Shown here: piece by piece, positions 1 through 64,000 of the stretch
Numbering within the stretch: position 1 is the first letter of the stretch
How the letters are laid out: the number at the start of each line of letters is the position of its first letter
Source of the DNA: Blastococcus sp. URHD0036
GTDB taxonomy: Bacteria; Actinomycetota; Actinomycetes; Mycobacteriales; Geodermatophilaceae
Reading direction: 5' to 3'
Length of the DNA stretch: 64,000 nucleotides
Assembly: GCF_000701365.1 (NCBI RefSeq)
Contig: NZ_JNIK01000011.1
Span: 186,001 to 250,000, forward strand
Program-made: the position numbers and the translations under genes
The notes under the pieces: model-generated
What the model saw: only the letters and a program-made list of their open reading frames with translations
Told to the model about the DNA's origin: nothing
Databases searched by the model: none

Positions 1-552
1 GGCGATGGCCGTCTTGAGCTGGGGCGGGATGGCCTCGAAGACGGCCTTCCGGAAGCCGGTGAGCACCAGCACCGTGATCAGCAGGCCCTCGAGGACGACC
101 AGGCCCATGATCTCGGGCCACGACAGCTGGGTCGCCGCGTAGACCGCGACGACGGCGTTGATGCCCAGCCCGGTGGCGAGCGCGAAGGGGTACCGGCCGA
201 CGACGCCCATGAGGATGGTCATGACGCCGGCGATGAGCGCGGTGACCGCGGCGACGGAGGCGAAGGACAGCGAGCCGCCGGTGACGTCCACGCCCGGCCC
301 GTTGCCGGTGTCGATGGTCGTCAGGATGATCGGGTTCAGGATGACGATGTAGGCCATCGTGAAGAAGGTCGTCAGCCCACCGCGGAGCTCGCGGGCGACG
401 GTGGAGCGCCGGGCGCTGATCTCGAAGTAGCGGTCGAGGCCGTTGCGCGGCCGGATGCGCGGGCCGTCACTGCGCCGCGGCGTGGTCGCCGACGTGGCCG
501 CCGAGACGTCGGCGGGGGTGTCCCCCGTGGTCGGGTGGGACTGCTCGGGCAT
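1..552 (-). CDS. NCS2/AzgA-type nucleobase permease, 3' part cut by window edge
   Basis: The 184 visible N-terminal residues are a hydrophilic leader of about 45 residues, then the segment LDRYFEISARRSTVARELRG and the stretch GLTTFFTMAYIVILNP, which is typical of the first helix of AzgA-like (guanine/hypoxanthine) proton symporters. Three or four more hydrophobic helices follow, with a glycine-rich FALATGLGINAVVA motif. The start is the ATG at 552, with GGGGAG seven bases upstream. The rest of the protein lies beyond position 1, so the substrate (purine or another nucleobase) cannot be settled. No purine riboswitch is visible in the 97 bases separating it from the divergent DUF2530 gene. Confidence 0.85.
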   Translation of the reverse strand, partial: MPEQSHPTTGDTPADVSAATSATTPRRSDGPRIRPRNGLDRYFEISARRSTVARELRGGLTTFFTMAYIVILNPIILTTIDTGNGPGVDVTGGSLSFASVAAVTALIAGVMTILMGVVGRYPFALATGLGINAVVAVYAATQLSWPEIMGLVVLEGLLITVLVLTGFRKAVFEAIPPQLKTAIA

Positions 553-649
553 GACGGATCTCCCCGTTGTTCAGCCGGACGGGCGGCGACAGAGTGCCAC
601 ATCCGGCGGGAACCGAGGTCACCGTCGGGTCACGCCTAAGGTCGGGGAC

Positions 650-871
650 ATGCCCGGTCCGACGAAGCAGGCCCCGCCCCCGCTGCGGGTCGACACCGCG
701 CGGGTCGTCCTCGCCGGGACAGCGCTGTGGGCGGTCGCGCTGGTGGTCCTGCTGCTGCTCGGCGACCGGGTCGACCGGGTGTGGACCTGGACCTGCGTGG
801 CCGGGATCGTGCTGCCGTTCCTCGGCCTCGGCATCATGCGCTGGCAGGGCCAACTCGGCCGCAAGGACTAA
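650..871 (+). CDS. DUF2530 small membrane protein
   Basis: A 73-residue protein with two predicted membrane helices (about residues 19-38 and 45-63) separated by the short polar link GDRVDRVWTW. It ends in a polar tail with QGQLGRKD. This pattern and its place beside DUF3027 and the MFS/DUF2771 pair match the conserved actinobacterial DUF2530 family, whose function is unknown. The ATG at 650 is the only sensible start. It is transcribed divergently from the permease and convergently with the DUF3027 gene. Confidence 0.75.
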   Translation: MPGPTKQAPPPLRVDTARVVLAGTALWAVALVVLLLLGDRVDRVWTWTCVAGIVLPFLGLGIMRWQGQLGRKD

Positions 872-961
872 GGCCCGAAGCCGCCCTGCGAGGGTCGTGC
901 CCGAGTGGGGCCCGGAGGGTTCCGCGAAGGGTGCGACGGCGGGGCTCAGCGCACCGGGGGC

Positions 962-996
962 ACGGCACCTGGCCGCGGTGCGGTCCGGAGGACCGC
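962..996. repeat. 35-bp intergenic repeat, copy 1, containing a hairpin
   Basis: This stretch is identical over 35 bases to 49452-49486. Its right half, 980-996, is an inverted repeat (GCGGTCC, GGA, GGACCGC). It lies between convergent genes, four bases beyond the last base of the minus-strand DUF3027 gene. The second copy sits in the same position and orientation relative to rlmB. A terminator role is plausible, but the conserved non-hairpin half (GGCACCTGGCCGCGGT) suggests a dispersed repeat family. Confidence 0.85.
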
Positions 997-1000
997 AGTG

Positions 1001-1768
1001 CTACAGCAGGTCGAAGTCGGCCGTGTCGTAGCGCGCGGTGTTGACGACCTCGGTGGTGTCCTGCGCGACCAGGGACGCCTGGCTGTGCGCGCCGCAGCCG
1101 TAGTCGACGGTGACCACCCGGCCGTCGGCGGGGGCGTAGGCGTTCCCGCAGGCGCCGAGCGCCGCGCGCAGCGTCCCGGCCAGCGGGAGGAAGAAGCCGC
1201 AGGTCCCGCACGGTCCGGGGGCCTGGCGGGCCATGGGCGACCGCGGTCCGAAGTCGCCGTCGTTCCAGCGGGCCAGCGCGTCCGAGCGGCCCTCGTGCGA
1301 CATCACCCGCTCGCGGCCGAGGCCGATCTCGCGGGCGACCACGCGGGCCTCCGGGTCGTCGGCCGCGTCGTCGTCGACGGTGTAGGTGGGCACCAGCCGG
1401 GGGTCGTCCTCGGTGGAGGGCAGGACGTCGCCGACCGAGAGGTCGCCCGGGCGCAGCCGCTCGTGCCACGGCACCCACGCGGGAGCGAGCAGCGCCCGCT
1501 CGCCGGGCAGCAGGACGACCTCGTCGACGGTCACGGTCTCCTCGCCGGTGGCCCGGGCGATCGTGACCGCCCAGTACCAGCCGACGTAGCCGGGCAGGGT
1601 GCTGGCGAAGGAGTGGGTCAGCACCTCGCCACGGGCGGGGTCGCCGGTGTCGTCCGAGACGGCGGCCAGGTGCTCGCCGACGACGGCGGCATCGCCGGCC
1701 GTCTCCACCGCGGCGGCGCGGGCGAGGTCGACGGCGGCGGCCAGGGCGGGCGGCGGGGTCTCGGACAC
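1001..1768 (-). CDS. DUF3027 family protein
   Basis: A 255-residue soluble protein. It carries an N-terminal helical part (LARAAAVETAGDAAVVGEHL), a central WYWAV...VLLPGERALLAPAWVPW segment typical of DUF3027, and a C-terminal cysteine-containing part (GPCGTCGFFLP, then ALGACGNAY and DYGCGAHS). The three cysteine groups could bind a metal, which is inference. Function is unknown; the family is conserved in actinobacteria beside DUF2530 and the MFS/DUF2771 genes, as here. GTG 1768 was chosen as start, with GGGAGG about 17 bases upstream; GTG 1786 is the alternative. Confidence 0.75.
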   Translation of the reverse strand: MSETPPPALAAAVDLARAAAVETAGDAAVVGEHLAAVSDDTGDPARGEVLTHSFASTLPGYVGWYWAVTIARATGEETVTVDEVVLLPGERALLAPAWVPWHERLRPGDLSVGDVLPSTEDDPRLVPTYTVDDDAADDPEARVVAREIGLGRERVMSHEGRSDALARWNDGDFGPRSPMARQAPGPCGTCGFFLPLAGTLRAALGACGNAYAPADGRVVTVDYGCGAHSQASLVAQDTTEVVNTARYDTADFDLL

Positions 1769-1874
1769 GACGCCATTGTCGCGCACCTCCCGCTTGCCGA
1801 CCCGCGCGGTGCGGCACGCGCGCGGCGCTCCCGCCTCCCCGCCCCTGTTCAGGCTCGTGCGGCACCATGGAGCG

Positions 1875-3713
1875 GTGTCCGACTCCCCGCCCCCCGGTCC
1901 GCGCCGCGGCGTGCTCCGCCGCAGGTCGGCGCGTGCGGTGAGCCCGACCCCGGACACCGCGCCCGTGCAGCGCCCGCGCGCGGCCACGCGCCCTCTGCCG
2001 ACGGCCGACGCCGAGCACGTCACGGAGGTCCTGCCGCAGGCGCCCGGGCCGTACGTGCCCCCGCAGCCGCCGCCCGGGTACGGCGCCGGTCCCTACGGCC
2101 CGGTGCCGTACCCGGCGGGCCCGTACCCGCCGGGTGGCTATCCTCCGGGTGGCCATCCCCCGGCCGGTTATCCGCCACCGGGGGCGTACCCGGCGCCCTA
2201 CCCCCCGGGCAGCTACCCGCCCGGGCCGTACCAGCAGCCGGGCCCGTACCAGCCGGGTCCGCCCGCCTCGTGGTACCCGGGTCAGCAGCCGCCGGCCTGG
2301 CCGGAGCCCGGCCCCGACGAGGCGGCCGAGACCACCGTCCTGGCGACCGACCAGCCCGACGGGCAGACCCAGCCGGCCGCCGCGCTCCCGCCAGGGCAGC
2401 GGCCGACGGTGACGCGGGTGGCGGTGGCCCGCTCCCGTGAGCTGACCGGCGCCGCCGTGGCCAGGGTCAAGGCCGCCAGCCGGGCCGACGGCGCCGCGGA
2501 GAGCGGTCTCACCCAGCTGCTGTGGACCAACGCCCTGCACGCCGCCGGGGACGCGATGATCGCCGTCTCGCTGGCCGGCACGCTGTTCTTCGCCGCGACC
2601 AGCGACGCCCAGCGCAGCAACGTGGCCCTGTACCTGCTGGTGACCATGGCCCCGTTCGCGGTGGTCGCTCCCGTCATCGGGCCCCTGCTGGACCGGATGC
2701 AGCGCGGACGGCGGTGGGCGATGGGCGGCGCGTCGCTGGGCCGCGCCGTCCTGGCGCTGGTCATGGCGGCCCACTACGACGACCTCTACCTCTATCCGGC
2801 CGCGCTCGGCGTCCTGGTGCTGTCCAAGGCGCACAACGTGCTGCGCGCCGCCGTCCTGCCGCGGGTGCTGCCCTCGGCGATGTCGCTGACCAGCGCGAAC
2901 GCCCGGACGTCGGTGTTCGGCCTGCTCACCTCGGCGGTGTTCGGGGGGATCGCCGCGGGGCTGGCGTGGGCCTTCGGCTTCCGCCCGGAGCTCTGGGCCA
3001 CCGCGATCGTCTTCGCCGTCGCCGGGGTGCTGGCCATCCGGCTGCCGGCGCACGTCGACGTGCCGGCCGGCGAGCAGCCCGCCGACGTCCTGACGACCTC
3101 CCCCCAGGAGACGGTGGGCAAGCGGCGGCGCCAGGTCAGCCCGCACGTCGTCGTGGCGCTGCGGGCGAACTCCGCCCTGCGTGGGCTGGCCGGCTTCCTC
3201 ACGATCTTCTCCGCGTTCCTGGTGCAGGCCACGGCCACCGGCTGGGAGGCGACCGTGGCCCTCGGCGGCATCGCCGCGGCGGCCGGGGTCGGCAGCGTGC
3301 TGGGCACCGCGGTCGGGTCCCGGCTGCACACGGTCAGCCCCGACCAGATGGTGCTCGTCTCGGCCGGCGTGGCCGCCGGCATCACCGTGGTGGCCGCGGT
3401 CTTCTTCAGCTTCTGGACGGCGGCGCTGGTGGCCGGGGTCTCCGCGATCGCGAACGCCCTCGGCAAGGTGTCGCTGGACGCGATCATCCAGCGCGAGGTG
3501 CCCGACTCCCTGCGCGCCTCGGCCTTCGCCCGCTCGGAGACCATGCTGCAGCTGGCCTGGGTGGTGGGCGGCGCGCTCGGCATCGCCCTGCCGCCCACCG
3601 GCTGGCTCGGCTTCACCGTGGCGGCGGCGCTGCTCGTGCTGGCCGTCGGCGTCGTCCTGTGGGGACGGGAACGGCAGCGGCGCACCCCGCCGGCCGAGCA
3701 GTGGGCCTCGTGA
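1875..3713 (+). CDS. MFS-type transporter with long Pro/Gly/Tyr-rich N-terminus
   Basis: 612 residues. The first ~170 are cytosolic and low in complexity, with many repeats of the type YPPGGYPPGG and YPAPYPPGSY. A twelve-helix major facilitator core of about 400 residues follows (from LLWTNALHAAGDAMIAVSL to VLWGRERQRR), including the loop DRMQRGRRWAMGG typical of MFS loop 2-3. Its closest known relatives by layout are actinobacterial MFS proteins found next to DUF2771 lipoproteins; the substrate is unknown. The start GTG 1875 is uncertain because the N-terminus is low in complexity. The stop overlaps the next start (GTGA), implying coupled translation. Confidence 0.85.
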   Translation: MSDSPPPGPRRGVLRRRSARAVSPTPDTAPVQRPRAATRPLPTADAEHVTEVLPQAPGPYVPPQPPPGYGAGPYGPVPYPAGPYPPGGYPPGGHPPAGYPPPGAYPAPYPPGSYPPGPYQQPGPYQPGPPASWYPGQQPPAWPEPGPDEAAETTVLATDQPDGQTQPAAALPPGQRPTVTRVAVARSRELTGAAVARVKAASRADGAAESGLTQLLWTNALHAAGDAMIAVSLAGTLFFAATSDAQRSNVALYLLVTMAPFAVVAPVIGPLLDRMQRGRRWAMGGASLGRAVLALVMAAHYDDLYLYPAALGVLVLSKAHNVLRAAVLPRVLPSAMSLTSANARTSVFGLLTSAVFGGIAAGLAWAFGFRPELWATAIVFAVAGVLAIRLPAHVDVPAGEQPADVLTTSPQETVGKRRRQVSPHVVVALRANSALRGLAGFLTIFSAFLVQATATGWEATVALGGIAAAAGVGSVLGTAVGSRLHTVSPDQMVLVSAGVAAGITVVAAVFFSFWTAALVAGVSAIANALGKVSLDAIIQREVPDSLRASAFARSETMLQLAWVVGGALGIALPPTGWLGFTVAAALLVLAVGVVLWGRERQRRTPPAEQWAS

Positions 3714-4159
3714 GGCCCACCGCCACGGCGACCGCGGCCGCACTGCTGGTCCTGCTCACCGGCTGCGGGGAGGACGAGCCCGAGGGGCCGCCGTCGGTCC
3801 AGGTGACCGTGGGACCGCAGGACGTGAGCGTGCAGCCGGTCCAGTACTGCGAGGACGGCGAGGGACAGCGGTACACCTCGGTGCAGCCGCCGATCATCGA
3901 GGTGTCCGCGGACGCGCCGATCTCGCTCAGCGTCCCCGACGCGGTGGCCGAGCGCGGATGGAGCGTCCAGGTCTTCGACGACCAGCTCGAGGAGCAGCTC
4001 GGCGAGGTCGAGGTCGAGGCGGGCAGCACGACGTTCGACGACATCACCAGCTCCGACGTCGTCCCCGCCGCGTTCTACCTCGTCGTCGTCGAGGACAAGG
4101 GCACCGACTGCGGCGAGTTCTCCGGCGCCTGGCCGATCGGCTTCATCCGCGCCGAGTAG
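3710..4159 (+). CDS. DUF2771-type lipoprotein
   Basis: 149 residues beginning with a short lipoprotein signal: the hydrophobic run AALLVLLTGC gives a lipobox LTGC, with the lipidated cysteine near residue 19. The mature part is acidic and rich in beta-type residues (PPSVQVTVGPQDVSVQPVQYC; FYLVVVEDKGTDCGEFSG), as in DUF2771 proteins, with cysteines that could form a disulfide. The GTG at 3710 overlaps the MFS stop codon by four bases, so the two are almost certainly co-translated. An accessory role to the transporter on the outer face of the membrane is inferred from this pairing. Confidence 0.8.
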   Translation: MRPTATATAAALLVLLTGCGEDEPEGPPSVQVTVGPQDVSVQPVQYCEDGEGQRYTSVQPPIIEVSADAPISLSVPDAVAERGWSVQVFDDQLEEQLGEVEVEAGSTTFDDITSSDVVPAAFYLVVVEDKGTDCGEFSGAWPIGFIRAE

Positions 4160-4180
4160 GGCCAGGGCCGGCAGCCCGCC

Positions 4181-4576
4181 TCAGTGCTCGAGGTCGGTGG
4201 CCACCGCCCGCAGCACGGTGCCGACCTTGCGGGCGTGCGAGCGGTCGGGGTGCCGGCCGTGGCGCAGCCCCTCGGAGACGTCGTCCAGCAGCTTGATGAG
4301 GTCCTCGATGATCGGCACGAGCTCGTCGGGGGTCTTGCGGTTGGCCGCGGCGTGCGCGGCGGTGACCGACGGGAGCGGGTCCAGGACGCGCACCTGCAGG
4401 GCCTGGTCGCCACGGCGACCGGCCACGATGCCGAACTCCACGCGCTGACCGGGCTTGAGCTCCTCGGTGCCCGCGGGGAGTGCGTCCTTGTGCACGAAGA
4501 CGTCGGGACCGTCCTCGCGGGAGAGGAAACCGAATCCCTTCTCCGGGTTGAACCACTTCACTCTGCCGGTGGGCAC
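4181..4576 (-). CDS. Cold-shock domain protein with C-terminal extension
   Basis: 131 residues. Residues 1-65 form a cold-shock (OB-fold) domain with RNP1 [16 protein letters not shown] and the typical start [11 protein letters not shown]. The remaining ~65 residues are a helical extension ([20 protein letters not shown]) that ordinary CspA lacks. Actinobacterial CspB-like proteins of about 130 residues next to DUF2771/MFS genes have the same form. Likely role: single-stranded nucleic-acid binding or RNA chaperone. It is convergent with the lipoprotein gene. Confidence 0.9.
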
Positions 4577-4708
4577 GTCGATCCCTCAGTCACGTCGCGG
4601 TCGGTCCGGCGGGCTGCCGGCGGGCGGCGCGGAGCCCCCGGTGATCAGGTTAGTCGGGGTCGCCCCGCACCGGAGACCGCATTCGCCGGCGCCGGGCCGG
4701 GTGCCGGC

Positions 4709-5968
4709 TCAGGCGCCGGTGGTGACCGTCATCCGGCTGATCCGCCGGGCGTTCCAGTGCTGCGGGTCGTACTCGACCTCGCCCTCCAGCCGCGCGGTGT
4801 CCCCGAAGCGGCGGCGGAACTCGTCGAGCATCAGCCGGCCCTGCACCTTGACCAGGTTCAGCCCGATGCACAGGTGCGGACCGGCACCGAAGACGAGGTT
4901 CCCGGCGTGGTTGCGGGTGATGTCGAAGCGCAGCGGCTCGGGCCACTTCTTCGGGTCCACCCAGGCGGGCCCGAGCATGAAGTGGACGAACTCGCCCTTG
5001 GGCAGGACCTGCCCGGCGATCTCGACGTCCTCGCGGGGGAAGCGCGGGATGGCGCCGAGCTTCCCCATCGAGCCCCAGCGCAGCGCCTCGATGACCGCCG
5101 CCTCGTGCAGGTCCGGCCGCTCGCCGAGCAGCTGCCACTGATCGGGGTGGGTCAGGAAGGCGAGCAGGGCCATCGTGTGCAGGTCGACGGCGGTGTCGGC
5201 CCCGGCCGAGATGAGGGAGATCAGCAGCGCGACGATCTCGAGGTCGTGCAGCCGCTCGCCGTCGATCTCGGTGTCGATGAGCGTGCCGATGAAGTCGTCG
5301 GTGTGGCCGCCGCTGCGGGCCTCCCGCACCGTGTCGATGAGGTACTGCAGGCCGGGGATCGTGCCCTGCTGGAACTCGGCCCGCTCCTCCGCCGAGTACA
5401 GCGGGTTCGCGGCGCGCACGAGGTTCCAGCCGAGGCCGTGCTCGAACAGGGTGTCGGCGTCGGAGGGGACGCCGACCATGCGCGCGATGGCCCGGATCGG
5501 GACCTTGGCGGCGATGTCGTCGGCGACGTCGAAGCGGCGCGGGTCGGGGATCTCGTCGAAGACGCCGACGATGGAGTCCCTGATCCGGACCTCGATGACG
5601 TCCATCACCCGGCGGGAGAAGGCCGGCGCCGTCAGCCGCCGCAGCCGCATGTGGCCGGCCGCGTCCTGCATCTGTAGGTGGTACTGCATCACCTCGTTGT
5701 AGAGGGTCCACTCGGACCGCGGCTTGGGCGGCGGCGCGTGCTTGTAGTCGCCGAAGTTGGTGCTGAAGCGGGGACTCTTCATCACCTCCGCGGCCAGGTC
5801 GTGCGGCGAGACCATCCAGCACTGCAGGTCGCGGTGCCAGGCGACGGGGAACTCGTTCAGCAAGCGGTCCCAGGTCGGCCACGGGTCGCGGGCGAAGTCC
5901 ATCGAGTACGGGTTGTAGACGGAGAAGTCGATCTCGGCCCGGGTGGTACTCGTCGCCGTCACGGTCAC
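4709..5968 (-). CDS. Cytochrome P450
   Basis: 419 residues, normal for a soluble bacterial P450. Visible motifs are the I-helix ISAGADTAVD with the acid-alcohol pair Asp-Thr, the K-helix ExxR (EALR), the PxxF-like segment PKKWPEPLRFDI, and the haem loop FGAGPHLCIG with the cysteine ligand. The substrate cannot be told from sequence. No ferredoxin or reductase gene is adjacent, so redox partners must lie elsewhere. The start is GTG 5968 with GAGGGG five bases upstream; GTG 5962 is an alternative. A palindromic site resembling a TetR-type operator lies about 70 bases upstream, which suggests effector-controlled expression. Confidence 0.93.
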   Translation of the reverse strand: MTVTATSTTRAEIDFSVYNPYSMDFARDPWPTWDRLLNEFPVAWHRDLQCWMVSPHDLAAEVMKSPRFSTNFGDYKHAPPPKPRSEWTLYNEVMQYHLQMQDAAGHMRLRRLTAPAFSRRVMDVIEVRIRDSIVGVFDEIPDPRRFDVADDIAAKVPIRAIARMVGVPSDADTLFEHGLGWNLVRAANPLYSAEERAEFQQGTIPGLQYLIDTVREARSGGHTDDFIGTLIDTEIDGERLHDLEIVALLISLISAGADTAVDLHTMALLAFLTHPDQWQLLGERPDLHEAAVIEALRWGSMGKLGAIPRFPREDVEIAGQVLPKGEFVHFMLGPAWVDPKKWPEPLRFDITRNHAGNLVFGAGPHLCIGLNLVKVQGRLMLDEFRRRFGDTARLEGEVEYDPQHWNARRISRMTVTTGA

Positions 5969-6031
5969 GGGGGGTCCCCTCGCCAGTCGCCGCACAGCGC
6001 TCCCGGGAGCTCCCGACCGGACACGCCGCCG

Positions 6032-6053
6032 ACCACATAGTGGTTGGTATGTG
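6032..6053. promoter_or_regulatory. Candidate operator upstream of the P450 gene
   Basis: Two nested inverted repeats: ACCAC-ATA-GTGGT at 6032-6044, and CACATA-N8-TATGTG at 6034-6053. Read on the minus strand this gives ATACCAACCACTATGTGGT, which resembles TetR-family operators in high-GC bacteria. It sits 65-85 bases upstream of the P450 start. No regulator gene is adjacent. Confidence 0.4.
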
Positions 6054-6085
6054 ACCGGCATCATGCTCGCTGAGCGCCGTTCAGT

Positions 6086-6649
6086 TCAAGAGGCCGGCTG
6101 CTCCACGATCCCGAGCCGGCCCAGCAGGACGAGGAAGACGACGGCGAAGTCGTTGCCCGCCGTGTCCCGCCGGACCTGGTCCCAGTCGACCTGCTCGCGC
6201 AGCGCGCGGGCGACCGGGAGCATCCGGGCGAAGTCGCAGTAGTGCTCGTCCAGCGCCATCAGCTTGGTGACGACGATGTCGGTCGCGGCGAGGACCGGCA
6301 TGTGCACCGAGAGCACCGGCCTGTCCTCGGCCCGCTCGATGAGGTCGGTCTCCACCGGGCTGCCGCAGACCCGCCACAGCACGTCGACGAACGAGTTGCC
6401 CTGCACGACCTTGGTCAGCCAGTCCTCCGCGGGGTCGGCCACCTCGAGGCCCGCCTCCGCCAGCACCTTCGCCGCCCGGTCGGCCTCGGCGGCCGGCACC
6501 AGGAAGTCGGCGTCGTGGTCGGGCTCCGGGGCGCCGCGGACCCAGGCGGCGTAGCCGCCGCAGAGCGCGAAGGGCACGCCGCCCTCCTTCAGGGCAACGG
6601 CGGTGCGCTTCAGCAGGTCGCGGATCTCGTCACGGTCGTCGGGCTGCAC
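6086..6649 (-). CDS. Nucleotidyltransferase-fold protein
   Basis: 187 residues with the minimal nucleotidyltransferase signature: ALCGGYAAWVRG (the Gly-Gly turn after strand 1) followed by PDHDADFLV with two acidic residues, and a third acid in SFVDVLW. This resembles AbiEii-like or DUF6036-type nucleotidyltransferases that often occur singly on chromosomes. The helical C-terminus (LMALDEHYCDFARMLPVARA) is also typical. No antitoxin-like partner is adjacent, so a toxin role is not supported. The physiological target is unknown. Confidence 0.7.
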   Translation of the reverse strand: MQPDDRDEIRDLLKRTAVALKEGGVPFALCGGYAAWVRGAPEPDHDADFLVPAAEADRAAKVLAEAGLEVADPAEDWLTKVVQGNSFVDVLWRVCGSPVETDLIERAEDRPVLSVHMPVLAATDIVVTKLMALDEHYCDFARMLPVARALREQVDWDQVRRDTAGNDFAVVFLVLLGRLGIVEQPAS

Positions 6650-6721
6650 CGCAGGCTGCTACCCGCTCGCGTCTGCCCCACGCACGGCATGGACCGCCCG
6701 CATCGGGGCATGGGGAGCACC

Positions 6722-7489
6722 GTGCGCATCGCGACGTTCAACATCCTGCACGGCCGCTCGCTCGCCGACGGCCGCGTCGACTGCGACCGCCTGGCGGCCG
6801 CGGTCAAGGCGCTGGACGCCGACGTCCTCGGCCTGCAGGAGGTCGACCGGGACCAGCCGCGCTCGATGAACGCCGACCTCACCGCGGTCGCCGCCGAGGC
6901 CATGGGCGCCGTCGACTCCCAGTTCGTGGCGGCGCTGTCCGGCACGCCCGGCGGCACCTGGATGGCGGCCACCGGAGAGGAGCAGCCGGGGTCGGCGAGC
7001 TACGGCATCGCGCTGCTGTCGCGGCTGCCGGTCGTGTCCTGGCGGGTGGTCCGGCTGCCGGCGCTGCCCTCCCGGGTGCCGGTGTGGTTCCGCGGCGACC
7101 GCCGGCCGAAGATCGTCGGCGACGAGCCGCGGGTGGCCGTGGCCGCCGTCGTGGAGGGGCCGCACGGCCACCTCACCGTCGCGAACACCCACCTGTCGTT
7201 CGTGCCCGGGTGGAACGTGTTCCAGCTCCGCCGGCTGATGCGCTCGCTGACCGGCACCCGCGAACCGCTCGTGGTGATGGGCGACCTGAACATGGAGCCG
7301 CGGCAGGCCGTCCGGGTGAGCGGGCTGCGGCCGCTGGGCTCGGCCGCAACCTTCCCGGTGGAGGAACCGACCCGGCAGCTGGACCACGTCCTGGCGCGCG
7401 GACCGGTCAGCGCCGACGGGCCGGCCGAGGCGGTCCGGCTGCCGTTGTCCGACCACCGGGCCCTCGCGGTCGACTGCCGGGTGGGCTGA
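6722..7489 (+). CDS. Endonuclease/exonuclease/phosphatase family hydrolase
   Basis: 255 residues covering the full EEP fold. Visible are RIATFNILHG (metal-site Asn), LGLQEVDRDQ (metal-binding Glu), TVANTHLSFVPG, VVMGDLNMEP (Asp-Asn pair) and the terminal LSDHRALAVD with the catalytic Asp-His. The substrate may be a phosphodiester or a phospholipid head group; the family also includes nucleases. GTG 6722 was chosen because GGGGAG lies four bases upstream; ATG 6710 and ATG 6689 are in frame and possible. Confidence 0.85.
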   Translation: MRIATFNILHGRSLADGRVDCDRLAAAVKALDADVLGLQEVDRDQPRSMNADLTAVAAEAMGAVDSQFVAALSGTPGGTWMAATGEEQPGSASYGIALLSRLPVVSWRVVRLPALPSRVPVWFRGDRRPKIVGDEPRVAVAAVVEGPHGHLTVANTHLSFVPGWNVFQLRRLMRSLTGTREPLVVMGDLNMEPRQAVRVSGLRPLGSAATFPVEEPTRQLDHVLARGPVSADGPAEAVRLPLSDHRALAVDCRVG

Positions 7490-7538
7490 CCCGGTCCGAC
7501 GGGTCGCGCGGGGGTGTGACCTGCGCGATCATCGGGGC

Positions 7539-7850
7539 ATGGCCGCCCGAGCGCTCAACGTCGTCGCCACCGTGGTGCGGGTGGTCTGCTCCGCCATCGG
7601 TGCGGTCATCCTGCTGTACGCGATCTTCGTCTTCTTCGAGGCGAACCCGGCGAACGGCATCGTCGAGTTCACGCGGAACATCCGCGAGGACTTCGGCGGC
7701 TTCACGACGGACCTGTTCACGCCCGAGGACCTGAAGCTCCGCGAGACGATCAACGCCGCGATCGCGGCGCTGGTCTGGGTCGTCGTCGGGACGACGCTGT
7801 CGAAGCTGCTCGTCCGGCTGGCGCCGGCCCCCAAGGCGAAGGCCGGCTGA
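7539..7850 (+). CDS. Small two-helix membrane protein, function unknown
   Basis: 103 residues. A first hydrophobic helix (VVCSAIGAVILLYAIFVFFE, about residues 15-36) is followed by a polar loop of some 35 residues (NGIVEFTRNIREDFGGFTTD) and a second helix (INAAIAALVWVVVGTTLSKLL). The C-terminus is basic and Ala/Pro/Lys-rich. The layout resembles YggT-like or other small actinobacterial membrane proteins, but no family is recognised with confidence. Confidence 0.65.
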   Translation: MAARALNVVATVVRVVCSAIGAVILLYAIFVFFEANPANGIVEFTRNIREDFGGFTTDLFTPEDLKLRETINAAIAALVWVVVGTTLSKLLVRLAPAPKAKAG

Positions 7851-7863
7851 CCAGCCGCTGCCC

Positions 7864-8097
7864 TCAGCGCTTCCGGCGGGGCGACTCCCCGGCCTGCAGG
7901 CCGGCCCGGTTGGGCTTGTCGGTCGGGTGCGCGTACCGCAGCCGCTCCGGCGGCAGCGGGAAGCTGTGGTCCTCGCCGAACGGCGACAGGGCACCGGCCA
8001 GCTCGCTGATGAGCTCGGTCACCGGCGGACCGTCCCCCTCCGACTGCCCCCAGGTGGGCTCGACCAGGTGCGCCTTCTTGGGGTCTCGCTTCGCCAT
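7864..8097 (-). CDS. Small conserved-looking hypothetical protein
   Basis: 77 residues, hydrophilic, with no membrane segment or recognisable domain. Sequence features are a basic start MAKRDPKKAHLVEPTWG, a central ELISELAGALSPFGED, and a basic tail ending RRKR. GGAGG lies four bases before the ATG, and the codon pattern follows that of genuine genes, so it is probably real. It is convergent with the preceding two-helix membrane protein gene. Function unknown. Confidence 0.55.
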   Translation of the reverse strand: MAKRDPKKAHLVEPTWGQSEGDGPPVTELISELAGALSPFGEDHSFPLPPERLRYAHPTDKPNRAGLQAGESPRRKR

Positions 8098-8192
8098 GTC
8101 GCCTCCGAGGTCCGTTGCGCACGCGGTGCGCTCTCGCCGTCATCCTCCCCGACCCGCTGCCGCGGAGCGCGCGCGACACCGGCGCGGGCGGT

Positions 8193-8711
8193 TCAGCGGC
8201 GGCCTCGGGGCTCCCGGGCCCCCAGCAGGGTGCCCAGCCCGTCGGCGGTGAACACCCACTCCCCGCCGCCCACGGGGACGGCCCGGACGGCGCCGCCGTC
8301 GAGGCCCTGCACCAGCCGCGCACGCCAGAGCGTCGTGGTCTCCAGCTGCAGGCGCACGGCCTCCGGCTCGTCGGGCCCGCCGTGCTCGAACGACAGCACC
8401 GCGGGGCCGGCGGCCCGCAGCACGCCGTGCACCCACGGCGTCGCGGCCATCGCCAGCGCCCACCGGCGGGCGCGCAGCAGGGAACCGACCCCGATGGCGA
8501 CGGCGACCGGTGCGACGAAGAGCAGCCCCACCACCGCGAGCCCCATGACCGGCACCCGGCGGCCGGTCTCGTCGGCGACCGCCGCGGCGGCGACCCCACC
8601 CAGCACGGCGACCACCCCGGCGACCGCGCCGCCGGCCACCCAGCGCAGGGCGCCGCCCCGGTAGGCGGTGAGCGCGGCGGTCGTCGCGGGGTCGTCGGCG
8701 GCCGGCTGCAC
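8193..8711 (-). CDS. Two-helix membrane protein with C-terminal soluble domain, unknown
   Basis: 172 residues. Two adjacent hydrophobic helices (WVAGGAVAGVVAVLGGVAAA and VMGLAVVGLLFVAPVAVAIG) are followed by a soluble part (LLRARRWALAMAATPWVHGV onward, with LQLETTTLWRARLVQGLDGG) that looks like a small beta-rich domain. No catalytic motif is seen. The GTG start at 8711 lies back to back with the divergent Helicase_C_3 gene, only about 35 bases away, so the two probably share a promoter region. Confidence 0.65.
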   Translation of the reverse strand: MQPAADDPATTAALTAYRGGALRWVAGGAVAGVVAVLGGVAAAAVADETGRRVPVMGLAVVGLLFVAPVAVAIGVGSLLRARRWALAMAATPWVHGVLRAAGPAVLSFEHGGPDEPEAVRLQLETTTLWRARLVQGLDGGAVRAVPVGGGEWVFTADGLGTLLGAREPRGRR

Positions 8712-8746
8712 GCGGCCATCGTCGCAGGCGCCGTACCGTGGTCCGG

Positions 8747-11002
8747 ATGTCCGTCGAACTCCCCGCCACCCTGGCCGGCTGGCTGCGCACCCGCAGCGAC
8801 GCCCAGGTGGCCGCCCTGCTGGCGGCCCGGCCCGATGTCGCGCGCCCCGCGCCGTCGGACGTCGTGGCCCTCGCCAGCCGGCTCGCCGTCCCGGTGTCGG
8901 TGGACCGCGCCCTCGACGAGCTCGACGCGGCCACGCTCCAGGTGCTCGACGTCGTCCTGCTCGCCCCGACCGACGGCGTGGAGGCCGCGGAGCTGTTCGG
9001 CGCGCTGCCCGAGGTGCCGGAGGAGGTGCTGACCGGGGCGATCGAGGCGCTGAGGGCCCGTGCCGTGCTGTGGGGGGACGACGTGCTGCACGCCCCCGAC
9101 CCGGTGCGCCGCGCCGTCCGGCACCCCGCCGGGCTCGGCCGGCGGGCGTCAGAGCTCCGACTGGTGCTCCCGGCCGACCTCGCGGCCGCGATCGGCGAGC
9201 TGCCGGCCGACGAGCGCGACGTCCTCGAGCGGCTGTCGGGAGGCCGGCCGGTCGGGCACCTCCCCGACAACGCCGGCGGTCCGGCGACCCCCGCCCGGCG
9301 GTTGCTGCAGCGCGGCCTGCTCGCCCGCATCGACGCGCTGAACGTCGAGCTGCCCCGGGAGGTGGGGCTGATGCTGCGCGGCGACCGGCCCTATGGCCCG
9401 CCACGGGTGCGTCCCGAGCCCCAGGTCGTGACCTCGGACCCGGCGATGCTGGACCGGCGGGCGGCCGGGGCGGCCCTCGAGGCGGTGGGTCGCATCGGCG
9501 AGCTGCTGACCCTGCTCGAGGAGGAGCCGGCCGGACTGCTCCGCAGCGGCGGGGTCGCCGTCCGGGACCAGAAGCGGATCGCCCGCGCCCTGCATGTGGA
9601 CGAGGCCGACGCCGGCTGGCTGCTCGAGCTGGCGCACGCGGCCGGGCTGCTCGACGTCGGCGGCCCGCACCGCGACGAGTGGCTGCCCACCCGCGCCTAC
9701 GACGTGTGGCGCGAGCAGGACCTGGCCGACCGGTGGGCGACGCTGGTGGGCGGCTGGCTGGAGAGCGCGCGGATCCCGTCGCTGGTCGGGCAGCGCGACG
9801 TCGCCGGCAAGGCGGTCAACGCCCTCTCCCCCGACCTCGTCCGGCACACCGCGGCCGGCATCCGGCGCGGTGCGCTGGCCGCGCTCGGCGAGTACCCGCC
9901 CGGCTCGGGGCTCGCCCCGGACGAGCTGGTGGAGCTGCTGCGCTGGCGCACGCCGCGGCGCGCGGACCGGCTCACGCCGGTGCCCGCGATGCTCGACGAG
10001 GCGAGCCGGCTGGGCGTGCTCGTGGGCGGGGTCCTGTCGACCGGCGGCCGGGGGCTGCTGACCGCCGGCGAGGACGGCGCCGCCGACGGCATGCGCGGCC
10101 TGCTGCCCGAGCCGGTCGACCACGTGCTGGCCCAGCCCGACCTCTCGCTCGTGGCGCCCGGGCCGCTGGTGGCGGAGCTGGCCGACACCCTCGCCGTCGT
10201 CGCCGACGTCGAGTCCTCGGGCGGCGCGACGGTCTTCCGCGTCTCGGAGTCCAGCGTCCGCCGCGCCCTCGACTCCGGCTGGTCGGCCACCGACCTGCAC
10301 GAGTTCTTCGGCCGCGCCTCCCGGACGCCGGTGCCGCAGGCGCTGACGTACCTGGTGGACGACGTCGCCCGCCAGCACGGCCGGCTGCGGGTTGGGTCCA
10401 TCGAGAGCTACGTGCGCTCCGACGACCACGGGCTGCTGTCGCAGGTCCTCAACGACCGGCGGACCGCCAACGCCGAGCTGCGCCGCCTCGCTCCCGGCGT
10501 GCTGGTCAGCGGGCTCGGCGCCGACGAGGTCCTCTCCGTGCTGCGCGATGCGGGGTACGCCCCCGCGGGCGAGTCCTCCGGGGGCGCCGTCCTCACCCGG
10601 CCCCCGGCCCGGCCGCGCGCCCTCGGCCGGAAGGCGACGACGTCCACCACTGCCGCACCCCGGCCGCTGACCGAGGCCGAGCTGGCCGCGACCGTCCGGG
10701 AGATCCGGGCCGGCGACGCGGCGCTGTCGGCCCGCCGCGGGGAGGCCGTGCGGCAGGTGCCCGGCGTGACCACCGCCGGCACCCTCGAGCTGCTGTCGCG
10801 TGCCATCCGCGTGGGCATCCCGGTGTGGCTGGGCTACGTCGACGCCCAGGGCAGCGGCAGCCAGCGTGTGGTGCAGCCGGTGTCGCTCGGTGGGGGGTTC
10901 CTGCAGGCGTTCGACGAGGGCCGGGGCGAGACCCGCACCTTCGCCGTCCACCGGATCACCTCGGTGGCGCTGGTCGACGACGACGCCCCCGCACCCACCT
11001 GA
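8747..11002 (+). CDS. Helicase_C_3 (XPB/Ssl2-like domain) protein with C-terminal WYL-like region
   Basis: 751 residues. No Walker motifs are present, so this is not itself a helicase. It matches the large actinobacterial family carrying the Helicase_C_3 domain (around VDHVLAQPDLSLVAPGPLV and SYVRSDDHGLLSQVLNDR). It ends with a WYL-like beta fold (LSRAIRVGIPVWLGYVDAQG; VVQPVSLGGGFLQAF). In mycobacteria the homologue sits beside the XPB helicase gene; here XPB lies about 0.4 kb downstream on the same strand, which supports a shared role in DNA repair. ATG 8747 was chosen as start; GTG 8738 is possible. A small hairpin at 10994-11010 spans the stop codon. Confidence 0.85.
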   Translation: MSVELPATLAGWLRTRSDAQVAALLAARPDVARPAPSDVVALASRLAVPVSVDRALDELDAATLQVLDVVLLAPTDGVEAAELFGALPEVPEEVLTGAIEALRARAVLWGDDVLHAPDPVRRAVRHPAGLGRRASELRLVLPADLAAAIGELPADERDVLERLSGGRPVGHLPDNAGGPATPARRLLQRGLLARIDALNVELPREVGLMLRGDRPYGPPRVRPEPQVVTSDPAMLDRRAAGAALEAVGRIGELLTLLEEEPAGLLRSGGVAVRDQKRIARALHVDEADAGWLLELAHAAGLLDVGGPHRDEWLPTRAYDVWREQDLADRWATLVGGWLESARIPSLVGQRDVAGKAVNALSPDLVRHTAAGIRRGALAALGEYPPGSGLAPDELVELLRWRTPRRADRLTPVPAMLDEASRLGVLVGGVLSTGGRGLLTAGEDGAADGMRGLLPEPVDHVLAQPDLSLVAPGPLVAELADTLAVVADVESSGGATVFRVSESSVRRALDSGWSATDLHEFFGRASRTPVPQALTYLVDDVARQHGRLRVGSIESYVRSDDHGLLSQVLNDRRTANAELRRLAPGVLVSGLGADEVLSVLRDAGYAPAGESSGGAVLTRPPARPRALGRKATTSTTAAPRPLTEAELAATVREIRAGDAALSARRGEAVRQVPGVTTAGTLELLSRAIRVGIPVWLGYVDAQGSGSQRVVQPVSLGGGFLQAFDEGRGETRTFAVHRITSVALVDDDAPAPT

Positions 11003-11011
11003 GCGGTGGGC

Positions 11012-11314
11012 TCACCCCTCGTCGTCGTCGAAGGTGATCACGAGGGTGCTCCGGTAGGCCTCGCCGGGCGGGGACGGCGGCGGGTCGACCGGGACCGTGT
11101 CCGCCGCCCAGACCCGAACCGCCCGCCAGGTGTAGCCGTCCTGCCGCGCCGCCTCGTGCTCCAGCAGCACCCGGTCGCCGGCGGACAGCGTCCGGTACCC
11201 GTCGGCGGCGACGGCCGAGAAGTGCGCCCAGCAGCCGCCGGGCGTCGACGGGCTGTCGAGCACGCCCCAGCCGTCCTCGTCGTGCCACTCGCGCACCACC
11301 GCGTCGACCGCCAT
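11012..11314 (-). CDS. Cold-shock-domain-like protein
   Basis: 100 residues. The first ~65 fit a divergent OB-fold cold-shock domain: VREWHDEDGWGVLDSP corresponds to the KWFN...GFGFI core, and GGCWAHFSAV to RNP2 (DVFVH). Key aromatic residues are partly kept (Trp, Trp, His-Phe), so nucleic-acid binding is likely but weaker than in CspA. The tail is acidic (TFDDDEG). It is convergent with the Helicase_C_3 gene (9 bases between stops) and divergent from the XPB helicase, a placement consistent with a repair-linked role. Confidence 0.7.
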   Translation of the reverse strand: MAVDAVVREWHDEDGWGVLDSPSTPGGCWAHFSAVAADGYRTLSAGDRVLLEHEAARQDGYTWRAVRVWAADTVPVDPPPSPPGEAYRSTLVITFDDDEG

Positions 11315-11425
11315 GCGAGCAGGGTGTCAGCCGGCGACGCGGAAGGGGATGTCGCCGCCGGGCGTTACCTTGGGTAGTCCGGCGCGACCGCTGCGCCGCA
11401 ATCCCCCAGCGAAGGACTGCCCCGC

Positions 11426-13111
11426 GTGAGTGACGGCCCCCTGATCGTCCAGTCGGACAAGACCCTCCTGCTGGAGGTCGACCACCCGCTGAGCAAGGAG
11501 TGCCGGGCGGCGATCGCGCCGTTCGCGGAGCTGGAGCGCTCCCCCGAGCACGTGCACACCTACCGGGTGACGCCGCTCGCGCTGTGGAACGCCCGCGCCG
11601 CCGGCCACGACGCCGAGCAGGTCGTCGACGCGCTGGTCCGCTACTCGCGCTATCCCGTGCCGCACGCGCTCCTGGTCGACGTCGCCGACACGATGGACCG
11701 CTTCGGCCGGCTCACCCTCGCGAACAACCCGGTGCACGGGCTGGTGCTCACCACCACCGACCGCGCGGTGCTCGAGGAGGTCATCCGCTCCAAGCGGGTG
11801 GCGCCGATGATCGGCGCGCGGATCGACGGGGACTCCGTCGTCGTCCACCCCTCCGAGCGCGGCCGGCTCAAGCAGGCGCTGCTCAAGGTCGGCTGGCCGG
11901 CCGAGGACCTCGCCGGCTACGTCGACGGCCAGGCGCACCCGATCGAGCTCGACCAGTCGAACTGGCACCTGCGCGACTACCAGCAGGAGGCCGTCGAGGG
12001 CTTCTGGGCCGGTGGCTCCGGCGTCGTCGTCCTCCCCTGTGGCGCGGGCAAGACGCTGGTCGGCGCCGCGGCGATGGCCGAGGCGAAGGCGACCACGCTG
12101 ATCCTGGTGACCAACACGGTCGCCGGGCGGCAGTGGAAGCGCGAGCTCATCGCCCGCACCTCCCTGACCGAGGAGGAGATCGGCGAGTACTCCGGCGAGC
12201 GCAAGGAGATCCGCCCGGTCACCATCGCGACCTACCAGGTGATCACCACCCGCCGGAAGGGCGAGTACCGGCACCTGGACCTGTTCGACGCCCAGGACTG
12301 GGGCCTCATCGTCTACGACGAGGTGCACCTGCTCCCGGCGCCGATCTTCCGGCTGACCGCCGACCTGCAGTCCCGCCGCCGGCTCGGGCTGACGGCGACG
12401 CTGGTCCGCGAGGACGGCCGGGAGGACGACGTCTTCTCCCTCATCGGCCCGAAGCGCTACGACGCCCCGTGGCGCGACATCGAGGCGCAGGGCTACATCG
12501 CGCCGGCCGAGTGCATCGAGGTGCGGGTCTCTCTCGACGACGAGGAGCGGATGACCTATGCCGTCGCCGAGCCCGAGGAGCGGTACCGGATCGCGGCGAC
12601 GGCGACGTCGAAGCTGCCGGTGATCCGCCGGGTGCTGGACCGGCACCCCGAGGAGCAGAAGCTCGTCATCGGCGCCTACCTCGACCAGCTCGAGGAGCTC
12701 GGCCGCGCGCTCGACGCACCGGTCATCCAGGGGTCGACGACCAACAAGGAGCGCGAACGGCTGTTCGACGCGTTCCGCACCGGCGAGATCAAGACGCTCG
12801 TCGTCTCCAAGGTCGCCAACTTCTCCATCGACCTGCCCGAGGCCGCGGTCGCGGTGCAGGTGTCGGGGACGTTCGGCTCCCGGCAGGAGGAGGCCCAGCG
12901 GCTCGGGCGGGTGCTGCGTCCCAAGGCCGACGGCCGCCAGGCGCACTTCTACACGGTGGTCAGCCGCGACACCCTCGACAGCGAGTACGCCGCCCACCGG
13001 CAGCGCTTCCTCGCCGAGCAGGGCTACGCGTACACGATCGTCGACGCCGACGACCTGGCCGGCCCCGGCGAGGTCAACGGCCCCGACTGGGTGGACGAGC
13101 CCGCCGACTGA
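11426..13111 (+). CDS. XPB-type DNA repair helicase
   Basis: 561 residues, the usual length for bacterial/archaeal-type XPB (Rv0861c-like). An N-terminal damage-recognition-like region (LIVQSDKTLLLEVDHPLSKE) precedes the helicase core. Motif I is PCGAGKTLV, motif II is DEVH, and motif III is LTATLVRED. The RED motif (Arg-Glu-Asp) diagnostic of XPB lies inside VREDGRE, and motif VI is QEEAQRLGRVLRPK. It is a 3'-5' superfamily 2 DNA helicase. The start GTG 11426 has GAAGGA about ten bases upstream. With the preceding Helicase_C_3 gene it forms a repair neighbourhood. Confidence 0.95.
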   Translation: MSDGPLIVQSDKTLLLEVDHPLSKECRAAIAPFAELERSPEHVHTYRVTPLALWNARAAGHDAEQVVDALVRYSRYPVPHALLVDVADTMDRFGRLTLANNPVHGLVLTTTDRAVLEEVIRSKRVAPMIGARIDGDSVVVHPSERGRLKQALLKVGWPAEDLAGYVDGQAHPIELDQSNWHLRDYQQEAVEGFWAGGSGVVVLPCGAGKTLVGAAAMAEAKATTLILVTNTVAGRQWKRELIARTSLTEEEIGEYSGERKEIRPVTIATYQVITTRRKGEYRHLDLFDAQDWGLIVYDEVHLLPAPIFRLTADLQSRRRLGLTATLVREDGREDDVFSLIGPKRYDAPWRDIEAQGYIAPAECIEVRVSLDDEERMTYAVAEPEERYRIAATATSKLPVIRRVLDRHPEEQKLVIGAYLDQLEELGRALDAPVIQGSTTNKERERLFDAFRTGEIKTLVVSKVANFSIDLPEAAVAVQVSGTFGSRQEEAQRLGRVLRPKADGRQAHFYTVVSRDTLDSEYAAHRQRFLAEQGYAYTIVDADDLAGPGEVNGPDWVDEPAD

Positions 13112-13185
13112 GGGATTACCCCGCTCGCCGGCGCCTTCGTGTTCCGGGATCGGCTGTCCGGTCGAGGGTGACGCCCGCCCCGACG

Positions 13186-13234
13186 GTGCGCGCAGAGGTG
13201 CAGCGCTGACGGCTCTGGCTGCACCTCCGCGCAC
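13186..13234. terminator. Long imperfect inverted repeat after the XPB gene
   Basis: The left arm GTGCGCGCAGAGGTGCAG (13186-13203) pairs with CTGCACCTCCGCGCAC (13219-13234), with only a two-base bulge in the left arm and a 15-base loop. It lies 75 bases after the XPB stop and about 55 bases before the GNAT start. There is no T-tract. It could be a terminator or a member of a palindromic repeat family. Confidence 0.6.
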
Positions 13235-13289
13235 GGTCGGCCGGGAACCCGGTGGACGGCCGCACCGGTCGGGTGGTGGGGTCGAGGAC

Positions 13290-13829
13290 GTGACGACCGC
13301 CGACCCCGTGGACCTGTTGGTGCTGCCCGAGGGGCTCACCGCCCGTCGTCCCACCGAGGCCGACCACGCTCGCGTGCAGGCCACGCTCGGCGACTGGTGG
13401 GGACATCTGGGCGGGGAGTTCGGCGACCTGCAGCGGGCACTGCTCCTCCCCCGGCTGTTCTTCCAGCACTTCACCGCCACCAGCACGCTGGTGGAGGACG
13501 GCGACGGGCGGGTGACCGGCTTCCTCGTCGGCTTCCTCTCCCCCGACCGGCCGGTCGCCTACATCCACTTCGTCGGCGTCGACCCGGCCACCCGGGGCAG
13601 CGGACTCGGCCGGCGGCTGTATGAGGCCTTCTTCGCTGCGGCGGCCCAGTGGGGCGCCCGGGAGGTCCGCTGCATCACCGGCCCGGCCAACCTCGCCTCG
13701 GTGGCCTTCCACACCCAGATGGGGTTCACCCTGGAACCGGGCGACCGCGAGGAGGACGGCGTCCCGGTGCACTCCGACTACGACGGCCCCGGCCTCGACC
13801 GAGTCAGCTTCATCCGCCCGCTCCCCTAA
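13290..13829 (+). CDS. GNAT-family N-acetyltransferase
   Basis: 179 residues with a complete GNAT core. Strand 4 carries RPVAYIHFVGVDPATR, then the acetyl-CoA loop RGSGLGRRLYEAFF (Q/RxxGxG/A pattern). Next come REVRCITGPANLASVAFHTQMGF, with the conserved Asn and the helix packing on CoA, and a C-terminal DYDGPGLDRVSFIR. The substrate is unknown. It stands alone: a hairpin separates it from XPB upstream, and the lower-GC island begins right after it, so this gene marks the last ancestral-looking gene on that side. Confidence 0.9.
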   Translation: MTTADPVDLLVLPEGLTARRPTEADHARVQATLGDWWGHLGGEFGDLQRALLLPRLFFQHFTATSTLVEDGDGRVTGFLVGFLSPDRPVAYIHFVGVDPATRGSGLGRRLYEAFFAAAAQWGAREVRCITGPANLASVAFHTQMGFTLEPGDREEDGVPVHSDYDGPGLDRVSFIRPLP

Positions 13830-14066
13830 CGCAACCACGGATGCCCCATGGCCTCCTGGCACGCCCCCTAATCACCGACGACTCGACGGATTGCGACGGC
13901 CGCGTGTGCTGATTCCTTTCCACGCCGCCCGCCAGTCGCGACACACTCCGGACTACGAGCGCGCACCGTCGGCCTGATCTGACAAATGATTGGCAGGCTC
14001 AGCCGCTACCCCGAACGGACCCGGTGGCGCGTCACCTTCCTGCTTACGATGTGCCACGATGAGGAC

Positions 14067-14915
14067 GTGCCTCTCCTGGACCAGTACCGCCGCAACCTGA
14101 CGAGCGCCCGCGGAGCTCTGACTCGTGAACGCGCGACCGTCACTCAGGCGGAGCGCCGTGTGCGCGATAAGCGCGCCCAGCTCGCGCGCGCCCGAACCGA
14201 CAGCTCCAAGGCTCAATACGGCCGCGATTTGGAGCGTCTACAAGCAGCGCTCGACAAGGCGGTCGAGGTCATGAGGAAGACCGAGAGCAAGATATCCGAC
14301 CTGCAGGCAAAAATTGCCCGCGAGGAGGATAAGTTGCGAAAGACTGAGGCGCAGCAGGAGAAGCGCCGAGACGACGTTGCGCATCGCCGCGATCGACAGC
14401 TTAGTCAGCAATTGTCAAAGACTGGATCGGCGGTAGATGAGCTCAGTAGTCGAGTTGCGAACCTCGAAAGCGAGTTGCTGGACCGCGTACGAGAGGACGT
14501 CGCCGCCGACCCTGTTGGTCGCGAGCATGATGTCTTTCTTTCTCACGCCTCACCGGATACCGATGTTGCTCAAGAGCTATACGACGAGATGATGGCTCGA
14601 GATCTCGATGTTTGGTTCGACGGGGCGGAACTAAGGCTTGGCGAACCGCTTATGCGCCAGCTCGACCGTGGCATCGCTCGCTCACGCTGCGGCGTTCTAC
14701 TCCTGACCGAGTCATTTTTGTCAGGTCGGTTCTGGGGCGAACGAGAAATGACGGCCTTGATCGGAAGCCGACGTCGCATAATCCCCATTCTCTTCGGCAT
14801 TGGATTCGAAGACCTGGAGACCTATAGTCCGATACTCAGCACATTCGTTGGCCTAGACGGTGACCGTCATGGAATGTCCGAGGTGGCGGAGCAGATTGCT
14901 AACACTCTGCGCTAG
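14067..14915 (+). CDS. Coiled-coil TIR-domain protein
   Basis: 282 residues from GTG 14067. Residues 1-145 are strongly charged and heptad-like (ERATVTQAERRVRDKRAQLA, KIAREEDKLRKTEAQQEKRR), a long coiled coil likely to drive oligomerisation. Residues 154-282 form a TIR domain: HDVFLSHASPDTD (BB-loop side), DLDVWFDGAELRLGE, RCGVLLLTESFLSGRFW, and the candidate catalytic Glu-227 four residues after Trp-223 (WxxxE), as in NAD-cleaving TIRs. The region is lower in GC than its neighbours (32 of 60 bases at 14281-14340), pointing to transfer. A defence effector or NADase role is inferred, not shown. Upstream in-frame ATGs at 13986 and 14049 are possible starts; a TACGAT -10-like box at 14045-14050 favours 14067. 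Confidence 0.85.
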   Translation: MPLLDQYRRNLTSARGALTRERATVTQAERRVRDKRAQLARARTDSSKAQYGRDLERLQAALDKAVEVMRKTESKISDLQAKIAREEDKLRKTEAQQEKRRDDVAHRRDRQLSQQLSKTGSAVDELSSRVANLESELLDRVREDVAADPVGREHDVFLSHASPDTDVAQELYDEMMARDLDVWFDGAELRLGEPLMRQLDRGIARSRCGVLLLTESFLSGRFWGEREMTALIGSRRRIIPILFGIGFEDLETYSPILSTFVGLDGDRHGMSEVAEQIANTLR

Positions 14916-14954
14916 CTTCCCGTACTGTCACACGGTGGAGGCGCGGATGCTTCG

Positions 14955-16034
14955 CTATTTCAACCACCAGTCCGGCTGCTGGCGCGCGTAAGCATGCATC
15001 TCATCAGAACCCTCGGCGGTGCGCAGGGCGGACCATGCCTGAAGACGGTCCGCAAGAAGGAACGACTCAATCAGTCGTTCCCAAGTATGAGTATGGGAGA
15101 CGCTGTTCTCAAATACCAGCATTGGATACTCGATCCACTGCTGAAGGCGGCTCGCAATAAACTCGGCAAAGGCGCCGTCGGACTGAGAAAAGCCAGAGTC
15201 GTCCCGAAGGAAAGCGCGCGCATAGAGCGCTAGCTTCGCCAGATCTCGAGTCCTCGCATAACGATTCGCATGCGGGCCACTGTAAAGTCCTCGCGGCCTG
15301 ACGTACGCTATTCCCTGACGATTGATCAACAATTTTTCGCCCACAGCTTTGCTGTTAAGGTCCTCGCTCTGGCTCAACACTCGCTCTACCAGTTCTGGCC
15401 GTAAGAGCTCGGCACTGGGTGAGCCAATCAGTGCTGCAACCAAATCCGGATTCAGGTTCTCAGTCTGCCTCTCCAGTTCCAATGGTTCGAGTGGCAATCC
15501 GAGAGAGAGGGCGAAGAAAGACTCATACCGACATGAGTCGCGCCCGCCGTCCTTTACGCCGCGCGCCAACATGGCCATCTCTCGGAATAGCGTGTCAACG
15601 GGAGGGATGGTCTTGGCTGATCGCAGCGACTGGACGCTAGTGAATGTCTGCCTGAGAGAAACGGCAGCGGGCAATCTGAGCCGAGCGCGCACTCCAAGGA
15701 CCAAAATATCACCTGGGAATAGGTCTGCGGTCACGCTGTGAATCTCCCCGCGCAACGTGGGACTCAACTGCACGTTGCGATACGGAAGTTGCTTCGTCTC
15801 CTCCACGCCGTATTTGGCCATCGCCCTCGTGGCGAGGAGGTGAAAGCCATCTCGAGGGGCCAAGCTTAACGGAACCACCCACAATTGACGGGGGATGTCG
15901 TGTTGGCTAAAAAGGCCCTCGTGCGGCCGCGGTGATGAATAGCGCTCAAGCGCACGACTATTCGGCTGCAGACCACCCGCGGAGGTCGTTGCAAGCCAGG
16001 TAATCTCGACGGTAACGTCGCTTTTCTCTTCCAT
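14955..16034 (-). CDS. Unrecognised 359-residue protein facing the TIR gene
   Basis: No family recognised. The protein is soluble and mixed alpha/beta, with no signal peptide or membrane helix. Visible segments are an N-terminal beta-rich part (TVEITWLATTSAGG; RQLWVVPLSLAPRDGFHLLA), a region with GDILVLGVRARLRLP, a helical middle (NPDLVAALIGSPSAELLRPE), and a C-terminal helical part with FENSVSHTHTWERLIESFL. The DNA is markedly less GC-rich than the chromosome around it (27 of 60 bases at 15301-15360), as in the TIR gene, whose stop lies 39 bases away. The ATG at 16034 begins three bases after the end of a tRNA-like 3' fragment. Partnership with the TIR protein is inferred from co-location only. 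Confidence 0.75.
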   Translation of the reverse strand: MEEKSDVTVEITWLATTSAGGLQPNSRALERYSSPRPHEGLFSQHDIPRQLWVVPLSLAPRDGFHLLATRAMAKYGVEETKQLPYRNVQLSPTLRGEIHSVTADLFPGDILVLGVRARLRLPAAVSLRQTFTSVQSLRSAKTIPPVDTLFREMAMLARGVKDGGRDSCRYESFFALSLGLPLEPLELERQTENLNPDLVAALIGSPSAELLRPELVERVLSQSEDLNSKAVGEKLLINRQGIAYVRPRGLYSGPHANRYARTRDLAKLALYARAFLRDDSGFSQSDGAFAEFIASRLQQWIEYPMLVFENSVSHTHTWERLIESFLLADRLQAWSALRTAEGSDEMHAYARQQPDWWLK

Positions 16035-16037
16035 ACG

Positions 16038-16062
16038 TGACGCGTCGGGGGTTCGAACCCCG
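16038..16062 (-). other. tRNA 3'-end fragment (T-arm plus acceptor strand), candidate attachment site
   Basis: On the minus strand, 16062-16046 reads as a perfect T-arm (stem CGGGG, loop TTCGAAC, stem CCCCG). An acceptor-like strand ACGCGTC and a discriminator A follow, to 16038. A partly complementary GACGCGG occurs at 16108-16102, but no D-arm or anticodon arm can be drawn between them. It lies exactly at the right edge of the lower-GC island. Elements that integrate into tRNA genes leave such 3' ends; this may be one, or a decayed tRNA. Confidence 0.4.
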
Positions 16063-16167
16063 TCCACAGCTCGAGGGCTGCGTCCGCTTCCACTGCGGCC
16101 GCGTCAGCCTCAGGGGCCGGACGTACGCGCGAGGTTAGCAACCCGCCGGAGCAGCGTTGGCCGGCTG

Positions 16168-17397
16168 TCAGGAGGCTGAGGCGTTGGCTTTGCCATGGGA
16201 ACTGAGCACCCCGGTGAGCCGGGCCATCCCCTCGGCGATCTGCTCCGGGGTGTTGGTCGTGAACGACATCCGCAGCGTGGCCCGGTCCGGCGTCCCGGCG
16301 AAGAACGGCGCCCCGGGCACGAAGGCGACGTCGGCGGCGACGGCGTGGGGCAGCAGCTCCGCGGTGTCGACGTCCCCGGGCAACCGCACCCAGGTGAACA
16401 TGCCGCCGTCCGGGTCGGTCCACGTGCTGCCGGCCGGCAGCGTCGACGGCATCGCGGCCATCATCGCGTCCCGCCGCTCGACGTAGGCCGCGTTCAGCCG
16501 GGCCACGTGCGCCTCCACGTCCGTCGCCGCCAGCCAGGCAGCGGCCGCGGCCTGGTCGACGGTGGAGGTGTGCAGGTCCGCGGCCTGCTTGGCCACGGTG
16601 AGCGCCGGCAGGACCGTCGACGGCGCCCGCAGCCAGCCGATCCGCAGGCCCGGCGCGGCCACCTTCGAGAAGCTGCCGAGATACAGGACCCGGTCCTCGC
16701 CGGCCGGCTCGGCCGCCAGCGGGCGCACCGCCGTGCCGCGGTAGCGGAGCTCGCCGTAGGGGTCGTCCTCGACCACCCACATCCCCGACGCCGCGGCGAT
16801 CTCGGCGACGGCGGCCCGCCGCTGCGCGGGCAGCGTGCGTCCGGTCGGGTTCGCGAAGGTCGGCACCAGGTAGAGCAGGGCCGGCTGTTCCCGCGCGACG
16901 ACGTCGGCCAGCGCGTCCGGGTCGATGCCGTTTTCGTCGGATCGCACCGGCACGATCCGCGCCCCGGCGAGGTGGAAGCACTGCAGGGCGGCGAGGTAGG
17001 TCGGCTCCTCGACGGCGACGACGGCCCCCGGGTCGAGCAGCGCGGTCGCCACCAGTGTCAGCGCCTGCTGGGAGCCGGTGGTGACGAGCAGGTCGCCGGC
17101 GGCCGTCGACAGCCCGCGTGCGGTCATCCGCTGCGCCACCAGGGCGCGCAGCTGCGGATCCCCCTCGGTCGGCGCGTACTGGAGGCTGCGGCGGGCCCGG
17201 TCGTCGGCCAGCGCCGAGTCGAACGCCGCGCGCAGCCCGGCGACGTCGAACAGCTCGGGGGCGGGCAGCCCGCCGGCGAAGGAGATGACCTCCGGCCGCT
17301 CGAGCAGGGCGAGCAGCTCGCGGACCGGGGAGCTGGCGACGTCACGCAGACGGGCGGCCAGCGCGGGCGTGGGGCGGGACGGGACGACGGCGGACAC
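16168..17397 (-). CDS. PLP-dependent aminotransferase (class I/II, 2-aminoadipate-type)
   Basis: 409 residues, fold type I. Visible are PEVISFAGGLPAPELFD (substrate loop), VTTGSQQALTLVATALL, the PLP stacking region VVAVEEPTYLAAL, VPTFANPTGRTLPAQRR (Asn-Pro-Thr-Gly), WVVEDDPYGELRY (Asp to the pyridine N), and LYLGSFSKVAAPGLRIGW with the Schiff-base lysine. This is the catalytic type found in MocR regulators and LysN/AruH-like transaminases, but without a DNA-binding domain. The start GTG 17397 follows an AGGAG six bases upstream. It is divergent from the small HTH-like gene. Confidence 0.92.
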   Translation of the reverse strand: MSAVVPSRPTPALAARLRDVASSPVRELLALLERPEVISFAGGLPAPELFDVAGLRAAFDSALADDRARRSLQYAPTEGDPQLRALVAQRMTARGLSTAAGDLLVTTGSQQALTLVATALLDPGAVVAVEEPTYLAALQCFHLAGARIVPVRSDENGIDPDALADVVAREQPALLYLVPTFANPTGRTLPAQRRAAVAEIAAASGMWVVEDDPYGELRYRGTAVRPLAAEPAGEDRVLYLGSFSKVAAPGLRIGWLRAPSTVLPALTVAKQAADLHTSTVDQAAAAAWLAATDVEAHVARLNAAYVERRDAMMAAMPSTLPAGSTWTDPDGGMFTWVRLPGDVDTAELLPHAVAADVAFVPGAPFFAGTPDRATLRMSFTTNTPEQIAEGMARLTGVLSSHGKANASAS

Positions 17398-17559
17398 GGG
17401 TTGCTCCTGCAGGGCCTCGACGGAGGGGATGTCCGGCGCGGAGGGCGGGTGGTGTGCCGCGGGTCGACGCGCTCGGTCGGGCTGCCTGGTCGAGGAGCTC
17501 GCCTGCAGATTAGCCGCTCCGAGGTGCCCGCGGGCCCGGCCCGGTCCTAGTCTGCGGGG

Positions 17560-17844
17560 ATGGCCGATGTGTCGGACCTCGTGCGCCGCCGACTGTGGGA
17601 GCTCCGCCGCAGCCCCCAGGAGGCCGCCCGCCGGTCCCGCTGGGTGATCCCCGCCGAGGTGCTGGAGCTCATGGCGCGGGGTGGCAGCAGCTTCGTCTCG
17701 GAGGGTCTGGCCCGCCCGCTCGCCCGGGCACTGGACGTCACCGAGACCCGGTTGCGCCGAGTCGCGGGGCTTCCCGACGTCCCCGATCCGCGGGTCGACA
17801 TCGACACCCGCCCCCATCTCAAGGTGGTCGGGCAGGAGCGCTGA
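17560..17844 (+). CDS. Small HTH-like (XRE-type) protein
   Basis: 94 residues, helical. The order VRRRLWELRRSP, EAARRSRWVIPAEVLELMARG, FVSEGLARPLARALDV, TETRLRRVAGLP follows the helix pattern of XRE/Cro proteins that start by selecting an N-terminal helix and end with a recognition region. A polar tail follows. Its target is unknown. It may be transcribed with the DEAD/DEAH helicase about 200 bases downstream, or end at the hairpin at 17886-17901. Confidence 0.55.
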   Translation: MADVSDLVRRRLWELRRSPQEAARRSRWVIPAEVLELMARGGSSFVSEGLARPLARALDVTETRLRRVAGLPDVPDPRVDIDTRPHLKVVGQER

Positions 17845-17885
17845 GCGCCTCCGGGGACGGCTGGGGACACCGGGACCGGCGGGGT

Positions 17886-17901
17886 GGGACGGACCCGTCC
17901 C
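17886..17901. terminator. Short perfect inverted repeat after the HTH-like gene
   Basis: GGGACGG-AC-CCGTCCC, 42 bases after the HTH-like stop codon. The stem is seven bases with almost no loop. No T-tract is present. The rest of the ~200-base gap to the helicase start shows no other clear signal. Confidence 0.35.
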
Positions 17902-18046
17902 GGCCCGGCATGACGCTCGCCACACCCGCCGGCACTTCGCGCGCGAAAGCGCTGGTCAGGACCGCGTGACCGGACCCCCATACGTCGTCGACGGGTGGGC
18001 ACGCAAGCCAGATCGGGTTGGGCGTGTCCTGTCTCCGGACGGCAGG

Positions 18047-19837
18047 ATGGGCTCCGACATGGGGAGTGCAGCACGAGCGGAGGCGGTCGCCCCGCAGACC
18101 ACCAGCCGGCCGCTCCGCGCATGGCAGCAGGCCGCGCTCGGCCAGTACGAGGAGCAGTCGCCCAAGGACTTCCTCGTCACCGCGACCCCCGGCGCCGGGA
18201 AGACGACCTTCGCCCTGACGCTGGCCGCCCGGCTGCTGTCGCGCCGCGAGGTCGCCCGCGTCGTCGTCGTCGCCCCGACCGACCACCTCCGCCTGCAGTG
18301 GGCCGAGGCTGCCGACGCGATGGGCATCGTCCTCGACCCGAACCTGACCAACGCCGTGGGGCCGGTCCGCGCCGGCACCCAGGGGTACGTCACGACCTAC
18401 GCCCAGGTCGCCGGCAAGCCGATGCTGCACGCCGCCCGCGCCAGCGCCGTCAAGTCGCTGGTGATCCTCGACGAGGTGCACCACGCCGGCGACGGCCTCT
18501 CCTGGGGCGAGGCGGTCGAGGAGGCCTTCGGCATGGCCGCGCGCCGGCTCTGCCTGACCGGGACGCCGTTCCGTACGAAGCCCGACGAGCGCATCCCCTT
18601 CGTCCGCTACGAGGAGGACACCTTCGAGGGCGAGGCCGGCGGGCTGGTCAGCCGCGCCGACTACACCTACGGCTACAAGGAGGCGCTGGCCGACAGCGTT
18701 GTCCGTCCCGTCGTCTTCGCCGCCTACACCGGCACCTCGCGCTGGCGGAACTCCGCCGGCGAGGTCGTCGCCGCCTCGCTGTCGGAGGCCGGCACCAAGT
18801 CGGTGGAGATGCAGGCCTGGCGCACCGCCTTGGACCCCAAGGGCCAGTGGGTGCCGCACGTCATCGCCGCGATGGACGACCGGATCACGCACCTGCGCGA
18901 GGAGGGCGGCATGCCCGACGCCGCCGGCCTGATCCTCGCCAGCGACCAGGACGACGCCCGCGCCTACGCCAAGATCGTCCGGCGGGTGACCGGCAAGGCG
19001 GCCGAGCTGATCCTCTCCGACGACCCCAAGGCGTCGAAGAAGATCGAGCGCTTCGCCACCGGGTCGGCCCGCATCGCCGTCTGCGTCCGGATGATCTCCG
19101 AGGGCGTCGACGTCCCGCGCGCCGCGGTCCTCGCCTGGATGACGTCCTACCGGACCCCGCTGTTCTTCGCCCAGGCCGTCGGCCGCGTGGTGCGCGCCCG
19201 CGCCACCCACGAGTCGGCGACCGTGTTCCTCCCGGCGGTGCGGCCGCTGCTGTCGCTGGCCGCCTCCATGGAGGAGCAGCGCAACCACGTCATGCCGCCG
19301 CCGAAGAGCCAGCCCGACGAGGAGCTCGAGGCACTGGACCTGCCTCCGCGGGAGCCGCGCGAGGGCGAGCTGAAGCAGTGGGAGGCGCTCGAGGCCGACG
19401 CCCGGTTCGCCCACGTGCTGCACAGCGGGACGGCGCACACCGGCGAGGGCTCCGGCCCGACCGTCGTCGTCCGCGAGGAGGACGAGGAGTTCCTCGGCAT
19501 CCCAGGGCTGCTCACCCCGGCGCAGACGGCGGAGCTGCTGGCCAAGCGGGACGACGAGCTGCGGCTGCGCGTCGCCGCGAGCCACCGCGCCGACGACAGC
19601 GACTTCATGATCGTCGACGACCACCCCGACGAGGACGACGCCGGCCGCTCGTGGCGGGACGCCGCGGAGCTCCGGCGGGAGATCAACCGCCTGGTCAGCC
19701 GGGTGTCGGCGAAGACGTCGACGCCGCACGCGGTCGTGCACACCCAGCTGCGGACGCAGGTGCCCGGACCGCCGTCGGCCTCGGCGTCGGTCGACGTCCT
19801 CCGCGCCCGCCGGGAACGCCTCCGCACCATGCTGTGA
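18047..19837 (+). CDS. DEAD/DEAH-box superfamily 2 helicase
   Basis: 596 residues. Motif I is ATPGAGKTTFAL, Ia is VVVVAPTDHLRLQW, II is LDEVHHAGDG, III is LTGTPFR, the IV/V region is CVRMISEGVDVPRAAV, and VI is QAVGRVVRARA, so both RecA-like domains are complete. A C-terminal ~170 residues are acidic and unassigned (FMIVDDHPDEDDAG; SRVSAKTSTPH). Similar proteins occur widely in actinobacteria; the substrate (DNA or RNA) is unknown. ATG 18047 is used here; ATG 18059 is also possible, and neither has a clear ribosome site. Confidence 0.9.
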   Translation: MGSDMGSAARAEAVAPQTTSRPLRAWQQAALGQYEEQSPKDFLVTATPGAGKTTFALTLAARLLSRREVARVVVVAPTDHLRLQWAEAADAMGIVLDPNLTNAVGPVRAGTQGYVTTYAQVAGKPMLHAARASAVKSLVILDEVHHAGDGLSWGEAVEEAFGMAARRLCLTGTPFRTKPDERIPFVRYEEDTFEGEAGGLVSRADYTYGYKEALADSVVRPVVFAAYTGTSRWRNSAGEVVAASLSEAGTKSVEMQAWRTALDPKGQWVPHVIAAMDDRITHLREEGGMPDAAGLILASDQDDARAYAKIVRRVTGKAAELILSDDPKASKKIERFATGSARIAVCVRMISEGVDVPRAAVLAWMTSYRTPLFFAQAVGRVVRARATHESATVFLPAVRPLLSLAASMEEQRNHVMPPPKSQPDEELEALDLPPREPREGELKQWEALEADARFAHVLHSGTAHTGEGSGPTVVVREEDEEFLGIPGLLTPAQTAELLAKRDDELRLRVAASHRADDSDFMIVDDHPDEDDAGRSWRDAAELRREINRLVSRVSAKTSTPHAVVHTQLRTQVPGPPSASASVDVLRARRERLRTML

Positions 19838-19869
19838 GGCCCGTTGCGGGTCGAACTCGCGCCTCGCGG

Positions 19870-19976
19870 GTCCTGCAGGACGGTCAGAGCACGAGGAACA
19901 CCCGCGACGGGACGACTTCTGCGGTGTTGTGCCGGCGATTGCGGTGCTGCAGCACCGCAGAGGCGCGAGGAACACC
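19870..19976. repeat. Two-unit palindrome plus 11-mer repeat between convergent genes
   Basis: Unit 1 is the palindrome GTCCTGCAGGAC (19870-19881) followed ten bases later by CGAGGAACACC (19892-19902). Unit 2 is the 20-base perfect palindrome TGCGGTGCTGCAGCACCGCA (19940-19959), followed six bases later by the same CGAGGAACACC (19966-19976). Both palindromes are centred on CTGCAG. The stretch fills the gap between the helicase and the LuxR-type gene and could act as a two-way terminator. Confidence 0.6.
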
Positions 19977-20006
19977 GTAAAGAGCGGGGGCCGGGCGCCC
20001 GGCGGG

Positions 20007-22988
20007 TCAGCCGGTCGGCTCGTCGACCGGCAGCAGGCCACGCGCCGCGGCGATACCCACCGCCTCGGTGCGGCTGCGGGCGCCGAGCTTGGCCAGGATG
20101 TTGCTGACGTGCACGCTCGCGGTCTTCTCGCTGATGTAGAGCTCGCTGCCGACCTGCCGGTTCGTGCGACCGCGGGCCAGCAGCGCCAGCACCTCCACCT
20201 CCCGCGGCGTGAAGACCGTCGCCGCGTCCGGCACCCGGCCCAGCCCCGGCAGTTCGACCGCGAGCCGGCCGCGCCGGGCCAGCGCCTCGACCGCCTGCTG
20301 CAACGGTGCGGCACCCAGACGAACCGCGACGTCGCCGGCCTGCTGCAGCTCGGTCGCAGCCGCCTCCCGGTCCCCGGACGCCAGCAGCGCCTCTGCCAGC
20401 CGCCACCGGGAGCGGGCCTGCTCGTAGACGTGCCCGTAGCCGAAGCCGTCCACCACCGCCCGCCACGCCGCCGCGGCCTCCCGGCCCTGCAGGCGCTCCC
20501 ACTCCGCCTCGACCCGCGCGAGCCACGCCGCGGCCTCCGGCCCGTACTCCCCCACGTCCCGGCGGTGGGCCTCGACCGCTGCGCGCGCGTGCTCGACAAG
20601 CGCCTCGCCGCGGGCCGTCCAGCGCGGTGCCTGCTCCGGGTCGCCGCCCGCCCGGACCGCGTCGGCCAGCGCGCCGAGTGCCAGCGCCGCCAACCGGACG
20701 GCGGCCAGGCTGTTGCTGCCCCACAGCGCGCGGATCTCAGCGATCGCCCGCTCCGCCTCGGCGGCGGCCGCGTCGGCGTCCCCCGCACGGGCGGCGAGCT
20801 CGATCGCGGGTCCGACGGTGGCCAGCAGCAGGAGCACGTGCGCCTCCATGCGCGCGGCCAGCGCACGGGCGCCGGCCAGGCGCTCCCCGGTAGAGGGGTC
20901 TCCACGGCCGGCCAGCACCAGCAGTCCGGCAGCCCGCACGTGCGCCGCCATGTCCGGGACGCGGGACAGCCGCTCGGCCAGCTCGAGGCTGCCGTCCCAG
21001 TCGCCGGTGACGTACCGCGCCACCACACCGAGGTGCCGGATCTCCGCGGCGTAGAACGTCCAGGGCAGGCCGAGCGAGTCCGCGCGCGCCAAGGCCGTGT
21101 CGATCCAGCGCAGCGCCGTCGCGACGTCGCCGGCCTCGTACGGGACGGTGGCCAGGTTGAACAGCACCCGGATCTCGACGTCGCGGTCCCCGGAGCGGCG
21201 GGCTCGCGTCAGGGCCTCCTCCAGCCGCCCGGCGACGGCCGCCGGCGACCCGCCCCGCCCGCGGGCCGAGGTCACCGCGGTGTCGGCCCACGCGTCGTCC
21301 AGGCCCAGCGCGTCGGCGGCGGCGAGCGCCTCCTCGGCGGCGGCGTCCCCCTTCTCCCACCGGTCGACGTCGTAGCAGGTGCGCGCGTGGGTGGCGGCGG
21401 CCCAGGTCCGCACCACCGACGGCGGGGACATCGGCACCAGCTCCATCGCCCGGGAGCTCTCCCGGTGGGCGGCGACCGAGTCCTCGATCCGCCCCAGCAC
21501 CTGCGCCAGCGTGTAGTGGACCCGGGCCCGGGCGGCCGGATCGCCCTCCGGCCCGAGCAGCTCCTGGGCGGCGCGCAGGAACGCCACGGCCCGGTGCAGC
21601 TCCCCGCCCGACCGTGCCGCGGCGGCCGCGTCCATGAGCACGCCGACCTGCGGCCGGCCGGTGAGGTCGGCCGCGCCGGGCACGGCCGGCCAGAGCGCGA
21701 GTGCTGCCTCCAGGTGCTGCAGGCGCTCGGCGGGCGCGCCGACCCGCGCGGCGTCCGCCGCCGCCTCCAGGGACGCCGTGAGCGCCGTGGTCAGGTCGTT
21801 GCTCTCCCGCGCGTGGTGCGCCCGCTCCGCCGCGGTGCCCGCGCCGGGGTGGGTGGCCAGGTGGACCGCCACGGCGGCGTGCAGGCGGACCCGCTCTCCC
21901 GGCAGCAGGTCGGCGAGCACGGCCTCCCGGAGCAGGGCGTGCCGGAACCGGTACCGGCCGTCGGGCGAGATCACCAGCAGGTGGCGGTGCACCGCCTCGG
22001 CCAGGGCCTGCTCCAGCTCGGCCGGGGGCACCCCGGAGACGGCGGCGACGAGCTCGTGCCGCACCTGCCGGCCGGCCACCGCAGCGGCGCGCAGCACCTG
22101 CTGGGCGGCCTGCCCCAGCTGCTCGACGCGGGCGAGCAGCACGTCGGCCAGGCCCAGCGGCAGACCCTCGCCGGCCAGCCCGGCGGCGACGAGCTCCTGG
22201 GCGTAGAAGGCGTTGCCCTCCGCGCGTGCCACGACGTCCTCGACCGTCGCCTCGGGCACGTCCGCGGCGAGGTCCCGGACGAGCTGGCCGACGGCGGGGG
22301 CGGGCAGCGGGGTGAGGTCGAGACGCTCGACCCCCGGCAACCGCACCAGCTCGGCCAGCAGCGGCCGCAGCGGATGCCGGCGGTGCAGGTCGTCGGCCCG
22401 GTAGGAGGCGACGATCGCCACCGGTTCCTCGGACAGCCGGGCCAGCAGGTAGCGCAGCAGGTCACGGCTGGACTGGTCGGCCCAGTGCAGGTCCTCCAGC
22501 ACGAGCACCAGCGGGGTGTCGGCCCCCAACCCGGCCAGCAGCGCGGCGACCGACTCGAACAGCTGGAGCCGGCCGTCGTCGACCGGGACGAGCGCGGCGC
22601 GGTAGGGCGACGTGCGGCCGGGATCGCCGACCTCGCGGGGGTGCTCCGCTCCGTGACCCGGGCGCCCGGCCAGCAGGCCCGTCAGCGCCGGGGACTCCGC
22701 TACGGCCGGGTCGCCGGCGACCGGGCGCACCAGGTCGACGAAGGGCAGGTAAGGCAGGCCGACGTCACCGAGGTCCACGCAGTGCCCGGTGAGCACGCGC
22801 AGACCGCGCGCGGTGGCGCGGGCGCACAGCTCGTCGAGCAGCCGGGTCTTGCCCACCCCGGCGTCGCCGGCCAGCAGCACCCCGGCCGCGTTCCCGGCGG
22901 CGCCGCGTTCCACCGACTCCAGCAGCCGGGCCAGTTCGACGTCCCGGCCGACGAGCGGACGGTCCTCCCACTGCGGCACGCCCGGCAT
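20007..22988 (-). CDS. Large LuxR-family ATPase regulator (LAL type)
   Basis: 993 residues, the usual size of LAL regulators. An N-terminal AAA/NACHT-like ATPase carries Walker A GDAGVGKTRLLDEL and Walker B LVLVLEDLHWADQSS. A long central region of about 500 residues is TPR-like (repeated Ala/Leu-rich helix pairs). A C-terminal LuxR helix-turn-helix follows (FTPREVEVLALLARGRTNRQ, then LYISEKTASVHVSNILAKLG). It probably binds an effector or ATP and activates transcription of unknown genes. Start ATG 22988. No catabolic operon lies next to it, so its target cannot be guessed. Confidence 0.93.
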   Translation of the reverse strand: MPGVPQWEDRPLVGRDVELARLLESVERGAAGNAAGVLLAGDAGVGKTRLLDELCARATARGLRVLTGHCVDLGDVGLPYLPFVDLVRPVAGDPAVAESPALTGLLAGRPGHGAEHPREVGDPGRTSPYRAALVPVDDGRLQLFESVAALLAGLGADTPLVLVLEDLHWADQSSRDLLRYLLARLSEEPVAIVASYRADDLHRRHPLRPLLAELVRLPGVERLDLTPLPAPAVGQLVRDLAADVPEATVEDVVARAEGNAFYAQELVAAGLAGEGLPLGLADVLLARVEQLGQAAQQVLRAAAVAGRQVRHELVAAVSGVPPAELEQALAEAVHRHLLVISPDGRYRFRHALLREAVLADLLPGERVRLHAAVAVHLATHPGAGTAAERAHHARESNDLTTALTASLEAAADAARVGAPAERLQHLEAALALWPAVPGAADLTGRPQVGVLMDAAAAARSGGELHRAVAFLRAAQELLGPEGDPAARARVHYTLAQVLGRIEDSVAAHRESSRAMELVPMSPPSVVRTWAAATHARTCYDVDRWEKGDAAAEEALAAADALGLDDAWADTAVTSARGRGGSPAAVAGRLEEALTRARRSGDRDVEIRVLFNLATVPYEAGDVATALRWIDTALARADSLGLPWTFYAAEIRHLGVVARYVTGDWDGSLELAERLSRVPDMAAHVRAAGLLVLAGRGDPSTGERLAGARALAARMEAHVLLLLATVGPAIELAARAGDADAAAAEAERAIAEIRALWGSNSLAAVRLAALALGALADAVRAGGDPEQAPRWTARGEALVEHARAAVEAHRRDVGEYGPEAAAWLARVEAEWERLQGREAAAAWRAVVDGFGYGHVYEQARSRWRLAEALLASGDREAAATELQQAGDVAVRLGAAPLQQAVEALARRGRLAVELPGLGRVPDAATVFTPREVEVLALLARGRTNRQVGSELYISEKTASVHVSNILAKLGARSRTEAVGIAAARGLLPVDEPTG

Positions 22989-23026
22989 GGTGGCACGAGC
23001 TGCCGACGAGCCCGACCGGGTTCCCG

Positions 23027-23230
23027 TCAGTCCGCCCGCCGGCGCCGCCGCGAGAACCACGGATTGCGCCGGGTGCGGGTGCCGCGGCCGAGCTCCGACA
23101 GCAGCTCGCGGCGGTAGGCCAGCTCGGCCTCGAGGCCGGGGTTGGGATAGGCGCTGTACACGGCCGACTCCTCGTGTCGTCTCGTTCGCGGACGAGACCG
23201 ACGCTGGTCCTGAGGGGTGCGGCGGGACAT
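23027..23230 (-). CDS. Small basic hypothetical protein
   Basis: 67 residues from ATG 23230; 22 bases further an in-frame ATG at 23245 is also possible. The protein is very basic at both ends (RRSRPRTRRHEES; GTRTRRNPWFSRRRRRAD), with a central SAYPNPGLEAELAYRRELL segment that looks conserved-type helix. No domain is recognised. It lies between the LuxR-type gene and the candidate small RNA, on the same strand as both. Confidence 0.45.
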   Translation of the reverse strand: MSRRTPQDQRRSRPRTRRHEESAVYSAYPNPGLEAELAYRRELLSELGRGTRTRRNPWFSRRRRRAD

Positions 23231-23263
23231 CGGCAGACCACGCATGCCCGGCGCCGGGAGACG

Positions 23264-23299
23264 ACTGAGGCCCCTCAGGGGAGTTCCTGAGGGGCCTCA
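23264..23299 (-). terminator. Perfect 15-bp hairpin ending the candidate small RNA
   Basis: CTGAGGCCCCTCAGG (23264-23278) and CCTGAGGGGCCTCAG (23285-23299) are exact complements around a six-base loop. No T-tract follows on either strand. It lies 193 bases after the scramblase-like stop codon and 34 bases before the small basic gene. Confidence 0.75.
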
Positions 23300-23453
23300 G
23301 CCGTACTGCGCGGTCAGGGTCCGGACCGGGCTCTGGTCGCCTCGCGGCGAAGTTGCACAACGCGGCTCCAGGCCCCCGACCGAGGTCGGGGCGGTAGTCC
23401 ACGAAGGCGGTATCCAATTGGCACCCGGGGACACAGATAGCCCGGTCCGGACG
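23264..23453 (-). ncRNA. Candidate structured small RNA (about 190 nt) with own terminator
   Basis: Read on the minus strand, a -10-like TAGCCT (23465-23460) lies just upstream. The RNA would start near 23453 with GTCCGGACCGGGC (23452-23440), which pairs perfectly with GCCCGGTCCGGAC (23330-23318) to close a 135-base domain. Inside are GCCCCGACC/GGTCGGGG (23391-23374) and TCGCC-GCGA-GGCGA, a stem with a GNRA tetraloop. The domain is followed by a perfect 15-bp terminator-like hairpin (23299-23264). No known RNA family was recognised; it shows no SRP, tmRNA or RNase P signature. Confidence 0.5.
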
Positions 23454-23492
23454 ACGTCCAGGCTACCCCTCCGCGCCCCGGGACGGGCCGGC

Positions 23493-24296
23493 TCAGTTGA
23501 ATCCGCGGTCGTCCTGCTTCAGCGCGGTGTCGACGGTCAGCGCGGAGGCGATGACCATGCTGGCCAGCGGCTCGGGCAGCTTGAAGTGCACCTGGACGAC
23601 GTACTTGTCGGCCGTGGTGAACAGCGTCCGCGCCAGCCCCTCCCAGTTCTTGGTGATCCGGGCGATCTCCGTGCCCCCCGCGTCGGTCACCGCGAAGTCC
23701 CAGGCCCGCCAGTTCTCGGCCTGGATGCCGCCGACCACCTGACCGCCGGCGACGAGGTCGAAGCGGATCTTGCCGAACACGTTGGCCTGCACGATCTCGC
23801 CGATCGGCTGCCCGTTCGGCCGCTCGACGAGGACCCGCGACTTCAGGACCTTCGCCGGCCGGGTGAGCACGAGGACGACGCCGGAGGAGTCGCGGACCTC
23901 GAGCCGGTGGGTCAGGAACTGGTCGAGGTTGGAGACGAAGCGCATCGCCTTCTTCAAGCCGCTCTGCCCGACCTGGACGACGGCGCCGATCTGCTGGCCC
24001 TGGGCGTCGAGAACCGCGTACTCGTTGGTCAGCTCGATCAGCTTGGTCTTCTGGTTCACCACGAGGACCGACTGGTCGTACAGCGAGGGGCCCGAGCCCG
24101 CGGGGACGTGCTGCACCGGGGACTGCGGCGCCGCGGGCGGTGGCGGGGGCGGGGTGGCCGCCGGGGGCGCAGGGGCCGGCGTCGGGGCTGCCTGCTGCTG
24201 GACGTGCTCGGTCCAGCCGCGGCCGTCCCACCAGCGCATGCCGCCGCTGCCGCCGGGATCGGGGAACCAGCCGGGGGGCGGAGGGGGTTGCGTCAC
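23493..24296 (-). CDS. DUF2510 plus phospholipid-scramblase/LURP-one-like protein
   Basis: 267 residues. Residues 5-35 form a DUF2510 module (GWFPDPGGSGGMRWWDGRGW), a short Trp-rich motif common at the N-terminus of actinobacterial membrane-associated proteins. A Pro/Ala-rich linker (about residues 38-75) leads to a ~185-residue domain of the scramblase/LURP-one-related fold: LYDQSVLVVNQKTKLIELTN, FLTHRLEVRDSSGVVLVLTR, VFGKIRFDLVAGGQVVGGIQ. Members are called scramblase-like by fold; a lipid-flipping activity in bacteria is not established. Start GTG 24296. Confidence 0.85.
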   Translation of the reverse strand: MTQPPPPPGWFPDPGGSGGMRWWDGRGWTEHVQQQAAPTPAPAPPAATPPPPPPAAPQSPVQHVPAGSGPSLYDQSVLVVNQKTKLIELTNEYAVLDAQGQQIGAVVQVGQSGLKKAMRFVSNLDQFLTHRLEVRDSSGVVLVLTRPAKVLKSRVLVERPNGQPIGEIVQANVFGKIRFDLVAGGQVVGGIQAENWRAWDFAVTDAGGTEIARITKNWEGLARTLFTTADKYVVQVHFKLPEPLASMVIASALTVDTALKQDDRGFN

Positions 24297-24381
24297 GCCG
24301 CGGGAGTCAACACCACCGCGACGGAGAAGCGCCGCCCTGGCCCCACGGCTCGCCGGTCGGGCGCGTGCCAGACTCGGCCGC

Positions 24382-25653
24382 GTGGCCGATCCGACCGCCG
24401 CCGAGGCCGCCGTGCTGTCCGCCGTCGACCAGGCCTGGGCCACCGACCGGCTCGCCCGCCTGGTCGCCGTCCCCTCCGTCGGCGGCACCGCGGCCGAGGT
24501 CGAGGTGCAGCACCTCGTGGGCGACTGGCTGGACGAGCTGGGCTGCGACGTCGACCGCTGGCCGATCGACCTGGCCGCGGCGGCGGCCGCCCCGGACGCG
24601 CCGGGGCAGGAGGTCCTCCGCGAGGAGGCGTGGGGCATCGTCGGCACCCTCCCCGGCCTCGACGACGGCGACCCGGCCCTGGTGTTCTGCGGGCACACCG
24701 ACGTCGTCCCGCCCGGCGACCAGGAGAAGTGGGACGGCGATCCGTTCGTGCCCCGCATCGAGGGCGGCGAGCTCCACGGCCGTGGCGCCTGCGACATGAA
24801 GGGCGGCCTGGTGTCCGCGCTGGCGGCGCTGGCCGCCATCCGGTCCGCGGGAGTGCGGCTGGCCCGGCCCGTGGCGGTGCACGCCGTCTCCGGCGAGGAG
24901 GACGGCGGGCTCGGGGCCTGGGCCACCCTCGCGCGCGGGCACCGCGGCGATGCCTGCGTCATCCCCGAGCCCACGGCCGGGTCGATCACCACCGCCGCGG
25001 CGGGCGCCCTCACCTTCCGGCTCCGGGTGCACGGCGCTGCGGCGCATGCGGCGATGCGCGACCGCGGGGTCAGCGCCGTCGAGCTCTTCGCCGCGCTGCA
25101 CGCCGACCTGCTCGACCTCGAGGCGCAGCGCCAGCTCGGCGCCGACCCGCGCTTCGGCGAGGCCCGCTACCCGTTCGGGCTGTCGATCGGCACGGTGCAC
25201 GCCGGCGACTGGGCCAGCACCGTGCCCGACCTGCTGGTCGCCGAGGGCCGCTACGGCGTGCGGCTCGGCGAGCCGGTGGCGGCCGCGAAGCAGGCCTTCA
25301 CCGACCGGGTGGACGCCTTCTGTGCCGCGCACCCGTGGCTGGCCGCGCACCCCGTGGAGGTCGAGTGGACCGGCGGCTCCTACGCCAGCGGCGAGCTGCC
25401 GCCCGGCTCGGCGCTGCTGCCGGAGGTGCACACCGCGCTCGCCGACGCCGGTTCCGGCCCGGTGCCCGAGCGGGCGGTGGCGGCCGGGACCGACCTGCGG
25501 CTCTACACCGCCGCCGGCATCCCGACGCTGCACTACGGCCCCGGCGACCTGCACCTGGCGCACGCACCGGCCGAGCGGGTGCCCCTGGCGGAGGTCGTCA
25601 CCGCGGCCCGGGCGTTCGCGCTGCTCACCCTGCGCCGCTGCGGGGTGGCATGA
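24382..25653 (+). CDS. M20-family zinc metallopeptidase (ArgE/DapE/CPG2 type)
   Basis: 423 residues with all M20 metal-site motifs. These are ALVFCGHTDVVPPGD (His and catalytic Asp), GELHGRGACDMKGG (bridging Asp), HAVSGEEDGG (general base Glu and zinc Glu), CVIPEP (Glu/Asp), and YGPGDLHLAHAPAERV (last His). An insertion of about 110 residues with an internal His (VHGAAAHAAMRDRG) is the dimerisation domain. It would hydrolyse an N-acyl amino acid or a small peptide; the exact substrate is unclear. Start GTG 24382. Its stop overlaps the HD-domain start (ATGA). Confidence 0.92.
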   Translation: MADPTAAEAAVLSAVDQAWATDRLARLVAVPSVGGTAAEVEVQHLVGDWLDELGCDVDRWPIDLAAAAAAPDAPGQEVLREEAWGIVGTLPGLDDGDPALVFCGHTDVVPPGDQEKWDGDPFVPRIEGGELHGRGACDMKGGLVSALAALAAIRSAGVRLARPVAVHAVSGEEDGGLGAWATLARGHRGDACVIPEPTAGSITTAAAGALTFRLRVHGAAAHAAMRDRGVSAVELFAALHADLLDLEAQRQLGADPRFGEARYPFGLSIGTVHAGDWASTVPDLLVAEGRYGVRLGEPVAAAKQAFTDRVDAFCAAHPWLAAHPVEVEWTGGSYASGELPPGSALLPEVHTALADAGSGPVPERAVAAGTDLRLYTAAGIPTLHYGPGDLHLAHAPAERVPLAEVVTAARAFALLTLRRCGVA

Positions 25654-26327
25654 CCGACCTGATCGGCTTCGACGCCTGGGTCGAGCTGGCCGGCGACTCG
25701 CCCACCTCCCGCACGGAGTGGGCCGCGGTCGTCGACGCCTGGGGCCAGCCGCACCGCCGGTACCACGACCTCGCCCACCTGGCCGCCGTCCTCGGCATCG
25801 TCGGGCGGCTGGCGGACGCCGCCGGCGACCCGGCCGCGGTCCGGCTGGCCGCCTGGTACCACGACGTCGTCTACGACCCCCGGCGCGGCGACAACGAGCA
25901 GGTCAGCGCCGAGCGGGCCCGCGCGGGGCTGCGCGGCCTGGTCCCCGAGGAGCGGATCGAGGAGGTCGTGCGGCTCGTGCTGCTGACCGCCGGGCACGAC
26001 GCAGCGCCGGGGGACGCGAACGGCGCCGTCCTCTGCGACGCGGACCTGGCCGTGCTGGCCGGCCCGCCGGACGCCTACGCAGCCTACGCGTCGGCGATCC
26101 GCGAGGAGTACGGCCACCTGTCCGATGCGGAGTTCACCGCGGGCCGGATCGCCGTCCTCGAGCACCTGCTCGGCCTGCCCACGCTGTTCCGGCTGCCCGC
26201 GGTGGCCGCCGGGTGGACACCGCGGGCGCGGGCCAACCTGACCGCCGAGCTCACCCTGCTGCGGGGCCGGGCCGCTGGGGCGGGCGGGGCTTCCGGAGAC
26301 GCAGTCCCGCCCCCGCCAGCCGGCTGA
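25650..26327 (+). CDS. HD-domain phosphohydrolase
   Basis: 225 residues with the HD metal motif in sequence: RRYHDLAHLAAVLG, LAAWYHDVVYDPRRGDNE (His-Asp pair), and LLTAGHDAAPG followed by VLCDADLAVLAG (final Asp). This corresponds to the bacterial HD family often annotated as NMDA-receptor-subunit-like or metal-dependent phosphohydrolase; substrate unknown. Translation is coupled to the M20 peptidase by a four-base overlap. Its last 77 bases are antisense to the 3' end of the DUF4031 gene. Confidence 0.88.
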   Translation: MTDLIGFDAWVELAGDSPTSRTEWAAVVDAWGQPHRRYHDLAHLAAVLGIVGRLADAAGDPAAVRLAAWYHDVVYDPRRGDNEQVSAERARAGLRGLVPEERIEEVVRLVLLTAGHDAAPGDANGAVLCDADLAVLAGPPDAYAAYASAIREEYGHLSDAEFTAGRIAVLEHLLGLPTLFRLPAVAAGWTPRARANLTAELTLLRGRAAGAGGASGDAVPPPPAG

Positions 26328-26544
26328 GCAGCTCCCGCGACCCGACCGGCAGCGCCCCGGCGGCCACCGCGTGCTCGTGCAGCTCCTCGGGGACGTCGTA
26401 GTGGTCGCCCTGGAACGCCCGCCGCGGGATGCCGAGCTCGGCGGCCACGAACGCGTGCAGCTCGTCGTAGGACACATCGCTGACCAGGTGCGACCAGCGC
26501 CGGCCGCGCCAGGGCCACACGGGGCTGTCGATGAGCACCGCCAC
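26251..26544 (-). CDS. DUF4031 family protein
   Basis: 97 residues, matching the DUF4031 pattern: VAVLIDSPVWPWRGRRWSHL, VSDVSYDELHAFVAAELGIP, AFQGDHYDVPEELHEHAV. The family is small and widespread in actinobacteria and has no defined function. GTG 26544, with GGAGGG about six bases upstream, fits the family's short start better than the ATGs at 26562 and 26592. Its 3' 77 bases overlap the HD-domain gene on the other strand. Confidence 0.8.
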   Translation of the reverse strand: MAVLIDSPVWPWRGRRWSHLVSDVSYDELHAFVAAELGIPRRAFQGDHYDVPEELHEHAVAAGALPVGSRELLSRLAGAGLRLRKPRPPQRPGPAAG

Positions 26545-26560
26545 CAGGCACCCTCCCTCC

Positions 26561-26917
26561 ATGGACGACGTCGAGGTGCGCGCCTCCCCCATCCTCCCCG
26601 TGGCCGACCTGCGGCATGCCCTGGAGCACTACGCGTCCCTGGGCTTCGTCGTGAGCGAGCACGACGGGGACTACGGCTTCGCGGCCTGGCGCGGGCTGGA
26701 GCTGCACCTGGTGCGCTCCGCCGACCACGACCCAGCCCGCACCGCGACCGCCGTGTTCCTGCACGTCCGGGACGCCGACGAGGTGGCCCGCGCCTGGGCC
26801 GGTGCCCCGGGGACGACCGCGCCCACCGACCGGCCCTGGGGAGTGCGCGAGGGGGCGCACGTCGACCCGGACGGCAACCTGCTCCGGTTCGGCAGCCCGA
26901 TACCGTCGGCCGGGTGA
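26561..26917 (+). CDS. VOC-fold (glyoxalase/bleomycin-resistance-like) protein
   Basis: 118 residues forming two beta-alpha-beta-beta-beta units: ASPILPVADLRHALEHYASL, ELHLVRSADHDPA, AVFLHVRDADEVARAW, and the terminal VDPDGNLLRFGSPI with a typical Asp-Pro-Asp-Gly-Asn turn. Members bind metal or small drugs (bleomycin-like binding proteins). Which ligand applies here is unknown. Start ATG 26561; the stop overlaps the next start (GTGA), so it is coupled to the oxidoreductase gene. Its start lies divergently next to the DUF4031 start, 16 bases apart. Confidence 0.85.
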   Translation: MDDVEVRASPILPVADLRHALEHYASLGFVVSEHDGDYGFAAWRGLELHLVRSADHDPARTATAVFLHVRDADEVARAWAGAPGTTAPTDRPWGVREGAHVDPDGNLLRFGSPIPSAG

Positions 26918-27909
26918 GTGCAGAGATCCGCTGGGGCGTCGTCGGTCCGGGCCGCATCGCCGAGAACGTGCTGCCGGACTTCGCGCACGTCGAGGGGGCG
27001 CGGGTGACCGCGGTGGCCTCCCGGTCGGCGGAGCGGGGCGCCGACTTCGCCCGGCGGCACGGCATCCCCCGCTCGCACGGCTCGTACGCGGAGATCCTCG
27101 CCGATCCCGACGTCGACGTCCTCTACCTGGCCACCCCGCACGCCCAGCACGCCGCCGTGGCCCTGGGTGCGATCGCGGCCGGCAAGGCGCTGCTGGTCGA
27201 GAAGGCCTTCACCGCGACGCCCGAGGGAGCCACCGAGGTGGTGGCGGCAGCGCGAGCGGCCGGCGTCTTCGTCATGGAGGCCATGTGGACCCGGTTCCAG
27301 CCCGCGGTGGTCGCGCTCCGCGAGCTGATCGCCGACGGCGCCATCGGTGAGGTCCGGTCCGTACAGGCCGACCTCGGCGTCGCCCGCGAGTACGACCCGG
27401 CCGACCGGCTGTTCGCTCTGGAGCTCGGCGGTGGCGCGCTGCTCGACCTGGGCGTCTACGTGGTCTCGTTCGCGCAGATGCTGCTGGGCACGCCGGACAC
27501 GGTGGCCGTCGCCGGATCGACCTTCCCGACCGGCGTCGACGCCGAGGCCGCGCTGCTGCTCGGGTACGCCGACGGCCGCAGCGCGACCCTGACGACCTCA
27601 CTGCGGTACCCGACGCCCGGGGCGGCGCGGGTGATGGGGACCGGTGGCTGGATCGACGTCCGGCCGCGCTTCCACCACCCCGACACGATCGTGCTGAACC
27701 GTTTCGGCGCCGAGCCCGAGACGATCACCCGGCCGCCGCTGGGCACCGGGTACAGCCACGAGCTGATCGAGGTCACCCGGTGCCTGCAGGCGGGTGCCAC
27801 GGAGAGCCCGGTCATGCCGCTGGCCGACACCGTGGCGGTGCAGGACGTGCTCGGCCGGGCCGCCCGCGCGCTCGGCGTCGAGCACCGCGAGGACCCGTCG
27901 CCCCTCTAG
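26914..27909 (+). CDS. Gfo/Idh/MocA-family oxidoreductase
   Basis: 331 residues. The N-terminal Rossmann fold is IRWGVVGPGRIAENVLPDF (GxGxxA-type NAD(P) loop), followed by VLYLATPHAQHAAVALGA and the characteristic EK motif (KALLVEKAFTATPEGA). The C-terminal alpha/beta domain has the FALELGGGALLDLGVYVV segment, including the catalytic-region Asp/His-like stretch. It resembles trans-1,2-dihydrobenzene-1,2-diol or sugar dehydrogenases. Start GTG 26914 overlaps the VOC stop by four bases. Confidence 0.9.
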   Translation: MSAEIRWGVVGPGRIAENVLPDFAHVEGARVTAVASRSAERGADFARRHGIPRSHGSYAEILADPDVDVLYLATPHAQHAAVALGAIAAGKALLVEKAFTATPEGATEVVAAARAAGVFVMEAMWTRFQPAVVALRELIADGAIGEVRSVQADLGVAREYDPADRLFALELGGGALLDLGVYVVSFAQMLLGTPDTVAVAGSTFPTGVDAEAALLLGYADGRSATLTTSLRYPTPGAARVMGTGGWIDVRPRFHHPDTIVLNRFGAEPETITRPPLGTGYSHELIEVTRCLQAGATESPVMPLADTVAVQDVLGRAARALGVEHREDPSPL

Positions 27910-27957
27910 AGGTCCTTCACGATTCAAGTTCTGCGTCGTGCTGCCGATCACACCGGT

Positions 27958-28635
27958 ATGCCGCTGATCACGGGTCTCGCCGCCCTGGCCGCCAAGGTCG
28001 CCTCCGCCTCCACCGTCGCGCAGGTGTCTGCCGGCGTGGGCATCGCCGTCGCCGGGGTGACCGGCGCCGGCTTCACCGGTGCCCTGCCGGATCCGATCCA
28101 GAACGGCGTGGCGTCGGTGGTCGAGGGCGTGACCCCGCTCGACCTGCCCGACTCGTCCGACGACGACGCGCGCCCGCACACCGTGGCCGACGACGAGGCG
28201 GAGACCGACGACTCCGGCATGGACAGCCCCGACGACCTGGACGACAGCGACGAGGACCCGCCCGCCACGGGCACTCCGACCGCCGTCCCGAGCGCGACGT
28301 CCTCCCCCGACGACTCCGACGGCCGGGTCGACGGCACGCACGCGCCGCGCCCGACCCCGGCCGGCCCGGCGGCTCCGCGGACCGGCAACTCCGGCCCGGG
28401 CAGCATCTCCAGCGGGTCCGGCAGCACCAGCGGGTCGGGCAGCGGACGCGACCACCCCGAGGACGACGACCACACCGCCGGGCCCACGGCCGGCCCCACC
28501 TCCGCATCGCCGTCCGGCGCCGACGACTCGGGCTCGCACGACGTGGACGACGACTCCGACGACGACTCCGGGCACCACTCCGGGTCGGGTCACGACGACG
28601 GCGACTCCTCGGGACACGGCTCCGACGACGACTGA
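27958..28635 (+). CDS. Acidic, Ser/Asp/Gly-rich secreted-looking protein
   Basis: 225 residues. An N-terminal hydrophobic part (LAALAAKVASASTVAQVSAG, VGIAVAGVTGAGFTGALP) resembles the membrane segment of the 54544-55539 protein. It is followed by ~160 residues that are almost entirely Asp, Ser, Pro, Thr and Gly (SSDDDARPHT; DDDSDDDSGHHSG). The family looks lineage-restricted; the acidic part should be disordered and could bind cations or lie in the cell wall. Unlike the other copy it lacks an N-terminal anti-sigma-like part. Its 3' end overlaps DUF72 by 46 bases. Confidence 0.65.
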   Translation: MPLITGLAALAAKVASASTVAQVSAGVGIAVAGVTGAGFTGALPDPIQNGVASVVEGVTPLDLPDSSDDDARPHTVADDEAETDDSGMDSPDDLDDSDEDPPATGTPTAVPSATSSPDDSDGRVDGTHAPRPTPAGPAAPRTGNSGPGSISSGSGSTSGSGSGRDHPEDDDHTAGPTAGPTSASPSGADDSGSHDVDDDSDDDSGHHSGSGHDDGDSSGHGSDDD

Positions 28636-29432
28636 GCCGGCGTCCGCTCCTCCCCCGTCCAGGCGGCTCCGGTCGCCTGGTCGCGGGTGGGCACGCGGGT
28701 CGGCGTCCGGCCGGCCCGGCGGACCGCCTCGGCGAACCCGACCGCGTCGACGACGGCGTTCCCGCCCGGGTCGTTGTTGAAGTAGACGAGCACGTCCTCG
28801 GTGTCGCCGTAGGTCGCGGCGAGCCGGTCGGCCCAGGTCTGCAGCACCGCAGGCGGGTACCCCCACCCCTCGGCGCCGGTGTGGAACCTCAGGTAGCCCC
28901 AGTCGGTGGTGCGCCACAGCGGGGCGATCGGCCGCTCGGCCCGGTCCGCCCAGCACAGCGCCGCGCCGTAGCGCTCGAGCAACGCCCGGATCTCGTCGGT
29001 CCACCAGCTGTCGTGCCGCGGCTCGACAGCGACCCGCACGGTCGGGGGGAAGCAGGCCAGGCACTCCTGGAGCAGGGCGGCGTCCGCCTTCAGCGTCGGC
29101 GGCAGCTGCAGGAGGACGGCGTCCAGCCGCTCCCCCAGGCCCGCTGCCCGCTCCATCAGCCGGGCCACCGGCTCCTGCGGCTCCCGCAGCCGCTTGATGT
29201 GGGTGAGGAACCGGCTGGCCTTGACCGCCCAGCGGAAGTCCGGCGGGGTGCGCTGCCGCCACGCCTCGAAGGTGTGCTGCTCGGGCAGGCGGTAGAAGGC
29301 GGCGTTGCTCTCCACGGTGGCGAACAGGGCTGCGTGGTGCTCGAGCCAGAGCCGCTGCGGCAGCCGCTGCGGGTAGAGCCGCCCGCGCCAGTCGCGGTAC
29401 TGCCACCCCGACGTCCCGATGACCACGCTCAC
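28590..29432 (-). CDS. DUF72 family protein
   Basis: 280 residues, TIM-barrel-like. The DUF72 signature IGTSGWQYRDWRGRLYP opens the protein, followed by FATVESNAAFYRLP, FRWAVKASRFLTHIKRL, LLQLPPTLKAD, VAVEPRHDSWW, and the late YLRFHTGAEGWG. The family (YecE-like) is found in many bacteria; no enzyme activity is established. The C-terminal tail (residues after ~255) is Ser/Pro/Glu-rich and runs into the opposite-strand acidic gene. Start ATG 29432. Confidence 0.88.
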   Translation of the reverse strand: MSVVIGTSGWQYRDWRGRLYPQRLPQRLWLEHHAALFATVESNAAFYRLPEQHTFEAWRQRTPPDFRWAVKASRFLTHIKRLREPQEPVARLMERAAGLGERLDAVLLQLPPTLKADAALLQECLACFPPTVRVAVEPRHDSWWTDEIRALLERYGAALCWADRAERPIAPLWRTTDWGYLRFHTGAEGWGYPPAVLQTWADRLAATYGDTEDVLVYFNNDPGGNAVVDAVGFAEAVRRAGRTPTRVPTRDQATGAAWTGEERTPAQSSSEPCPEESPSS

Positions 29433-29500
29433 CGCGACCGCCTACCCGGGTCCGGCGGCACCGACGCGTGACGGTCCCCCGTCCGGGGCACAGGCTGCCC

Positions 29501-30934
29501 GTGTCCGCTCCCGACCTGCCGCCCACCGTCTTCGTCGTCTTCGGCGCCACCGGGGACCTCGCCCGCCGGATGGTCCTGCCGGCGTTCTTCGAGCTCGCCC
29601 GCCTCGACCTCCTCCCCCGGGACTGGCGGCTGATCGGCAACGGCCGCGGCGACGTCTCGCACGTGGACTTCGCCGACCTCGTGCACGACGCCCTCGAGGA
29701 GTTCGGCCCGCTCGGGGACGGCGATGACGATGCGGCGGACTCCTGGCCGGCGTTCGCGGAGCGGCTGCGCTTCGCCGGCGGCGGGTTCGACAGCGACGAC
29801 CCCGGCAGCCTGCTCGACGTCCTCGCCGAGGCCCGCGAGGACCTGGGGGACGGCGTGCAGTACGTGCACTACCTCGCCGTCCCGCCGTCGGCCTTCGACG
29901 GGCTGACCCGCGGCCTGGACGCGCACGGCCTCACCGAGAACGCCCGCGTCGTCTACGAGAAGCCGTACGGCACCTCCCCGGACTCCTTCCGGGAGCTCGA
30001 CGAGCTGGTCCTGTCGGTGCTGGACGAGGAGCAGGTGTTCCGGATCGACCACTTCCTCGGCAAGGAGGGCACCCAGGACCTGCACGTGCTCCGGTTCGCC
30101 AACGGCATGTTCGAGCACCTGTGGAGCCGCGAGCACGTCGCCCAGGTGCAGATCGACGTGCCGGAGGAGCTCGACGTCGCCCAGCGCGCCACGTTCTACG
30201 ACGCCACCGGCGCGGCCCTGGACATGCTGGTCACCCACCTGTTCCAGCTGGCCGCGGAGGTGGCGATGGAGCCACCCGTCAGCCTCGCCGCCGCCGACCT
30301 GCTGGCGGCGAGGGAGGGCGTGCTCGACGCGTTCCGCCCGCTGGACCCCGACGACGTCGTGCTCGGGCAGTTCGAGGGCTACACCGACATCGAAGGAGTC
30401 GACGACGACTCGGCCACCGACACCTTCGTGGCCGCCCGGCTCTGGGTCGACACCGACCGCTGGCGCGACGTGCCCTTCCTGCTGCGCACGGGGAAGCGGA
30501 TGGCCGCCAGCGAGCAGCGGGTCAGCCTGTGCCTGCGGACGCCCGACGGTCCGCTGGACGACATCCCGGGCCAGGGCAACGTGCTGACGCTGTCGCTGTC
30601 CGGCTCGGGCGCCGTCGAGCTGCGGCTGGTCGCCAAGCGGCCCGGCCCGGGGCTGGAGCTGTCCACGGGGACGGCCGTGCTCCAGCTGTCCGACGTCTCC
30701 GGCGGCACGCCGCTGCCGCCCTACGTCTCCCTGCTGCACGACGTCGTGACCGGCGACCGGTCGCTGTTCACCAGCAGCCAGGGCCTCGCCCGGGCGTGGG
30801 CGGCCTTTGCCCCGCTGCAGCAGAAGCCGCCGGAGGTGCAGCCCTACGCCCCCGGGTCGTGGGGCCCGGAGGCCGCCCTCGAGCTGCCCGGGCCGTGCGG
30901 CTGGGTCCTGGGCCCGGCCCCCGAGCAGGACTGA
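29501..30934 (+). CDS. zwf: Glucose-6-phosphate dehydrogenase-like enzyme
   Basis: 477 residues from GTG 29501 (GTG 29468 is possible). Coenzyme loop VFGATGDLARRM, ARVVYEKPYGTSPDSF (conserved Lys), the active-site motif RIDHFLGKEG with catalytic His, and the C-terminal FLLRTGKRMA segment are all present, so the fold and catalytic core match G6PD (oxidative pentose phosphate, NADP reduction). It stands alone, not next to tal/tkt/opcA/pgl as in the classic actinobacterial pentose-phosphate operon, so it may be a second G6PD copy. Confidence 0.88.
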   Translation: MSAPDLPPTVFVVFGATGDLARRMVLPAFFELARLDLLPRDWRLIGNGRGDVSHVDFADLVHDALEEFGPLGDGDDDAADSWPAFAERLRFAGGGFDSDDPGSLLDVLAEAREDLGDGVQYVHYLAVPPSAFDGLTRGLDAHGLTENARVVYEKPYGTSPDSFRELDELVLSVLDEEQVFRIDHFLGKEGTQDLHVLRFANGMFEHLWSREHVAQVQIDVPEELDVAQRATFYDATGAALDMLVTHLFQLAAEVAMEPPVSLAAADLLAAREGVLDAFRPLDPDDVVLGQFEGYTDIEGVDDDSATDTFVAARLWVDTDRWRDVPFLLRTGKRMAASEQRVSLCLRTPDGPLDDIPGQGNVLTLSLSGSGAVELRLVAKRPGPGLELSTGTAVLQLSDVSGGTPLPPYVSLLHDVVTGDRSLFTSSQGLARAWAAFAPLQQKPPEVQPYAPGSWGPEAALELPGPCGWVLGPAPEQD

Positions 30935-30949
30935 GCCGGAGACGCCGAC

Positions 30950-30981
30950 AGGGGCGGCCCGCCGAAGCGGACCGCCCCTGC
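30950..30981. terminator. Bidirectional terminator between zwf and groEL
   Basis: CAGGGGCGGCCCGC (30950-30963) pairs with GCGGACCGCCCCTG (30968-30981) with one mismatch (a G-U pair in the RNA), around a four-base CGAA loop. It lies between the convergent zwf and groEL genes, 16 and 39 bases from their stops. Confidence 0.85.
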
Positions 30982-31020
30982 CGGGACGTGCTGGGTGCTA
31001 CCGGGAGGCAGCGGCGGGAC

Positions 31021-32673
<1,653 letters not shown>

Positions 32674-32767
32674 TCACTGCAGGTCGGGTGGGCGCCCGCG
32701 ACGGACGACATCGGGGGGTGGCAGGCACTCTTGGCCCGCATCCCGCTGCCTCACCGTTCCGACCTGA

Positions 32768-32794
32768 TTGGCACTCGGCACTGTCGAGTGCCAA
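32768..32794. promoter_or_regulatory. CIRCE operator (HrcA site) for groEL, perfect
   Basis: TTGGCACTC-N9-GAGTGCCAA, a perfect inverted repeat with the canonical nine-base spacer (32777-32785). This is the CIRCE element bound by the repressor HrcA. It lies about 120 bases upstream of the groEL start codon. Confidence 0.93.
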
Positions 32795-32798
32795 TCCG

Positions 32799-32828
32799 AG
32801 TCTGGCACTCGCCCCTGCCGAGTGCAAG
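32799..32828 (-). promoter_or_regulatory. Second, weaker CIRCE overlapping the groEL promoter
   Basis: CTGGCACTC-N9-GAGTGCAAG (32802-32828) is a degenerate CIRCE. On the minus strand the same bases hold a -35 TTGCAC (32827-32822), 17 bases from a -10 CAGACT (32804-32799). HrcA bound here would block RNA polymerase directly. Confidence 0.75.
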
Positions 32829-32960
32829 AACGGGGGTTCCGGGCGAGCTGTTCCCGCAGCCGCCGCGACAGGCATGGGAAGCAATCCCCACGTCTTCGGG
32901 CGCCAGACGTGGGGAGAGCTTCCTATGCCTCGCGGTCGAGGACTCCCGCCACCGGACACG

Positions 32961-33000
32961 ACAGAGGCCCGGCTCCCCTCTCGGGGAACCGGGCCTCTGT
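32961..33000. terminator. Terminator downstream of the cspA-type gene
   Basis: ACAGAGGCCCGG (32961-32972) pairs with CCGGGCCTCTGT (32989-33000); an inner TCCCC/GGGGA extends the stem. It lies 14 bases after the csp stop (minus strand) and upstream of the groEL promoter. The ~130 bases between this and the CIRCE sites hold no other clear signal. Confidence 0.88.
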
Positions 33001-33014
33001 GAGGACTCCCGGAC

Positions 33015-33215
33015 TCAGACGGCGCGGACGGCGTCGGCCTGGGGACCCTTCTCGCCCTGCACGACCTCGAAGCTGACCCGCTGGCCCTCGTCGAGGCTCT
33101 TGTAGCCGTCCATCTGGATGGCCGAGTAGTGGACGAAGACGTCCTGGCCGCCGTCGACGGCGATGAAGCCGAAGCCCTTCTCGGCGTTGAACCACTTCAC
33201 GCTGCCCTGTGCCAC
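33015..33215 (-). CDS. Cold-shock protein, CspA type
   Basis: 66 residues, a single OB-fold: [17 protein letters not shown] (RNP1), [10 protein letters not shown] (RNP2), then [20 protein letters not shown]. It acts as an RNA chaperone. GTG 33215 was preferred over GTG 33227 because GGGAG lies five bases upstream and the family begins MAQGT/SVKWF. The ~200-base leader holds a 17-base palindrome (CTCCCGGATTCCGGGAG, 33248-33264), which might form the type of 5'-UTR structure known for cold-shock mRNAs; this is inference. Confidence 0.95.
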
Positions 33216-33400
33216 GTGTGCTCCCACGTTCGTGCGTGCGGACGGATCTCCCGGATTCCGGGAGCCGGGTTACTCGCTCTTCCGCCCGTCGGGACACGTG
33301 CGTGGAACTCGAACCGCGCGGAAGGCTACGACAAGGAGACCTTCGACACAGCCGATCGGCGTGCGACGCGGCCACGAGCACGCGGACTTTCCGGTCTCGC

Positions 33401-33414
33401 CACCCGATCGGGTG
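33401..33414. terminator. Short palindrome after thrC
   Basis: CACCCGATCGGGTG, a perfect 14-base palindrome, 15 bases beyond the thrC stop on the minus strand. It is a weak terminator candidate because no loop of normal size or T-tract is present. Confidence 0.4.
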
Positions 33415-33429
33415 ACGGGACCGGGCCGT

Positions 33430-34731
33430 CTAGGTGATGAGCCCGGCCGCCCGGACCGACCTGAGCGAGGGCTCCACCCGGTGCGTCGGGCCGACGACGG
33501 GCTCGAGCGGGTCGAGGGTCTTGAGCCCCTCGCCGGTGTTCAGGACGACGGTCTCCTTCGCCGGGTCCAGCCGGCCGTCGGCGACCAGCTGCCGGAGGAC
33601 GCCGATCGTGACGCCGCCGGCGGTCTCGGCGAAGACGCCGGTGGTCCGGGCCAGGTCGCGGATCCCCTGCACGATCTCGTCGTCGCCCACCCGGCCGACC
33701 GAGCCGCCGGTGCGCCGGATCGCGTCCAGCGCGTAGGGGCCGTCGGCGGGGTTGCCGATGTTGAGGGACTTGGCGATGCCCGTCGGCTTGACCGGCTTGA
33801 CGACGTCCCAGCCGTTGTCGAAGGCGGTGGCGATCGGGTCGCAGCCGGCCGACTGGGCGCCGAAGATCGTCCACTCCGACGCCTCGACGATGCCGGCGGC
33901 GACGAGCTCCTTGAAGGCCTTGTCCACCTTGGTGAGCAGCGAGCCCGACGCCATCGGGATGACCACCTGGGCCGGGATCCGCCAGCCGAGCTGCTCGGCG
34001 ATCTCGTAGCCCATCGTCTTGGAGCCCTCGGCGTAGTAGGGCCGGACGTTCTGGTTGACGAAGGCGCAGTCCTCGAACTCGTCGGTCTCGGCGAGCTCGC
34101 TGGTCAGCCGGTTGACGTCGTCGTAGGAGCCGTCGACGGCGACCAGCGTCTGGCCGTAGACCGCCGACTGCACGACCTTGCCCGGCTCGAGGTCGGAGGG
34201 GATGAAGACGAAGGAGGGCAGGCCGACGCGGGCGGCGTGGGCGGCCACCGAGTTCGCGAGGTTGCCGGTCGAGGCCGCGGCGATCTTCGTGTAGCCGAGA
34301 CCCTTGGCAGCGGTGGCGGCGAGGCTCACCACCCGGTCCTTGAACGAGTGGGTGGGGTTGGCCGAGTCGTCCTTCACCCACAGCCCGCCGGTGAGGCCCA
34401 GCTCGGTGGCGAGCCGGTCGGCGCGCACCAGCGGGGTCATTCCCGGGTCCAGCGAGACGCGGCCGGCCGGGTCTTGGCCCACGGGCAGCAGCGCGACGTA
34501 GCGCCAGATGTTCTGCGGGCCCGCCTCGATCTGCTCGCGGGTGACCGCTCGCATGATCTCCGGGTCGTAGTCGACCTCGAGCGGGCCGAAGCACTCGGCG
34601 CACGCGTGCTCGGCGATCAGGCCGAAGGTGGCGCCGCAGTTGCGACAGACCAGGCCGCGGGCCGGACACGGGGCGACGGGGCCGCCCTCGCTGGAGTCGG
34701 CCTGCAGAGAACCGGGAGCGGTCAGAGTCAT
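33430..34731 (-). CDS. thrC: Threonine synthase
   Basis: 433 residues. An N-terminal zinc-ribbon-like part (LVCRNCGATFG, then HACAECFGP) is followed by the PLP fold: WVKDDSANPTHSFKDR with the Schiff-base lysine, STGNLANSVAAHAARVG, SGSLLTKVDK (phosphate-binding), and GVFAETAGGVTIGVLRQL. It makes threonine from O-phosphohomoserine. Start ATG 34731. Uniquely for the gene, a SAM riboswitch occupies the leader and abuts the ribosome site, so expression should fall when SAM is plentiful. No hom or thrB gene is adjacent. Confidence 0.95.
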   Translation of the reverse strand: MTLTAPGSLQADSSEGGPVAPCPARGLVCRNCGATFGLIAEHACAECFGPLEVDYDPEIMRAVTREQIEAGPQNIWRYVALLPVGQDPAGRVSLDPGMTPLVRADRLATELGLTGGLWVKDDSANPTHSFKDRVVSLAATAAKGLGYTKIAAASTGNLANSVAAHAARVGLPSFVFIPSDLEPGKVVQSAVYGQTLVAVDGSYDDVNRLTSELAETDEFEDCAFVNQNVRPYYAEGSKTMGYEIAEQLGWRIPAQVVIPMASGSLLTKVDKAFKELVAAGIVEASEWTIFGAQSAGCDPIATAFDNGWDVVKPVKPTGIAKSLNIGNPADGPYALDAIRRTGGSVGRVGDDEIVQGIRDLARTTGVFAETAGGVTIGVLRQLVADGRLDPAKETVVLNTGEGLKTLDPLEPVVGPTHRVEPSLRSVRAAGLIT

Positions 34732-34745
34732 GCGACGACTACCTC

Positions 34746-34879
34746 CTCATCTTCCCCGCATCGGGCCGTCGAGCCGCGCGGGACGGAATTGGCACCTGCC
34801 GATGGGCGCAGCTCGGGAGCTGCGTCATCGCGGTTGCCGGGGCTTCATCGGGCCGTGTCCCTCTGCCCCTCTGGATGAG
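34746..34879 (-). promoter_or_regulatory. SAM-I riboswitch in the thrC leader
   Basis: Read on the minus strand, P1 is CTCATC (34879-34874) paired with GATGAG (34751-34746). The core AGAGGG...GGCCCGATGAAGCC...GGCAACC, the J3/4 segment GGTGCCAATTCC and the closing GGGGAAGATGAG match SAM-I. The 3' P1 strand runs directly into the Shine-Dalgarno region (GATGAGGAGGTAG), so SAM binding should block translation start of thrC. The length is about 134 bases. Confidence 0.92.
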
Positions 34880-34939
34880 TGGAACGCGGTCATGCTACCC
34901 GCGTCCGGGCGGCCCTCCCCGCGCGGCCAGACTGCTCGC

Positions 34940-35761
34940 GTGGCTCCCCGCATCGTCTACACCGACCTCGACGGCACGATGGTGGGGCCGCGTGGCTCCT
35001 TCTGGCACACCGCCGGCCGCGACCTCACCGCCGACCCGGCCACCGCGCTGCTCGAGCTGCACCGCGCGGGGGTCGCGCTCGTGCTGGTCAGCGGGCGGAC
35101 CCTGGAGCAGGTGATCGAGGCCGGGCGGATCTTCGCCGCGGACGGCGCCATCGCCGAGCTGGGGGCGGTGGTCAGCTGGAACTCCGGCCGCGACCGGCAC
35201 CTGCTCACGGGCGCGATGCCCGACCACCATTCCGGCCGGACACCCATGGACGTCTTCGCCGAGACCCGCGTGGTGGAGGACCTGCTGGCCCGGCACGCCG
35301 GCCGGCTGGAGTGGCACGCGCCCTGGCACGCGACGCACGAGAGCGACGCCCTGCTCCGCGGCCGGGTCGATCCGCTGGCCGTCGACGCCGAGCTGGCCGA
35401 GCAGGGGTACGAGTGGCTGACCCTCAATGACAACGGCGCCATCCGTGCGGGGTCGCACATGACCCTGGACGCCGACCCGGCGCCGCCGCACGTCTACCAC
35501 CTGATGCCCCGCGGCATCTCCAAGGGCGCGGCGATCGCCTGGGACCTCGAGCGGCGCGGCATCGACCCGGCCGACGCCGTGGCGATCGGCGACAGCGTCA
35601 GCGACCTCGAGATGGCCCCCGCCGTCGGCCGGCTCTGGATCACCGCGAACGGCGCCGCGGTCGACGGGATGCGCGCGCGACTGGACGCCGTCCCGAACGC
35701 CGCGGTGACCGACGCGCCCATGGGCGAGGGCTGGGCCCAGGCCGTCCGCGCCTCGCTGTAG
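34940..35761 (+). CDS. HAD-superfamily phosphatase (Cof/SPP type)
   Basis: 273 residues. Motif I is VYTDLDGTM (nucleophile Asp and acid/base Asp), motif II LVLVSGRTLEQV, a Lys motif III within PRGISKGAAIAWDLE, and motif IV VAIGDSVSDLEMA. The C2B-type cap has the region DRHLLTGAMPDHHS. It resembles sugar-phosphate/mannosyl-3-phosphoglycerate phosphatases; the substrate is unknown. The start GTG 34940 lies just beyond the thrC riboswitch on the other strand, so the two are divergent. Confidence 0.88.
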   Translation: MAPRIVYTDLDGTMVGPRGSFWHTAGRDLTADPATALLELHRAGVALVLVSGRTLEQVIEAGRIFAADGAIAELGAVVSWNSGRDRHLLTGAMPDHHSGRTPMDVFAETRVVEDLLARHAGRLEWHAPWHATHESDALLRGRVDPLAVDAELAEQGYEWLTLNDNGAIRAGSHMTLDADPAPPHVYHLMPRGISKGAAIAWDLERRGIDPADAVAIGDSVSDLEMAPAVGRLWITANGAAVDGMRARLDAVPNAAVTDAPMGEGWAQAVRASL

Positions 35762-35762
35762 C

Positions 35763-35801
35763 GGAGTGCGGGAGCGCAGGTTTCCTGCGCTCCCGCACTC
35801 C
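35763..35801. terminator. Perfect 18-bp bidirectional terminator
   Basis: GGAGTGCGGGAGCGCAGG (35763-35780) and CCTGCGCTCCCGCACTCC (35784-35801) are exact complements with a three-base loop TTT. It separates the convergent HAD and ABC-permease genes, two bases from one stop and three from the other. Confidence 0.92.
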
Positions 35802-35803
35802 AC

Positions 35804-36676
35804 TCAGGAGGTGACGTCGCGGCGGGCGAAGTGGCGGAAGCCGAGCGCGGTGAAGACGGCCGCGTAGACCAGCGACTGGACGACGCCACGGAACAGGTCA
35901 CCGGAGTCGACCGGCGTCTGCAGCAGGTCGGTCCAGGCGAACTCCCCCGCGGTCGGGAACCAGTCGCGGATCGAGCCGAGCTGCTCCACCTGGTCGAGGA
36001 TCGCGAACACGAACATCGTGAACACCGCACCGCCGACGGCGGCCAGGGGCGCGTCGGTGATCGTCGAGAACCAGAAGGCCAGCGTGCCGACGACGAGCAG
36101 GTGGACGGCGAGGTAGCCGACCATCCCCGCGAGCCGCAGCATCCCCTCGCCCTGGTCGAGGGTGACCCCGAGTGGCGTCCGGATCGCGTCGAACCCGAAG
36201 GCGATGCCGCCGGCGACCACCGCCACGGCGGTCAGCACCACGAGGGCGCCACCGGACAGCAACAGCGCGGCGGCGAACTTCTGCCGCAGCAGCCGCATCC
36301 GGGGCACCGGTGTCGCGAGCGTGTACCGCAGTGACCCCCAGGACGCCTCGCTGGCGACGGTGTCGCCGAAGAACAGCGCGTAGACCACGACCAGGAAGAA
36401 CCCGGTGGTCGCGAAGAGCACGAACAGCGTGAAGTTCAGCCCGCTGGAGGTGGCGACGTCGACCAGGTTCAGCCGGCTGTTCTCCTGCGCGTCGTCGCTC
36501 GCCCCGAACTTCAAGGCCGCGATGAGGATCAGCGGCAGCGCCACCATGAGCGCGAGCGCGCCGAGGGTGCGCCGCCGCTTGAACTGCCGGCGCAGCTCCA
36601 CCGACAACCGCAGGGTGCGCTCCGGCCGGTAGCCGGCCACCGCTCCGGTCGGCTGCACGTGCTCCGGAGCGGTCAC
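35804..36676 (-). CDS. ABC-2-type transporter permease
   Basis: 290 residues with about six predicted membrane helices (LGALALMVALPLILIAAL, LFVLFATTGFFLVVVYALFF, LLSGGALVVLTAVAVVAGG, YLAVHLLVVGTLAFWFST, AVFTMFVFAILDQ, LVYAAVFTALGF). A motif EASWGSLRYTLATPVPRMRL between helices is typical of ABC-2 permeases. The GTG start overlaps the upstream stop (GTGA) of the hydrolase-ATPase fusion, so the two form one transporter. The cargo is unknown. Confidence 0.88.
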   Translation of the reverse strand: MTAPEHVQPTGAVAGYRPERTLRLSVELRRQFKRRRTLGALALMVALPLILIAALKFGASDDAQENSRLNLVDVATSSGLNFTLFVLFATTGFFLVVVYALFFGDTVASEASWGSLRYTLATPVPRMRLLRQKFAAALLLSGGALVVLTAVAVVAGGIAFGFDAIRTPLGVTLDQGEGMLRLAGMVGYLAVHLLVVGTLAFWFSTITDAPLAAVGGAVFTMFVFAILDQVEQLGSIRDWFPTAGEFAWTDLLQTPVDSGDLFRGVVQSLVYAAVFTALGFRHFARRDVTS

Positions 36677-39576
36677 GACTCCCCCACCAGTGCCAGGAAC
36701 GCGTCCTCGAGCCGCCGCCGCGGGGTGAACTGGTCGACCGCCAGGTCCGCGGCCACGAGCGTCTGCAGCGCCTGCGCCCGGGTCGTGCCCTCGCCGAGGT
36801 CGGCGACCAGACCGTCGTCGGTGCGCTCGGCGGTGACCCCGGGCAGCGACTGCAGGACGGCGATCGCGCGCTCGGTGTCACCGGCGGCGACCCCCACCAG
36901 GACCTGACCACCGGTCCCGACGATCTCCTCCACGGTGCCCTGGGCGATCTTCTGCCCCTTGGCCATGACGACGACGTGGCTGCAGGTCTGCTCGATCTCG
37001 CTGAGCAGGTGGCTGGAGACGATGACCGTGCGCCCGGTCGCCGCGTAGGAGCGCAGCACCTCGCGCATGGCGTGGATCTGGGGCGGGTCGAGGCCGTTGG
37101 TCGGCTCGTCGAGCACCAGCAGGTCGGGCAGGCCGAGCATCGCCTGGGCGATCGCGACCCGCTGGCGCATGCCCTGGCTGTAGCGGCGCACCGGCCGGTC
37201 GATCGCGGCGCCCAGGCCCGCGACCTCGGTCGCCTCGTCCATGTGCGCGTCCGCGTCGGGCCGGCCGGTCGCCGCCCAGTACAGCCGCAGGTTGTCCCGG
37301 CCGGACAGGTGCGGCATCAGGCCGGTGCCCTCGACGAAGGACCCCAGCCGGGAGAGGACGGGAGCGCCCGGGCCGGCCGAGTGCCCGAAGACGCTGATCC
37401 GCCCCTCGGTGGGCCGGATCAGCCCCATGAGCATCCGCAGCGACGTCGTCTTGCCGGCGCCGTTGGGGCCGAGCAGGCCCAGGACCTGGCCGCGCCGCAC
37501 CTCGAACGACAGGTCCCGGACGGCGACGAAGCCGTCCTTGTAGGCCTTGGTGACCCCCTCGAACCGCAGCGGCACGTCCTCGCCGTCGGGCTCCACCCGC
37601 GACGTCCGGCGCCGCTGCCGGCGACCCCACAGCCGCGCGGCGAGCCAGCCGAGCAGGGCCAGGGCCGCCAGCACACCGAGCAGCACCCACCAGCGGGCGC
37701 TCCCGCTGGTGCCGACCGGGGTGCCGTCGACCTCGGGCACGGCGAGCACCGCGCCGTCCCCATCCGCGAGCGCCACCGAGTACACCGCCGGCTCCGCCGG
37801 GAGGGCGAACGCCTGGTCGGTGGTCGAGACGAGGACGCGCAGGATGTGGCCCACCTCGAACCGGTGCACGATGCCGGGCAGGGTCACGGACACCTCGGTC
37901 GGCGTGGCCGGATCGGTCGATATGCCGCTGAGCCGCACCGGCGCGACCAGGCCCGACGGCAGCGTCAGGCCGCCGTCGGGATCGACGTCGTAGAGCTTGG
38001 CGAAGAGCACGGCCTCACCGCGGGGCGAGGAGACCGCGAGGTCGACGGTGGGGGCGCCGACGACCTCGACGGCGGCGGTCAGCGGCCGACTGGCGAAGGT
38101 GGCGAACTGTCCCGGGATCTCGAGGGTCGTCCCGCCCAGCGCCGCGGTCACCGCGCCGAGCCCCGGCACGGTGGTCAGCGCCGCGGGTGCCCCGCCGGCC
38201 GGGGTGACGACCGGCTGGGCCGGCCCGGAGAGCGCGACCGCGTCGCGTTCGGCCGGCCGGTCGCCGGCCAGGCCCGGGTACGCCCCGGCCACGACGGTCC
38301 GCGCGGCGCTGCCGCCCTGCACGGTCAGGCCGCTGGTCGCGACGCCGGTGGGTGCGGGGAACTCGAAGCCCGTGCCGGGGTCGCTGCCCCGCGCGGGGTC
38401 GCCCTCGTCGCGCAGGTACCAGGAGAACCAGTCCGCGACCTCGTCGCGCAGCCCGGCCGCGGTCCGGTCGGAGCCGCTGTCGTCGTGGCCGCCGTCGTAC
38501 CAGACCACCCGCACGGGAGTGCCGTTGGCGGCGATCCCCCGGGCGTTCGCGTCGGCCTGGCCGAGTCCGAACAGCGAGTCCCGGGTGCCCTGGATCAGCA
38601 GCGTGGGCGCGGAGATGCGGTCCAGCACACCGGCCGGACTGCTCCGGTCGAGGACCTCGGCGATCTCCGGCGTCAGCGTCCCCGTCGCGGCCGCCTGCTG
38701 GTAGGCCGTGCAGACGTCGGCGCGGAACCGGCCGCAGGTCAGGAACTCCTCGACGGCGGCCGGGTCCAGCGTGCCCGGGTCGATGTCGGTCAGGTCCGGA
38801 GCACCGACCTGGTCCGCTCCCCCGCCGCCCAGGACGTCGAGCAGCCCGCCGCCGGTGGGCACCGAGCCGACGCCGAAGAACAGCCCGGCCCACAGCCGCT
38901 TGAAGACCCCGCCCTCGCCCTGCGGCGTGGCCGCCACCGTCGCGGCGTCGACGGTGCCGGACGAGTTCGGGAAGAGCGCGGCCGACAGCGAGTTCCAGGT
39001 GATCTGCGGGGCGATCGCGTCGACGCGGTCGTCGTAGGCCGCTCCCAGCAGGGAGAGCGCCCCGCCGTAGGAGGCGCCGGCGACGCCCACCCGCGGGTCG
39101 CCCGGCCCGTCGAGCAGGACGTCGTCCCGGTCGGCGAGCAGGTCCAGCAGCGTGGAGAGGTCGGCGACCTCGTAGCGCGGGTCGTCCAGGCCGATCCGGC
39201 CGGTGCTGGCGCCGAAGCCGCGCGCGGAGAACGTGAGGACGACGAACCCGCGCCCGGCGAGGTCACGGGCGTCGTCGGCCACCGACTCCTTGCTGCCGCC
39301 GAAGCCGTGCGCGAGGACCACCGCCGGGGCGGGGTCGTCGCCGTCGGGCAGGTAGAGCGTGGTGTCCAGTTCCACCGCGTCGTCCCCGGTCCCGGACGCG
39401 ACCGTGGCGTCCTCGGTGCTCACCCCGGCCGCGGAGGCGGACGCGGGGACGACGAGCAGGGCGCCGGAGAGCAGGAGCGTGAGCAGGGCGACGAGCGTCG
39501 ACCGGGCGCCGGGGCGCGGGCGGGGACGATCGGGCCCGCGGGGAGGGCGCACGGAGCGGCCAACGGACGGCGTCAC
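36673..39576 (-). CDS. Secreted alpha/beta hydrolase fused to an ABC ATPase
   Basis: 967 residues. Residues 1-50 form a signal peptide (LVALLTLLLSGALLVVPASA). About 70-400 is an alpha/beta hydrolase: AVVLAHGFGGSKE oxyanion strand, nucleophile Ser-169 in GASYGG, Asp in IQGTRDSLF, His in YDGGHDD, as in CocE/X-Pro peptidases. About 400-620 is the matching beta-jelly-roll domain. Residues ~628-650 (WWVLLGVLAALALLGWLAAR) are a membrane helix followed by basic RRQRRR, placing the next part inside. From ~668 is a complete ABC ATPase: Walker A GPNGAGKTT (703-711), signature YSQGMRQR, Walker B LLVLDEPTNGLDP. It is coupled to the permease at 35804-36676. The start GTG 39576 is inferred. Confidence 0.93.
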   Translation of the reverse strand: MTPSVGRSVRPPRGPDRPRPRPGARSTLVALLTLLLSGALLVVPASASAAGVSTEDATVASGTGDDAVELDTTLYLPDGDDPAPAVVLAHGFGGSKESVADDARDLAGRGFVVLTFSARGFGASTGRIGLDDPRYEVADLSTLLDLLADRDDVLLDGPGDPRVGVAGASYGGALSLLGAAYDDRVDAIAPQITWNSLSAALFPNSSGTVDAATVAATPQGEGGVFKRLWAGLFFGVGSVPTGGGLLDVLGGGGADQVGAPDLTDIDPGTLDPAAVEEFLTCGRFRADVCTAYQQAAATGTLTPEIAEVLDRSSPAGVLDRISAPTLLIQGTRDSLFGLGQADANARGIAANGTPVRVVWYDGGHDDSGSDRTAAGLRDEVADWFSWYLRDEGDPARGSDPGTGFEFPAPTGVATSGLTVQGGSAARTVVAGAYPGLAGDRPAERDAVALSGPAQPVVTPAGGAPAALTTVPGLGAVTAALGGTTLEIPGQFATFASRPLTAAVEVVGAPTVDLAVSSPRGEAVLFAKLYDVDPDGGLTLPSGLVAPVRLSGISTDPATPTEVSVTLPGIVHRFEVGHILRVLVSTTDQAFALPAEPAVYSVALADGDGAVLAVPEVDGTPVGTSGSARWWVLLGVLAALALLGWLAARLWGRRQRRRTSRVEPDGEDVPLRFEGVTKAYKDGFVAVRDLSFEVRRGQVLGLLGPNGAGKTTSLRMLMGLIRPTEGRISVFGHSAGPGAPVLSRLGSFVEGTGLMPHLSGRDNLRLYWAATGRPDADAHMDEATEVAGLGAAIDRPVRRYSQGMRQRVAIAQAMLGLPDLLVLDEPTNGLDPPQIHAMREVLRSYAATGRTVIVSSHLLSEIEQTCSHVVVMAKGQKIAQGTVEEIVGTGGQVLVGVAAGDTERAIAVLQSLPGVTAERTDDGLVADLGEGTTRAQALQTLVAADLAVDQFTPRRRLEDAFLALVGES

Positions 39577-39611
39577 GGGAGTGTTCCGCCGGCGCCGGGA
39601 GGCCGGATGCG

Positions 39612-41267
39612 TCAGGGCGTCCAGTCTCCGGCGGCGACCACGACCAGCCCGTCGGCCGCGGCCGCCGAGACCTCGAAGAAGCGCACCGCCGGACCGGACA
39701 CCTCGGGATGTGCCTCGACCAGCTGCAGCGCGGACTGCCGCTGGGCCTCGTTCCCCTCGGTGAAGTACACGGTGGTCACCGCGACGTCGGTGCCCGGGTA
39801 GGGCCCCGTCTCGAGCGTGGGCCAGCCGCCCTCGCCGAGCACGTCGGCGATGTCGCCGGCCAGGCCGGTGACGTCGGTGGAGTTGAGGACGCTGACCGGC
39901 ACCCGCACCGGCGTGGCCGGCGCCTGGTCCACCGGTGGCAGCGGCTCGGCGCTCAGCGGCGGCAGCGCGGCACTGGTCGGCAGCGGCGCGGAGGTGGTGG
40001 GCACCGCGGCACGGCCGTCGTCGGAGGCCTCCTGGGTCTCCGGGGAGGCGAAGGAGTACACGCCGAGCACCAGCAGGGCGACCACCACGACGGCCACCAG
40101 TGCACCCACCCCGCGTCGGCGGGTCGGGCGCGGCTCGTCCTCCTCCGTGCCGGGGACGGTCACCCGGACGTGCTTGACGCCGTTGCGCTTGTCCTCGCGG
40201 CGTCGCTCCTCCTCGGCGGCCCGGCGCTCGGCGCGCAGCGCGGCCCGGCCACCCACCACCCCGGTCTGCGATCCGCTGGTGGGACCGGTCGACCTGGGCC
40301 GTTCGCCCCGGCCCTGGTCGGGGAGGCCGGAACCGCGACCGCCGGAGAACCGGTCGTCCGCGGGAGCGTCCACCTCGTGCGGGCCGGCGTCGGGCACCTC
40401 CGTGGCGGGGGCCGCGAGAGCCGGGACCTCGGTGGGCGGGACGACGGTCTCGGGCGCCGCGACCCGGTCGCGGACGATCTCCCGGTCGGGGATGGCGGTC
40501 GTCGCCGGTGCCGCCCCCGAGCCCGACGGCCGGGTCCAGTCGCGGTAGGCCGGGTTCCCGTTGGGAACGGCGGGGGACGGCGCCACGGGGGCGCGGGAGG
40601 CCTTGCCGGGACGCTGGCCGACGGTGGGGACGACGGTCGCCGGCGCGTCGGCGGGCGGCGCCTCGTCCAGCCAGGCGCGGTCCCACGACGGGGAGGACAC
40701 GTCGGGCAGCGGCGCGGACGGGTGCTCGGTCGGCGCCGGCGCGGGCACCGCCTGGAACGGGGCCATGGTGGTCCGCGGCCCGGCCGACGCCGCGGGCTGC
40801 GCGGCGGGAGCGGCTGCCCGGGCGGACGCCGCGGGCTGCGCGGCGGGAGCGGCTGCCCGGGTGGATGCCCCGGCGACCGCCGGGGCGGCCACGGGGCGGG
40901 CCCGGGAGGGTGCCGGGGGCTCGACCGGCCGCGGTCGGCCGGCAGGCGGCGCGGCTGCGGTGGCCACCGCCGGCGTGGGCCCCGCAGGTGGTGCCGCTGC
41001 CGGGCGGCCCGGCGCGGACGGGCGGGCCGCCGCGGGAGGCGCGGGCGGGCCCAGGCGGGGCGGACGACCGGGGTCGATCCCGGCCTCGAGCAGGCCGTCG
41101 CGACGCCGGTCGGCCCGGCTGCGGGCCGGCGAGGTGGGGTGGTCGTCCGGGTCCTCGGCGGCGTCGACCCGCGGCGGCAGCGCCGCGTCGGTACGGCGAC
41201 GGTTCAGCGGAGCCGAGGGGTTCCCCCGGTCGCGTCCGTCACCGCCTGGTGCGTCATGCCTCCCCAC
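39612..41267 (-). CDS. LytR C-terminal-domain membrane protein
   Basis: 551 residues. A very long Pro/Ala/Gly-rich cytosolic N-terminus (about residues 1-340) leads to a basic stretch RAALRAERRAAEEERRREDK, then one membrane helix (GVGALVAVVVVALLVLGVYS). Outside is a LytR_C domain (VPVSVLNSTDVTGLAGDIAD; DVAVTTVYFTEG). Actinobacterial proteins with this layout (Rv2700/Cei-type) affect envelope integrity. The disordered part contains a 13-residue tandem duplication (40786-40863). It starts just after the DUF3263 gene on the same strand. Confidence 0.85.
   Translation of the reverse strand: MGRHDAPGGDGRDRGNPSAPLNRRRTDAALPPRVDAAEDPDDHPTSPARSRADRRRDGLLEAGIDPGRPPRLGPPAPPAAARPSAPGRPAAAPPAGPTPAVATAAAPPAGRPRPVEPPAPSRARPVAAPAVAGASTRAAAPAAQPAASARAAAPAAQPAASAGPRTTMAPFQAVPAPAPTEHPSAPLPDVSSPSWDRAWLDEAPPADAPATVVPTVGQRPGKASRAPVAPSPAVPNGNPAYRDWTRPSGSGAAPATTAIPDREIVRDRVAAPETVVPPTEVPALAAPATEVPDAGPHEVDAPADDRFSGGRGSGLPDQGRGERPRSTGPTSGSQTGVVGGRAALRAERRAAEEERRREDKRNGVKHVRVTVPGTEEDEPRPTRRRGVGALVAVVVVALLVLGVYSFASPETQEASDDGRAAVPTTSAPLPTSAALPPLSAEPLPPVDQAPATPVRVPVSVLNSTDVTGLAGDIADVLGEGGWPTLETGPYPGTDVAVTTVYFTEGNEAQRQSALQLVEAHPEVSGPAVRFFEVSAAAADGLVVVAAGDWTP
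40786..40863. repeat. 39-bp tandem duplication inside the LytR_C gene
   Basis: Two adjacent copies (40786-40824 and 40825-40863) of a GC-rich 39-base unit, the first 37 bases identical, encoding RAAAPAAQPAASA twice. Being in frame, it only lengthens the disordered N-terminal part. Confidence 0.85.
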
Positions 41268-41278
41268 AGTGGTCGAGG

Positions 41279-41641
41279 CTAGACAACACGGTTGTCATTT
41301 CCCAGCAGGTGCGACGAACGACGCTGCCCGCGCGCGGCGCGCAGCCGTCGAAGACGCCGCACGAGCAGGGGGTCGACCGCCAGTGCCGCCGGCCGGTCGA
41401 CCAGCGCGTTCAGCGCCTGGTAGTACCGGGTCGGAGCGAGCTCGAAGCGCTCGCGGATGGCCGTCTCCTTGGCCCCGGCGTGGCGCCACCACTGCCGCTC
41501 GAAGGCGAGCATCTCGAGCTCGCGCTCGGTCAGGACGGGGCCGGGGTGCTGGAGAGCCGCCTCGGCCGCCGGTGCGGCGGGCTCGGGCGGGACCACCTCG
41601 CCCCCCGGCGGGGAGACCGCGGAGGCTGGATCGGACTGCAT
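41279..41641 (-). CDS. DUF3263 family protein
   Basis: 120 residues. After a Pro/Ala-rich start, the body matches DUF3263: LTERELEMLAFERQWWRHAG, KETAIRERFELAPTRYYQAL, NALVDRPAALAVDPLLVRRL. This is a small helical, HTH-like actinobacterial protein, possibly DNA-binding; function is unknown. It is usually found upstream of LytR_C genes, as here (11 bases apart), so the pair probably forms one transcript. Start ATG 41641. Confidence 0.88.
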   Translation of the reverse strand: MQSDPASAVSPPGGEVVPPEPAAPAAEAALQHPGPVLTERELEMLAFERQWWRHAGAKETAIRERFELAPTRYYQALNALVDRPAALAVDPLLVRRLRRLRAARGQRRSSHLLGNDNRVV

Positions 41642-41723
41642 CGGACGTCCTTCGGTTCTGCGCGCCCGGGAAGTGGCGCGACACCCGCGACGCTAGTCCG
41701 GGGTACCGACGATCTGGAGCCCG

Positions 41724-42641
41724 TCAGACCGGCTCGGGCACCGTGTCGGCAGCCCGCCGGCGGGCACCGGCGCGGGCGTTGCGCAGGCTGTCGAGGCTGA
41801 ACACCGCCAGCGCCACCCAGACGATGACGAAGCCGGCCAGCCGGGCCGGGGGCATCGGCTCGGAGAAGACGAAGACGCCGACGGCGAGCTGCAGCAGCGG
41901 GGTCACGTACTGCAGGAGCCCCATCGTCGACAGCGGCACCCGGCGACTGGCCGCGGCGAAGAGCAGCAGCGGGACCGCGGTCGCGATGCCGGTGCTCATC
42001 AGCAGCAGCAGGTGGCCGACGCCCTCGCTGCCCGCCGTCCCCTCGCCGCGCCCCTCCAGGAGCACGAGGAAGACCGCGGCGGGGATCACCAGGACCGCGG
42101 TCTCGACGAACAACCCCGGTGCCGCCTCCACCCGGACGAGCTTCTTCATCAGGCCGTAGAAGCCGAAGCTGGCCGCCAGGGCGAGGGCGATCCAGGGCGG
42201 CCGGCCGTGGTCGACGGTCAGCACCACGACCGCGACGGTGGCGATGCCCACCGCCGTCCACTGCATCGGCCGCAGCCGCTCGGCGAAGAAGACGACGCCC
42301 AGCAGGACGCTGACCAGCGGGTTGATGAAGTAGCCGAGCGAGGCCTCCACCACGTGGCCGGAGTTGACGGCCACGACGTAGACCAGCCAGTTGACCGCGA
42401 TCAGGACGGCGGCCACGGCCAGGACGAGCAGGGCGCGCCGGTCGGCCACCACCGGCGGCACCGACCGCCACCGCCGGATCACCGTCAGCAGCAGGGCGAC
42501 GAAGACGACCGACCACACCACCCGGTGGGCGACGATCTCCAGGCCCCCGGCGGGCTCGAGCTGGCGGAAGTAGAGCGGGAAGACGCCCCAGAGGAGGTAG
42601 GCCCCGAGGCCGCACAGCACCCCGAGCCGGCCTTCCTGCAC
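41724..42641 (-). CDS. rarD: RarD-type EamA/DMT-family transporter
   Basis: 305 residues with ten predicted membrane helices in two repeats, as in the DMT superfamily: LGVLCGLGAYLLWGVFPLYF, EIVAHRVVWSVVFVALLLT, LIAVNWLVYVVAVNSGHVVE, SLGYFINPLVSVLLGVVFFA, then LASFGFYGLMKKL and LQYVTPLLQLAVGVFVFSEP. The WLVYVVAVNSG and SLGYFINPL motifs distinguish RarD. A transport role (small metabolites, possibly drug-like compounds) is family-level knowledge only. A hairpin at 42669-42691 separates it from the CBS gene. Confidence 0.9.
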   Translation of the reverse strand: MQEGRLGVLCGLGAYLLWGVFPLYFRQLEPAGGLEIVAHRVVWSVVFVALLLTVIRRWRSVPPVVADRRALLVLAVAAVLIAVNWLVYVVAVNSGHVVEASLGYFINPLVSVLLGVVFFAERLRPMQWTAVGIATVAVVVLTVDHGRPPWIALALAASFGFYGLMKKLVRVEAAPGLFVETAVLVIPAAVFLVLLEGRGEGTAGSEGVGHLLLLMSTGIATAVPLLLFAAASRRVPLSTMGLLQYVTPLLQLAVGVFVFSEPMPPARLAGFVIVWVALAVFSLDSLRNARAGARRRAADTVPEPV

Positions 42642-42668
42642 CGTCGAACCGTACGCCCGGCCGGGGCG

Positions 42669-42691
42669 GGTCGTGAGCCGGGCTCACGACC
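42669..42691. terminator. Terminator of the CBS-domain gene
   Basis: GGTCGTGAGCC (42669-42679) pairs with GGCTCACGACC (42681-42691), with one unpaired base in the middle. It begins six bases after the CBS-protein stop on the minus strand. Confidence 0.75.
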
Positions 42692-42697
42692 TGCCGG

Positions 42698-43129
42698 TCA
42701 GGCGGTCTGGATGTAGTCGACCAGCTGCGCCCGCTCCTGCTCCAGCTCGTCGAGCCGGGCCTTGACGACGTCGCCGATCGAGACGATGCCGATCATGCGG
42801 CCGTCCTCGACCACGGGGACGTGCCGGATGCGGTGGTCGGTCATCGTGCGCGCCAGGTCGTGCACCGAGGCGGTGGCGACGCAGGTCCGCACGTCGGGGG
42901 TCATGACCGCCGACACCGGCTCCTCGAGCAGCGCCGCGCCCCGCTCGGGCAGCGCCCGGACGACGTCCCGCTCGGTGACGATGCCCTCGATCGTCCGCCC
43001 GTCCGGAGAGACGACGAGGGCGCCGATCCCCTTCTCGGCGAGCAGTGCGAGGACGGCCGCGACGGTGGCCTCGCGGTCGATCGTGGCCACCTCCTGGCCC
43101 TTGCGGCGGAGCAGCTGGGCGATCTGCAC
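42698..43129 (-). CDS. Two-CBS-domain protein
   Basis: 143 residues made of two CBS motifs: KGQEVATIDREATVAAVLAL...IVTERDVVRALPERG and VSAVMTPDVRTCVATASVHD...VPVVEDGRMIGIVSIGDVVK, then a helical tail ELEQERAQLVDYIQ. Stand-alone CBS pairs bind adenine nucleotides and regulate a partner protein; here no partner is identified. Start GTG 43129 with GAGGAG five bases upstream. Confidence 0.9.
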   Translation of the reverse strand: MQIAQLLRRKGQEVATIDREATVAAVLALLAEKGIGALVVSPDGRTIEGIVTERDVVRALPERGAALLEEPVSAVMTPDVRTCVATASVHDLARTMTDHRIRHVPVVEDGRMIGIVSIGDVVKARLDELEQERAQLVDYIQTA

Positions 43130-43231
43130 GGGATCTCCTCGGGATGCAGTGACGGCGAGGAGTGTGCTCGCGGTCACATCTGCGTGGCAATGGCGCTGCC
43201 GCGGTTCACCCGGGAGGCCTACCGTCGAGGC

Positions 43232-43651
43232 GTGCGCACGAAGCAGACCGCGCAGCCGGCCCCGCCCCGGCCCGGGCCCCTCCGGTGGCTCCGCTACGCC
43301 CTCGGCGGCGGGCTGCCCGAGCGGTTCTCGCCGTGGGTGCTGGCCGACACGACCGAGCGCGGGTGGATCCGCAGGCACATCGCGCGGGCGGTGGTGCAGA
43401 TGCTGCCCCTCGTGGCGCTGTGCCTCGCCGTCCCGGTGCCGTGGGCCTACCGGGTCTCGGCGGCCGCCGGCGGGCTGTTCATCGGCCTGACCTTCTCGAT
43501 GGCGTTCATGGTGGAGACCACCGAGCACCGGGTGGCCAAGGCGGGATACCCGGCGGGGACGGCGGCCGCGCTGCGCGAGGAGCGGACGGAGCGCGAGCGG
43601 GTGGAGCGCCGGGCGCCGCACCGGGTGGACGGCGCGGGCAGCTTCGACTGA
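43232..43651 (+). CDS. DUF5313 family membrane protein
   Basis: 139 residues. RPGPLRWLRYALGGGLPERF and WVLADTTERGWIRRHIARAV match the DUF5313 core, followed by two membrane helices (VVQMLPLVALCLAVPVPW and AAAGGLFIGLTFSMAFMVE) and a charged tail. Function unknown. GTG 43232 is the likely start; ATG 43190 is in frame but puts extra residues before the conserved core. It is divergent from the CBS gene, with the tRNA-Thr gene just downstream on the opposite strand. Confidence 0.8.
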   Translation: MRTKQTAQPAPPRPGPLRWLRYALGGGLPERFSPWVLADTTERGWIRRHIARAVVQMLPLVALCLAVPVPWAYRVSAAAGGLFIGLTFSMAFMVETTEHRVAKAGYPAGTAAALREERTERERVERRAPHRVDGAGSFD

Positions 43652-43658
43652 CCGGGAG

Positions 43659-43731
43659 AGCCGACGAGGGGACTCGAACCCCTAACCGCCTGATTACAAG
43701 TCAGGTGCGCTACCAATTGCGCCACGTCGGC
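43659..43731 (-). tRNA. tRNA-Thr (UGU)
   Basis: A 73-base clover-leaf on the minus strand. Acceptor GCCGACG/CGTCGGC is perfect, D-arm GCGC...GCGC, anticodon stem CCTGA/TCAGG with loop CTTGTAA (anticodon TGT), and T-arm AGGGG-TTCGAGT-CCCCT. The discriminator is T and no CCA is encoded. Confidence 0.95.
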
Positions 43732-43802
43732 GGGACGCGGGAGCCCGCGCCGACCCCCAGGATAGGGACACGGCAGCGACGACCCGTGCCGTCGCCGCGG
43801 TC

Positions 43803-43820
43803 CCCTCCCCCGGGGGAGGG
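43803..43820. terminator. GC palindrome after the multi-helix membrane protein gene
   Basis: CCCTCCCCC-GGGGGAGGG, an 18-base perfect palindrome just beyond the stop of the 43822-44550 gene (minus strand). There is no loop, so it may act as a duplex signal, not a classical terminator. Confidence 0.5.
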
Positions 43821-43821
43821 C

Positions 43822-44550
43822 TCAGACGGCGTCGGTGCCGGCCGCGCCCGCGCGGAGGTAGCGCGCCGGGTCGGTGGCCGAGAGCGGACCGGCGGCCAGC
43901 CAGCGGGCGAAGCCGGCCGGGTCGCGCCGCTCGAGCTCGTCGAGCACGGCCTCCCGGCGACGGACGATCGCCGCCCGGGACCGCGGGTCCAGCGTCAGCC
44001 CCAGCGCCGCCGACGTCGACACCCACTCCTGGGCCAGCGCCTCGATGCGCAGCGCGGCCAGCGGACCGCCGGACGCCGGGGTGCCGGCGACGTTGCCGGT
44101 GACGACGGCGGCCGGGCGGGCGGGCGGCGTCGCGGGAGGCGCCTGACGGGCAGGTGCGGCCGGCGTGGCCGAGGACGGCGGCACGACGCGCGTCGGCTTC
44201 GCGGCCGGCCGCGTGCGCGCCAGCCAGACCGCGAGACCGGCCACTCCGGCTCCTGCCCCCACGAGCGTGGTCACCAGCGCACCGGCGATCGCGGCGACCC
44301 CGGCCAGCACCAGCAGTACGCCGATCGTCCACGCCGCCGTCTGCCAGGTGGCTTCCAGCGTGGCCCGCAGGTCGTCGTCCGAGGCCTCGCGGGCGATGCC
44401 CGCCGCCAGAGCGCCGGTGACGACGGCGGCCAGCCCCACGGCCAGCAGCCCGGCCGGGCGGAGGGACAACCCGCCCACGAGAGCGATCGCTCCGACCACG
44501 AGGAACGCGGCACAGGCGAGGCAACGGACGAGCAGACCGCGGGACGACAC
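43822..44550 (-). CDS. Four-helix membrane protein with C-terminal soluble part, unknown
   Basis: 242 residues. Two helix pairs (LVRCLACAAFLVVGAIALVG, LRPAGLLAVGLAAVVTGALA; AAWTIGVLLVLAGVAAIAGA, VTTLVGAGAGVAGLAVWLA) are followed by a Pro/Ala-rich linker and a helical tail (ALRIEALAQEWVSTSAAL; AAIVRRREAVLDELERRDPA). No family is recognised. It is divergent from the HtrA protease gene; the 230-base gap between them has no obvious signal beyond the protease's GGAGGAGGAG ribosome site. Confidence 0.65.
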   Translation of the reverse strand: MSSRGLLVRCLACAAFLVVGAIALVGGLSLRPAGLLAVGLAAVVTGALAAGIAREASDDDLRATLEATWQTAAWTIGVLLVLAGVAAIAGALVTTLVGAGAGVAGLAVWLARTRPAAKPTRVVPPSSATPAAPARQAPPATPPARPAAVVTGNVAGTPASGGPLAALRIEALAQEWVSTSAALGLTLDPRSRAAIVRRREAVLDELERRDPAGFARWLAAGPLSATDPARYLRAGAAGTDAV

Positions 44551-44780
44551 GGGACGGCCTCCGGAACGAGCGGGTCGGGCAGGGGCGGCGCCACCGGGAG
44601 TGTGGCCCGCGGCGGGGCTCTACCCACCCCCCGGCCGCGCCCACACCGCACCGGCGGCGTGTCGGTGCCCCGGCGTGTCGTCCCAGGGAGCTCACAGCCG
44701 CCGTCCAGCCGGGTCCGAGGCCGCGAGCCGACCGTGGTCCCCGGAGCAGCGAACCGGCTGCACCGGAGGAGGAGACCGAG

Positions 44781-46088
44781 ATGGACCAGCAGGACCCCCG
44801 GGCCGGGACCGGCAACGGACCCCAGCACCCAGCAGCACCGCAGCAGCCAGGAGCGCAGCCCGGAACGCAGGGACACGTGCCGCCGGCGTGGTCGCCCCCG
44901 GCTCCCCCCACCCCGCCCGCGCAGGTCTGGCACACCGCCCCTGCCCCCGCCGCCGGCCCGTTCCTGACGGCACCGGCCGCGCCGGCCCGCCGGTCCGGGC
45001 GGCTGCGGATCGGCGTCGCCGGACTGGTCGCCGGTGCCCTGATCGGTGGTGGCGCCGGAGCCGGCGTCGCCACCCTGGCCGACGACGGCGGGAGCTCCGG
45101 CGGTTCGACCCCCGTGGCCGCCCAGGCGGTGACGATCACCGACCCGGAGAACGCCACCGCGGTGACGGCGGCCGCCGCCAAGGCCACGCCCAGCGTCGTG
45201 ACCGTCTACGTCAGCAGCGGCTCGTCCAGTGGCAGCGGCTCGGGCGTCGTCCTCACCGACGACGGCTACGTCGTGACCAACAACCACGTGGTCACCCTCG
45301 ACAGCAGCACCACGACCGCGCAGGTGCAGGTGCGCACCTCCGACGGCACCCTCTACGACGCCACGGTCGTCGGCACCGACCCGACGTCCGACCTCGCCGT
45401 GATCAAGCTGGACGGCGCGAGCGACCTCACGCCGGCCACGTTCGCCGACTCCGACGACGTGCAGGTGGGCGACCTCGCGGTGGCCATCGGCGCCCCGCTC
45501 GGGCTCTCCGACACGGTGACCGACGGGATCGTCAGCGCCACCGACCGCGCCGTCGCCACCGGCTCGACGCAGGACGACGCCACCGTGATCGACGCGCTGC
45601 AGACCGACGCCGCGATCAACCCGGGCAACTCCGGCGGCGCGCTGGTCGACGCGGCCGGTCAGGTGATCGGGATCAACAGCGCCATCGCCACCGTGGCCTC
45701 GGGCGGCCCGGGTTCGTCGGGGCAGAGCGGCAACATCGGCGTCGGCTTCGCGATCCCGAGCAACACCGCGCAGCGGATCGCCGAGGAGATCATCGCCGAC
45801 GGGTCGGCCGACACCGCCTACCTCGGGGTGAGCGCCCGCACCGCCGGCGAGGGCGAGGTCGGCACCGGCGCGCAGGTCGTGCAGGTGCAGCCGGGCTCCC
45901 CGGCGGCGGAGGCGGGCCTGTCGGCCGGCGACGTGATCACCGCGGTCGGCGACCGGCCGATCACCACGTCGACCGAGCTGACCGCGGCCGTGCGCAGCTA
46001 CGCGCCCGACCAGAAGGTCTCCCTGACCGTCCAGCGGGACGGCGAGACCCGCACCGTCGACGTGTCCCTGGCGACCGCCACCAAGTGA
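44781..46088 (+). CDS. HtrA-like trypsin protease with PDZ domain
   Basis: 435 residues. A Pro/Ala/Gln-rich cytosolic N-terminus (~70 residues) and one membrane helix (IGVAGLVAGALIGGGAGAGV) precede the protease: catalytic His in VVTNNHVVT, Asp in SDLAVIKLDG, Ser in NPGNSGGALVD. A PDZ domain follows (AYLGVSARTAGEGEVG; GSPAAEAGLSAGDVITAVGD). The topology is that of actinobacterial membrane-bound HtrA, with the protease facing the envelope; role: quality control of exported proteins. Start ATG 44781 with a strong GGAGGAGGAG upstream. Confidence 0.93.
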   Translation: MDQQDPRAGTGNGPQHPAAPQQPGAQPGTQGHVPPAWSPPAPPTPPAQVWHTAPAPAAGPFLTAPAAPARRSGRLRIGVAGLVAGALIGGGAGAGVATLADDGGSSGGSTPVAAQAVTITDPENATAVTAAAAKATPSVVTVYVSSGSSSGSGSGVVLTDDGYVVTNNHVVTLDSSTTTAQVQVRTSDGTLYDATVVGTDPTSDLAVIKLDGASDLTPATFADSDDVQVGDLAVAIGAPLGLSDTVTDGIVSATDRAVATGSTQDDATVIDALQTDAAINPGNSGGALVDAAGQVIGINSAIATVASGGPGSSGQSGNIGVGFAIPSNTAQRIAEEIIADGSADTAYLGVSARTAGEGEVGTGAQVVQVQPGSPAAEAGLSAGDVITAVGDRPITTSTELTAAVRSYAPDQKVSLTVQRDGETRTVDVSLATATK

Positions 46089-46131
46089 CCGCGGGCGCGG
46101 AGACCGGGCGGGGTGCCTAGGCTCGGAGACG

Positions 46132-47412
46132 ATGCCGGCACCCCGCCCGACCGCGCCCCTCGCGGGCTCGCTCGACGACCCCCAGCGGGCCCGGGACCTC
46201 TCCCGGATGAAGCGGCTGGCGACCGGCCTGTTCCTGGTCGCCGCCGCGGTCTTCCTCGCCTGCGTCCTGATCGGGGAGGACGCCGGGGCCTGGGTCGGCT
46301 ACGTGCGGGCCACCGCCGAGGCCTCGATGGTCGGCGCGCTGGCCGACTGGTTCGCCGTCACCGCCCTGTTCCGGCACCCGTTGCGGCTGCCGATCCCGCA
46401 CACCGCGATCATCCCGCGCAAGAAGGACCAGATCGGCGCCAGCCTCGGCGCCTTCGTGCAGGAGAACTTCCTCACCCGCACCGTCGTCGAGGAGAAGCTG
46501 GCCACCGTCGACGTCCCCGGCCGGCTGGGCGCGTTCCTCGCCGCCCCCGGCCGGGCCGAGCGCCTCGCCGGGGACGCCGCGGCCGCGCTGTCGGGCGTGA
46601 CCGACCTGCTCCGCGACGAGGACATCCAGCCCGCCGTCGCCGCGCTGGTCGACCGCAAGCTGCACGAGACCCCCGCCGCCCCGGTCCTGGCCCGGGTGCT
46701 GGAGCTCGTCGTCGACGGCGACCGGCACCAGGAGGTGCTGTCGGCCGCGCTGCGCTACATGGCGCGATTCCTCGAGGAGAACCGCGTCGTGTTCCGGGCC
46801 CAGCTCGGTGACGCCTCCCCGGCCTGGGTGCCGGACTGGGTCGACGACCGGATCTTCACCCGCGCGTTCGCCGGCCTCCAGGAGTTCCTGGAAGAGGTCG
46901 GCGCCGACCGGCACCACGAGCTGCGCCGGGTCTACGACGCGCGGCTGCGGGCCTACGTGCACGCGCTGCGGACCGACGAGGCGACGGCGGCACGGGTCGA
47001 GGAGTTCAAGAAGGACCTGCTGGAGCACCCGGCGATCCGGACCTGGTCGGCGTCGCTGTGGACCAACGCCAAGGACGCCTTCCTGGCCGCGGCGGCCGAT
47101 CCCGACTCGGCGCTGCGCGCGCGGGTGACCACCCTCATCCGCGACGGCGCCCAGCTGCTGCAGACCGATCCGTCGGCGCGCGAGCTCGTGCAGCGGCAGA
47201 CCCGGCGCGCGGTCGGGTACCTCGTCGAGCGGTTCTCCGGCGACCTCGCCGACGTCGTCGGCAGCACGGTCGCGCGGTGGGACACCGAGGAGACCAGCCG
47301 GCGGATCGAGCTCCAGGTGGGCCGGGACCTGCAGTTCATCCGGATCAACGGCACCGTCGTCGGCGGGCTCGCCGGCCTGGTGATCTACACCGTCGCCCAG
47401 CTACTGAGCTAG
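46132..47412 (+). CDS. DUF445 family membrane protein
   Basis: 426 residues. Signature elements of DUF445: an N-terminal helix ([20 protein letters not shown]), GWVGY...[36 protein letters not shown] (the IPRKKD motif), then a long helical body. It ends with [15 protein letters not shown] and a terminal membrane helix [13 protein letters not shown]. Membrane-anchored at both ends, function unknown. Its stop overlaps the 3' end of the opposite ECF sigma gene by 12 bases. Confidence 0.9.
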
Positions 47413-48576
47413 CGCCGCGAGCCGCCGCTCGAGGAAGCGGCGCTCGGCCGGGTCCTCGGTGAGCTCCAGGGCCCGCCGGTACGCGGTCGCGGCGTCGGCG
47501 TCGGCACCCAGGCGGCGCAGGAGGTCGGCCCGCGTGGCGTGCAGGTAGCGGTACTCCTCGAGGCCGAGGGAGTCCACCAGCCGCAGGGCGGCCTCCGGGC
47601 CCTCGGTCTCGGCAACGGCGACCGCGCGGTTCAGCTCGACCACGGGTGAGCCGGTGACCTCGCCCAGCCGGCGGTACAGCGCCTCGATCCGGACCCAGTC
47701 GACCGGGTCCTCGGTGTGCAGGACGGCGAGGGCGGCCTGCAGCACGTACGGGCCACTGCCCCCGAGTGCGACGGCCCGGTCGAGGACGGCGCGGCCGCGG
47801 GCGAGCTCCGCAGCGTCCCACCGGGACCGGTCCTGGTCGGCCAGGAGCACCACGTCGCCGTCGACGACCCGGGCGTCGCGCCGGGAGTCGTTGACCAGCA
47901 TGAGCGCCAGGAGACCGTGCACCTCCGGATCGGTGGGCAGCAGGTCGGCGAGCGCGGTGCCCAGCCAGAGCGCCTCCGCGGCCAACTCACCCCGGCCCCC
48001 GTACCCCTCGTTGAACACGAGGTAGACCACCGCGAGGACGGCGGCGAGCCGGTCGGGCAGCTGGTCGGGGCCGGGCACCCGGAACGGGATCCCGGCGGTG
48101 CGGATCTTGCGCTTGGCCCGGACCAGCCGCTGGGCCATCGTCGCCGGCGGCACGAGGAACGCCCGGGCGATCTCCTCGGTGGTCAGCCCGCCCAGGGCGC
48201 GCAGCGTCAGCGCGACCTGGGCGTCCACGGCGAGGGCCGGGTGGCAGCAGGTGAAGAACAGCTCCAGCCGCTCGTCGCGGAACGTCGCCGGCTCCGGCGG
48301 GGGCGGCTCGTCGGGCACCTGCATCGTCGCCACCTTCGAGGCCAGCACGCGCTCGCGCCGGATCCGGTCCACGGCCCGGTTGCGCGCGGTCGTGATCAGC
48401 CAGGCGCGGGAGCTGGCCGGCGTCCCCTCGCGCGGCCAGCGCTCGGCGGCGGTGGTGAACGCCTCCTGGGCGGCCTCCTCGGCGAGGTCGAGATCGCCGA
48501 GGAAGCCGGCCAGGGACGCCACCACGACACCCCAGTGCTCGCGGAAGGCGCCGTCGAGCCCAGCCGGACCGGTCAC
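47401..48576 (-). CDS. ECF sigma factor with TPR-like C-terminal extension (ECF42 type)
   Basis: 391 residues. Region 2 is [20 protein letters not shown] and [20 protein letters not shown]; region 4 is [20 protein letters not shown] and [11 protein letters not shown]. The remaining ~200 residues form a helical SnoaL/TPR-like extension ([41 protein letters not shown]). ECF42 factors are usually paired with a DGPF/YCII protein instead of an anti-sigma factor, as here. The start GTG 48576 overlaps the YCII stop by four bases. Confidence 0.92.
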
Positions 48577-48932
48577 CAGTAGGTCTGGACCGGCCGGATC
48601 TCGATGGCGCCGCCAAGCCGGGCGGCCGGCACCTTGGCCGCCACCGCGATGGCCGCGTCCAGGTCGTCGGCCTCGACGACGAACCAGCCGCCGATCGCCT
48701 CCTTCGTCGAGACGAACGGCCCGTCGGTGACCAGCGGGCGGCCGTCGGCCACCCGCACCGTCGTCGCGTCCTCCGGCAGGCCCAGCGGCAGCCCGGGGGT
48801 CATGCCGGGCGTCTGGTTGAGCTCCCCGTACTCGGCGTAGACGCGCTGCTGCTCCTCGGCCGGCATCGCCTCCCACTCGGGGCTGCCGGGCAGCGGGGTC
48901 GAGCCCTGGTAGATGAGACCCACGTACTTCAC
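48573..48932 (-). CDS. YCII/DGPF family protein, partner of the ECF sigma factor
   Basis: 119 residues. [16 protein letters not shown] opens the fold, and the family motif [20 protein letters not shown] is complete; the tail [12 protein letters not shown] is also typical. Such DGPF proteins precede ECF42 sigma genes and are thought to be targets or co-regulators. Start ATG 48932. No anti-sigma gene is seen, which fits that class, whose activity is thought to be set by its C-terminal extension. Confidence 0.92.
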
Positions 48933-49028
48933 GTCGTCCTCCTGGTCGCTGGTGCGGACTGTCGTGAAGGAGACGAACGGCGACAGCTCCGATCGACACC
49001 CTGCCGGAGGAACTTCCTGCGGCGACCG

Positions 49029-49439
49029 CTACGCGAGCCGGAAACCGCTCCACTCGAAGCCGGGACTGACCACACAGCTGACCAGCACCTCGTCGTGCAC
49101 CGGCTCGGTGGACTGCTCCAGGCCGGCCGGCACGAGCACCTGCGGCTGCTCCGGCCCGAGCACCAGCCGCTCCTCCCCCACCCGCAGCGCCAGCGTGCCG
49201 GTGCCGTGCCAGAGCCACAGCTCGTCGGCGTCCACCACGTGCGGCGCGGACCGCTCACCGGGCGCGAGCAGGAAGAGGATCGCCGTGGCAGCCGGCCGGC
49301 CGCCGTCGAGGAGCGCCGGCGAGGCCCACGTCCGCCGGAACCAGCCCCCCTCGGGATGCGGCTGCAGTCCGAGGCGACGAGCTGTCGGGTTCGGTGGCGG
49401 GCCCGGAGGGTCCCCGCCGGGCAGGACGGAGGGGCTCAT
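49029..49439 (-). CDS. DUF985-type cupin
   Basis: 136 residues with a cupin fold: [16 protein letters not shown] (motif 1, HPEGGWF), [20 protein letters not shown] (metal-type His/Glu region), [38 protein letters not shown]. This matches the DUF985 (Cupin_5) family, of unknown function. Start ATG 49439; the 35-bp repeat copy 2 lies just upstream of it. Confidence 0.88.
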
Positions 49440-49451
49440 CGGCTCAGGGGG

Positions 49452-49486
49452 ACGGCACCTGGCCGCGGTGCGGTCCGGAGGACCGC
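49452..49486. repeat. 35-bp intergenic repeat, copy 2
   Basis: Identical to 962-996 over 35 bases; the hairpin half is 49470-49486. It starts 10 bases beyond the rlmB stop on the minus strand and 12 bases before the cupin start codon. Placement and orientation relative to the upstream gene's stop match copy 1. Confidence 0.85.
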
Positions 49487-49496
49487 GATGTCATCG

Positions 49497-50450
49497 TCAC
49501 CGCCGTGCGGCCGCCGCGGCGTAGAGGGCGATGCCGGCGGCGACGCTGACGTTGAGCGACTCGGTCTCCCGGGTGATCGGGATGCGGACGACGACGTCGC
49601 AGCGCTCCCGCACCAGCCGCGACAGGCCGGTGCCCTCCGCGCCGACGACGAGCGCCACCGGGTCGGCGAAGCCGTCGTAGTCGTGCAGGTCGACGTCGCC
49701 GTCCCCGGCCAGGCCCACGGTCTGCAGGCCGGCGTCCTGGTAGGAGCCCAGGGCGCGGGCGAGGTTGACCGCGCGGGCCACCGGCAGGCGGGCCGCGGCA
49801 CCCGCGCTGGTCCGCCAGGCCGACGCCGTCATGCCCACCGCCCGTCGCTGCGGCACGACCACGCCGTGCGCGTCGAACGCCGCGGCCGAGCGGACGACGG
49901 CGCCGAGGTTGCGCGGGTCGGTGACGCCGTCCATCGCGACCAGCAGGGGCGGCCGGCCGGAGTTCCGGGCCAGGTCCAGCAGGTCGTCCGGGTGCGCGTA
50001 GTCGTACGGCGGCACCTGCAGCCCGATGCCCTGGTGCAGCGCGAAGTTCGACATCCGGTCGAACTCGGCCTTGCCGACCTCGAGCAGCGGCAGCCCGCGG
50101 TCGGCGGCCAGCGTGAGCGCCTCGGTGATCCGCTCGTCGGTGCGACCGGCGTCGGTCACCACGTACAGCGCCGTGGCCGGGATCGCCGCGCGCAGCGCCT
50201 CCACGACGGGGTTGCGGCCCAGCAGCAGCTCCGGTGCCTCCTCGGCGCGCTGGCGGCTGCGGTCGCGTTCGGTGCGCCGCCGGGCCTCGGCCTGCGCCTT
50301 GCGCTGCGCGGGGTGGCCGTAACGCTCCGCGGCGGGCGGGGTGGCGCCCCGACCGACGAGCGAGCGGCGGTTCTTGCCGCCGGTCCCGGCGCTGGCGGTC
50401 TTCTTGCCGGCGCCGGTGGACCGGCCTCGGCGCTGACTGTTGCCGGCCAT
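49497..50450 (-). CDS. rlmB: 23S rRNA 2'-O-methyltransferase RlmB
   Basis: 317 residues. A basic, disordered N-terminus (about 70 residues; [20 protein letters not shown]) precedes an L30e-like domain ([20 protein letters not shown]) and the SPOUT fold: [17 protein letters not shown] (motif 1 Asn-Arg), [20 protein letters not shown] (motif 2), [20 protein letters not shown] (motif 3 knot). It methylates G2251 or its equivalent in 23S rRNA. The start ATG 50450 shares one base with the cysS stop, so the two are translated together. Confidence 0.95.
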
Positions 50451-51853
50451 CAGCGGCTCAGCTCCCATCGGGGTCCTGCCGGGGTGTCCTCGACCTGCAC
50501 GCCGAGAGCGGTGAGCTGGTCGCGGACCGCGTCGGCGGTGGCGAAGTCCTTGCGGGCGCGAGCAGCCTGCCGCTGCTCCAGCGCCAGGCGCACGAGGCCG
50601 TCGGTGACCTCGGCGAGCTGGCCGTCGGAGCTCCCCCCGGCGGCCCAGCGCGGGTCGAGCGGGTCCAGCCCGAGGACGTCGAGCATGGCCCGGACGGCGC
50701 CCAGCGCGGCCGCCGTCGCCTCGTCGTCCCCCCGGTCCAGGGCGCTGTTGCCCTCGTGCACGGTGTCGTGGACGACGCCCACCGCGGCCGAGGTGCGCAG
50801 GTCGTCGTCCATGGCGGCGTCGAACGCCGGCACCCGCTCGCCGGGGGCGACGACGCCGACCCGCTCGACCGCCCGCTTCACGAACGACTCGATCCGCCGG
50901 TAGGCGACCCCGGCCTCCTGGAGGGCGGCGTCGGTGAACTCGATCGTCGAGCGGTAGTGCGGGGTGACCAGGTAGTAGCGCAGCTCGACCGGGCGCACCC
51001 GCGTGACGACCTCGTCGACCAGCGCGGTGTTGCCCATCGACTTGCTCATCTTCTCGCCGCCGAGGGTCACCCAGCCGTTGTGCACCCAGTACCGGGCGAA
51101 GGCGTCACCGGCGGCCCGGGACTGGGCCTGCTCGTTCTCGTGGTGCGGGAAGCGCAGGTCCAGACCGCCGCCGTGGATGTCGAACTCCGCACCGAGGTAC
51201 TTCCCGGCCATCGCCGAGCACTCCAGGTGCCAGCCGGGCCGGCCGCGGCCCCACGGCGTCGACCAGGCCGCCGTCTCCGGCTCGCCGGGCTTCTCGGCCT
51301 TCCAGAGCGCGAAGTCCCGCGGGTCGTGCTTGCGCTCGTCGGTCTCGGTGTCGGCCGCCGGCTGGAGGTCGTCGAGCCGCTGGCCGGTGAGGGCGCCGTA
51401 CTCCGGGAACGAGCGGACGTCGAAGTACACGTCGCCGTCGAGGGCGTAGGCGTGCCCGCGGTCGATCAGCCGCTGCATCAGCTCGACCATCTCCGGCACG
51501 TGCCCCGTGGCCCGCGGCTCGTAGGTCGGCGGCTCGACGCCGAGGACGTCGTAGGCGCGGGTGCAGGCGAGCTCGTTCTCGTAGGCCCACGCCCACCACG
51601 GCACGTCGTTGGCCGCGGCCTTGGCCAGGATCTTGTCGTCGATGTCGGTGACGTTCCGGACCAGGGTCACCCGGTACCCGGTGGCGGTCAGCCAGCGGCG
51701 GAGGACGTCGAAGTTCAGGGCGGCCCGGACGTGCCCGACGTGCGGCGGCCCCTGCACGGTGAGGCCGCAGACGTACATGGAGACCTCGCCGGCCCGGAGG
51801 GGCTCGAACGCGCGGACCGCACGGGCGGCGGTGTCGTGGAGGCGGAGGCTCAC
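50450..51853 (-). CDS. cysS: Cysteinyl-tRNA synthetase
   Basis: 467 residues, class I. The HIGH-type motif is [15 protein letters not shown] (HVGH near residue 38), KMSKS is [10 protein letters not shown], and the zinc cluster includes Cys-29, [14 protein letters not shown] and HHENEQAQS. The C-terminal anticodon domain ends RWELSR. It charges tRNA-Cys. In this operon it lies between ispF (overlap GTGA) and rlmB. The start GTG 51853 overlaps the ispF stop. Confidence 0.97.
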
Positions 51854-52359
51854 CGCGGGGAGTCTACGGAGCCCGGGCGGGTGCTCCTGACCACCAGGGC
51901 GGTGGCCATCGCCGCACGGCCCTCACCGCGGCCGACCAGGCCCAGCCCGTCGGTCGTCGTCGCCGTGACGCTCACCGGTGCGCCCAGCGCCTCCGACAGC
52001 GCCGCCTCGGCCTCGGCCCGGCGGGGGCCGAGCTTCGGCGTGGGCGCGATCAGCTGCACCGCGGCGTTGCCCACCCGCCAGCCGGCCTCGGCGAGCACCT
52101 CGCGGACGTGCTCGAGGACGGCCACCCCGCGGGCACCGGCCCACCGGGGGTCGTCGGTACCGAGCAGGCCGCCGATGTCGCCGAGCCCGGCCGCGGAGAG
52201 CACGGCGTCGGTGAGCGCGTGGGCGACGACGTCGCCGTCGGAGTGCCCGGCGCAGCCGTCGACGCCCGGCCACTCCAGCCCGGCCAGCCAGCAGGCGCGG
52301 CCGCTCTCGACCGGGTGCACGTCGACCCCGGAGCCGACCCGCGGCAGCTCGGTGCTCAT
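51850..52359 (-). CDS. ispF: 2-C-methyl-D-erythritol 2,4-cyclodiphosphate synthase
   Basis: 169 residues, normal for IspF. Zinc-site residues are in [12 protein letters not shown] (Asp-His) and [20 protein letters not shown]; later motifs are [16 protein letters not shown] and [16 protein letters not shown]. It converts CDP-ME2P to the cyclic diphosphate in the MEP pathway. It overlaps ispD upstream (ATGA) and cysS downstream by four bases each, and forms the usual IspD-IspF pair. Confidence 0.96.
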
Positions 52360-53018
52360 CGCTGCACCTGCAGTTCCGCGAGCGCCAGGTCGTGGGCGAC
52401 GGTCACCTTGGCGGCCCGCTCGTCCCCCGCGACGGTGCGCACGGGAACGCCCAGGGCGCGGACGACGGCGGCGTCGTCGGTCAGCTCTTCGCCGAGCGGC
52501 AGCGCTCGGTACGCCTCGGCCAGGACCACGCGGGAGAAGCCCTGCGGGGTCTGCACGCGGCGCAGCGTGGCGCGGTCGGGGGCGGCGGTGACGACGCCGT
52601 CGGCGTCCACCACCACCGTGGTGTCGACGACCGGCAGCACCGGCACCACGGCCGGGGCCCCGGCGGCCAGCGCCTCGAGCACGCGGACGACCACGCCGGG
52701 CGGGGTCAGCGGGCGGGCGGCGTCGTGCACGAGGACGGCGGCCGCGCCCGGGTCGCTGGCGTCCAGCGCCGCGCGGACCGACGCGGTGCGGGTGTCCCCG
52801 CCGTCGACCAGGGTGGCCGTGCCCCGCAGCACGGTGGCGAAGGCCTCCCGCTCGGCGGGCGGGACGGCGACGACGACCTCGTCGACCCCGCCGTCGAGCA
52901 GCGTGGCCACGGCCCAGACCACCAGCGGCCGACCGCCGAGCGGGACGAGCGCCTTCGGACGGTCCGCCCCCAGACGCAGACCACTCCCGGCCGCTGCGAC
53001 GATGCCGACAGCGGACAC
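52356..53018 (-). CDS. ispD: 2-C-methyl-D-erythritol 4-phosphate cytidylyltransferase
   Basis: 220 residues. The nucleotide loop [20 protein letters not shown] (with Arg and Lys contacts) is complete, followed by [27 protein letters not shown] (metal Asp), [20 protein letters not shown] and [11 protein letters not shown]. It joins CTP to MEP, the third MEP-pathway step. The start ATG 53018 lies 42 bases after the carD stop, so it is probably on the carD transcript. Confidence 0.96.
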
Positions 53019-53060
53019 GGGAGTGGTCTGGGTGGTCTTACGACGAGCGCGGGACGGCGC

Positions 53061-53543
53061 TCAGCTGGCGAGGACCTCGTCGAGGAGGATCTCGGCCTTG
53101 TCCTCGTTGGTGCCCTCGGCGAGCGCGAGCTCGCTGACGAGGATCTGACGCGCCTTGGAGAGCATCCGCTTCTCGCCGGCGGACAGCCCACGGTCCTTGT
53201 CGCGGCGCCACAGGTCACGCACGACCTCGGCCACCTTGTTGACGTCGCCGGAGGCCAGCTTCTCGAGGTTGGCCTTGTACCGGCGGGACCAGTTGGTCGG
53301 CTCCTCGGTGTGTGGGGCGCGCAGGACCTCGAAGACCTTGTCCAGCCCCTCTTGACCGACGACGTCACGGACGCCGACGATCTCTGCGTTGTCGGCCGGT
53401 ACGCGCACCGTGAGGTCGCCCTGGGCGACCTTCAGCACGAGGTAGGCCTTCTCGACGCCCTTGATGGTGCGCTGCTCGATCGCCTCGATCAATGCCGCAC
53501 CGTGGTGCGGGTAGACGACGGTCTCGCCGACAGTGAAGCCCAT
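53061..53543 (-). CDS. carD: CarD-family RNA-polymerase-binding regulator
   Basis: 160 residues. The N-terminal RNAP-interaction domain ([39 protein letters not shown]) and the helical C-terminal domain with the Trp used to wedge promoter DNA ([19 protein letters not shown]) are both present. CarD stabilises open complexes at rRNA promoters in actinobacteria. Start ATG 53543 with AAAGGGG about 11 bases upstream. It leads the carD-ispD-ispF-cysS-rlmB gene group, the arrangement seen in many relatives. Confidence 0.96.
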
Positions 53544-53570
53544 GTGGATGTGACCCCTTTCGCTGTCCCC

Positions 53571-53576
53571 AGCCTA
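53571..53576 (-). promoter_or_regulatory. Candidate -10 element of the carD promoter
   Basis: Reading the minus strand, GTGGTAGGCTGGGG contains TAGGCT (fits the actinobacterial TAnnnT) with an extended TGG just before it. It lies about 28 bases upstream of the carD ATG. No clear -35 is seen 17 bases further out. Confidence 0.45.
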
Positions 53577-53666
53577 CCACGGCAGACTGCATCCAGGGCT
53601 GGCCCGAGATCGCCAAAGGTGCAGGTCAGAGGGCACCTCGTACGCCTGGGAGGGGTTGACACCGGC

Positions 53667-54524
53667 ATGGTCGATGTGCCTGCGGAGCCCCTGCGGAGGA
53701 CCCCGTCCGCACGCGCGCTGGTGCTGGCCACGCACCCCGGCCCGGCCGCCGCCGTCACCGTGGTGGCGACCCTCCTCGCCGTGGCCGCCGACGTGCCGGC
53801 GGGGCGGGTGGTGCTGGTGTGCCTGGCCGTCCTCGCAGGTCAGGTGTCCATCGGGTGGAGCAACGACTGGCTCGACGCCGACCGCGACCGGGCCGTGGCC
53901 CGCGTCGACAAGCCCGTCGTGCAGGGCGCGGTGAGCCCCTCGGTGCTGCGCTCGGCGGCCCTCGTCAGCGTCGTCCTCGCCGTCGTCCTGTCCCTGCTGC
54001 TGGGCCTCGCCCCGGGCCTGCTGCTGCTGGCGCTCGTGGCCAGCGGATGGGCCTACAACGCCGGCCTCAAGCGGACCCCGGCGTCCGTCGTGCCGTACGT
54101 GACCGGGTTCGGACTCCTGCCGGCCGGCGTCGTCGCGGCGGCCCCGGGCACCCCGGCCGCGCCATGGTGGCTGGTGGCCGCCGGCGGGGCGCTGGGCGCC
54201 GCGGCGCACCTGGCCAACGTCGCCCCCGACCTCGAGGACGACCTCGCGACCGGCGTGCGCGGGCTGCCCCACCGGATGGGCGCGGCGACGTCGGCCGTCA
54301 CCGGTGCGGTGCTGCTGTTCGCCGCCTCGCTGGTGCTCGTGTTCGGTCCCGACGGCCCACCGACTCCGGCCGGGTGGGCCGCCCTGTGCCTCGCGGTGCC
54401 CGCCGTCGTCGTGGCGGCCCTGTCCGGGACCGAGCGGTTCCGGCGGCTGGCCTTCCCCGCGGTGATGCTCCTGACGGTGCTCGACGTCGTCCTGCTGCTG
54501 GCCGGTGGGGCCGCGCTCACCTGA
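53667..54524 (+). CDS. UbiA-family prenyltransferase
   Basis: 285 residues with about eight membrane helices. The first Asp-rich motif NDWLDADRDRAVARVDKP binds the prenyl diphosphate-Mg; a second, degenerate acidic segment is APDLEDDLATGVRGLP. Helices include VVLVCLAVLAGQVSIGWSN and AVVLSLLLGLAPGLLLLALV. It transfers a prenyl group to an aromatic or related acceptor; the acceptor is unknown. Start ATG 53667. It is divergent from carD. Confidence 0.88.
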   Translation: MVDVPAEPLRRTPSARALVLATHPGPAAAVTVVATLLAVAADVPAGRVVLVCLAVLAGQVSIGWSNDWLDADRDRAVARVDKPVVQGAVSPSVLRSAALVSVVLAVVLSLLLGLAPGLLLLALVASGWAYNAGLKRTPASVVPYVTGFGLLPAGVVAAAPGTPAAPWWLVAAGGALGAAAHLANVAPDLEDDLATGVRGLPHRMGAATSAVTGAVLLFAASLVLVFGPDGPPTPAGWAALCLAVPAVVVAALSGTERFRRLAFPAVMLLTVLDVVLLLAGGAALT

Positions 54525-54537
54525 GCGCGGCCCCACC
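54504..54537. terminator. Bidirectional terminator spanning the UbiA stop codon
   Basis: GGTGGGGCCGCGCTCA (54504-54519) and TGAGCGCGGCCCCACC (54522-54537) are exact complements, with a two-base centre. The stop codon TGA (54522-54524) lies inside the right arm. It separates two convergent genes. Confidence 0.88.
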
Positions 54538-54543
54538 GCCGGA

Positions 54544-55539
54544 TCAGCGCGGGCCGCCGCCGTTGCCCCGGTTGCCGCCGTTGCCGTTGCCATTGCCGTT
54601 CCCGTTGCCACTGCCGCTGTTGCCGTTGCCGTGGCCGCCGGAGTTCCCGTGTCCGCCGGCCGAGCCGGTGCTGCTGGACCCGGTCGGCGCGGGCACCGGC
54701 TCGGCCGTGCCCTCGATGTCGGTCTCGTCGGTCGGGACGACCGGCTCCTGGACCGGCGCCTGCGCGACCGGCTCCGCGGCGACGGGGGGCGCGGCGAGGG
54801 CCTGGCAGTCCGCGACGGTCGGCTTGTTCGGCTTGTCCTGGCGGGCCTGCGCGAAGCAGCTGACGACCTCGCCGCGCACCAGACCGACGTTCGCGCCGGC
54901 GCTGACCCACTGGCTGAAGGTCTGGGTGCCCTGCGGGCCCAACGCCCACGACTCCGCCGTGAGCGGCGGCACGTCGCCCGGGCCCTCGGCCGTCGGGTCC
55001 TCGCCGTCGACCTGCTCCTGCTCGGAGCCGTCCGACTCGTCGCCCGTCGCGTCGTCCTGGTCGGTCGCGTCGTCCGTGCTGTCGCCGGAGGTGTCGGTCG
55101 CGGTGTCGTCGACGGTGTCGGTCGGGGTGTCGTCGGTCGCGGTGTCGCCGGCCTCGGCGACGCCGGTGTCGCCGGGGAGGGGCAGCACGTCGGTGGCTGC
55201 GCCGGTCAGCGCCAGGGCGGCCACGGCACCTCCGGCGACGGACGCCTTGGCGACGGCGCCGGCTGCGGCGAACTTGGTGACGAGGGCGGTGAGGATCATG
55301 CGGGGTCTCTTCCGTGAGCTCCGGGCGGATCGCCCGACCGTCCGGGTGGACGCGTCGGGGAGGAGACCGGTCGCCAGGAGCTCGGCCAGGGCCGCGTTCG
55401 GCCGTCCGGGCGCGGTGGCCTCGGACCGGACCGCGTCGGTGAACGCGGTCAGGTGCCGGGCACCCGCGGGTACCGGACGGCCGGCGAGGGCTGCCTCGAA
55501 GGCGTCCTCGGCGGCTCGGGCGTCGGCTGGCGTGGTCAT
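54544..55539 (-). CDS. Putative anti-sigma-like membrane protein with acidic tail
   Basis: 331 residues. Residues 1-80 are a helical cytosolic part (EDAFEAALAGRPVPAGARHL; NAALAELLATGLLPDAST). Then come a hydrophobic helix (VAGGAVAALALTGAATDVLP), an acidic Asp/Thr/Ser-rich region (TDTVDDTATDTSGDSTDDAT), a short Trp-containing domain (LTAESWALGPQGTQTFSQWV; VRGEVVSCFAQARQDKPNKP), and a Gly/Asn repeat tail. It is translated with the ECF sigma factor upstream (ATGA overlap), so it may control it, but no ZAS-type Cys/His motif is present. Its central part resembles the 27958-28635 protein. Confidence 0.75.
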   Translation of the reverse strand: MTTPADARAAEDAFEAALAGRPVPAGARHLTAFTDAVRSEATAPGRPNAALAELLATGLLPDASTRTVGRSARSSRKRPRMILTALVTKFAAAGAVAKASVAGGAVAALALTGAATDVLPLPGDTGVAEAGDTATDDTPTDTVDDTATDTSGDSTDDATDQDDATGDESDGSEQEQVDGEDPTAEGPGDVPPLTAESWALGPQGTQTFSQWVSAGANVGLVRGEVVSCFAQARQDKPNKPTVADCQALAAPPVAAEPVAQAPVQEPVVPTDETDIEGTAEPVPAPTGSSSTGSAGGHGNSGGHGNGNSGSGNGNGNGNGNGGNRGNGGGPR

Positions 55540-56156
55540 CTCACTCCCGTCATCGCCGGGCGGGCCCGTAGGGGTGCGCCGGCCGTCCGGACGTCCCCCG
55601 ACGGGGTGACGCCGACGGGGTCCAGCTCCTCCCGCAGGCGGCGCAGGCCGCGCCGCTGGAGCGCCTTGACCGAGCCGACCGAGCGGCCCAGCGCCGAGGC
55701 GACCTGCTCCACCGTGAGGTCGGCGAGGACGCGCATCAGCAGGACCGAGCGCTGGTCGGCGGGCAGCCCGGCGCACAGCCGGTGCACCGTCTCGGTGCCC
55801 AGCCGGTCCAGGACGTCGTCCTCCACGTCCCCACCGGCGGTGTCGGGCACGAGTTCGTCGCCGCCGTCGGCCAGCTGCGGACGGCGGCCGCGCCGCCGCC
55901 AGTCGTCGACCAGCCGCCGGTGGGCGATGGTGAACACCCACGACCGCAGGCCCTGCTCGTCGCCGGCGAACCCGGCCAGGCCGCGGAAGACGTCGAGGAA
56001 GGTCTCGCTGGCCAGGTCGTCGGGGTCGGGGGCGCCGTGCAACCGCAGGTAGCCGGTGACGGCCGGCGCCAGGTCGCGGTAGAGCACCTCGAACGCCCAC
56101 GCGGCGCCCGCCCGGGCCGCCGCGAGCACGTCGTCGAAGACCGGTCCGGTCGTCAT
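55536..56156 (-). CDS. ECF RNA polymerase sigma factor
   Basis: 206 residues. Region 2 is AFEVLYRDLAPAVTGYLRLH, DPDDLASETFLDVFRGL and RSWVFTIAHRRLVDDWRRR; region 4 is LPADQRSVLLMRVLADLTVE and ALGRSVGSVKALQRRGLRRL (HTH). Start ATG 56156, with GGAGGTGGG directly upstream; ATG 56192 is less likely. It is coupled to the membrane protein downstream by a four-base overlap, as in sigma/anti-sigma pairs. The regulated genes are unknown. Confidence 0.93.
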   Translation of the reverse strand: MTTGPVFDDVLAAARAGAAWAFEVLYRDLAPAVTGYLRLHGAPDPDDLASETFLDVFRGLAGFAGDEQGLRSWVFTIAHRRLVDDWRRRGRRPQLADGGDELVPDTAGGDVEDDVLDRLGTETVHRLCAGLPADQRSVLLMRVLADLTVEQVASALGRSVGSVKALQRRGLRRLREELDPVGVTPSGDVRTAGAPLRARPAMTGVR

Positions 56157-56244
56157 CCCACCTCCGCCGTCTCCCCCGTGCGGGAAGGGCATCGGCAGGG
56201 GTGGTCCGGATCTGGACGGGATGTCCCCCGGACGGGGAGCGCGA

Positions 56245-57792
56245 TCAGGGGGCGGCGGTGCCGCGGTCTCGTTCCTGCTCGACCACCAGGGGCAGGTCTT
56301 CCAGCCGGTCCAGGCCCTGCAGCGGACGGCGCATCCGCTGGTTGGCGGCCAGCCGGTCGCGGTTGCGCTCGAGGAACGCCCAGTAGCCGGCGGTGTACGG
56401 GCAGGCGTCCTCGCCGACCCGTTTCCTCGGGTCGTAGCGGCAGCCGCCGCAGTAGTCGCTCATCCGGTCGATGTAGGCACCGCCGGAGGCGTAGGGCTTG
56501 GTCGCGAGCACCCCGCCGTCGGCGTGCTGGCTCATGCCGACGACGTTGCTCACCATCACCCAGTCGTAGCCGTCGACGAAGGACCGGTGGAACCAGTCGG
56601 TCATCTCCAGCGGGTCGATGCCGCGCTGCAGGGCGTAGTTGCCCAGCACCATCAGGCGCGGGATGTGGTGCACCCAGCCGTCCCGGCGCAGGTCGGTGAG
56701 GACGCCGGACAGGCAGGCGGCCTCCACCGCGTCCCCGTCGAGCTCGGCCAGCCACTCCGGGACGTGTTCGGTCGCGGCGAGGGCGTTGCCGTGCCGGTAG
56801 TCGCGGCCCAGGTACCAGTAGAGGTTCCAGACGTAGTCCCGCCAGCCCATGACCTGGCGGACGAAGCCCTCGACGCTGTTCAACGGCAGGAGCTCGCCCG
56901 CCGCGGCGCGGTCGCGGGCGTTCTGCTCCGCGGCGACGACGACCTCGAGCGGGTCGAGCAGCCCGAGGTTCAGCGCGGGCGAGAGCAGGGAGTGGGCCAG
57001 CCAGCGGTCGCCGGCGAGCATCGCGTCCTCGTGCGGGCCGAAGGCGCCCAGCCGGTGGTCGAGGAAGTCCTGCAGCCGGCGCAGGGCCTCCGCGCGGGTG
57101 ACGGGGAACCGCCGCGGGCCGTCGTCCCCGACGAACGAGACGAGCCCCTCGGCCTCCCACCGGTCGAGGTCGGCCCGCACCTCCTCGTCGATCTCGTCCT
57201 CCTCCGGCCACCACGGCTCCGGCACGCCGATCCGGCCGTCGGCCGGCGGCGGCTCCCGGTTCTCGGCGTCGAGGTTCCACCGGCCGCCGACCGGCTCCGT
57301 GCCGTTCATGAGGACGTCGTGGCGGCGGCGGGAGTCGCGGTAGAAGTCCTCCATCAGCAGCCGGCGCCTCCCCCGGCCGTCGGCCCAGGCGGCGAACTCC
57401 GCCTGGGTGGCGACGAAGCCGCGGGCGGCGAGGACCTGCAGCCCCGGTCGGCGCAGCACGTAGTCGCGGCTGCTCCACGTCGTGGGCGCGCACACCGACA
57501 ACGGCTCGCCGACCCGGTCGAGGGCCTCGGCGTAGGTGGTCACCCGGTGGTGCTGCCCCCGGTCGCCGAGCTCGGCCGCCCGGTGGCGCAGCGCCGACAG
57601 CACGAGGTGGGCCTTCTGCCGGTGGAACCGACGGCGCGCGAACACCGCGCGGGACTCGATCAGCAGCACCGGCTGGTCGGGGGCGTCGAGGAAGTGGGGG
57701 CCGAGCTGGTCGGCGAAGCACCACCGCCGAGTACCGGGCGCGCGCTCCGGGTACTCGGCCGTCGCCGGATCGTCGTCCTGGCGGGGACCCAC
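56245..57792 (-). CDS. FeS-type bacterial cryptochrome/photolyase
   Basis: 515 residues. N-terminal alpha/beta part RRWCFADQLGPHFLDAPDQP; the C-terminal FAD-binding helical domain contains SVEGFVRQVMGWRDYVWNLY and YDWVMVSNVVGMSQHADGGV. Cysteines for the 4Fe4S cluster appear in SDYCGGCRYDP and GEDACPYTAGY, with a fourth further upstream (EAACLSGVLTD). This is the FeS-BCP/PhrB group, which repairs (6-4) photoproducts in light. Start GTG 57792 with GGGAGG seven bases upstream. Confidence 0.92.
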   Translation of the reverse strand: MGPRQDDDPATAEYPERAPGTRRWCFADQLGPHFLDAPDQPVLLIESRAVFARRRFHRQKAHLVLSALRHRAAELGDRGQHHRVTTYAEALDRVGEPLSVCAPTTWSSRDYVLRRPGLQVLAARGFVATQAEFAAWADGRGRRRLLMEDFYRDSRRRHDVLMNGTEPVGGRWNLDAENREPPPADGRIGVPEPWWPEEDEIDEEVRADLDRWEAEGLVSFVGDDGPRRFPVTRAEALRRLQDFLDHRLGAFGPHEDAMLAGDRWLAHSLLSPALNLGLLDPLEVVVAAEQNARDRAAAGELLPLNSVEGFVRQVMGWRDYVWNLYWYLGRDYRHGNALAATEHVPEWLAELDGDAVEAACLSGVLTDLRRDGWVHHIPRLMVLGNYALQRGIDPLEMTDWFHRSFVDGYDWVMVSNVVGMSQHADGGVLATKPYASGGAYIDRMSDYCGGCRYDPRKRVGEDACPYTAGYWAFLERNRDRLAANQRMRRPLQGLDRLEDLPLVVEQERDRGTAAP

Positions 57793-57895
57793 GGCCTCAC
57801 CTCCCGGCGGACATGGTGGGTCGACCGTTAGGCTCGGCGCGACTCGGGCCACCGAACTCACGGTGGCCGGCACGTGCTCCTGGAGGTCGACGGCT

Positions 57896-58687
57896 GTGAA
57901 CCGCCGCGCGCTTCGCGCCGCCACGATCGGGGCCCTGCTGGTCGCCCCGATCGCCCTGTCCGCCTGCAGCGCCGGACAGGTCAACCAGACCAGCTCGCAG
58001 AACCGCGACAAGGTCGGCCCGACGGCGGAGATCGGCGACCTCGAGCTCCGCCAGGTCGCGATCGCCAACCCGTGCGAGGCCGGCGACGAGGACGCGACGG
58101 CCTACGAGCGCGGTGACGACCCCGAGCTCATGCTGACGATCGTCAACTCCAGCGAAGAGGACGACACGCTCACCGGCGTCGAGGGCGAGCTCTTCGACGG
58201 CGTCTACGTGGACGAGCTCCCGACCGCGACGACCACCGCGCCCACGACGGCTGCCGCGCCGAGCACCACCGCCCCCGGGACCCCGACCGGCACGGCCGCC
58301 CCCACCGGCGGCGCCCCGGCGCCCGCGACCCCGACCCCGCCGCGGGCCGCACAGCCGACGGCCACCGACGACCCGGACATCGTGATCCCGGCACAGTCGT
58401 CGATCACGATCGGGCTGCGGCAGTACGACGCGGACTCGCCGTGCGATCCGGAGATCGCGGCGGACACCACCCGCCTGTTCCTCGCCGACCTCGACGTCGA
58501 CGCGGAGTCCCCGCTCACCGCGAGCCAGTCGGTGGTCGTGACGTTCACCTTCGAGAACGCCGGCGAGGCGACCGTCGCGGCCCTGGTGCAGGGACCGCAC
58601 GGCGCCGTCGAGCGTGGCGAGGCGTTCGACTTCCACGAGGAAGAGGGCGCCGCGGAGGGCAACGAGCAGGACACCGAGGCCGAGTAG
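57896..58687 (+). CDS. Lipoprotein with Thr/Pro-rich middle part
   Basis: 263 residues. The signal NRRALRAATIGALLVAPIAL ends in a lipobox LSAC (Cys at about residue 22). The mature protein begins with a beta-type domain (VGPTAEIGDLELRQVAIANP), contains a Thr/Ala/Pro-rich linker (TTTAPTTAAAPSTTAPGTPT), and ends with a second beta-rich part (ESPLTASQSVVVTFTFENAG) and an acidic tail. Similar actinobacterial lipoproteins lie upstream of radA-disA, but their function is not defined. Confidence 0.85.
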   Translation: MNRRALRAATIGALLVAPIALSACSAGQVNQTSSQNRDKVGPTAEIGDLELRQVAIANPCEAGDEDATAYERGDDPELMLTIVNSSEEDDTLTGVEGELFDGVYVDELPTATTTAPTTAAAPSTTAPGTPTGTAAPTGGAPAPATPTPPRAAQPTATDDPDIVIPAQSSITIGLRQYDADSPCDPEIAADTTRLFLADLDVDAESPLTASQSVVVTFTFENAGEATVAALVQGPHGAVERGEAFDFHEEEGAAEGNEQDTEAE

Positions 58688-58789
58688 GGAAAGGACCCCG
58701 CTGCCCCCCACGCCTCGCGAGCTCGGCGCGGGCCCCTGCAGCGGAGCCGGCTGCAGGAATTCGTCGGACCCCGCGGCTAGCGTCGGGGC

Positions 58790-60154
58790 GTGCCTCCCGC
58801 CGCCCGCGCCGCTCGACCCGCCCACCGCTGCACCGAGTGCGGCTTCGCATCGGCGAAGTGGGTGGGTCGCTGCCCCGAGTGCCAGGCGTGGGGCAGCCTC
58901 CAGGAGGTCGGCGCCGTCGCGTCCGGTGGCCTGCGGGCGGTGAGCGCCGGGCCGGTGACCGCCCCCGCCCGCCCCATCGCCCAGGTGGAGCTGACCGGCG
59001 CCCGGGCGGTGCCGACCGGCATCCCCGAGTTCGACCGGGTGCTGGGTGGCGGGCTCGTCCCCGGTGCCGTGCTGCTGGTGGCCGGCGAGCCGGGCGTGGG
59101 CAAGTCGACGCTGCTCCTGGAGGTGGCGCACCGGGTGGCCGCCGCCAACGGCCCGGCCCTGGTCGTCTCGGGCGAGGAGTCGGCCGGGCAGGTCCGGCTG
59201 CGGGCGGAGCGGATCGGCGCGCTGCACGACCGGCTCTACCTCGCGGCCGAGACCGAGCTGTCCGCGGTGCTGGCCCACGTCGACCAGGTCCAGCCGACGC
59301 TGCTGGTGCTCGACAGCGTCCAGACCGTGCGCTCGCCCGCCGTCGACGGCACCGACGGCGGCTCCACCCAGGTCCGTGCCGTGGCCAGCGCGCTCAGTGC
59401 GGTGGCCAAGAGCCGCGGGATGACCACGATCCTCGTCGGCCACGTGACCAAGGACGGCGCGATCGCCGGACCCCGCACGCTCGAGCACCTGGTCGACGTC
59501 GTCATCTCCTTCGATGGCGAGCGGCACTCCACGCTGCGCCTGATCCGGGCCACGAAGAACCGGTTCGGCCCGGCCGACGAGATCGGCTGCTTCGAGATCG
59601 GCGACGCGGGGGTGGTCGGGGTCCCCGATCCGTCACACCTGTTCGTCTCGCGCCGGTCCGCCCCGGTGCCGGGCAGCTGCGTCACCGTGACGATGGAGGG
59701 CAGCCGGCCGCTGCTGGCCGAGGTGCAGGCGCTGGTCGCCCCCAGTGGCGGTGGCTCCCCGCGGCGGGCGGTGAGCGGTCTCGATCCCCAGCGGGTGGCG
59801 ATGATCAACGCCGTCCTCGAGCGGCGCGGCGGGGTGCGGCTGGCCGAGGCCGACGTCTTCGCCGCCTCGGTGGGCGGGGTCAAGATCGCCGAACCCGCGG
59901 CCGACCTGGCGCTGGCCCTGGCGATCGCGTCGGCGTCCCGCGACATCCCCCTCCCGGCGGGCATGGTGGCGCTCGGCGAGGTCGGTCTCTCCGGCGAGAT
60001 CCGCCGCGTCGGCGGTACCGGCCGGCGGCTGGCCGAGGCCGCGCGGCAGGGGTACCGGGTCGCGCTGGTCCCGGAGGACGCCGGCACCGCCCCGGCCGGG
60101 ATGCGGCTCATCGAGGTGCCCGACCTCGGGCGGGCGCTCACCCGACTCAGCTGA
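58790..60154 (+). CDS. radA: DNA repair protein RadA
   Basis: 454 residues. An N-terminal zinc finger ([21 protein letters not shown]), RecA-like ATPase Walker [16 protein letters not shown], and the RadA-specific KNRFG motif ([19 protein letters not shown]) are followed by the Lon-type C-terminal domain ([36 protein letters not shown]). It aids recombination and branch migration. Start GTG 58790. It is probably co-transcribed with disA 79 bases downstream. Confidence 0.97.
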
Positions 60155-60233
60155 TCTCCGACCGAGCCGCACCAGTACCGTTGCCTCCCACGTAGACTCA
60201 GCCGCCGCACCACGTCGACCGTCAGGAGCGCTC

Positions 60234-61319
60234 GTGCCCCCCGCTGTGGACACCGAGGCCGCGCTGCGCGAGCTCCTCGGCCGCATCGCCCCCGGGACGG
60301 CCCTGCGCGACGGTCTGGAGCGGATCCTCGCGGGCCGCACCGGAGCGCTGATCGTGCTGGGTTACGACCGGGTGGTCGAGTCCATCTGCACCGGCGGCTT
60401 CGCCCTCGACGTCGCACTCTCCGCCACCCGGCTGCGCGAGCTCGCCAAGATGGACGGCGCGGTGATCGTCTCCTACGACGGGCTGCGCATCGTGCGGGCC
60501 GGTGTGCACCTGATGCCCGACCCGACCGTGCCGACCGAGGAGTCGGGCACCCGGCACCGCACGGCGGAGCGGGTCGCGATCCAGACCGGTTTCCCGGTGA
60601 TCTCGGTCAGCCAGTCGATGCACATCATCAGCGTCTACGTGGCCGGCCGCCGCTACACGCTCGAGCACCCCACCACGATCCTCGCCCGCGCCAACCAGGC
60701 GCTGGCCGCTCTGGAGCGGTACAAGCTCCGGCTCGACGAGGTCGCCAGCACGCTGTCGGCGCTGGAGATCGAGGACCTGGTCACCGTCCGCGACGCCATG
60801 AGCGTCAGCCAGCGGCTGGAGATGGTGCGGCGCATCGCCGACGAGATCGAGGGCTTCGTCGTCGAGCTCGGCACCGACGGCCGGCTGCTGGCCCTGCAGC
60901 TGGACGAGATGCTCGCCGGGGTGGAGGAGGACCGCGGCCTGCTGGTCCAGGACTACCTCCCCGTCACCGGCCGGCGGGCGCGCAGCACCGAGCAGGTGCT
61001 CACCGACCTGCGGGCGCTGTCGGCCACCGAGCTCCTCGACCTGTCGGCCGTGGCCCGCTGCTACGGCCTGCCCACCACCGCTGACGCCCTGGACTCCCCC
61101 GTCAGCCCCCGCGGCTACCGGCTCCTGGCGCGGGTCCCGCGGCTGCCCGCCGGCATCATCGACCGGCTGGTCGACCACTTCGGGGGGCTGCAAAAGCTGC
61201 TGGCCGCCACGATCGAGGACCTCCTCGCCGTGGAGGGCGTCGGCGAGGCCCGGGCACGGGGCATCCGTGAGGGCCTGTCCCGGCTCGCCGAGACCTCGAT
61301 CCTCGACCGCTACAGCTGA
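60234..61319 (+). CDS. disA: Diadenylate cyclase DisA
   Basis: 361 residues. The DAC domain carries [20 protein letters not shown] (DGA motif) and [20 protein letters not shown] ([11 protein letters not shown] motif), both intact, so c-di-AMP synthesis is expected. A helical spine and a C-terminal helix-hairpin-helix DNA-binding domain ([20 protein letters not shown]) follow. It scans DNA for branched structures; RadA next door is its known functional partner. Start GTG 60234. Confidence 0.97.
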
Positions 61320-61331
61320 GGCTGCTCCCGC

Positions 61332-62018
61332 TCAGGTGAGGGCCAGCGGGGTGTCACCGCTGGGCTTCGTGTCCAGCCGGCCGCGCAGCGTGTACTGACC
61401 GGGCGGCATCGCCGCTCGCGTCCCGGCGCAGTCCGGCTCGCTCGACAGCCCGCTCCAGACCAGCGGGAAGACGACCTGCTCGCCGGGAGCCAGGACGCGG
61501 ACGTCGTCACTGGTCTCCGGCCGGCAGTCGTTGCTCCCCCACACCCGGGTGCCTGCGCCGTCCAGCAGGACGATCTCCTGGAGTTCCTTGTCCAGCACCC
61601 GCTCACAGGGGACCGGGGACGTGTTGGTGACCACCAGCTCGAGGGTCGGGCCGCTGCCGGCCGGCACGCTGGCCGGACCGCGGACCTCGACGGCGATCAT
61701 CTCGTCGCCGCACGGGCCGCCCGGCTCGGGTCCGGCGGGCGCCTCCGGCGCGGGTGCCGTGACGGTGGCCGGCGCCGGCGGGGTGGGGGTCTGCACGCTC
61801 GCCAGCGAGGGGACGACGCGCTCGAGGGCCGGCGTACCGGCCGCCGACGGGCCCACGGTGGTGCTGCTGGCCGCCGGTTCCGTCCCGCCGGGCTCGCGGG
61901 TGGCCAGCGCGACCCCCAGCCAGCCGCCACCCCCCAGCACGGCGAGCAACAGGGCCACGACCATCAGCCGCCGACGCCAGTAGACGGCGGCGGGCAGGGG
62001 CCCGACCGGGTGCAGCAC
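61332..62018 (-). CDS. Single-helix anchored exported protein, unknown
   Basis: 228 residues. A short cytosolic start (HPVGPLPAAVYWRRRLMVVA), one membrane helix (LMVVALLLAVLGGGGWLGVA), a Thr/Ala/Pro-rich linker, and a globular beta part of about 120 residues (IAVEVRGPASVPAGSGPTLE; VVFPLVWSGLSSEPDCAGTR). Four or more cysteines suggest disulfides. It resembles family members found beside disA/mutY in relatives; function unknown. Start GTG 62018 fits the positive-inside rule; GTG 62084 is possible. Confidence 0.75.
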   Translation of the reverse strand: MLHPVGPLPAAVYWRRRLMVVALLLAVLGGGGWLGVALATREPGGTEPAASSTTVGPSAAGTPALERVVPSLASVQTPTPPAPATVTAPAPEAPAGPEPGGPCGDEMIAVEVRGPASVPAGSGPTLELVVTNTSPVPCERVLDKELQEIVLLDGAGTRVWGSNDCRPETSDDVRVLAPGEQVVFPLVWSGLSSEPDCAGTRAAMPPGQYTLRGRLDTKPSGDTPLALT

Positions 62019-62095
62019 GGGCAGAACGGTAGTGCGGCGCCCACCGGGCGGAGCCCCCGGCACGCCGGGCCCCGCGGACGGCACACTGGACCCCC

Positions 62096-63007
62096 GTGGA
62101 CAGCCCTGCCCCTCCGCTCCCGGCGCCCGCCGGCCTCACCGGTCCGGCCCTCGGGGAGGCGCTCGTCGACTGGTTCGCCGGCGCCGCCCGCGACCTGCCG
62201 TGGCGCCGTCCGGACACCGACCCGTGGGCGGTCCTGGTCAGCGAGGTGATGCTGCAGCAGACGCCGGTCGCCCGGGTGGAGCCCGTGTGGCGGGCCTGGA
62301 TGGCCCGCTGGCCGACCGCCGCCGACCTGGCCGGCGCCTCACCCGCCGACGTCATCCGGGCGTGGGGGAAGCTCGGCTACCCACGGCGGGCGTTGCGCCT
62401 GCGGGAGACCGCCGTCGCGCTGGTGGAGCGGCACGACGGTTCGGTGCCCGCTGACGTGACCGCGCTGGAGGCGCTCCCGGGCGTGGGCACCTACACCGCC
62501 CGCGCGGTCGCCTGCTTCGGCCACGGGCAGCCGCAGCCGGTGGTGGACACGAACGTCCGCCGGGTGGTCGCCCGTCTCGTGCACGGCCGCGCGGAGGCGC
62601 TGCCCGCCCGGGTCGCCGACCTGGCCGACGTCGCGGCACTCGCACCCGCCGACCCCACCCGTGCGGTCCGCTTCTCGGTCGCCGCGATGGAGCTCGGGGC
62701 GCTGGTGTGCGTGGCCCGCTCTCCGCGCTGCGACGCCTGCCCGGTACGGCGGTCCTGCGCCTGGCGGCTGGCGGGCAGCCCCGCGGCCGACGGCGTCCCG
62801 AAGCGGGTCCAGCGGTTCGCCGGCACCGATCGGCAGGTGCGGGGGCGGCTGCTCGACGTCCTGCGGGCGGCGCACGAGCCGGTAGCCGCGACCGCCCTCG
62901 ACCGCGTGTGGGCCGACGCCGTCCAGCGGTCCCGCTGCCTGGACTCCCTGCTCGCCGACGGGCTGGTCGAGCAGACCCCGGACGGCCGCTTCACGCTCCC
63001 CACCTGA
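62096..63007 (+). CDS. mutY: A/G-specific adenine glycosylase MutY
   Basis: 303 residues. The catalytic Glu-50 sits in VSEVMLQQTPVARV; the helix-hairpin-helix is LPGVGTYTARAVACFGHG with the catalytic Asp in VVDTNVRRVV; the 4Fe4S cluster is CVARSPRCDACPVRRSC. The C-terminal NUDIX-like 8-oxoG-recognition domain is absent or very short, as in other short actinobacterial MutY proteins. It removes A opposite 8-oxoG. Start GTG 62096. A perfect 17-bp inverted repeat follows the stop. Confidence 0.95.
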   Translation: MDSPAPPLPAPAGLTGPALGEALVDWFAGAARDLPWRRPDTDPWAVLVSEVMLQQTPVARVEPVWRAWMARWPTAADLAGASPADVIRAWGKLGYPRRALRLRETAVALVERHDGSVPADVTALEALPGVGTYTARAVACFGHGQPQPVVDTNVRRVVARLVHGRAEALPARVADLADVAALAPADPTRAVRFSVAAMELGALVCVARSPRCDACPVRRSCAWRLAGSPAADGVPKRVQRFAGTDRQVRGRLLDVLRAAHEPVAATALDRVWADAVQRSRCLDSLLADGLVEQTPDGRFTLPT

Positions 63008-63072
63008 TCGACGAGATCTGCACAGTCGTCACCATCAGGCGCTGATGCCGCCGAGTGTGCAGATCTCGTCGA
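63008..63072. repeat. Perfect 17-bp inverted repeat with nested hairpin after mutY
   Basis: TCGACGAGATCTGCACA (63008-63024) and TGTGCAGATCTCGTCGA (63056-63072) are exact complements 31 bases apart. The loop contains CATCAG-GCG-CTGATG (63033-63047), a second inverted repeat, so both arms and loop are structured. It starts at the base after the mutY stop. Confidence 0.8.
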
Positions 63073-63088
63073 GAGGACGGGACGACGA

Positions 63089-63120
63089 AGGGCCGCCCCC
63101 GCGTGTGCGGGGACGGCCCT
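63089..63120. terminator. Terminator of the clpC gene
   Basis: AGGGCCG / CGGCCCT plus inner CCCCGC / GCGGGG around a GTGT loop. It begins 20 bases beyond the clpC stop (minus strand). Confidence 0.85.
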
Positions 63121-63139
63121 GTCGTCGTGCTGAGGAGCG

Positions 63140-64000
<861 letters not shown>

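Follow-up and report, generated by a model that had tools for sequence, protein, structure and literature searches.

Architecture of the fusion gene and its permease

In the window, i.e., the whole stretch of 64,000 nucleotides of Blastococcus sp. URHD0036 that was analyzed, an open reading frame with a GTG start and zero internal stops encodes an N-terminal hydrolase and a C-terminal ABC ATPase in a single chain, directly followed by a permease gene. The features are listed below, all on the minus strand, with the underlying evidence in brackets.

36673..39576 (-): fusion gene of 967 aa, comprising a signal peptide, a predicted CocE/NonD-type hydrolase, a PepX_C-like domain, a membrane helix and an ABC ATPase
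39430..39576 (-): signal peptide, residues 1-49, with an AxA-like end, SASAAG (sequence, hydropathy)
38377..39429 (-): alpha/beta hydrolase core and cap region, residues 50-400, with the Cys281/Cys289 pair (Pfam, model)
39070..39072 (-): codon of the catalytic Ser169, in GASYGG (24/24 aligned rows)
38578..38580 (-): codon of the catalytic Asp333 (24/24 aligned rows)
38485..38487 (-): codon of the catalytic His364, in GGHD (24/24 aligned rows)
37762..38376 (-): PepX_C-like beta domain, residues 401-605 (Pfam; structural matches to lipase and CocE over the whole ectodomain)
37630..37686 (-): single membrane helix, residues 631-649 (hydropathy; helix 625-658 in the model)
37597..37629 (-): basic stop-transfer tail WGRRQRRRTSR, residues 650-660 (sequence; positive-inside count)
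36907..37572 (-): ABC ATPase, residues 669-890, with Walker A GPNGAGKT at 703-710 (Pfam, alignments)
36676..36906 (-): C-terminal extension of the ATPase, residues 891-967 (alignment, model)
35804..36676 (-): ABC-2 permease of 290 aa with five hydrophobic segments >1.5 (Pfam, hydropathy)
36673..36676 (-): 4-nt overlap (GTGA) of the fusion stop and the permease start

Pfam profiles delimit the composing parts: Peptidase_S15 at residues 66-335 (59.2 bits; cut-off 23), PepX_C at residues 490-594 (47.8 bits; cut-off 22.5) and ABC_tran (PF00005) at residues 687-827 (103.3 bits; cut-off 25), next to an open reading frame that matches ABC2_membrane_2 (PF12679; 52.7 bits, cut-off 27.2). A mean hydropathy of 1.6 over 19 residues is reached twice in the fusion chain, at residues 27-45 (the signal) and 631-649 (the helix). 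This bears out the original prediction of a signal peptide, a hydrolase, a helix and a complete ABC ATPase in one chain with a permease beside it. The N-terminal helix of several homologues, judged by eye, lacks an AxA-like end and may remain as an anchor.

The Walker A motif GPNGAGKT, the signature-like YSQGM/YSHGM, the Walker B motif and the H-loop histidine are invariant or nearly so among the aligned homologues. As far as sequence goes, these motifs and the adjacent ABC2 membrane protein give the pair the hallmarks of an ABC-2 type exporter. The ATPase scores best against models of DrrA-like and lantibiotic-protection exporters, all under their cut-offs (TIGR01188: 172 vs 312; TIGR03740: 166 vs 310), and its best sequence matches in the PDB are ABCA phospholipid transporters, which are weak evidence as a pointer to the substrate. 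The permease of one homologue (L163) scores under the Pfam cut-offs. A defence system was rejected, as PADLOC matches fall in the ATPase part only.

Distribution of the fusion and its neighbourhoods

Homologues were retrieved with an alignment (A1) of hydrolase domains from fused proteins only, and the best 80 of 432 relatives were kept as named loci, two of which are cut by a contig end. Hydrolase and ATPase are fused in 77 of the 78 uncut loci (L102 being the single unfused one), the permease is adjacent in all 76 loci with enough contig, and 58 of these 76 have the 4-nt overlap. Given this query and the restriction to the best 80 of 432 relatives, the proportion of 77/78 speaks for close homologues. 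Because the same fusion recurs among them, the architecture is more than chance, and a frameshift or misassembly artefact was rejected. The concern raised with the original prediction, that the two halves might usually be separate genes, does not apply at this range. Among more distant S15-type hydrolases with this fold, most lack the fusion: a search of the phylum fetched 33 regions, 23 of which are fused with a permease, nine unfused and one (L073) cut by a contig end. A combined set of 80 hydrolase rows comprises 69 fused and 11 unfused sequences.

Across the class, matches are found in 73 of 296 genomes, a few rows lying in short frames. No match at E <= 1e-100 occurs in 20 of the 22 f2 genomes shown, hence the fusion is dispensable in some lineages. 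It is kept in a single-contig genome of 1.34 Mb that is 99% complete (G528). Low-GC loci (L163-L166) were judged by their open frames, and in L187 and L188, genomes from the same family as the window, the gene is spread over two frames, which we take for sequencing errors. Many actinobacteria carry the hydrolase-ATPase fusion, which is kept across many families of the phylum. It also occurs in Streptomyces.

In a tree of 87 ATPase rows, 70 fused ATPases lie on one side of one branch (support 100/100), compared with only 17 unfused ATPases that happened to occur in the loci, some branches being long. The fused ATPase lineage is apart from the unfused ATPases compared, and the tree is compatible with one origin of the fused ATPases. 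The hydrolase tree, which includes 37 of the 69 fused rows and only one of L102 and L186 (the same protein), places paralogues without an ATPase (L183-L186) among the fused sequences, as the sister group of the fused clade that includes the window sequence (98/96). The three changes on this tree are an inflated count, since the standalone label of L073 is due solely to a contig end within the gene. The ATPase-less paralogues retain the triad, the helix and the basic tail; the enzyme can thus be of use where there is no transport, and these paralogues constitute a natural control.

An all-against-all comparison of 26 neighbourhoods, one per genus or group chosen, yielded no gene family common to all 26 beyond the fusion and the permease (the other rows that reach 25 partners match the ATPase, and opposite-strand rows over the permease are its shadows), evidence against a dedicated biosynthetic cluster. 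Lineage-specific neighbours comprise, among others, TerC, prolyl oligopeptidase, RES domain, AAA ATPase and threonine synthase-like proteins, while one has no Pfam family at all; two streamlined genomes likewise show mixed neighbours. With such changing and mixed neighbours, the neighbourhood was rejected as a pointer to the substrate. These data also bear on a scenario of export and maturation, where the ABC pair would export a small cytoplasmic peptide or metabolite and the outer hydrolase would trim it, analogous to the prodrug activation by ZmaM. We consider this unlikely, even though the ATPase scores best with the exporter models mentioned above, albeit under their cut-offs: the hydrolase belongs to a different family (CocE/NonD, see below), the gene occurs widely among changing neighbours and is present in a 1.34-Mb genome, and the 18 neighbour proteins scanned with Pfam are mixed and include zero peptide synthetases. 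The fusion probably fulfills a housekeeping task rather than being part of an antibiotic pathway.

Membrane topology and linkers

In every row of two alignments (26 of 26 and 24 of 24), both of which include the window sequence, the 12 positions that follow the helix hold more basic residues than the 12 that precede it. The basic side is thus the inner one, the helix is not inverted, and the predicted topology with the hydrolase outside and the ATPase inside holds. The connecting segments vary most: mean column identity is 0.39-0.42 for the outer linker, 0.39-0.49 for the helix and 0.48-0.52 for the inner linker, compared to 0.61-0.68 for the hydrolase core and 0.77-0.81 for the ATPase. Linker length, by contrast with the variable linker sequence, is 57-64 residues in 25 of the 26 rows of alignment A2, which fits a putative tether of set length.

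A first way to read such linkers is mere anchoring, in which the hydrolase works alone outside, is joined to the ATPase so that the two are co-expressed, and takes part in no functional hand-over. Poorly conserved linkers would agree with this, as would the sister paralogues that have the same kind of anchor and an intact triad but no ATPase. Nonetheless, we regard it as distinctly unlikely, as close homologues are almost never separated and linker length is so nearly constant. Improbable as well is mechanotransmission, by which ATP binding would switch the hydrolase across the membrane with zero transport. A single chain does span ATPase and hydrolase, and ABC systems are known to regulate outer hydrolases in this way, such as FtsEX acting on peptidoglycan hydrolases. 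Yet, one variable helix between two variable linkers makes a poor lever, the model of the whole fusion chain reaches a pTM of only 0.63 (the ectodomain alone: pTM 0.89, mean pLDDT 87.1), and the permease matches ABC2_membrane_2 and not the Type VII kind. The proposed mechanical link between hydrolysis and transport therefore finds no support, linkers and helix being less conserved than the ATPase or hydrolase core; hydrolysis and transport are more likely coupled by proximity than by a single helix acting as a lever. Since hydrolase, helix and motor are encoded by one gene that is present in Streptomyces, force and proximity can be told apart by point mutants.

The ectodomain hydrolase and comparison with known systems

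The Ser169-Asp333-His364 triad is invariant in 24/24 aligned rows and in the 26 rows of alignment A2, in line with the intact Ser-Asp-His triad of the original prediction. The Cys281/Cys289 pair is present in 22 of the 24 rows and invariant in A2. In CocE/NonD hydrolases, the serine of the triad is part of a GxSYxG motif, and Ser169 lies in GASYGG. The ectodomain also passes the curated cut-off of the NCBIfam model CocE_NonD (TIGR00976; 74.5 bits vs 66.3), for which homologue L060 scores 106.5 bits; for homologues L103 and L163, this model is not among the 25 families listed, their lists being filled by ABC models. The oxyanion tyrosine of CocE is Tyr44; at the putatively equivalent position, the fusion family reads HGF and two ATPase-less paralogues HGY. 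On these profile and motif matches, we classify the ectodomain as a CocE/NonD-type hydrolase.

The best structural match in the PDB is a lipase (8yzn/8yzo; Z 32, 453 residues, 2.9 A), followed by cocaine esterase (most entries at Z 26.5-26.8). Among the matches listed in the fold search, where absence rules out no family, are esterases, lipases, S9 and S15 peptidases and other alpha/beta hydrolases. As esterases and peptidases both occur, the fold alone does not give the substrate. The label 'X-Pro-type' in the original prediction turned out to be only a Pfam fold name, and X-Pro peptidase was rejected as a name for the ectodomain, which scores 20 bits against the cut-off of 642 of the Xaa-Pro dipeptidyl-peptidase model (NCBIfam NF003780). 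Even though Pfam S15 and PepX_C both pass and the X-prolyl dipeptidyl aminopeptidase 6nff (Z 25.7) comes close to cocaine esterase, it is very improbable that the ectodomain removes X-Pro dipeptides from peptides for the transporter to import or clear, given this failed model, the clearly better lipase match and the placement of cocaine esterase well above X-prolyl enzymes by Foldseek.

The reading we prefer, to which we give a somewhat less than even chance, is a two-gene hydrolase-transporter, in which an ABC-2 transporter brings an amphiphile with an ester or amide bond to a hydrolase tethered to the transporter itself. One ABC-2 type complex would consist of two fusion chains and two permeases, and a tether would hold the CocE-like serine hydrolase above the outer opening of the permease. 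ATP-driven motion of the permease would present the amphipathic substrate at the outer face, where the tethered enzyme would cut it at once. A membrane lipid or lipid-linked compound may serve as a first guess for this substrate, and coupling would consist of proximity and hand-over rather than a rigid lever. More doubtful is the specific proposal that the fusion is a widespread, independently arisen actinobacterial counterpart of YbbAP-TesA, with an ABC-2 permease and a hydrolase built into the ATPase chain, that lifts and cuts lipid-like esters. Should the hand-over hold true, transporters that supply their own enzyme would be known from two independent cases. This hydrolase-ATPase fusion in one chain seems unstudied in an industrially and medically important phylum: no description was found in the literature searched, the coverage of which excludes most subscription journals, and the term 'ABC transporter' is absent from the main text of a paper on prolyl oligopeptidase domain architectures (PMC4522959).

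Cocaine esterase, lipase PaL (8yzn) and other CocE/NonD hydrolases share the fold and the PepX_C-like domain with the ectodomain of the window, whereas the solved structures contain hydrolase chains of 505-587 residues that lack an ABC ATPase. The ABC-2 exporters of the DrrA and lantibiotic-protection families have the same type of ATPase, yet the fusion ATPase remains under their curated cut-offs. These exporters have a small permease gene next door and are not known to carry an ectodomain. The esterase TesA of E. coli differs in fold (SGNH) from the CocE-like ectodomain. YbbAP-TesA of E. coli (PMC12646458), an ABC complex that delivers membrane compounds to an outer hydrolase, sets a precedent: an ABC transporter is paired with an outward-facing esterase proposed to receive hydrophobic compounds from the membrane, as in the reading preferred here. 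In that system, however, the genes are separate, TesA is unfused and YbbAP belongs to the Type VII transporters, the study reporting no passage across the membrane for it; the locus studied here combines an ABC2_membrane_2 permease with a CocE/NonD-type enzyme fused to the ATPase. As a Type VII transporter differs from an ABC-2 permease, the mechanism of YbbAP need not carry over. The prodrug peptidases ZmaM, EdeA and PamJ likewise join an outer hydrolase, a membrane part and an ABC domain in one chain, but their hydrolase is an S12 beta-lactamase-like peptidase of antibiotic gene clusters (PMC9889268). The domain in the window is an S15/alpha-beta hydrolase by Pfam, and no beta-lactamase domain (S12, PF00144) occurs among the 19 Pfam families found in the fusion up to E = 1. 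The fusion resembles YbbAP-TesA in its logic and ZmaM in its layout, and it belongs to neither family.

Architecture and topology of the fusion

The original prediction placed a hydrolase, a membrane helix and an ABC ATPase in one chain beside a permease gene, and both the chain and its neighbour are borne out by Pfam domains and hydropathy:

36673-39576, (-): fusion gene, a single chain of 967 residues
Residues 66-335 of the fusion: S15-type alpha/beta hydrolase (Pfam)
Residues 490-594 of the fusion: PepX_C domain (Pfam)
Residues 687-827 of the fusion: ABC ATPase (Pfam)
35804-36676, (-): ABC2_membrane_2 permease (Pfam), the next gene downstream of the fusion

Two stretches of the fusion (27-45 and 631-649) have a mean hydropathy of 1.6 in 19-residue windows, and the second is directly followed by WGRRQRRRTSR. 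In every row of two alignments that include the window's protein (26/26 in A2, an alignment of fusion homologues, and 24/24 in the second), basic residues are commoner on the C-terminal side of the helix than on its N-terminal side. This predicts an extracytoplasmic hydrolase and a cytoplasmic ATPase, in line with the helix orientation proposed initially. The ectodomain pair Cys281/Cys289, found in 22 of 24 rows of one alignment and in every one of the 26 in A2, suits an extracytoplasmic disulphide.

Upstream of the fusion, 39612-41267 (-) encodes a protein that has a LytR_C domain and, N-terminally, a long region rich in proline and alanine. Elsewhere in the window, a SAM riboswitch (RF00162, 72.3 bits; 34744-34881, (-)) lies directly 5' of the threonine synthase gene thrC (33430-34731, (-); TIGR00260 235.6, cut-off 167.1). 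A SAM riboswitch is also present in all eight related loci scanned. In seven (L081, L088, L092, L107, L109, L126 and L143) it is found immediately before a homologous ORF or overlapping its start; this ORF encodes a PALP-family enzyme in L081 and L126. That a SAM sensor precedes threonine synthase, the enzyme at the branch point of threonine and methionine, merits a separate look.

Enzyme type and role of the helix

The triad Ser169-Asp333-His364 is invariant (24/24), as expected from the initial assignment; the X-Pro type named with it did not hold. The ectodomain failed the NCBIfam Xaa-Pro dipeptidyl-peptidase model (20 against a cut-off of 642) and was placed in CocE/NonD (74.5 against 66.3). 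Its AlphaFold2 model (mean pLDDT 87.1, pTM 0.89) was compared with solved structures by VIA-align and Foldseek, complemented by a sequence-profile search. The best match is the lipase 8yzn/8yzo (VIA-align Z 32, rmsd 2.9 over 453 aligned residues), followed by cocaine esterase (469-478 residues, with Z 26.5-26.8 for most entries) and, almost level with it, the X-prolyl dipeptidyl aminopeptidase 6nff (Z 25.7, 458 residues). An ester-cleaving enzyme is more probable than an X-Pro peptidase; the fold as such is no proof of substrate. In CocE, Tyr44 serves in the oxyanion hole; the fusion family reads HGF at the motif that would correspond.

Direct mechanical linkage between the halves, as first envisaged, is not what conservation points to. 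Across the two alignments, mean column identity is 0.77-0.81 in the ATPase and 0.61-0.68 in the hydrolase core, against 0.39-0.42 in the outer linker, 0.39-0.49 in the helix and 0.48-0.52 in the inner linker; the hydrolase cap is just as variable (0.25-0.36). The whole-chain model has a pTM of 0.63, too low to place the two halves with confidence relative to each other in the monomer. The anchor distance P614-L675 is nearly constant (57-64 residues in 25/26 rows of A2; 56-64 in 20/24 rows of the other alignment). The helix region thus resembles a fixed-length tether rather than a lever, and the near-constant linker length favours an enzyme held at the permease mouth.

ABC-2 transporters work as two ATPases plus two membrane subunits, so two hydrolases would sit above the permease. 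In the proposed mechanism, an amphipathic ester or amide would be brought outward by the permease and cut at the outer face by the tethered enzyme. FtsEX-type switching of the outer hydrolase may operate instead. The system is set in a neighbourhood that differs between lineages, which suggests a housekeeping role.

Distribution and descent

Named bacterial and archaeal genomes were scanned with a hydrolase-only alignment, and the best 80 of 432 relatives were analysed, two of these loci being cut by contig ends. Since the alignment was built from fused proteins, the counts speak for close homologues: among these best 80 of 432, 77 of 78 uncut loci are fused, the permease follows in all 76 with enough contig, and 58 of those 76 show a 4-nt stop/start overlap. 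Halves usually encoded by separate genes, which would have refuted the original prediction, were thus not seen among close homologues.

At phylum level, the hydrolase had some match in 245 of 396 genomes (E <= 0.001), often a short and weak one; the 33 regions fetched comprise 23 fused with a permease, nine unfused and one cut. In the class sample, 73 of 296 genomes (own genome counted) and 31 of 115 genera matched at E <= 1e-100. No match at this threshold occurred in 20 of the 22 f2 genomes listed (G278 and G735 do match), nor in 203 further genomes, not itemised. Within the window's family, 111 of 112 genomes have a match to the hydrolase at E <= 1e-40; three (G401, G405, G493) have only a weaker hydrolase kind, 35-39% identical, and may be without the fusion. 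The system is therefore common, not universal. It is retained in G528, a 1.34-Mb single-contig genome (99% complete). In two genomes of the window's family (loci L187 and L188), the fusion gene is split across two reading frames, probably by sequencing errors. One genome, G633, carries two diverged fusion copies (L179 and L180) that lie apart in the ATPase tree, and G520 has two matches as well; diverged copies could have different substrates.

In the ATPase tree (87 domains), all 70 fused sequences form one side of a branch (support 100/100), and a single origin is possible; the nearest named relatives of the window genome are Blastococcus and Geodermatophilus. The hydrolase tree puts four paralogues that lack the ATPase (L183-L186; three genera of the window's family) among the fused sequences, with the window's fused clade as their sister group (98/96). 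They keep the catalytic triad and end in a membrane helix with a basic tail (e.g., TLRRKRRGTPSWS). Duplication followed by ATPase loss, with the anchor retained, is the simplest reading. These paralogues support the predicted topology and suggest that the enzyme can be of use without the ATPase motor. Other unfused S15-type relatives are more distant (L070, L071, L074, L077, L079); one, L074:7310-10270, carries C-terminal cell-wall-binding CW_binding_2 repeats in place of the ATPase.

Comparison with known systems

A full-text literature search, its coverage excluding most subscription journals, found no description of the fusion. In Tsukamurella tyrosinosolvens, the fusion-type protein is annotated as 'alpha/beta fold hydrolase', adjoining an 'ABC transporter permease'. 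ZmaM-type peptidases, in which one chain likewise joins an outer hydrolase, a membrane part and an ABC domain, are S12 enzymes from antibiotic clusters (PMC9889268), whereas the Pfam scan of the fusion found no S12 domain. A recent precedent for the proposed logic, a transporter handing membrane compounds to an outward-facing hydrolase, is YbbAP-TesA of E. coli, whose authors state that extraction awaits experimental confirmation (PMC12646458). YbbAP is a Type VII transporter, and its esterase TesA is encoded separately (PMC12646458). The fusion has its enzyme in the ATPase chain and an ABC-2 permease, and is thus not a member. The parts are already known; what we call new is a pairing of hydrolase and transporter that has an enzyme family, a permease type and a covalent layout of its own.
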